A program made the position numbers and the translations under genes. Below, one piece after another: positions 1-23,630 of a DNA stretch of 23,630 nucleotides. Below the pieces are notes generated by a model. It had not been told where the DNA came from and made no database searches. It saw nothing but the letters and a program-made list of their open reading frames with translations. Every line of letters begins with the position of its first letter. Position 1 is the first letter of the stretch. Origin of the DNA: a virus; IMG/VR virus record IMGVR_UViG_3300045929_000084, positions 1 to 23,630 of that record; one strand, 5' to 3'.

Positions 1-2301
1 CGTTGGAGGGTCCGACGTGATCCAGGTGAGGACGTTCGGCTGATCGTTGTCGTCGATAAAGATGGTCGGGATGTTCTCGAGTCCGACACCCACAGGATCA
101 GGAGGACCGCCACCGGTTTCAAGCGCCGTGATGTTGTCATCCAACACGTCGAGGGGCATGCCGAACGCGGTGGTCGTAACGTGCTTCCGCCAGGTCACGC
201 CGTCGTCGTCCGAGAAAATGTGGCAGACGTCGTGATACAGCGTGTTGAGCGGCCCCTCGGCGTCTTCGGGGTCGACTTCTCGGCACCAGGTCCAGGCCAT
301 GTGGATGTCGCCACTGATCGGTGAGCGCACCATCCCGCCGTTGCCGGTGAGGTACACGCCACGGTCATGGGTGGGGTTGCCGTGCGTACCGTTGATGAGC
401 AGGCCGTCGTCGTCGGGGCCGAGCGGCGTCCAGTCGGCGGTCGCGTAGTTCCACCGGTAGAGCAGCTGGTCCGACAATGCGGGAACGCCACGGCGGCATG
501 TGAACAGCACGTCGCCCGACGGCAGCGGGAGGAACTGCGGGTAGGTGATCCAGGTGTCGGGCGTGTCGATCACGCCACCCATGTCGGCCGTGTCGACGAG
601 CGTGAAGCTCGACGAGTAGGCGGTCCCGCCGATCACCATCTTCAACGGTTCAGCATGATGGTTGCCGCACGCGAGAATGCGGCCGTCGCCGTCGAAGGCG
701 TAGGCGCACGCGTTGTGGTTGTCGTCGTCGGGCACGATGCCGAGATCGGTCAGTAGCACCCTCGAGCCGAACGCACCGGCCGGGAGGTCTCTGATCTTGT
801 AGCCCCAATAGATGTCGCCGCCGTCGAGCTCCGGGGTGCCAACGATCTGCTTCGTGCCGTCGCTGGTGATGATCGGCCCGTACGCCGGCGCGCAGTAGGT
901 GTTGCCCGAGTAGTTGTCGGCACCAAGGTCGATCTCGGTGACGTAATCGGCGAAGTCCTCTGGCGCGGTGGCAACCGTGCATTCCCACGAGTTGATGGTC
1001 GGCGAGGCGACGGCGTTCTGCTTGGTCACTCCGAACCCGACACGCGTCCGGGTTCCGCCACCGAGGTCGGACTGGTCGGTGGGGGTCAGCGTGTAGGAGA
1101 TGTCGGGAGTGACCGCCCCGTCGTAATACACGTCCACGTCCGGCCAGTTGATCACCATGCGCAGCTCTCGGTGGGTGGTGTCGCCTGCGGTGTGGCCGGC
1201 ATCGGATGCCAGAATCGTGTTGGTCGACGCGACTCGTTTGCGCAGGTTGATCGTCCCGGTTTGGAGGATGTCCGCAGCGAGAAAGTCGTTCTGTTGGGAT
1301 GCCGACGGGAAGCACGCCATGACGCTCGCTGCGATCCCCGCGCCGGTGCCGGTCGCCACGTCGGCTTTCACTTCAACGTCCCGATAGCGCACATCCACGA
1401 ACCCGACGATCGAGTTGGCGAGGCCGGTGGCGACATTGGCGTACACCTGCCCTGAGCCGTTCAGGTCGAATACGGCGTTGGAGCGGCCGAACGTGTGGCC
1501 TTGATCGTCGGCGTAGGCGTTCAGCTCGGCGGCGGCGCCCGTGAACAGTGACGACGACAGCGGAGCTTCGTGGATGATCGACCCCTCGAACACCTCCCAA
1601 CCGGCGATCAGGCGGTGAGCGATGCCGTCGCTCCCCCACACGCCGACCATCGTGTTGGCAGCGAAGGTCCCCGCTGGGATGGCGAACGGTCCAACCCGAC
1701 CGCCTGTATGCGTGTGCACGAAGACGTAGGTCGCACCGGAGCCGGGGTCGGTCCCGACCTCGACTTGGAGCACGCTGCCCTCGGAAACGGCCGTGCCGAG
1801 TCGGGTGCCGATGCTGGTTCCTGCCGGTTGGTGGTTGATGATGTGAAGATTGCCGAAGCCTTCGCTGAACTGGTAGACGATGCAATCGTCGGAGGACGCT
1901 GCGCCTTCGGCGCACACGATCACGCCGGTTTCGTAGGTGTTGCCCGCACCGGAACCGGGGTCCGGTCCGATCGTGAACTTGACGATGTGCGGGGTCGTCG
2001 CGTCGAACCCGCAGTCGATCAACGCACGTCGGGCGACGCTCGCTCCGACACTGGCGAACCCTACGCAGCCGTCCTCCACGGACCACGCCGGGGACAGACC
2101 GTCCGGTAGCCATCGGATGTGGCGCTCGTCGGTGTGCTTGTCTTTGAGCGGACCGTCGGTCGCGAACGCGCACACGTCGTCGCCGGGCGCTTCGGCCGGG
2201 TACGGGGTGGCGGGCAGGGCACGCCAAGTGACGCCGTCGTGACGGCGGATCGTTCGCGCGTCGAGCGTGCGAAGCAGCTCGTTGTTGACAACGTCGATCA
2301 C
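1..2301 (-). CDS. Tail/adsorption protein with two ConA-like domains and a BNR_4 (sialidase-like) propeller, 3' end missing
   Basis: The minus-strand frame is open from a GTG at 2301 to the window edge, giving 767 residues without a stop. The GTG overlaps the TGA of the preceding fibre gene (GTGA), with GGGAGG about 10 bases upstream. Residues roughly 45-220 and 225-450 look like two successive beta-sandwich (concanavalin/LamG-like) units; the second ends in a typical RVGFGVTKQ strand. From about 480 the pattern matches the BNR_4 repeat family: an NHNACAYAFDGDG segment near 528, TYPQFLPLPSGDVLFT near 583, HMAWTWCRE near 667 and a perfect Asp box SDDDGVTW (S-x-D-x-G-x-T-W) at 697-704. Members are sialidase- or polysaccharide-lyase-like propellers. 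I infer a virion adsorption or glycan-degrading protein acting at the host surface. Catalytic activity is not shown, and the C-terminus lies beyond the window. Confidence 0.85.
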   Translation of the reverse strand, partial: MIDVVNNELLRTLDARTIRRHDGVTWRALPATPYPAEAPGDDVCAFATDGPLKDKHTDERHIRWLPDGLSPAWSVEDGCVGFASVGASVARRALIDCGFDATTPHIVKFTIGPDPGSGAGNTYETGVIVCAEGAASSDDCIVYQFSEGFGNLHIINHQPAGTSIGTRLGTAVSEGSVLQVEVGTDPGSGATYVFVHTHTGGRVGPFAIPAGTFAANTMVGVWGSDGIAHRLIAGWEVFEGSIIHEAPLSSSLFTGAAAELNAYADDQGHTFGRSNAVFDLNGSGQVYANVATGLANSIVGFVDVRYRDVEVKADVATGTGAGIAASVMACFPSASQQNDFLAADILQTGTINLRKRVASTNTILASDAGHTAGDTTHRELRMVINWPDVDVYYDGAVTPDISYTLTPTDQSDLGGGTRTRVGFGVTKQNAVASPTINSWECTVATAPEDFADYVTEIDLGADNYSGNTYCAPAYGPIITSDGTKQIVGTPELDGGDIYWGYKIRDLPAGAFGSRVLLTDLGIVPDDDNHNACAYAFDGDGRILACGNHHAEPLKMVIGGTAYSSSFTLVDTADMGGVIDTPDTWITYPQFLPLPSGDVLFTCRRGVPALSDQLLYRWNYATADWTPLGPDDDGLLINGTHGNPTHDRGVYLTGNGGMVRSPISGDIHMAWTWCREVDPEDAEGPLNTLYHDVCHIFSDDDGVTWRKHVTTTAFGMPLDVLDDNITALETGGGPPDPVGVGLENIPTIFIDDNDQPNVLTWITSDPPT

Positions 2302-3137
2302 GCCGGTGGGACCTCCCACCAGTCGGACGCCTCGATGATCTCGTTCGGTAGCACGTCGCCCTTCCAGAGCACCATCACCGCGCCGGCCGGGCGGGGCACG
2401 CCCGGGTCCGAACCGTGCTCGACGACCACCAGAAGCGTCGACGTGTCAGCGATGCCGTGCACGTCGGTTGTGGCGGCGTTGTGCGCGGCGACGGCGGTGG
2501 CGATCTGGGCGGTCAGGTCGATCAGCGTGCGCACCTGGGCGGCGGTCAGCGGCCCCAGGTTCCCGCCCGGCAGCCGGCCGAACATCTCGCCTTCGTCGAT
2601 CACCTGGGCGATCGGCGTGTTGTCGGAGATCGCCATGAGCACCGACTGCGCGTCGAGCAGCGTCGAGGCGATCTTGGTGCCGATCGAGGCGATCAGGTCG
2701 GTGATGACGTTCGGGTTGTCCTGCAGCGCGTCGGCGATCTCAGACAGGGTGTCGAGCGTTCCCGGCGCGGCGCCGACCAGCGCGTTCACCGCGGCGCTCA
2801 CCGCTGCGGTGACCTCGCTGTCGCGCGCGATCGACGCCGGGATGTAGGCGTCAGCGACGAGCGAGCCGGCGTCGAGCGGCGCGTACCCGTTGGCGGCGCC
2901 CTTCTCCGATGTCGCCTGTTTGGCGTCCAACGCGGCCTGCAGACCCGACACCATCGAGATCAGAAGCGTGGCCCAATCGGCGTCGCCGTCGGCGACCGAC
3001 TGCTTGAGAAGGGCTTGACCGGTCGTGCCACCGACGGGGAGACCGCCTTCGCCTTCGCCGCTACCGGCCGGGCCACGCGGGCCGCGGGCCTGACCGACGA
3101 TCACGACCACTGCGTTGATGACCACAGCCGCGCTCAC
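2298..3137 (-). CDS. Tail fibre-like protein with short collagen motif
   Basis: This 279-aa protein starts at GTG 3137 with GAGGAG about 8 bases upstream, 4 bases after the preceding stop. It opens with a hydrophobic, alanine/valine-rich stretch, then a short collagen-like GPRGPAG run at about 19-25. Next comes a GGLPVGGTTGQALLKQ segment of the kind seen in many phage fibre proteins. The middle (about 85-150) is alanine-rich and contains LSEIADALQDNPNVIT, a fibre-shaft pattern. AHNAATTDVHGIAD near 218 is another phrase recurrent in phage fibres. These features indicate a trimeric fibre or minor tail protein exposed at the tail tip. Its stop overlaps the start of the BNR protein, suggesting the two are co-translated and perhaps assemble together. 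The receptor is unknown. Confidence 0.8.
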   Translation of the reverse strand: MSAAVVINAVVVIVGQARGPRGPAGSGEGEGGLPVGGTTGQALLKQSVADGDADWATLLISMVSGLQAALDAKQATSEKGAANGYAPLDAGSLVADAYIPASIARDSEVTAAVSAAVNALVGAAPGTLDTLSEIADALQDNPNVITDLIASIGTKIASTLLDAQSVLMAISDNTPIAQVIDEGEMFGRLPGGNLGPLTAAQVRTLIDLTAQIATAVAAHNAATTDVHGIADTSTLLVVVEHGSDPGVPRPAGAVMVLWKGDVLPNEIIEASDWWEVPPA

Positions 3138-3141
3138 AGGC

Positions 3142-3582
3142 TCACTCCTCTGTCTCGACGACGCTGACGTCGCCTCGGATCTCCACGCGGCCCCGCTGCC
3201 AAGTGGTGACGCCGACCTCTTCGATGTCGTACCAAGGCAGGCTCGGCCGCAACGCTTGGGTCGTGTCGCTGTCCAGGTGCAGGTGCAGGACCGGGTCGGT
3301 CTCTTCGAGCTCGTCGAGCGCCGCGAGCAGCTCGGCGTTGATCGGGTTCGTCTCGTCGAGGTTCTCGCGATCGAACACGGCCACCGTCGCGAAGGCGACC
3401 TCGACGTCGGCGATCACGTCGAGCGTCGAGTCAGGTCGCGCGCGCAGCTGGCACACCCAGGCGTCTTCGCCCGACTCGGTGACGTCGTACGCGGTGCCGT
3501 CCTCGTTGAGGACCACCACGTACACGTCCCAAGGGTCACCGCAGTAGATGCCCTGGGTGTGGAGGAAGTCGTGCTCGATCAT
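3142..3582 (-). CDS. BppU-like N-terminal domain protein, probable baseplate/tail accessory protein
   Basis: This 146-aa acidic protein starts at ATG 3582, with GGAGAG 7 bases upstream in the 13-base gap after the Calx-beta gene. The architecture is an early GDPWDVYVVVLNEDGTAYD strand pair, a VCQLRARPDS strand near 43-52, a central acidic linker and a closing YDIEEVG..TWQRGRVEIRGDVSVV strand pair. That order resembles the immunoglobulin-like BppU N-terminal family, small baseplate-associated proteins usually encoded next to fibres. The immediately following gene is the collagen-motif fibre, which fits a role connecting adsorption proteins to the tail tip. The similarity is one of strand pattern, not of diagnostic residues, so the family assignment is tentative although the gene itself is well supported. 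Confidence 0.7.
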   Translation of the reverse strand: MIEHDFLHTQGIYCGDPWDVYVVVLNEDGTAYDVTESGEDAWVCQLRARPDSTLDVIADVEVAFATVAVFDRENLDETNPINAELLAALDELEETDPVLHLHLDSDTTQALRPSLPWYDIEEVGVTTWQRGRVEIRGDVSVVETEE

Positions 3583-3595
3583 CGGCGTGCTCTCC

Positions 3596-4072
3596 TCAGT
3601 CGTCGTCGACGATCGTCAGGTACCCGGCCTGGCGGCACACGTTCAGCCCCGGTGTCGGCTCGTACAGTCCAAGGAACACGCCCTCGTCGCCGTCTTCGCG
3701 GGTCGTGTCGGGGGTGAGCCGCACGCCGACGGTCCGGTACACCGTCCCGGGAGCGAACCCGGCGGTGACGTGCTTCGGGCGGAAGTCGGCCTCGTCCGCC
3801 CCATCCGGGAGCACGGCCACCGTCACTGACTGGGTCGTCTCAGACGGTTCTGACAGTGACAGGGGTACCTGCGCTGACCGGGCCAGCTCGTCTCCCTCGA
3901 CGACCGTGACGTCGCCGACGGAGACGTGCAGCCCGGAGCAGGATTCGTCGGGCGGGAAGATGACCTCGGCGGCGGCGGGCGCGAACAGCAGACTCACGCC
4001 GGCGACCAGCGCGATTGCCGATGAGACCGCCCAGGTCCGCCAGTCCCGCTGGATGGGGACGGTCCTGCTCAT
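3596..4072 (-). CDS. Membrane-anchored or secreted Calx-beta domain protein
   Basis: The chosen start is ATG 4072, which overlaps the preceding TGA (ATGA) and has GAGAGGGG 6 bases upstream; a longer in-frame reading to 4123 would only add a shadow of the previous gene. The 158-aa product has a basic N-terminus and a hydrophobic segment at about 13-32 ending in APAAAE, so it is either a signal peptide or an anchor. The remainder is one Calx-beta domain: VSVGDVTVVEGD near 50, an ADFRPKHVTAGFAPGT segment, then a VRLTPDTTREDGDEGVFLGLYE strand pair and the terminal TIVDDD. These acidic loops are the usual Ca2+ sites of the family. Placement between holin-like genes and fibres suggests a surface role. 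Function in a phage is unknown. Confidence 0.8.
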   Translation of the reverse strand: MSRTVPIQRDWRTWAVSSAIALVAGVSLLFAPAAAEVIFPPDESCSGLHVSVGDVTVVEGDELARSAQVPLSLSEPSETTQSVTVAVLPDGADEADFRPKHVTAGFAPGTVYRTVGVRLTPDTTREDGDEGVFLGLYEPTPGLNVCRQAGYLTIVDDD

Positions 4073-4344
4073 GCTGCACCCCTCTCGTCGGGCACGAGTC
4101 GAAGCCGGCCGCTCACTCCGCATCCCGGGTAGAACCGTTCGATCGGCACCTCGTCCTCGCGGACCCAGGCGACGGGGACGACGACCGGTTCGCCCGGGCC
4201 GAGATCGATCGGGTGGCCGGTCACGACCAGCCGGCGAGGGTCACGGTCACCCTCTCGGGCTGCGGTCACCCACCGGCTCCCCGGTTGCGGTTCGGGTGGG
4301 AGCGCGAGCACCTTGGCTGCGAGGTGGCACAGACGATCGGTCAC
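4069..4344 (-). CDS. Conserved-context small protein of unknown function
   Basis: This 91-aa reading frame starts at GTG 4344, overlapping the stop of the holin candidate (GTGA), and ends in a TGA that overlaps the Calx-beta start. Both junctions are 4-base overlaps like those of its neighbours. No good Shine-Dalgarno is visible, so translation would depend on coupling. The product has a short basic N-terminal helix (TDRLCHLAAKVL), a proline-rich break, then a likely beta-rich part with WVTAAREGDRDPRR and EPVVVPVAWVREDEVPIERF, and two cysteines, one near each end. No family is recognised. A longer reading from 4461 overlaps the holin gene in a low-complexity arginine-rich shadow and was not chosen. 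Confidence 0.6.
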   Translation of the reverse strand: MTDRLCHLAAKVLALPPEPQPGSRWVTAAREGDRDPRRLVVTGHPIDLGPGEPVVVPVAWVREDEVPIERFYPGCGVSGRLRLVPDERGAA

Positions 4345-4715
4345 TCGCCGAGGAGGTTCGCGGGGGCGGTCACGGTGCCGCGCAGCACTGATGCGGCGAG
4401 GGCGGTCACGGCGGTGATGACGGTGATGATCGAGCCGGCGTTGGCGTCGGACAGCGTCCACCAGTCGGCGGCTTGGCCGATGGAGAGGAACGCGGAGGCG
4501 GCGGTGGCGAGCCCGGCGAGGAACACGAACACGGGCTCCTCGTCCCAGGATCGGAGGATGGCGACGCCGAAGGTGGCGATCGCGCCGGCACCGGCGGAGA
4601 TCGCGCCGATGGATTCGGCAGTCAGCTCGGTTGCCCCCGTCGCGTTGGTCAGGCCGAGCGCGGCCGCGATGACGCCGGCGATGCCGCCGAGCAGGATGAT
4701 GGCGCGTTGTCTCAT
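4341..4715 (-). CDS. Putative holin, multi-pass membrane protein
   Basis: This 124-aa hydrophobic protein starts at ATG 4715, overlapping the stop of the 52-aa ORF (CCATGA), with a CAGGAGGA Shine-Dalgarno about 8 bases upstream. Hydrophobic segments lie at about 5-24, 36-54, 63-80 and 91-111, separated by short polar turns such as RSWDEEP, which predicts three or four membrane helices. The basic MRQR start suggests the N-terminus is cytoplasmic. Size, topology and position shortly after the endolysin and two other small membrane proteins are what is expected of a phage holin, which makes lethal pores in the inner membrane at a set time. No sequence family is diagnostic, so the call rests on topology and context. 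Confidence 0.65.
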   Translation of the reverse strand: MRQRAIILLGGIAGVIAAALGLTNATGATELTAESIGAISAGAGAIATFGVAILRSWDEEPVFVFLAGLATAASAFLSIGQAADWWTLSDANAGSIITVITAVTALAASVLRGTVTAPANLLGE

Positions 4716-4870
4716 GGTTGGGGGTCCTCCTGGGGGATCAGGTCGATGCGGAAGTGGTCGAGTCGGCCGCCGACGCGCTCGGCGGCCTGGGGCAGCACGG
4801 CGCGCAGCAGGGACTCGACCCAGGGGATCTCGTCGGCGTCGATGTCGAAGTCGACGACGAGCCGGTACAC
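4712..4870 (-). CDS. Small acidic ORF (52 aa), unknown function
   Basis: An open frame fills the gap between the 85-aa membrane protein and the holin candidate. It begins at GTG 4870, 4 bases after the upstream TGA, and its TGA overlaps the holin ATG. The peptide VYRLVVDFDIDADEIPWVES continues into an amphipathic helix (LLRAVLPQAAERVGGRLDHF) and ends in LIPQEDPQP. It has the composition of a real small folded protein, not of a shadow, and it explains the otherwise empty 159 bases in a genome with almost no gaps. There is no strong Shine-Dalgarno, so re-initiation after the preceding gene would be needed. No family is recognised. Confidence 0.55.
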   Translation of the reverse strand: MYRLVVDFDIDADEIPWVESLLRAVLPQAAERVGGRLDHFRIDLIPQEDPQP

Positions 4871-4874
4871 CGGC

Positions 4875-5132
4875 TCAGCAGCTGATCGGACCGAGCGTGG
4901 CGGCCCGTTCTCGGATGGCTGGGCTGGCGAGCTCGGCCAGGGCCCGGACCTCGGCGCGGGTCTGGTTGATCGCCGCGCAGTTCTCCGAGATCTGGTCGCG
5001 GGTTCGGGCGTCTTGGCGGATGTTCACCGCCACCGCGAACACGAGCGCGACGACGAAGAGCATGGCGAGCACCGCCGACGACAGCAGCGCGATCGCGGCT
5101 GTGTCACGTTTGCCGTTCAGGTCAGCCGCCAC
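4875..5132 (-). CDS. Small single-TM lysis-cassette protein with periplasm-facing coiled coil
   Basis: This 85-aa protein starts at GTG 5132 and overlaps the end of the 70-aa membrane protein by 11 bases. A basic N-terminus (LNGKRD) precedes one strong hydrophobic segment at about 12-37. The rest is a polar helix with a single ENCAAINQTRAEVRALAEL pattern near 50-68. The basic side precedes the membrane segment, so an N-in, C-out orientation is expected, as for a spanin-like or holin-accessory protein. The position between endolysin and holin supports a lysis role. A cysteine in the outer part and one at the very C-terminus could form disulfides. The exact role is not established. Confidence 0.65.
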   Translation of the reverse strand: MAADLNGKRDTAAIALLSSAVLAMLFVVALVFAVAVNIRQDARTRDQISENCAAINQTRAEVRALAELASPAIRERAATLGPISC

Positions 5133-5334
5133 GAGCGACCACCAGGTTGATGGCGAGCAGGACGGCGCCGGTGGTGAGCGAGATGATCATGCCGATCATC
5201 GCCCACAACAGCTTGTCGAGCCGCTGGTTGATGCGCAGCAGGTCCAGCTCGAAGGCGTCGGCGTCGGACTCGAGCAGCCCGATACGGGTGTCGACGTCGT
5301 AGCGGCTGCGCGCTTCGCTGCGTGTCTGGCTCAT
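5122..5334 (-). CDS. Small coiled-coil plus C-terminal TM protein, holin- or XhlA-like
   Basis: This 70-aa protein starts at ATG 5334, overlapping the endolysin stop (ATGA). The first 40 residues are highly charged and helical (RIGLLESDADAFELDLLRIN), followed by one hydrophobic segment at about 43-66 and a short VARGG tail. This layout, an N-terminal amphipathic helix then one C-terminal membrane span, is that of XhlA/hemolysin-type holin accessories encoded next to endolysins in Gram-positive phages. It probably works with the downstream membrane proteins in the timing of lysis. The assignment is by topology and context only. Confidence 0.7.
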   Translation of the reverse strand: MSQTRSEARSRYDVDTRIGLLESDADAFELDLLRINQRLDKLLWAMIGMIISLTTGAVLLAINLVVARGG

Positions 5335-6077
5335 CCGGGGTACACCGCCGGATCCCAGAAGTGCGGGACTCCGCCGATGGTTTGGCCGACCGTCCAGGTC
5401 TTACCGCTGTCGCGTTCGACGACGTCGACGTGGAACCGGGGGCCCATGCCGTTGCCGGTGTCGAGCGTGTACACGACGGGGTCGACGAGCTCGGCCGAGC
5501 CGACCACAACCGGCCAGTTCCGCACCTTCTCACCGATGGCGACCCATTCGAGATTGCCGAGGGGGATACCGGGGCCGTCGTTGTACTTGATCGCCAGCCC
5601 CCACGGTCCGCCGGTGCGGGCTTTCAGCGTGATCCCGTCAGCTCGGGTGTGGGCGGCGTTCTTGGACACGTCGTCGTCCTCCACGGGGGCAGGGGGCGAG
5701 GGGGTTCCGACCGGTGGCGGCTGGTAGCCGGGTTGGCGGGCGCTGCGCGGTTCGACGTGCCACGGTTCGCCGATGTTGAGCAGCGGATACCACAGGCCGA
5801 ACTCGGCGGCGATGTTGCGCATCTGCGGGGTGGAGTTGGGGGCGTGGTCGATCGCGAGGCCACGTTCGTGGTAGCTCGACCCCGGTCGGGCGGCGGTGTT
5901 GCACGACGGGCACGGGCACCGGCCGGTCCGCAGGCGAGCCTGGTAGCAGTCCCACAGCCGCTTCTGCGCCAGTGGGTCGCGGTAGCCCGACACGACCCGA
6001 GGCCGCGGGTGGCCACGACGCGCACACTCGTCGGCGTACAGGTTGAACCGGTGCTCGAAGTCCTCGTCGAGAGCCAC
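5331..6077 (-). CDS. Endolysin: M15-family (VanY/L,D-type) zinc peptidase with unknown C-terminal domain
   Basis: I chose GTG 6077, which has AGGGGG about 8 bases upstream immediately after the Kelch stop; the longer open frame to 6263 reads arginine-rich shadow of the Kelch gene. The 248-aa product begins with an M15 peptidase domain: VVSGYRDPLAQKRLWDCY (28-45), SSYHERGLAIDH (68-78) and EPWHVE (104-109). These supply the expected zinc ligands H70, D77 and H107. The family cleaves peptide stems or cross-bridges of peptidoglycan. A proline-rich linker near 115-130 leads to a C-terminal domain of about 110 residues (TLKARTGGPWGLAIKYNDG onward) that I do not recognise and that probably binds cell wall. 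A CPCPSC cysteine cluster (54-59) sits inside the catalytic domain. The downstream membrane genes complete a lysis cassette. Confidence 0.9.
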   Translation of the reverse strand: MALDEDFEHRFNLYADECARRGHPRPRVVSGYRDPLAQKRLWDCYQARLRTGRCPCPSCNTAARPGSSYHERGLAIDHAPNSTPQMRNIAAEFGLWYPLLNIGEPWHVEPRSARQPGYQPPPVGTPSPPAPVEDDDVSKNAAHTRADGITLKARTGGPWGLAIKYNDGPGIPLGNLEWVAIGEKVRNWPVVVGSAELVDPVVYTLDTGNGMGPRFHVDVVERDSGKTWTVGQTIGGVPHFWDPAVYPG

Positions 6078-6088
6078 GATCAGTCCCC

Positions 6089-7000
6089 CTACAGGCCGAC
6101 GTAGATGCCGACGAACACGCCGCCGCCGAGCCGGTAGCGGGCGTGGTAGGTGTCCGGGGTCGGCGCGGTGCGACCCCCGAAGAACTGCGCCGACGATTCC
6201 CCCGCCGCGGCGGCCATGTAGACCACGCCGGCGCCGGTGGGCAGCACCCCGGCGTCCACCCACGTGTCAGCCGAGGACATCCACACGTAGGCGACGTCGG
6301 TCGGCGCGGGAGGGTTGCCGCCAGCGGCGACGATTCGAGGCGAGCCGGTGCGAGTCGGCGCCGCCGCGATGCCCTCGTAGGAGTGGGGGTAGTCGGCGAC
6401 GGTGTCCCAGCTGTCAGCGTCGAGGTCGTATCGGCGCACCGTGGGGACGAGCGTCCCGAACCCGGAGCCCTCGTAGCCAGAGATCAGCAGCGCGTGGTGA
6501 CCCGACTTGGCGTAGGCAAAACTGCTCTTCTGCGCTGGGATGGATGTCGCTGACGACCAGGAGTCCCCGGCGATGTCGTACACCTCGACGGAGTCAGTGT
6601 TGGCGCTGCCAGTGGTGGTGCCTCCGAACACGAACACCTGCCCGTCGTGGTACACGGCGCCGTGGTCGAACCGGGGCACCGACATCGACGCGAGGCCGGT
6701 GTCGTAGCTGTCACCCGACGTGGAGTACCCCCAGATCTGCGACTCGGGAGTGAGCGACGAGTCGGCGTTGCGCCCGCCGACGAGGTAGATGATGTCGGTC
6801 TCGTCGGATGCTGCAGCCCAGTCCCGTCGGATCGCGGGCAGGTTGCTGACTGCGGTCCAGCTGGACCCGTCCCACCAGTAGGCGGTCTGCCGGTTCGGCC
6901 CACCGCCGAAGACGTAGAAGTCCTCGCCCACCGCACCGGCGACGGCTTCCTGGCGGGACTCGGGTAGGACGGTGAGGCTGTCCCACTGTCCGACAGGCAC
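6089..7000 (-). CDS. Kelch-repeat beta-propeller protein, probable tail-tip/adsorption protein
   Basis: This 303-aa protein starts at GTG 7000 directly after the TAA of the DUF1508-like gene. It consists almost entirely of Kelch blades. The inner strands with their glycine ends are FYVFGG (28-33), IYLVGG (71-76), VFVFGG (122-127), LLISGY (171-176), IVAAGG (223-228) and AQFFGG (271-276). They are followed by the usual aromatic positions, for example YDIAGDSW (141-148) and YDLDADSW (191-198). That predicts a six-bladed propeller. Residues 288-303 (RYRLGGGVFVGIYVGL) lie outside the last blade. The gene sits between tail hub and endolysin, so it is probably a virion protein at the tail tip that binds protein or carbohydrate. 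No signal peptide is present. Confidence 0.85.
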   Translation of the reverse strand: MPVGQWDSLTVLPESRQEAVAGAVGEDFYVFGGGPNRQTAYWWDGSSWTAVSNLPAIRRDWAAASDETDIIYLVGGRNADSSLTPESQIWGYSTSGDSYDTGLASMSVPRFDHGAVYHDGQVFVFGGTTTGSANTDSVEVYDIAGDSWSSATSIPAQKSSFAYAKSGHHALLISGYEGSGFGTLVPTVRRYDLDADSWDTVADYPHSYEGIAAAPTRTGSPRIVAAGGNPPAPTDVAYVWMSSADTWVDAGVLPTGAGVVYMAAAAGESSAQFFGGRTAPTPDTYHARYRLGGGVFVGIYVGL

Positions 7001-7189
7001 TTACTCGATGACCGTCGTCTCGGCCTTGGCGCGCTCGGCGCGGATCTTGGCGATCATCCGCTCGGCATGAGCACGGTTTGCGAGCTTCTCCGACACCGCG
7101 AGCACCTCGCCGTTCCCGGCGACGATGCGATATGACCAGCATTCACGCTGGCGGAACGGTGTGACCTTGCGGACGAGCTCGAAGCGCAT
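7001..7189 (-). CDS. DUF1508/YegP-like small protein
   Basis: This 62-aa protein starts at ATG 7189 with a strong GGGAGGGGAG 4-5 bases upstream, in the 19-base gap after the hub gene. Residues 18-45 (WSYRIVAGNGEVLAVSE, then a basic helix ANRAHAERMIAKI) match the beta-beta-beta-alpha pattern of DUF1508/YegP repeats, where a GNGE turn follows a strand and a K/R-rich helix follows a serine-containing strand. Only one repeat is present. Function of this family is unknown; the location among tail-tip genes suggests either an accessory structural role or a small cytoplasmic protein riding in the operon. The independent Shine-Dalgarno suggests it is well translated. Confidence 0.65.
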   Translation of the reverse strand: MRFELVRKVTPFRQRECWSYRIVAGNGEVLAVSEKLANRAHAERMIAKIRAERAKAETTVIE

Positions 7190-7208
7190 CAGGACTCCCC
7201 TCCCAGGA

Positions 7209-9257
7209 TCAGACGTAGTAGGCCCGCGGCGTCGCGACGACGCCGGTGTGCCCGCCGGCTTCGGTGCACTCGGCCTCGAGGATGTCGCCTTGCACCAGAT
7301 CCTCGAGGAACGTCTCGCGCACCTCGGTTTGCGCGGCGCCGATGGTCGCCGAACCGGCCGAGCTGCCGTTCAGGTTGAGGTGCACGGTCGTGTCGCCGCC
7401 GCCGCCGGGATGCGCCGAGAGGATGATGCCGGTGAGTCGGATGGGGCCGTCGATGGCCGGTGTGCCCGACACGTCCTCGATCACCTCACCGGCCCATGAA
7501 TAGGGTTGGAGTCGTTGCGCCTGCGGGCGGGTGCGTTCGGCGACGCCGAACACGCCCGGTGTCGATGGCGAGGAGAACAGCGACCGCCCGGAGAAGGTGC
7601 CGTTGATCTTCGCTTGCAGTGTGCGCTCCAGGTTCTGCGCCCAGATCTCCCCGCGGGTGACGACCTCGGTCGCCCACGTCGCACGACCGTGGATGTCGAC
7701 CTCGCAGGTGAGGCTCACCACCTTGAGAGGGTCGCCGTCGACGGTCACCTCGTCGGCGACAGCGAAGTCGGTCAGGGGCAGGTCACCACCGGTGGGTTCG
7801 AGGCCGAACGTGACCGATTCTCGGGGCCACGCATTGAGCGCCAGCCACTCTGCGAGGTACTCCTCCACGGCGTCGAGCCGTTCGACGTCGTCGAGGCTCA
7901 AGAACACCTCGCGCACGCCGTACCGTTCGATCGACGTCTCGCCATCGCGTGTCGCGGTGTCGACGAACTGGGTGTGCCCGTCCTTGTAGCGGTAGTGCAC
8001 GGTGTTGGCGAAGTCGCCGCCCTCGTCGCGGTCGAGCTCGGTGGCGTTGACCCCCGGGTCGAACACGACACTGGAGGTGGTGCCACGCATCCCCTTGACC
8101 CAGACGTGGAGTGTCTTGGTGGTGATGTCGACGTCGAAGTCGATGTAGGACTCGGCGAACTGCTCGAGCACCTTGTGGAGGCTGTCGCCGACCTGCACGA
8201 CGAGCTCGGGGATGACGGGGAACGGGTTGTCGTCGGTGTCGTCGGTGTCGGTGCAGCTCAGCGACCAGCCATCCAGCCGGGCCGGCGTCAGGGCTTGCAC
8301 CTCTTCGAGGAGGATGCGGAGGACGTGACCGACGGTGAACCCGGGCCACGGGTCGGGGTCGAGGAGGCATTTCCAGTCGGCGTCGTTCGATTCGAGGATC
8401 TTGGCGCCGAGGCCGTCGGAGCCGGCGTTCTCCCACAAACCGAACAGGAAGCCGGCGTTGTTGACGGGGCCGGGGATGTTCTCGACCATCGCGCCGATGA
8501 CGTGGTCGCCGACGCTTGCCGGCACGTCGAGGTCGTAGGTCTTGTCCCACCCTTGTGTGGCGTGCTCCTCGTTGTACTCGAGGATCTTGATGCCGTCGAA
8601 CCATGTTCGGTGACGGTTGTCGCCAGCGAGGCAGGCGCGGTGGAGACCGGAGTTCGCGACGGTGGCGACCCCACGGAACAGGGCGATGCCGGGGTCGACC
8701 TCTTCGTCTTCTTCCTTCTCGGTCGGCCAGATCCAGTAGATCGTGGGGTCGGGCCAGTCGATCGGCCAGCCGAACAGCAGATTGGGTGGTACGCCGTACT
8801 CGTCCTGGCGGAACTGCTCGAACGGGGTGTCCCAGTCCGTGTCGTCGTAGTAGGGGGAAGCGAAGTTGAACACCCGCGCTGAGCTGTAGGGGTTCGTGAG
8901 GTACCCGAGCTCGGGTTGGACGGTGGCGCGCTGCCAGTCGGCGAGCTGTCCTTGCGATTCGACCACGGTGAGATGGCCGACCTCTTCGTCTGGCGCGACC
9001 ACGGCCTTGCGTTGCCAGGTGATCCGGGTCGTCCAGACCTGGGTGCCGTCGAGCATCCAGCGGAGGTAGCGGCCGGTGGTCAGCTCAGCGAGGAGCGGGT
9101 CGTCGTTGCGGACGGTGACGACGCCGGTCCCGATGCTGTTGAACGCCAGCTGGAAGCCCGCGGTCGTGCCTTGGGCGGTGTAGTCGATCTGGTCACCGGG
9201 GTCCCCTGCTTCATCGGGGGTGTCTCCGACGGTGACGGTGAGTTCCGGGCGGGGCAT
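7209..9257 (-). CDS. Large tail hub/minor tail protein (siphovirus Gp37-like) with carbohydrate-binding-like insertion
   Basis: This 682-aa protein starts at ATG 9257, sharing bases with the preceding stop (TGATG). Residues 1-115 give an N-terminal hub-like domain (GVVTVRNDDPLLAELTTG, then WTTRITWQRK). About 190-275 reads like an inserted beta-sandwich, with FRGVATVANSGLHRACLAGD, a TWFDGIKILEYNE turn and a DHVIGAMVENI strand, as in PA14/galactose-binding modules. From about 300 to 560 the pattern (GHVLRILLEEVQA; DSLHKVLEQFAESYIDFDVD) is that of the ReqiPepy6 Gp37-like tail protein family. Residues 590-682 look like another beta-sandwich ending in TPRAYYV. It probably forms the tail-tip hub beneath the distal tail protein and contributes to host glycan contact. 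It is larger than simple hubs because of the insertion. Confidence 0.8.
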   Translation of the reverse strand: MPRPELTVTVGDTPDEAGDPGDQIDYTAQGTTAGFQLAFNSIGTGVVTVRNDDPLLAELTTGRYLRWMLDGTQVWTTRITWQRKAVVAPDEEVGHLTVVESQGQLADWQRATVQPELGYLTNPYSSARVFNFASPYYDDTDWDTPFEQFRQDEYGVPPNLLFGWPIDWPDPTIYWIWPTEKEEDEEVDPGIALFRGVATVANSGLHRACLAGDNRHRTWFDGIKILEYNEEHATQGWDKTYDLDVPASVGDHVIGAMVENIPGPVNNAGFLFGLWENAGSDGLGAKILESNDADWKCLLDPDPWPGFTVGHVLRILLEEVQALTPARLDGWSLSCTDTDDTDDNPFPVIPELVVQVGDSLHKVLEQFAESYIDFDVDITTKTLHVWVKGMRGTTSSVVFDPGVNATELDRDEGGDFANTVHYRYKDGHTQFVDTATRDGETSIERYGVREVFLSLDDVERLDAVEEYLAEWLALNAWPRESVTFGLEPTGGDLPLTDFAVADEVTVDGDPLKVVSLTCEVDIHGRATWATEVVTRGEIWAQNLERTLQAKINGTFSGRSLFSSPSTPGVFGVAERTRPQAQRLQPYSWAGEVIEDVSGTPAIDGPIRLTGIILSAHPGGGGDTTVHLNLNGSSAGSATIGAAQTEVRETFLEDLVQGDILEAECTEAGGHTGVVATPRAYYV

Positions 9258-9721
9258 CAGCTACCGGAGAGCATCAGTTCGCCCTCGTTGACGCGGATCG
9301 TGATCACGGCCGCGCCGGACACCTCGTCGGATTCCATCCCTGTCACCACCACCTCGGCGGACCATGTGCCTTCGTCGCCGAGCTCGAGGAGCAACAGCCG
9401 GGTGCCGTCTCCACCGGGGTCAGCGACGATCTCGTCTTTCAGGTGGCCGATGTTGCGGATCCAGCCGTAGCGGAGGTCGGTGTGCGGGTTGCCTTCCCAG
9501 TCGAGGTGGTTCTCGACGTCGAGCCGGATGGAGCGTTCCGTCTCGTCCGCTCGTGCGGGGTTCGCGATGCGCCCCGGGTCGAGCGGGATGATCGTGCCTT
9601 CACCGCCGCGGCGCGCTGCCGGGTCCCAGAGCTCCATGCGGTTGGCGTGGGACCACGCTGGCGTGTCGAGCGGAACGCCGTCGATCGACGCGTAGAGCTC
9701 CTCGGTGATCACGTAGGGCAT
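9257..9721 (-). CDS. Distal tail-like minor tail protein
   Basis: This 154-aa protein starts at ATG 9721, directly after the tape-measure TGA, with GGGGG about 8 bases upstream. It is beta-rich, with MPYVITEELYASIDGVPLDT at the start, LRYGWIRNIGHLKDEIV in the middle and a VITIRVNEGELMLSG finish. I do not recognise diagnostic residues. The assignment comes from the invariant siphovirus order tape measure, distal tail protein, hub. It would form the ring linking tube to tail tip. It is shorter than classical Dit proteins (usually above 200 aa), so it may contain only the ring domain. Confidence 0.65.
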   Translation of the reverse strand: MPYVITEELYASIDGVPLDTPAWSHANRMELWDPAARRGGEGTIIPLDPGRIANPARADETERSIRLDVENHLDWEGNPHTDLRYGWIRNIGHLKDEIVADPGGDGTRLLLLELGDEGTWSAEVVVTGMESDEVSGAAVITIRVNEGELMLSGS

Positions 9722-11983
9722 TCAGGCTGCCCCCCTGATCAAGAACTCCATGTCCCGGAACCGGCGGACCGTCTGTTCTGCGGTGGCGCGGGGGTTGCGT
9801 GTCTCGTTGATCATGATCGCACCGACGGAGAACCCCGCGCCCGTGGAGCCGGCGGCGACCTCGGAGCGGGAGAGGACCCTCTCGCCGCCTTGGAGGATGG
9901 CGAGCATCTCGTCGTTGGCGTTGCCGGGGATCATCCCGCCGCTGTGCAGTTTCGGCAGTCGGGGGACGTCGGGGAACACGTCGTCGATCGAACGGCCTCC
10001 GATGAACGGGACCCAGTCGGAGATCGACACGCCGAAGTCCAACGAGTTCCACAGGTCGATCATCGTGTTCAGAACCCACCACAACGGGTTCAGGAACACC
10101 GCCTTGTAGGCCTCGAACATCAGCCCGGCGACGTGTGTCGGCACTTGCGTGACGATCCCCCACCACGATTCGACTGCGATCCCGGCGAACCATTTCAGCG
10201 CGTCGACCACCACTTTCGACTGGGTCAACACGTTGGTCTTCCAGATCGAGAACACGGTCCCCCAGAACTCGCCCGAGGTGAGAACGGCCGCCGCTGCGGT
10301 GCCGGCGGATTGGAACACCCCTGTCAGGATGCTCGACAGCGCAGGGGCTCCCGTTTCGTCCCACCACGTTCGCAGCGGGGCGAGCACACGTGTCTCGCCG
10401 TTCGCGTTCCACCACTCCATGAGCGCGTCCCAGCCGCGGCCGAGCGCGTCGAGGGCTTGGGTGCCGTACCGGTCCCACAACGCGGACAGCTCGTCGACGA
10501 CCGCCGACAGTTGGGACTTGACGCCCTCGAACCCGCCGGTTTGGAACGCGGCGAGAAGCGAGCCGGGCTCGAGCTTGCGTCGGATGGATTCCAGCGCCGT
10601 TCCGAGGTTGTCGTTGAGGACGTTGCCGGTGTCGACTGCGGCCGAGTCGAGCTTGCCGAGCCTCGCGGCCGCTTCGGAGGGGTCCAACGCGAACAGTGCG
10701 TCGCCGAGGTCTTCGGCTTGGGTGCCGAACAGCGCTACCGCCGTTTGGGACCTCTTGACGGGGTCTTCGATGGCGCGGAGCTTGTCAAGCGTCTCGTCGA
10801 GCGCGCTGGCCGCGGATTCGCCACCGGCGCCGATGCGTTCGGCCATCTCGCGGGCGTCGAGCCCGAGTGCGGCGAAGCCTTGCGCGGTCAGTTCCGTCCC
10901 GTCGACGGCGCGGATGCTGAACTCCTTGAAGGCGTCGGCGACGATGTCGAGGTCGCGCGCGCCGGCGTCGAAGCCTTGGTCGAGCAGCCCGAGGGCTGCA
11001 GCCCCGCCGAGGCCGAGCTTGCGGAACTGGGTCGAGTACTCGTTGACCGTGTCGAGCAGGTCTTGCGCCGGGTCGCCGGTCTCCTGGAAGCCTCGGGTCA
11101 GTAGGTCGAACGCTTCGTCGACCCCGCCGACCAGACCGGTGCGGACGAGGGTTGCGACCGCGCGTGCCGTTTCGGTGGCGTCAGCGGAGAATGTCGTCTG
11201 GAAGTTGAGGAACTTCTCGGCTAGCGCTCGCAGCTCGGCGTCACCGGCGTCCTCTGGGAGAATGTTGGTGGTGAGGATGGCACGGAGCGTGTCGTTGATC
11301 TCGCCGACGCTTTCGCCGAATGCGTCGGCGTACAAGCCTCCGGCGATTGCTCCAAGCCGTTGCTGCTCGTCGGGGTTGAAGATGCCGACCTGTGCGGCGA
11401 GAAGGTCGGACTCGACACCGCGCTGGATCGCGTCGCTTATGCCGTCGACGATCGCGACGCCCGCGAGCACACCGGCGGCCACGCCCGCGGACGCGACGAC
11501 ACCGGTGATGACCGACGAGATCTCGGAACTTTTGGAGCTAAGACCTTCGGTGACCCCGCCGCCGAGGTCCGACCCCGCCCGTTCGCCCTGGGTGGCCAGC
11601 GACCCTGTGTCGAGGTCCAATCGGATCTTCTGCTCGAGAGCCGACTTGGCCGACGCCACTTCTTGCTTCGCTCGGGCGAGCTTGGCCTCGAGGTCGCCGG
11701 TGTCGATCTCGAGGGTCCGTTTCTCCTTGAGCTCGGCGGTGAGGGAGGCGACGTCGCGTTCGGCCCGTTCGAGGTCGCGTGTGAACGACGCTGCGTCGCG
11801 GCCGAGATCGGCCAGGCCGGCGCCCTTGACGCCGTCGGCCAACGACGCGCCGATCGACTCGCCAACGTTCTCCGCGGCACGGGAGAGCGGTCGGAGTGAG
11901 CCGGACAGTTCTTTGCCGATCGCCTGCTGGAAGCCCTTGAATGACGGGATGACCGGGATGGAGGCGTAGCCGACTGTCGTCAC
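9722..11983 (-). CDS. Tail tape measure protein
   Basis: This 753-aa protein starts at GTG 11983, one base after the stop of the GT chaperone frame. Residues 62-121 are a charged coiled coil with two repeated LEIDTGDLEA / RLDLDTGSLA segments. A glycine/alanine-rich hydrophobic region follows at 157-180. The middle (about 190-480) is helical and typical of phage tape measures (TRGFQETGDPAQDLLDTVNE). A tryptophan-rich hydrophobic part spans about 500-640, and the end contains the standard LHSGGMIPG and LQGGERVLSRSEV motifs. It sets tail length and is ejected with DNA. At roughly 0.15 nm per residue the tail would be about 110 nm. No lysozyme or peptidase domain is seen. Confidence 0.95.
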   Translation of the reverse strand: MTTVGYASIPVIPSFKGFQQAIGKELSGSLRPLSRAAENVGESIGASLADGVKGAGLADLGRDAASFTRDLERAERDVASLTAELKEKRTLEIDTGDLEAKLARAKQEVASAKSALEQKIRLDLDTGSLATQGERAGSDLGGGVTEGLSSKSSEISSVITGVVASAGVAAGVLAGVAIVDGISDAIQRGVESDLLAAQVGIFNPDEQQRLGAIAGGLYADAFGESVGEINDTLRAILTTNILPEDAGDAELRALAEKFLNFQTTFSADATETARAVATLVRTGLVGGVDEAFDLLTRGFQETGDPAQDLLDTVNEYSTQFRKLGLGGAAALGLLDQGFDAGARDLDIVADAFKEFSIRAVDGTELTAQGFAALGLDAREMAERIGAGGESAASALDETLDKLRAIEDPVKRSQTAVALFGTQAEDLGDALFALDPSEAAARLGKLDSAAVDTGNVLNDNLGTALESIRRKLEPGSLLAAFQTGGFEGVKSQLSAVVDELSALWDRYGTQALDALGRGWDALMEWWNANGETRVLAPLRTWWDETGAPALSSILTGVFQSAGTAAAAVLTSGEFWGTVFSIWKTNVLTQSKVVVDALKWFAGIAVESWWGIVTQVPTHVAGLMFEAYKAVFLNPLWWVLNTMIDLWNSLDFGVSISDWVPFIGGRSIDDVFPDVPRLPKLHSGGMIPGNANDEMLAILQGGERVLSRSEVAAGSTGAGFSVGAIMINETRNPRATAEQTVRRFRDMEFLIRGAA

Positions 11984-11984
11984 G

Positions 11985-12655
11985 TCAGAGCCTCCCTTCG
12001 GCGATCGCTTTGCGTCGCTCTCGGGCCCGCCGGCGGGCGTCGTCGAGCTTCGCCTTGCGCTGTTTGGTCATCCGTCGCGGCTTCCGTTTCGGCCGATCCG
12101 GGTGCGGCTTGGGGTTCTTCACGCCCGCGGAGCCGGCCACTTGGCGTCGGAGCTCGTCGAGAAGATGTTCGGACCGCGTCCACCCACCGCCGAGCGCGGA
12201 GTCGGCAGGGAGGTGCTTGACGCGGACCAGCACCATGCGCAACGTCAACCGTCGGACGCCGTCCGCGTCGAAGCGGTAGAGGTCGCGAAGGTCGCAGTGG
12301 TAGAAGCGAGCAAGGTCGGCCTCCAACGCGTCGCGCTGCTCTCGCAGGATGGCGAGGAGGCCGGCTATTCCCCCGCGTCACCGAAGCCGTAGAGCTTGGC
12401 GACCTGTTCGGTGAACACGGCGAAGTCGGAGACCTTCGGTTTGCGGCCGTGGTTGCGGATGAACGCCCGACACATCTCGTCGTACGTGCTGCGCCCGACG
12501 AGGTTGACGAGAAACGTTGCGCCTTTGGCGTTCTCGAACGCTTCGAGCGCGTCCATGTCCCACTCGTCGACCGAGGAGGGCACCACAACCTCGATGCCCT
12601 CCCAGATCGTCGACTGCGTGAGCCCGTCGGCCTCGACGCGTACCGGGTCGCTCAC
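11985..12655 (-). CDS. Tail assembly chaperone GT, made by -1 frameshift
   Basis: The second open frame (about 12377-11985) has no credible start of its own: its first possible codon is a TTG at 12326 with no ribosome site. It is in the -1 frame relative to the G protein, and reading from G through a GCGGGGGAA slip gives a 223-aa fusion whose junction reads FGDAG-GIAGLLAILREQRD, a sensible continuous helix. The T part begins with an amphipathic helix, has a DLRDLYRFD motif and ends in a strongly basic tail (KPRRMTKQRKAKLDDARRR). In lambda-like phages gpG/gpGT coat the tape measure and recruit tube subunits during tail assembly, and the frameshift sets their ratio. Position right before the tape measure is canonical. 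Confidence 0.85.
12365..12655 (-). CDS. Tail assembly chaperone G (unshifted product)
   Basis: This 96-aa acidic protein starts at GTG 12655, overlapping the major tail protein stop (GTGA), and terminates at TAG 12367-12365. Helical segments with DMDALEAFENAKGATFLVNL (33-52) and a basic FIRNHGRKPKVSDFAVF stretch (65-81) fit actinophage tail assembly chaperones. It is the abundant product of the G/GT pair, expected to wrap the tape measure and not to stay in the finished virion. A much longer in-frame extension to 12988 is a shadow of the tail tube gene and is rejected. Confidence 0.85.
   Translation of the reverse strand: MSDPVRVEADGLTQSTIWEGIEVVVPSSVDEWDMDALEAFENAKGATFLVNLVGRSTYDEMCRAFIRNHGRKPKVSDFAVFTEQVAKLYGFGDAGE
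12368..12374 (-). promoter_or_regulatory. Putative programmed -1 frameshift site (GGGGGAA)
   Basis: Minus-strand codons are GAC GCG GGG GAA TAG. The -1 frame has a TGA at 12380-12378 and the zero frame stops at 12367-12365, so any -1 shift must occur in the 11 bases between. Those bases contain a run of five G followed by AA. After a -1 slip the GGG codon re-pairs perfectly; GAA re-pairs to GGA with a mismatch at its middle base, so the site is close to, but not a perfect match of, the X XXY YYZ rule. Slippage may occur mainly in the P site. Confidence 0.75.
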
Positions 12656-13173
12656 GATGCCGGGTTCGGCTGTTCGTCGAACAGCACACCATCGGCGTCG
12701 GGGAAGATCGTGGCGATGAGCGGGTAGACCGTGACGTCGCTCTCGGTCTCGCTGTAGGAGCCGTTGACCGCGACCTCGGCCTGGTAGGACGAGATGAGGC
12801 GACGAACCGCGGTCCCCTCGCGCGTCTCGAACGCGATCTTGATGCGTGCCGGCCGCGGCACGATCAGCTCGCCCGGGCCGGACCCGGGCCACAGCAGCGA
12901 GCGTGTCGTCGCGTTGTACTCGAGCGGGGTGAAGGCGACGGTGTACTTGAAGTTGCGTCGCAGGGTGCGTACGAGGATGCCGCCCCACGCGAACCGGTCG
13001 GTCTGGTCTTCCTCGCGGGTGTGCTCGAAGCCGGCGTCGCCGTCGAGCAGGCCCACAAGATCCCAGTCCGCCGAGAACGGGGTGTCCTCGTCGGCAGGGG
13101 TTGCTGCGACCAGCGAGCCGACGTACACGTCAGCCTCGGTCCAATGATCTGCATTCGCCGGATCGCCGGCCAT
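12652..13173 (-). CDS. Major tail (tube) protein
   Basis: This 173-aa protein starts at ATG 13173 with an ideal AGGAGG 4 bases upstream; the longer open frame to 13485 is discarded as an arginine-rich shadow. The sequence begins MAGDPANADHWTEADVYVGS, is acidic and beta-rich (FAWGGILVRTLRRNFKYTVAFT; IKIAFETREGTAVRRLISSY), and ends in DADGVLFDEQPNPAS. Size, order (tail terminator before, G/GT chaperones after) and its own strong ribosome site all support the tail tube subunit, the most abundant tail protein. It lacks the C-terminal Ig-like decoration domain present in some actinophage tube proteins. Confidence 0.85.
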   Translation of the reverse strand: MAGDPANADHWTEADVYVGSLVAATPADEDTPFSADWDLVGLLDGDAGFEHTREEDQTDRFAWGGILVRTLRRNFKYTVAFTPLEYNATTRSLLWPGSGPGELIVPRPARIKIAFETREGTAVRRLISSYQAEVAVNGSYSETESDVTVYPLIATIFPDADGVLFDEQPNPAS

Positions 13174-13177
13174 GATG

Positions 13178-13183
13178 CCTCCT
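13178..13183 (-). promoter_or_regulatory. Strong ribosome binding site of the major tail protein
   Basis: AGGAGG lies 4 bases before ATG 13173 and overlaps the TAG stop of the tail terminator. It marks one of the few places in the morphogenesis run where the 4-base-overlap pattern is broken by an independent perfect Shine-Dalgarno, consistent with high expression of the tube subunit. Confidence 0.75.
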
Positions 13184-13601
13184 AGCTTCCGCTGTTGGCG
13201 GGTTCGGATCGGACGGCTACCCGGAGGGTCACCGACGCGATTTCTGCGTTGGTCTGGTCGTCGCGTGCGGGGAGCACGCCGGTCAGGGGTCGGATGGTGG
13301 AGATCGTGTCGCCGCCGCCGTACGCGACGAGGAGCCCCTCGGCGAGCGCGGCGAGGCGCTTCGCTTCGGTTGTGGTGGACGCGCGAGCGACGATGCGGAT
13401 GGTCGGGTACGCGACGACGGGCCAGGTCTGGTCGGGGGTGCCGTCCGAGGCGACCTCGAGATGTGAGGTCGTGCCCGGCTTCCACCCGTTCGGCACGCCG
13501 ACCGCGACGGTGACGGTCTCGCCGGCGTCGTCGAGCAGTTCGGTGAGCAGATCGACGACGGCTCGTTGCGCGTCGGGGAATGTCACCTGTGGTCGCGTCA
13601 T
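13182..13601 (-). CDS. Tail terminator-like protein
   Basis: This 139-aa protein starts at ATG 13601, overlapping the previous stop (ATGA). An N-terminal helix FPDAQRAVVDLLTELLDDAG (8-27) is followed by the strands VTVAVGVPNGWKP, WPVVAYPTIRIVARAS and, after a helix EAKRLAALAEGLLVAYGG, ASVTLRVAVRSEP. That alpha/beta order, with the first helix using an FPD motif, is characteristic of actinophage tail terminators, which cap the tube at the head-proximal end. The location between gp10-like neck protein and tube gene agrees. Confidence 0.8.
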   Translation of the reverse strand: MTRPQVTFPDAQRAVVDLLTELLDDAGETVTVAVGVPNGWKPGTTSHLEVASDGTPDQTWPVVAYPTIRIVARASTTTEAKRLAALAEGLLVAYGGGDTISTIRPLTGVLPARDDQTNAEIASVTLRVAVRSEPANSGS

Positions 13602-13861
13602 TGCTTGCGCACCTCGAGTCCGGCGGCGGCGGCGGCGCGGGTGAGAGTCCCGTCGCGGGCCTGGAGGAGCAGCGCCTGGGGTTCGCGGATGGTGACGGAG
13701 GACGCGACGCGGTCGGTCGTGTAGTCGTCGACGACGATGTCGAGGTCGGGGTCGAGGTTGTCGGCGATCTTCTCGGCGTTGCGGTGGACGAGTTTCGCCA
13801 GCTCGGGGTCCTTGAGGAGTTGCGCGGTGCCGCGCCGGTCGGGCTTGTAGGTGGCTCTCAT
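13598..13861 (-). CDS. HK97 gp10-like neck/tail-completion protein
   Basis: This short 87-aa protein starts at ATG 13861, overlapping the glycosyltransferase stop (ATGA). A longer frame to 14221 runs through the glycosyltransferase in another phase and is rejected. The sequence begins MRATYKPDRRGTAQLLKDPE with a helix ELAKLVHRNAEKIADNLD, then a VVDDYTTDRVASSVTIREPQ strand region and a final basic LTRAAAAAGLEVRKQ. This is the compact arrangement of actinophage gp10-like proteins located just before the tail terminator. It likely completes the neck. Confidence 0.7.
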   Translation of the reverse strand: MRATYKPDRRGTAQLLKDPELAKLVHRNAEKIADNLDPDLDIVVDDYTTDRVASSVTIREPQALLLQARDGTLTRAAAAAGLEVRKQ

Positions 13862-14556
13862 CGGGCGACCCTCCCGGCTTGCTGGGCGAGGCGTTGGCGT
13901 GACCGGTCGAGGCGGGCGGTGTCGCCGATAGGCACTACCTCTCCTGACCAGTCGACCGACAAGGCGGAGACGTCGGTGCCGGCGAAGCGGTGGGCAGTGC
14001 GCCGCTGGTTGTGGCCGGTGACGAGCGAGTCGTCGCCGCGGTGATCGACGAGGGAGGGCCACGAGTACCAGCAGGCGGTCCCGTGCTTCTCGAACCACCG
14101 CGACACGCGACGGTCGTAGTTCTGGATGGTGGAGTGCCGATACCAGGCGGCAAGGTCGTCGATTGTGGCTGTGGGAACGACGATGGCGGGTCCCCAGTAG
14201 ACGCCCTCCATCGTGAGCCACGACACCCCGTCACCAGCGGCTTCGACGGCTCGCTCGACGCTGCGTCGGAACGGGCGAACCCGTCCGACGTACAAGCTGA
14301 CGGGCGCGTCGGCGGGGACGTGCTCGAGCGCTTGTTCGGTGCCGGCGAGGAGGTCTCTGCAGGCGACGGCGTCGTCTTGGATGACGAGGTGATGAGTTGC
14401 GGCCGGGTCGTAGGCGCACATGGCGCGGATCCCGGTGTCGTGGCGGTCGTTGTGTTCGTCCCACACCACCTGCGCCGGACGGTCGAGGGACTCGACGAGC
14501 TCGGTGACCATCGCCTCGCGGCGTGGGTGGGCCATCACCACGACCGACAGGGTCAC
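13858..14556 (-). CDS. Glycosyltransferase-like protein (GT-A-type), second of the cassette
   Basis: This 232-aa protein starts at GTG 14556, overlapping the preceding stop (GTGA). An N-terminal strand LSVVVMAHPRREAMV (3-17) and a VVWDEHNDRHDTGIRAM segment (30-46) precede LVIQDDAVAC (57-66), where the QDD pair has the position of a nucleotide-sugar/metal-binding DXD motif. WYSWPSLVDHRGDDSLV (163-179) resembles the acceptor-side PSLVxHxG element of GT25-like enzymes. It probably transfers an activated sugar to an acceptor in the host cytoplasm. Given its place between head-closure and neck genes, a virion protein is a plausible acceptor, but host glycan or teichoic-type polymers are possible. 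Confidence 0.75.
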   Translation of the reverse strand: MTLSVVVMAHPRREAMVTELVESLDRPAQVVWDEHNDRHDTGIRAMCAYDPAATHHLVIQDDAVACRDLLAGTEQALEHVPADAPVSLYVGRVRPFRRSVERAVEAAGDGVSWLTMEGVYWGPAIVVPTATIDDLAAWYRHSTIQNYDRRVSRWFEKHGTACWYSWPSLVDHRGDDSLVTGHNQRRTAHRFAGTDVSALSVDWSGEVVPIGDTARLDRSRQRLAQQAGRVAR

Positions 14557-15107
14557 AGTCGACAGACCGCGAGGTGCTCGGCGACGATCTTGACGCGGTA
14601 GCCGACGAGCGTGTCGACCACGGCGCGCACGCCAGGGTTCCGTCGGGTCGCGTAGTCGTCGAAGGCGACGACATGGGAGGGCGCGAGATGCGGGACCCAT
14701 GCCTCGAGGTCGGCGCGGACTGATTCCTCGTCGTGGTCGCCGTCGATGAACAGCAGCCCCACGAGCGGCCCGTCCCATGCGTGTGCGGCGTCGGTGCTGA
14801 ACGCCCGGATCGGGGTGACCCGCGACCAGAGACGAAGAGCGCGGAGCTGCTTCTCGAACGCTTCGCGCACCTCGGGGTCGGTGAATCCGTGTTTGCCGGC
14901 GATGTTGCCGGGGAGGTCCCAGGGGTCGACGGCGTACACGGGGACGCCTTGCCCGGCCTTCGAGCCGGCGGCAAGGTAGGCGGTGCTCTTGCCTTTGTAG
15001 GAGCCGATTTCGACGATCGCCTGGTTGGCGGGGACCTCGGTGGCGAGGTCGTGGAGGGCGTCGCCGATGCCGGGGTTGAGGAGGCCGACGGCGTCTTCGA
15101 GGATCAT
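14553..15107 (-). CDS. Class I SAM-dependent methyltransferase, Methyltransf_24 type
   Basis: This 184-aa protein starts at ATG 15107, overlapping the FkbM stop (ATGA). The SAM-binding motif is VEIGSYKGKSTAYLA (32-46), followed by YAVDPWDLPG (58-67), an FIDGDHDEESVRADLEAW acidic motif (120-137), which resembles a metal-binding GDH site, and VVAFDDYA (146-153). These are hallmarks of the CmcI/cephalosporin-hydroxylase and sugar O-methyltransferase-like Methyltransf_24 group. Proteins of this group often methylate sugar hydroxyls. Encoded between FkbM and a glycosyltransferase, it likely acts on the same glycan. Confidence 0.85.
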   Translation of the reverse strand: MILEDAVGLLNPGIGDALHDLATEVPANQAIVEIGSYKGKSTAYLAAGSKAGQGVPVYAVDPWDLPGNIAGKHGFTDPEVREAFEKQLRALRLWSRVTPIRAFSTDAAHAWDGPLVGLLFIDGDHDEESVRADLEAWVPHLAPSHVVAFDDYATRRNPGVRAVVDTLVGYRVKIVAEHLAVCRL

Positions 15108-15757
15108 GGGCTCCAGCGCTCCATCGTCGAGCCCATGTGGATCGCCCGGGTCATCTCGTAGCCGAGCGGCTCGAGGAGCTGGGCGACGCTGTCGTGGGAC
15201 TGGTCGGTGTGGGTCTCGGTGTAGATCAGCGGTCGGCATCGTTCGATGTGGTCGAGTGCGCCTTCGAGGACGGCCGCTTCCATCCCTTCGACGTCGACCT
15301 TGAGAACGGCGAGGTCGGAGACGTCGAGGTAGCTGTCGATCGGTCGGACGCGGACGTGGCCGCGATCGAGCTTGAGGTTGGCGCCGTCGCGGGCGGGGTC
15401 GAACTCGACCCAGCGGCCGGGGGTGAGTCGGCCGCGTGCGACGCGGGCGCCTGCGGCCCAGGCGTGGACGGTGATGTCGAGGCCGGGGTTGAGGGCGAGG
15501 TTTGCTTCGAGCTGGTGGCGGGACTGGTCGTGTGGTTCCCAGGCGTGGACGCGAAGCCCGCAGATGGCGGCGAGGTAGAGGGAGTGGTTCCCGACGTGCG
15601 CCCCGACGTCGAACGCGGTCCCGGCGAGGTTGTGCTGGTGGATGTCGACGAGGAGGCGTCGCTCGTAGGGTTCGCCGTTGGTGACCTTCGAGCCGACCCG
15701 GCCGCCGGGGTCGTTGATGCGGTAGCGCAGGCCGAAGGCGGCGATGTCGCAGATCAT
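15104..15757 (-). CDS. FkbM-family methyltransferase
   Basis: This 217-aa protein starts at ATG 15757, overlapping the GT32 stop (ATGA). Motifs are FDVGAHVGNHSLYLA (49-63, SAM loop), AWEPHDQSRHQLEANLALN (72-90, acidic end of strand 2), RVRPIDSYL (136-144) and LAVLKVDVEGMEAAVLEGA (149-167). The last is the FkbM signature KxDVEGxE. Known family members O-methylate sugars or polyketides. The full length matches the family. Tight coupling to two glycosyltransferases and another methyltransferase indicates modification of a sugar chain in which one or more hydroxyls are capped by methyl groups. Confidence 0.9.
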   Translation of the reverse strand: MICDIAAFGLRYRINDPGGRVGSKVTNGEPYERRLLVDIHQHNLAGTAFDVGAHVGNHSLYLAAICGLRVHAWEPHDQSRHQLEANLALNPGLDITVHAWAAGARVARGRLTPGRWVEFDPARDGANLKLDRGHVRVRPIDSYLDVSDLAVLKVDVEGMEAAVLEGALDHIERCRPLIYTETHTDQSHDSVAQLLEPLGYEMTRAIHMGSTMERWSP

Positions 15758-16362
15758 GCGGCTCGCTTACGGGCGTTCTCCCAGTGGTGCACGGCGTAGG
15801 CGTCGGGGAAGTCCTCGTCGCGCCGGTCGAGCTCGTCCCACCGGTACGGGTAGAACAGCGCCGACGGGAACGTCGTCGCCGTCGAGCGGCGCCAGATCGG
15901 TGTTAGCAACTGGGGGCCGGTCATCACGTTCGGCCGCTTGCCGCGGTTGAGCGCGACGTTCATAGGGATGGAGAGGATGACCCGAGCGAGTGCCCCGTGG
16001 CCGGCGCGTGCTCCGATGATGGCGTTGTTGACCCACACGTCGTCGGTTTCCCATGCCGCGAACGCGTCGAGCCGATCGATGAGCTCGTCGAGGGGTCGGC
16101 GGCACTCGAAGTCGCAGTCGACGTAGACGCCGCCGTGACGGTGGAGGATCTCGTAGCGGGCGAGGTCGGCGCGGAACTGGCCGACGTGCGGGGTGATCTC
16201 GTCGGCGTGGTCGTAGAAGTACTGGTTCTGCAACCAGTCGAAGTTGGACCACATGATGTGGTCCCATCCTGGGTGGTGGTCGCGCCAGGTGTCGACGTAG
16301 CCGTCGAGATGCTCGGGGAGCGGCCCACCGATCCAGATGTGGTGGAGGACTTTGGGGATCAT
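15754..16362 (-). CDS. GT32-type glycosyltransferase (Gly_transf_sug, DXD)
   Basis: This 202-aa protein starts at ATG 16362, overlapping the head-closure stop (ATGA); the long extension to 16941 is a shadow of head genes. MIPKVLHHIWIGGPLPEH (1-18) is the typical opening of the capsular polysaccharide/OCH1-like GT32 family. QFRADLARYEILHRHGGVYVD leads to D82-C83-D84, the DXD motif that binds Mn2+ and the nucleotide-sugar. NNAIIGARAGHG (112-123) and the final VHHWENAR (191-198) are the acceptor-side motif and the HHW element. All key positions are intact. It probably starts or extends a glycan that the adjacent methyltransferases modify. Confidence 0.9.
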   Translation of the reverse strand: MIPKVLHHIWIGGPLPEHLDGYVDTWRDHHPGWDHIMWSNFDWLQNQYFYDHADEITPHVGQFRADLARYEILHRHGGVYVDCDFECRRPLDELIDRLDAFAAWETDDVWVNNAIIGARAGHGALARVILSIPMNVALNRGKRPNVMTGPQLLTPIWRRSTATTFPSALFYPYRWDELDRRDEDFPDAYAVHHWENARKRAA

Positions 16363-16670
16363 CCGGTCGCCTGGGTGAGTTCGGCGGTCATCCCTGCCGC
16401 CCAGCTGGTCCAGGGGTGTTCCCAGGTGCCGGGGTCGCCGTCGATGTCGTAGAGCACGCCGTCGACTTCGACCTGGTCGGTGTGGACGATGTCCGAACCG
16501 ACGGGAGCGAACAGTGTGAGCCCGGTCACGACAGCCTCGCGGCCGGGGTCGTGGACTTCGTTCGAGTGGCGTGGCGCGACGAACGCGCTGTCGATGGTGA
16601 GCCGGTCGGGGTCGCCGGCTTCGCGGTCGCCGTAGACGTCGGTGCCGGTTGGGCGGACCCGGACGATCAT
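16359..16670 (-). CDS. Head closure (stopper)-like protein
   Basis: This 103-aa protein starts at ATG 16670, overlapping the adaptor stop (ATGA). It is beta-rich: MIVRVRPTGTDVYGDREAGD, a short DRLTIDSAFVAPR, then GLTLFAPVGSDIVHTDQVEVDG and VLYDIDGDPGTWEHPWTSW near the end. The stretch with a TDQVEVDG turn followed by a DGDPGTW strand resembles the SPP1 gp16/HK97 head-tail stopper family in actinophages. It should plug the connector after packaging. The following gene, unusually, is a glycosyltransferase, not the neck protein. Confidence 0.75.
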   Translation of the reverse strand: MIVRVRPTGTDVYGDREAGDPDRLTIDSAFVAPRHSNEVHDPGREAVVTGLTLFAPVGSDIVHTDQVEVDGVLYDIDGDPGTWEHPWTSWAAGMTAELTQATG

Positions 16671-17122
16671 GTGAGCGAGAAGGGGTCGGTCTCTTCGACC
16701 GAGGTGGGGTCGAGGTGGTAGCCGTCGATGACGGGCGGGGTCTCGAGCGGCCCGCGGGAGGTTGGGATGGTGCCGACCTGGCCGCGGTCGACCGCGGCGC
16801 GGATGATGAGCTTGTCCAGCTTGGTGAGGTACAGCCGGGTTGCGGCTTCGGGTCCGAAGGAGCGGGCGAACGGCCCGGCGGTCTCGGAGGTGACGCCTCC
16901 AGGGTTGCGTGAGGAGCGTTCGACCATCTGCGCGACGACACCCACGATCTGGTCGGGGACCTCTTCGGGTTCTCCGTCGGCGTCGATCCAGTCCTCGCCC
17001 GCGTAGGCGCGAACGATTTCGGATGCGTCCGCGAGCCGTGCGTAAGCCTGGGTGGGGTTGGTCGCTGGCGTGTCGAGACGCGCGTTCAGGTCGTCGAGCG
17101 TCGCGAGCGTCGGTCGGGCCAC
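16667..17122 (-). CDS. Head-to-tail adaptor (connector) protein
   Basis: This 151-aa protein starts at GTG 17122 with GGGAGGTGA 3-4 bases upstream. The N-terminal ATLDDLNARLD helix and ARLADASEIVRAYAGEDWID (28-47) are the classic start of SPP1 gp15/HK97 gp6-like adaptors, followed by IVGVVAQMVERSSRNPGGVTSETAGPF (59-85). The 12-subunit ring docks on the portal. Position directly after the major capsid gene and before the stopper agrees. A UUCG hairpin in its leader may affect its expression relative to capsid protein. Confidence 0.85.
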   Translation of the reverse strand: MARPTLATLDDLNARLDTPATNPTQAYARLADASEIVRAYAGEDWIDADGEPEEVPDQIVGVVAQMVERSSRNPGGVTSETAGPFARSFGPEAATRLYLTKLDKLIIRAAVDRGQVGTIPTSRGPLETPPVIDGYHLDPTSVEETDPFSLT

Positions 17123-17138
17123 GGGTCACCTCCCGTAG

Positions 17139-17162
17139 AGCCGGGGGCCGAAGCCCCCGGCT
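17139..17162 (-). terminator. Perfect 10-bp UUCG hairpin after the major capsid gene
   Basis: On the minus strand AGCCGGGGGC, TTCG and GCCCCCGGCT form a perfect 10-bp stem closed by a C(UUCG)G tetraloop, the most stable kind. It starts 8 bases after the capsid stop codon. No U-tract follows: the next bases are CTACGGGAGGTGA, the adaptor ribosome site. It could be a weak or Rho-assisted terminator, a 3'-end stabiliser for the capsid message, or an expression step between capsid and adaptor. Confidence 0.6.
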
Positions 17163-17169
17163 GACGGTG

Positions 17170-18087
17170 TCAGGAGCCCTGGGCGGCCAGGACGACGAGA
17201 CGGTTGTTGTTCCCGTCTTCCTCCACTGAGGAGGCGCCGACGAACGCGTCCACGAGGGAGCGGTCGACGGGGCCGGTGGAGTTGGTCGGGTTGTAGTCCC
17301 GCAGGTAGCGCAGGGCGAGGGTCTCGGTCGCGACGCGGGATTTCATCGCGGCGCCGTCCGGCAGGGCGGGGGCGACGTTCGCGAAGCCGATCGCGGTGCG
17401 GTGGTACGCGTAGCCCTCGTCCGATCCGACGGCGTTGGAGCCGAGGATCGTGAAGCCAGCGATCCGGTTGATCGTCGCCTCCTCGAGCGCGTCGCGGTTG
17501 CCCGAGTTGTGGTTGTTGACGACCGGGTCGTTGAGGAACCACGCCTCGAGCTCGGATCCGAGCACGAGCACCCGCTCGGAGCGGGGCACGTTGAGGTCGT
17601 TGAGGACCTTCCGTGCTGCGACGGCGACGGCGAACGCCTCGCCCGAGGAGGGCGCGGTGCTCGTGTCGATCGGGTCGAGCTCCTGGCCTGCGGCCACGTT
17701 CGCGCCGGCGAGCGCCGCCGCGATCACGTCCTCCATGCCTTCGGCTACCGCGCGGAGCTGAGGATTCAGCACCTGGCGGGCGAAGTCGATGATGTCGAGC
17801 GTGAGTTGCTCGTCGGTGATGTTGAGCAGGTCGTAGACGTGGGTGTCGAGGACCACCGGGACCGAGGTCTCGGTCAGGTCGGTCGGGCTGAGCGCCGTGT
17901 TGGACCGCATCGTGCGCGTTCCGGCGGTGCGGACCGCGGGGATGCGGAGGGTGACGGTGTCGTTGAGCGCACCGACGAACGCTGCGTCGGGCTGCGCCCA
18001 GACGGTGCGGGGAAGCACGATCTCGCGCTGGAGCAGTAGCGCTGCAGCGTCGACGATCTGACTTTCCTTGATGAAGGTGTTCGCCAC
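17170..18087 (-). CDS. Major capsid protein, P22 coat/HK97-fold type
   Basis: This 305-aa protein starts at GTG 18087 with AGGAGG 5 bases upstream. MANTFIKESQIVDAAALLLQ and the following REIVLPRTVWAQPDAAFVGA with NDTVTLRIPAVRTAG are strongly reminiscent of the P22 coat protein-like major capsid family of actinophages. Further on, FARQVLNPQLRAVAEGMEDVIAAALAGA is the spine helix and RYLRDYNPTNSTGPVDRSLVDAF lies near the C-terminus. The scaffold gene directly precedes it. It assembles the icosahedral shell around scaffold and portal. The product appears full-length with no delta-domain-like N-terminal propeptide, so it may not require proteolytic maturation. Confidence 0.9.
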   Translation of the reverse strand: MANTFIKESQIVDAAALLLQREIVLPRTVWAQPDAAFVGALNDTVTLRIPAVRTAGTRTMRSNTALSPTDLTETSVPVVLDTHVYDLLNITDEQLTLDIIDFARQVLNPQLRAVAEGMEDVIAAALAGANVAAGQELDPIDTSTAPSSGEAFAVAVAARKVLNDLNVPRSERVLVLGSELEAWFLNDPVVNNHNSGNRDALEEATINRIAGFTILGSNAVGSDEGYAYHRTAIGFANVAPALPDGAAMKSRVATETLALRYLRDYNPTNSTGPVDRSLVDAFVGASSVEEDGNNNRLVVLAAQGS

Positions 18088-18092
18088 GATGA

Positions 18093-18098
18093 CCTCCT
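18093..18098 (-). promoter_or_regulatory. Strong ribosome binding site of the major capsid protein
   Basis: A perfect AGGAGG stands 5 bases before GTG 18087, in a 55-base gap after the scaffold stop. It is one of the strongest ribosome sites in the window and fits the high demand for capsid protein, offsetting the GTG start. Confidence 0.75.
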
Positions 18099-18142
18099 AG
18101 GTCGAGTTGGACCGCGTCGTCGTCGTGGCGGACGAACGCGGG

Positions 18143-18637
18143 TTACAATCCGCGGGGGATGGACTCGACGACCTTGCGGACGTCGATGTCGGCTTCCTCC
18201 GTGGGGTCGCTGCCGCCCTTGAGGTCGGCGGCGGGTTTGCGGATGGGCGGCGGGTTGGCGCCGTCCTTGGCTGGGAAGTTCTCGAGGATGTCGTCGGCGT
18301 CGGCCTCGAGGTCCTCGCGAGTCACTGCGTCGTGGGCGAGGCGTTTCGCCTGCCCAGCGGTGAGCCCCTTCGACATCGCGACTTCGGACCGCAGCGCGCG
18401 CGCTTCGGCGTCGGCTGCTCGCTTCTCGGCCGCGGCGATCTTGTCGGTGAGCTTCTCGCCCTCCGATTTGTCGCGGTCCTCGAACTCCTTGACCTTGCCC
18501 TCGAGCTCCTTGAGCCGCTTCTCGGCATCACGCCGGGCTTTGCGCTCCTCATCGAGGGCCTTCTTGGCTCCCGCATCAGGATCGGGCTTGGGGTCGTCGT
18601 CGTTGTCTTCGGGGTCTGGCTTGGGGTCGTCGGGCAT
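18143..18637 (-). CDS. Capsid scaffold protein
   Basis: I chose ATG 18637, 5 bases from AGGAGG; a GTG three bases earlier would sit only 2 bases from it. The 164-aa product is extremely acidic and charged: a proline/aspartate-rich start (DDPKPDPEDNDDDPKPDPD), a long coiled coil at about 24-90 (ALDEERKARRDAEKRLKELE) and a basic AKRLAHDAVTR helix, then a disordered C-terminal region. This is the usual scaffold located just before the capsid gene, providing an internal template and then leaving. No protease domain is attached. Confidence 0.9.
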   Translation of the reverse strand: MPDDPKPDPEDNDDDPKPDPDAGAKKALDEERKARRDAEKRLKELEGKVKEFEDRDKSEGEKLTDKIAAAEKRAADAEARALRSEVAMSKGLTAGQAKRLAHDAVTREDLEADADDILENFPAKDGANPPPIRKPAADLKGGSDPTEEADIDVRKVVESIPRGL

Positions 18638-18717
18638 CACGCCCTCCTTCGTGCGCCGGCCATCACGGCCGGGTCGGGCGTCACGCCCTGGGGGTGTCGT
18701 CCCGGCGTCACGCCGGG
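18632..18717 (-). repeat. Cluster of small GGCGTGA(C/T)GCC hairpins before the scaffold gene
   Basis: The intergenic interval carries three closely spaced short inverted repeats on the minus strand: CCCGGCG-TGA-CGCCGGG (7-bp stem, 18701-18717), GGGCG-TGA-CGCCC (5-bp stem, 18676-18688) and GGCCGG mirrored around GTGAT (6-bp stem, 18656-18672). A fourth, GGGC-GTGAT-GCCC (18632-18644), contains the scaffold start codon. All share the core G(G/C)CGTGA(C/T)G(G/C)C. No U-tract follows any of them. They may act as RNA structures governing scaffold translation, or as protein binding sites. Confidence 0.6.
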
Positions 18718-18724
18718 CGATCGG

Positions 18725-20137
18725 CTATAGGACGGTCCGACCAGCCCGCCGGTTGATGGCGGCCTGGAATGCTTGGAGTCGGTCCTGGGTCTCTTTCGGG
18801 AGACCGGCGATTCCGGCCTCCCGATTGAAGAGAGTGAAGACTTCAGCGAAGAACTCTTGGTCGTTGGTGCCGGCGTACTGGGAGACGTCGCCTTGCACCA
18901 GGTCGCGCACGAGCTGCCGGTTGCGCTTCGCGTATCCGGACTCGATCATCGCTTCGCGGATCATCGACTTGCCGGTAGGGGTGAACTTCAACCCCTTGCC
19001 GGCGTACTGGGCCATCCACGGGGTGTTGGCGGTCGTGACATGGCCGAACTCGTGGACCCACGCTTCCTCGTAGGTCCCAGCGACCACGCGGGCCGCGCCT
19101 GGGCCCTCGACGGACATCTTCCCGGTGAACTGTGCGCGTGCTGCGCTTGTCGGTTTGGCGAGGTCGCCGAGGACGCGGCCGAAGTGGATCATCGCTACCT
19201 CACCCATCCCGGCCGGTTTGTAGGTGATGGCCTCGAGCTTGACCTGCTCGGCGCCGTACTTGGCGGCGAGCCGGTCGCGGGCGCGTGCCATGTCCTCGAT
19301 GCGCGGGAGCGGGACGTTGTCGGTGACCGACGGGTCGACCTTGATGCCTCGAGCGGCGGCCCACGTGTTGACGTCGTCGACGTTCTTGAACGAGACGGGC
19401 GTGGGCGTCGAGCGTTCCGCGTCGAGTGCGGAACGGAACGCCGCTGCAGGGTCCTTCGTGCCCTTCGCAGTCTCGTCGTAGAGCTCGCGGTACTCGGCGG
19501 AGCCTGGGGGCCATGCGTCTCGGCCGAGTCGCTCGTAGACGGGTTCGAGCGAGCAGTTGCAGCCGTCGTGTGATCGGAAGCGGCCGGTGTCCTCGCTGTA
19601 AACGGGGCCGCGGCTGGCAAGCAGCGCGCAGAACGCGCACGCGCCACCGCTCGCGGCTCGGGCCCAGCCGATCGCGTTGGGGTCCCCCTCGACGCCGTTG
19701 AGGACGGTCTCACGCCCGCCGTCCATTGCGTGTCGCATCGCTGCCGCGGCCGAGCTCGTCCGGGCATCGCGCATCGCTCGGGCGGTTGTCTTGCCGGCCG
19801 CGACCCCAGCCTTGAATCGGACGGGGCCGGTGATGGTTAGCGAGGTGATGACCTGCTCGGGGTTGACGAACCCAGCGACTCTCGGGGAGAACGCCGCGCC
19901 GCCTTCCGCTGCGCTGAATGCCGTGACGTAGCTGCCAGCGAGCCGGGCCGACGCGAGACGGTACTCTTGGATGGCGCTGAGGGCTGAGGTGAGCCACGCG
20001 TCGAGCCCGGCGTCGATGTTGGTTGGGTCGAGGATGCGCCATGAGGCGAACATCTGGCGGACGACGAGGCGTCCGACGCGGTTCTGGGCGAGTCGGTGCG
20101 CCTCGGTGAGCGCTCGGCCCTCAGCCGACGACGCCAA
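18725..20137 (-). CDS. MuF-like head morphogenesis protein with C-terminal zincin (HEFGH) domain
   Basis: The longer frame to 20407 reads through the portal as a low-complexity shadow; the first sensible start is TTG 20137, overlapping the portal by 17 bases, giving 470 aa; ATG at residue 29 is the alternative. The N-terminal half is a MuF/VG15-like minor head protein with a zinc-type motif C167-x2-C170 ... H190-x2-C193-x-C195 (CAFCALLASRGPVY, then SHDGCNCSLEPVY). Residues about 255-470 form a second domain with H362-E-F-G-H366 and the downstream QEFFAEVF (427-434), whose E428 or E432 could be the third zinc ligand. HExxH indicates a metallopeptidase fold. Either it processes head proteins, or it is a MuF-linked polymorphic toxin delivered with DNA. 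The adjacent scaffold has no protease. Confidence 0.85.
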   Translation of the reverse strand: MASSAEGRALTEAHRLAQNRVGRLVVRQMFASWRILDPTNIDAGLDAWLTSALSAIQEYRLASARLAGSYVTAFSAAEGGAAFSPRVAGFVNPEQVITSLTITGPVRFKAGVAAGKTTARAMRDARTSSAAAAMRHAMDGGRETVLNGVEGDPNAIGWARAASGGACAFCALLASRGPVYSEDTGRFRSHDGCNCSLEPVYERLGRDAWPPGSAEYRELYDETAKGTKDPAAAFRSALDAERSTPTPVSFKNVDDVNTWAAARGIKVDPSVTDNVPLPRIEDMARARDRLAAKYGAEQVKLEAITYKPAGMGEVAMIHFGRVLGDLAKPTSAARAQFTGKMSVEGPGAARVVAGTYEEAWVHEFGHVTTANTPWMAQYAGKGLKFTPTGKSMIREAMIESGYAKRNRQLVRDLVQGDVSQYAGTNDQEFFAEVFTLFNREAGIAGLPKETQDRLQAFQAAINRRAGRTVL

Positions 20138-21500
20138 GGGGCTGTGACTGCCCGGCCGAAGCGAGCTGGCGAACGAGTTGCTCGAGCCCGCCACCCTCTT
20201 CGATCTTCGCCTTGGCTTCGTCGACGTCGGTCTGGGTGATGCCGGGCACCTTGGACCAGAGCAGGTCGGCCGGGAAGCCGAGCATCTGTGCGAGCTTGCC
20301 GAGCGCGTCGACAGCTTGGGAGAGCGAGCGGATGGAGGTGTCGGCCCATCGGACCTGGGCGCGGAAGTCGGCGGCGCCGTCGGCGTTGCCGGCTTGGTGT
20401 TCGGCAAGTCGGAGGTGCTGTTCGTAGGCTTCGCCGAGGACGTGCTTGGTCTCTTCGGACTTGGCGGTCTGGGAGGACTTCGCGGCGGCGAGCGCCTCTG
20501 CGCTCATGTTCGCCATCTGGCCGAGCAGCTCGAACGCGGGGGTCTGGGAGACGGCGGCGAGGTCGGTGAGGTCGCGTTCTTCGGCCTTGATGAACCCGTC
20601 GAGCGGGGTGGCGGGGAGCGACCCGAACTTCGTGTCGGGATCTTCGGCGGTGAGCATGTCCTCGACGCGGAGGCGCATCTTCACCTCGCCCACGGTCGAG
20701 TCGGTGGCCTTGGCGGATTCGACGACGGACATGCCGGCGATCGTCCGCACGACCCAGGAGGCGAACCGTTGCACGACGAGCCGGTCGAAGGCCGTCTGGT
20801 CGATCCGCCCGAGGAGCGGGATGAATGGCTCGACCTCACCCGCTGAGCGGCCTTCGAGGTCGAAGCGGTTGACGTACCGGACGACTGGGGTGACGCCGGA
20901 GTTGTGGACTTCCTCACTGTCCCAGGTCGGCTTCGACGTGGGGTTGCTGACGCGCAGGTGGTGGACCTTCTCGTCGTCCCACACCTCGATGCGGAACACC
21001 CCGCGCACCTTGCGGATGCTGAGCGCGACCTCGGGCCACTCGTCGCCGGCGGGGTCGGCGTAGAGGGCGATCATGTTGCGGGGTGACACCCCGCGCATCA
21101 CCGGCATCAACGCGCCGGTCAACGCGACTCGGCCGGGAAGGCTGGTGCCGTAGGAGACGCCGTAGGTGAGCGTCGCCCGGTTCATGGCGATCTGTCGGGA
21201 GTCCATCCCGTTCGCTTGCCAGATGTTCCAGGCGGTCGCGTCGTCGGGTGCGTCGGGGCGTCGGTAGCCCTCGATGTAGAGGGTCTGGGCGACCGAGGAC
21301 ACGATCAGGGCACCCCACGGGGCCTGCGCTCGCGCGGACAGCTCGCGGTACTCGGCGGTTGCCTGCTTGGGGCGGTGTGGGTCCTCGTGGTCCCACCGCG
21401 CCCACCGGTCGATGCGGTCGAGCTTCTCGCGCTCGTGCATCCATGCGGGGAGGAGCGCGTCAGCGGCGACCGCGACGGCTTCGTCTGGGGTCAGTGCCAC
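20121..21500 (-). CDS. Portal protein (SPP1 Gp6-like)
   Basis: This 459-aa protein starts at GTG 21500 with GAGAGGAG about 5 bases upstream; the site overlaps the terminase stop. ALTPDEAVAVAADALLPAWM and LDRIDRWARWDHEDP at the N-terminus, VSYGTSLPGRVAL and RYVNRFDLEGRSAGEVEPF in the middle, a FASWVVRTIAGMSVVESA helix and a long C-terminal helical region (KTEETKHVLGEAYEQHLRLAEH-type) fit SPP1-like portals. The dodecamer forms the DNA entry vertex and docks terminase. The size is within the normal range. The C-terminal IEEGGGLEQLVRQLASAGQS is glycine/serine-rich and overlaps the MuF start. Confidence 0.9.
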   Translation of the reverse strand: MALTPDEAVAVAADALLPAWMHEREKLDRIDRWARWDHEDPHRPKQATAEYRELSARAQAPWGALIVSSVAQTLYIEGYRRPDAPDDATAWNIWQANGMDSRQIAMNRATLTYGVSYGTSLPGRVALTGALMPVMRGVSPRNMIALYADPAGDEWPEVALSIRKVRGVFRIEVWDDEKVHHLRVSNPTSKPTWDSEEVHNSGVTPVVRYVNRFDLEGRSAGEVEPFIPLLGRIDQTAFDRLVVQRFASWVVRTIAGMSVVESAKATDSTVGEVKMRLRVEDMLTAEDPDTKFGSLPATPLDGFIKAEERDLTDLAAVSQTPAFELLGQMANMSAEALAAAKSSQTAKSEETKHVLGEAYEQHLRLAEHQAGNADGAADFRAQVRWADTSIRSLSQAVDALGKLAQMLGFPADLLWSKVPGITQTDVDEAKAKIEEGGGLEQLVRQLASAGQSQPLGVVG

Positions 21501-21510
21501 AGGGCTCCTC

Positions 21511-23205
21511 TCAGGCGACGACGCCGGTTCGCTTGGTGGACGGTGCCGCGGCGAGGTAGCGCCGGCGCACCATCCGCGCCCCGATCATGCAGACGGCGGC
21601 GTCGATCTTGAGCGGCGAGTCGGGCGATTCCTTGCGCACCGAGGTCCCGTAGCGGTTCGGGTCGAGCCGGCAGTTCGCGACGTGCCGCGCGAGGACGGGG
21701 TGGTCGTCGTGGCGGAACTGCTGTTCGGCGATCTCGGCTTCGACGAGCTCGACGGCTTGGGTGAAGTCGAAGGTGTGCGAGCGCATGTCCCACGCGATCG
21801 ACTGGGGGTCCTTGCCGGTGGGGACGGCGAGGACGCGGAGGCGGTCGGCGAAGCGGGCCGGCCAGTCGATCTTGACGAAGCTCTCCCACTCCTTCACGTC
21901 AGCGAAGAACCCGACAACGTTGAGTCGGTCGAAGGTCGCCTGGATCTGACGGTCGACGTCGTGAACGTCGACGACGTCTTCGGTGTCGTGGACCGGGTGG
22001 GGTTCCCAGACATCGATGGTGAACACGTAGCCGTCGGAGACGCAACACCCAACGAGCGCGGTAGCGTCCCGGCTCTTCGAGCCATCGAAGAACAGCACGA
22101 CCTCCTCGCCGGGGTCGAGGTCCCGGCTGGAGTCGGCGAGCCGCGCCCACTCGGCGGGGTCCATCCATGCCCGCTCGTGGACGGACGGCCAGTTGAGGTA
22201 CTTCCGCTTCGATTCGGACGGCTTCGACTTGGGGGACCAGATGCGCTTGATGATCGGGGCGACCTCGAGCCGACCCTTGCTGTCGCGTTTCCAGTCGCAG
22301 TCGCCGTAGACGTGCTCGAGCGCGGCGACGAGCGAGTCCCGGTCGGTGAGATCGGTGTCGGGTGGGGCGAGGCGGGCGTCGTAGAGCACCCGGCCGGACT
22401 CGTCCTGCAGCCTGCCCTCCTCTTGGGCGACCCACGCGTCCCAGGACGCCTCAGCGACCGATTCTTGGCCGGGGACCCACGCGTTAGCGGTCTCCAGCAT
22501 TCGGGACCCGGACTTGGCGAGGTTGTCCTCGAGCGTGGCGGCGAGCTCGGGCCCGGCGTTGGAAGGCTTCCAGTGCTCGGTCTCGTCGCCGACGATGAAG
22601 GAGGACTCGGCGCCTTCCGAGGCGGTGACCGATGAGGTGATGACCTCGAGTGTGCCCTCGGGGACCTTGTAGTACCGGGTCTTGCCCGGGTCGAGGTGGT
22701 AGTCGCGCACGACCGCGGAGCCCTTCGGCGCGAACGCTCGGACCATCCGCATCGTGTTGGCGGTCTGTGACTCGGCCGTGGCAGCGATCTGCACGAGTGG
22801 CATGTCGACAGGCCGGCCGCCGACGCCGCCGGGAAGCCGGTCGTCCTTGCAGGCGAGCCGGACGGGTCCGCAGAACTCGATGAGCGCGAGCACTGCGGCG
22901 AATGGCGATTTGCCCGACCCCTTGGCGAGCCGGCGGACACCGTGCTGGAAGAGCCACTGGCCGTCGAAGTCGAGGGCGTACCACCACAGCAGGAACCGCA
23001 GCTGGTCGCGCGTGAACCGGAACCGTCGGCCAGCCCACGGCCCGTTCGGCTGGATGAGCAGCAGCTCGGCCCACTCGGCGGCGGCCCACCCGAGCGTCAG
23101 TGGCGCGCTGGAATCGAACGGATCCCACGGCCACGCCGGCAGGGTTTCGAGACGGCTACTGGGCGCCTCGGAGGCGGTTGCGAGCGTCATCGATCCAGGC
23201 AACAT
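21511..23205 (-). CDS. terL: Terminase large subunit
   Basis: I chose ATG 23205 (AGGAAGG 5 bases upstream); ATG 23190 lacks a good site and the frame to 23250 adds basic shadow residues. The 564-aa product has an ATPase domain with the Walker A variant RLAKGSGKS (92-100), an adenine-side VQIAATAESQTANTMRM motif and Walker B FIVGDETEHW with D207-E208. The C-terminal RNase H-like nuclease is marked by LFFDGSKSRDATALVG (D374), FFADVKEWESF and LKIDAAVCMIGAR. All expected acidic residues are visible. It powers DNA translocation into the head through the portal and cuts concatemers. It overlaps the small subunit gene by about 50 bases. Confidence 0.95.
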   Translation of the reverse strand: MLPGSMTLATASEAPSSRLETLPAWPWDPFDSSAPLTLGWAAAEWAELLLIQPNGPWAGRRFRFTRDQLRFLLWWYALDFDGQWLFQHGVRRLAKGSGKSPFAAVLALIEFCGPVRLACKDDRLPGGVGGRPVDMPLVQIAATAESQTANTMRMVRAFAPKGSAVVRDYHLDPGKTRYYKVPEGTLEVITSSVTASEGAESSFIVGDETEHWKPSNAGPELAATLEDNLAKSGSRMLETANAWVPGQESVAEASWDAWVAQEEGRLQDESGRVLYDARLAPPDTDLTDRDSLVAALEHVYGDCDWKRDSKGRLEVAPIIKRIWSPKSKPSESKRKYLNWPSVHERAWMDPAEWARLADSSRDLDPGEEVVLFFDGSKSRDATALVGCCVSDGYVFTIDVWEPHPVHDTEDVVDVHDVDRQIQATFDRLNVVGFFADVKEWESFVKIDWPARFADRLRVLAVPTGKDPQSIAWDMRSHTFDFTQAVELVEAEIAEQQFRHDDHPVLARHVANCRLDPNRYGTSVRKESPDSPLKIDAAVCMIGARMVRRRYLAAAPSTKRTGVVA

Positions 23206-23581
23206 CCGCGCCTTCCTGACCCTGCGCCGGGGCGGGCCGCTCCAGCTCAAGCCGCAGACGGCGGCGGTCGCCCTCGGTCACGAGGAGGTTGGCGCTCATC
23301 TTCTCGATCGCGCCGAGCATCATCGCCGAGCCCGACTTCACGAACTTGTCGATCGCGAGCACGACGAGCTCGGCCGCGGCCCAGTCGGACGGCTCGAAGA
23401 ACTGAGCCTGCCCCGACCGCTGGAGCGCCTCGTACCAACGCTTCGCCGGCGCTGAGTGGTTGCCCACCAGCTTCGGTCCGCGCACACCACCATCCGAGGT
23501 CGCCGTCTCGACCGGCGTGTCGGGCTTGTTCTGGCGCCTGCGCTGCGAGTCCCGCTTCGGTGGCGGGCCCTTCCTCGACAC
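23156..23581 (-). CDS. Terminase small subunit-like protein
   Basis: This 141-aa protein starts at GTG 23581 with GGAGGTGA 3 bases upstream. It opens MSRKGPPPKRDSQRRRQNKPD, the basic GPPPK...RRRQN start typical of actinophage P27-like small terminases. KRWYEALQRSGQAQFFEPSDWAAAELVVLAID (47-78) is the corresponding helical core, and the C-terminal half has a DRRRLRLELERPAPA segment. It recognises phage DNA and stimulates the large subunit. Direct coupling with the large terminase gene supports the call. No helix-turn-helix was proven by eye. Confidence 0.8.
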   Translation of the reverse strand: MSRKGPPPKRDSQRRRQNKPDTPVETATSDGGVRGPKLVGNHSAPAKRWYEALQRSGQAQFFEPSDWAAAELVVLAIDKFVKSGSAMMLGAIEKMSANLLVTEGDRRRLRLELERPAPAQGQEGADVAWIDDARNRLRGAQ

Positions 23582-23584
23582 GGT

Positions 23585-23630
23585 TCACCTCCGGCCATCG
23601 GCTTGGTACCCGTAGCGACTGGCAGGCGCT
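23585..23630 (-). CDS. Possible 3' end of an upstream gene (partial)
   Basis: One minus-strand frame at the right edge reads APASRYGYQADGRR and then TGA at 23587-23585, 3 bases before the small terminase GTG. Close spacing like this is the rule in the window, and the sequence has ordinary composition, so this is plausibly the end of a gene ahead of terminase, where small HNH or hypothetical genes are common. Fifteen codons are too few to assign any family. Confidence 0.3.
   Translation of the reverse strand, partial: APASRYGYQADGRR

Follow-up and report, generated by a model that had tools for sequence, protein, structure and literature searches.

A predicted virion O-glycosylation cassette with two methyltransferases in the head-tail operon of an uncultured actinobacterial phage

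The closest described counterparts of the locus presented here come from mycobacteriophages, in which virion glycosylation at the C-termini of the capsid and tail tube proteins is already known from Freeman 2023, as cited in PMC12619734. PMC12363180 names Che8 gp110 and Corndog gp38 as the two glycosyltransferases (GTs) that are essential for viral capsid glycosylation. The presence of a methyltransferase beside GTs is also known, namely in cluster O phages, where an O-methyltransferase gene adjoins GT genes within the head operon (PMC11600133), and in the Actinoplanes phage phiAsp2. In the Chlorella virus PBCV-1, two methyltransferase activities were found to act in order in capping the terminal rhamnose of its capsid glycan (PMC9614988).

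The window analyzed in this work is a virus record of 23,630 bases without host assembly, whose large genes lie on the minus strand. Its source is an uncultured actinobacterial phage; the relatives of its terminase and capsid are nearly all actinobacteriophages. In agreement with the original prediction, four intact minus-strand genes were identified between the head closure and neck genes, with 4-bp overlaps at all five junctions. These genes, their neighbors, and the predicted acceptors on the major capsid protein (MCP) and the tail tube protein are as follows.

17170 to 18087, minus strand: MCP, predicted glycan acceptor, ending in ...LAAQGS (phrog_283, E 9e-50)
17173 to 17175, minus strand: codon of the C-terminal Ser of the MCP, predicted as acceptor (Ser/Thr end in 41/41 GT-bearing MCPs versus 17/68)
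16359 to 16670, minus strand: head closure protein Hc1, upstream neighbor of the cassette (phrog_501, E 9.5e-21)
15754 to 16362, minus strand: GT32-type glycosyltransferase, 202 aa, first cassette gene (PF04488, E 1.4e-13, DxD motif)
15104 to 15757, minus strand: FkbM-family O-methyltransferase, 217 aa (PF05050, E 2e-15)
14553 to 15107, minus strand: Methyltransf_24 O-methyltransferase (MT24), 184 aa (PF13578, E 6e-23)
13858 to 14556, minus strand: glycosyltransferase GTc, a GT-A fold member of the Che8 gp110/cluster O family, 232 aa, GTG start (phrog_854 glucosyltransferase, E 1.3e-36)
13598 to 13861, minus strand: neck protein, downstream neighbor of the cassette (phrog_8079, E 6e-18)
12652 to 13173, minus strand: tail tube (major tail) protein, second of the predicted acceptors, ending in ...QPNPAS (PF25681, weak match, E 0.0047)
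12655 to 12657, minus strand: codon of the C-terminal Ser of the tail tube protein, predicted as acceptor (10/13 versus 3/17; replication scans 5/5 versus 5/41)

Ad1 (phrog_137) also lies upstream of the cassette and the tail terminator TrmT (phrog_6485) downstream of it, and the MCP has an HK97 fold with Douge gp8 and Che8 gp6 as its nearest solved structures. The overlaps had originally been taken to indicate that the cassette is translationally coupled and not a recent insertion. However, 4-bp overlaps were also found in the same operon outside the cassette (Portal/MuF, Ad1/Hc1, and Neck/TrmT) and, being usual there, carry little information on its age; in relatives, the cassette shifts between junctions or is replaced, so that this argument did not hold. 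The cassette is not an assembly artefact, since two other contigs carry it at 99.99% identity and two diverged contigs, L006 and L012, possess the same cassette at 46-70% protein identity.

The previous assignment of the four enzymes was borne out by profile matches. The GT32 protein scored 51.8 bits against PF04488 (cut-off 23 bits) and contains a DxD motif in 'YVDCDFE'; its profile matches among solved structures include an initiation-specific (Och1-type, yeast-type) alpha-1,6-mannosyltransferase. The FkbM protein scored 57.8 bits against PF05050 (cut-off 22.7 bits), has an intact SAM motif (FDVGAHVGN) and an intact KVDVEGME motif, and is 67-70% identical to its counterparts in L006 and L012. 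The only solved relative of MT24 (6g7d/6g80/6h40; E 8.3e-7 to 6g7d) is probably the mycobacterial sugar 1-O-methyltransferase MeT1. The function of MeT1, which acts on polysaccharide, is described in PMC9883506, and by its relationship to 6g7d, MT24 is a putative MeT1-type sugar O-methyltransferase. The MT24 family carries the label 'DNA methyltransferase' in phrog_2675 and in RefSeq relatives, which is probably wrong; MT24 matched no DNA methyltransferase model in Pfam, and Methyltransf_24 was its only Pfam match. GTc had no Pfam match, but is 33% identical to Che8 gp110 over 141 aa (pairwise E 8e-14), and its family profile matches Dylan gp35 (E 1.2e-41), which was used as the representative of the Corndog-type enzyme of cluster O. 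As no solved sequence relative of GTc was found (best E 0.39), its class was settled by a fold search with an AF2 model (pLDDT 93.4), which returned a GT-A fold with GnT-I and POMGnT1 as the nearest structures. Invariant residues of the GTc family are the DD pair D61 and D62, D148, P167, and H172.

With Che8 (gp108-110) and Corndog (gp38), the window shares a GTc homologous to Che8 gp110 and the cluster O enzyme, the same predicted targets, namely, the C-terminal ends of the capsid and tail tube proteins, and the same C-terminal Ser. However, gp110 of Che8 is accompanied by two GT2 enzymes but not by a methyltransferase, with the GT genes at the right end of the genome, whereas the window combines a GT32 and two methyltransferases inside the head-tail operon. 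The cluster O phages (Dylan, Corndog-like) resemble the window in having a methyltransferase beside GTs in the head operon and a last GT of the GTc family, but their O-methyltransferase falls outside the FkbM and MT24 profiles, a GT32 is absent, and the insertion site, between portal and protease, differs. In phiAsp2 pas33-pas35, GTc comes immediately after the gene of an MT24-bearing protein and overlaps it by 4 bp, as in the window; pas33 is a GT2, MT24 lies within a 596-aa protein whose N-terminus is GT-like, GT32 and FkbM are lacking, and the genes follow the tail genes. PBCV-1 (A064R and A061L) likewise pairs virus GTs with two methyltransferases, which together provide a capsid glycan with a capped terminal sugar (PMC9614988), but this is an N-glycan in a eukaryotic host, and the enzymes appear not to be homologous to those of the window beyond the general GT-A fold: GTc and A064R domain 1 match at fold level only (E about 8e-4), and many other GT-A folds scored better. 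The parallel is regarded as analogy and not membership. In view of the precedents in cluster O (PMC11600133), phiAsp2 (GT2/MT24/GTc), and PBCV-1, the earlier statement that a methyl-capped phage glycan is little described stands only in part.

In the preferred reading, which is given a probability of about 70% as a whole, the four genes represent a virion O-glycosylation cassette that is co-expressed with the genes of the head-tail operon. GTc is the most likely candidate for the protein O-glycosyltransferase that would place the first sugar on the C-terminal Ser, taken to be exposed, of both the MCP and the tail tube protein; GT32 would lengthen the glycan, and FkbM and MT24 would O-methylate its sugars, giving rise to a methylated cap. 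In this scheme, the role of the Ser as acceptor, the order in which the enzymes act, the identity of the sugars, and the presence of the methyl groups on this glycan are predictions from sequence. The evidence in hand comprises intact enzymes, a conserved gene order, the fact that GTc is homologous to GTs with a reported role on capsids, its GT-A fold, and an association between nearby GT genes and a C-terminal Ser on the MCP and the tail tube protein.

A Ser at the end of MCPs adjoining the cassette was the starting observation, which was then tested. For this purpose, the MCP family of the window was deduplicated at 90% identity, loci were considered GT bearing when a GT lay no more than 9 kb downstream of the MCP, and two further MCP families were scanned with the GT families fixed beforehand; the gene caller and the family clusters were custom scripts. 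In the family of the window, 26/26 MCPs with a GT ended in Ser or Thr, versus 7/21 without (p 3.4e-7), and the figures for the two further families were 13/13 versus 10/34 and 2/2 versus 0/13. Pooled over the three families, all 41 MCPs with a nearby GT have such an end, versus 17/68 without, where the GT-absent class is defined by 9 kb of sequence and custom profiles, so that a GT far from the MCP, such as that of Che8, would escape. The GT-bearing MCPs end in Ser, with Thr occurring once, and the last residue is therefore predicted as the sugar attachment site. When the discovery loci were left out, the association persisted (10/10 versus 10/47, p 4e-6). The p-values count deduplicated loci as independent, although the capsids are related, and independent pairs were for two families also counted on trees, giving 6:0 (2 ties) and 6:0 (4 ties). 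When restricted to strongly supported branches, the pairs amounted to about 4:0 and 2:0, which is consistent but, due to the small number of such pairs, not significant in either family alone. An example of a close pair is that of L143, which has a GT and ends in ...VRAVKLTLGS, and L137, which has none and ends in ...VRAVKLTLGA. Whole records were searched for GTs in the case of 21 contigs, all from one family, and of four isolates; among the 21 no-GT contigs, there was a single GT2-like match, in L141, whose MCP ends in Ser. Ser-ending MCPs without a detected GT include poly-Ser tails (L187 and L259). The same Ser end was found at loci that have only GT2 enzymes (L133, L220, and L276), so that the first enzyme need not always be GTc.

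A corresponding pattern was identified for the tail tube protein, using a family built from that of the window. A C-terminal Ser was present in 10/13 proteins with a GT versus 3/17 without (p 0.002) and, in the replication scans, in 5/5 versus 5/41 (p 2e-4), L015 and L049 among the five being already known. Exceptions are three related GT-bearing loci with an SSL end and the GT-bearing phage L021 with ESP. Control proteins were flat for a Ser/Thr end in the comparison of loci with and without a GT (TerL, 0/18 versus 0/15; portal, 1/22 versus 2/18; Hc1, 0/11 versus 1/9), and Ad1 leans in the same direction as the MCP (4/22 versus 0/21, p 0.11). The tail terminator was considered as a third acceptor and discarded (7/13 versus 4/11, not significant). 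Among isolates, the Ser signature is matched by Che8 (MCP, NKTGS; major tail protein, SDGS), Dylan (LVGS and KGDS), and Ronaldo, which possesses GTc and GT2 (YAGS and EPAS). Cheetobro, in which MT24 but no GT was found, ends in GSGS and VGSV, and TM4, in which none of these GTs was found, in APAA and VISV. Myrna, reported to be glycosylated by an unrelated GT, ends in RKA and TTTV and stands against the signature, indicating that the C-terminal Ser signal is not universal.

The terminal Ser could alternatively mark the ancestry of the capsid, or a flexible tail, with the glycans located elsewhere on the particle. The 17 Ser/Thr-ending MCPs without a detected GT, poly-Ser tails included, would fit this explanation, but it is unlikely given that the association recurs in three MCP families and several tail tube families, that all informative pairs change in one direction, and that the mycobacteriophage glycans are reported to be at C-termini. 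Another alternative is that the GTs glycosylate the virion whereas the methyltransferases act on a host sugar, a small molecule, or a protein. GT cassettes without a methyltransferase exist, L133 being an example, and the substrates of FkbM and MT24 are putative only. This reading nevertheless appears improbable: among the 27 loci that have both GT32 and GTc, FkbM lies between the two in 22 and another methyltransferase in 16, in phiAsp2 and its relatives MT24 belongs to a long protein whose N-terminus is GT-like, and the solved relative of MT24 is probably a sugar methyltransferase.

Enzymes of the FkbM, GT32, and Methyltransf_24 families also act on bacterial surface glycans, and the cassette could thus modify a glycan or glycolipid of the host envelope, serving superinfection exclusion or receptor masking, with its late-operon position due to chance. 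The nearest solved relative of MT24 works on host polysaccharide (PMC9883506), which is in line with this possibility. On the other hand, the Ser association is confined to the MCP and the tail tube protein, cassettes were repeatedly found between the MCP and the neck, GTc is homologous to capsid GTs, and a predicted membrane anchor or polyprenol-linked enzyme was not noticed; a role on the envelope is therefore doubtful. Of the two targets named in the original prediction, virion or host envelope, the virion remains as the likely one, whereas the host envelope as sole target does not. Some phage GTs act on DNA, and the enzymes might in principle serve a hypermodified base and its glucosylation, as the 'DNA methyltransferase' label of the MT24 family would suggest. 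However, MT24 is a PF13578 protein with what is probably a sugar methyltransferase as solved relative, neither a DNA-binding domain nor, in the window, genes for modified-base synthesis were seen, and the GT genes associate with capsid tails. DNA modification is thus very improbable and was rejected on family grounds.

A scan with a GTc alignment yielded 74 loci, whereas single-protein scans yielded few. GT32 is located 5' of GTc in 27/27 loci that have both, several of which are copies of one phage. The cassette is inserted at the MCP/Ad1 junction in L013 and L143, at the Ad1/Hc1 junction in L012, likewise upstream of Hc1 in L006, and at the Hc1/Neck junction in the window and L049. At exactly the insertion site of the window, L133 carries an unrelated cassette of five GT2 genes, in a backbone that is 43-67% identical to that of the window, except for the terminase (40%). 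Identity between the window and L012 is 55-70% for the cassette proteins, as compared to 42% for the MCP, 34% for Ad1, 28% for Hc1, and 63% for the portal; the cassette may be a module with its own history, or its enzymes may merely evolve more slowly. Other cassettes contain GT2, Stealth-like, LicD-like, cytidylyltransferase-like, and sulfotransferase-like genes, some of these matches being below Pfam cut-offs. The comparison of these loci shows the virion-glycan cassette to be mobile and mosaic.

In the window's MCP family, proteins of at least 370 aa occur at 14/21 no-GT loci versus 0/26 GT loci. These long MCPs carry about 90 extra aa near the C-terminus, corresponding to an Ig-like Big_2 domain in L129 and, weakly, in L154; as they fall into few clades of the tree, judged by eye, the correlation is suggestive only. 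We consider it an even bet that, in actinophage virion glycosylation, a C-terminal Ser is a general signal common to otherwise unrelated capsid and tail tube proteins, a single residue on which swappable cassettes, such as GT32/FkbM/MT24/GTc in the window, would write different glycans, some of them methylated, and that in the window's family the glycan replaces the Ig-like extension.

As far as checked, three points are new: the four-enzyme arrangement within the connector genes, the finding that unrelated cassettes replace each other at a single site, and the association of GTs with a terminal Ser in more than one capsid family, although Freeman 2023, known here through citing papers, may already report the Ser site. 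If the proposed reading is correct, the last residue of the MCP would allow both glycosylated phages and the site of their glycan to be predicted with sequence as the only input, and a phenomenon reported in few mycobacteriophages would become mappable across phage genomes. Capsid glycans would then be an exchangeable module, and the two methyltransferases would imply methyl-capped glycans on bacterial viruses. Virion glycosylation of mycobacteriophages has been reported to reduce antibody recognition, and knowledge of the carrier phages therefore matters for the interpretation of phage therapy data.

A genome scan for GTc identified one prophage (L170), whereas the remaining matches resembled chromosomal GTs and a MAG contig (L171) was left unplaced. 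In a Puerhibacterium prophage with GTc, the MCP and the tail protein end in LAGS and VTGS, respectively.

The family of the cassette's Methyltransf_24 protein (PF13578; window 14553-15107) is labelled "DNA methyltransferase" in PHROGs and in RefSeq, where its relatives include phiAsp2 pas34 and Cheetobro gp93. Contrary to this label, a sugar O-methyltransferase is what the Pfam family and the solved relative suggest.

Major capsid proteins (MCPs) without a glycosyltransferase (GT) within 9 kb downstream frequently carry about 90 additional residues close to the C-terminus (loci L129, L154, L121, L125, and L105), a stretch that is Ig-like in some of them and that was present in 0 of 26 GT-bearing MCPs. 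At L187 and L259, both the MCP and the tail tube end in poly-Ser (SSSS), and no GT was found near these MCPs within the sequence stretch examined per locus. The MCP and tail tube also both end in Ser, the predicted glycan acceptor, in a prophage of Puerhibacterium puerhi (L170), in which the Che8 gp110-type GT lies upstream of the terminase; this cultured host is usable for tests.

Two phages with MCPs close to that of the window (65% identity for L088) encode a 690-residue protein matching the GT2a cluster, between Ad1, the gene following the MCP, and downstream genes:
L087:2903-4975, GT2a-cluster-matching protein
L088:2020-4095, GT2a-cluster-matching protein

Judged by eye, a TnpB-like and a Dam-like gene lie within the glycan cassette elsewhere (L016:6785-7915, L019:5870-6841).

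One of the window's tail-end genes, for a Kelch-repeat protein, adjoins a VanY-like gene:
5331-6104, VanY-like D-Ala-D-Ala carboxypeptidase
6089-7000, minus strand, Kelch-repeat protein (PF01344, 1e-14)
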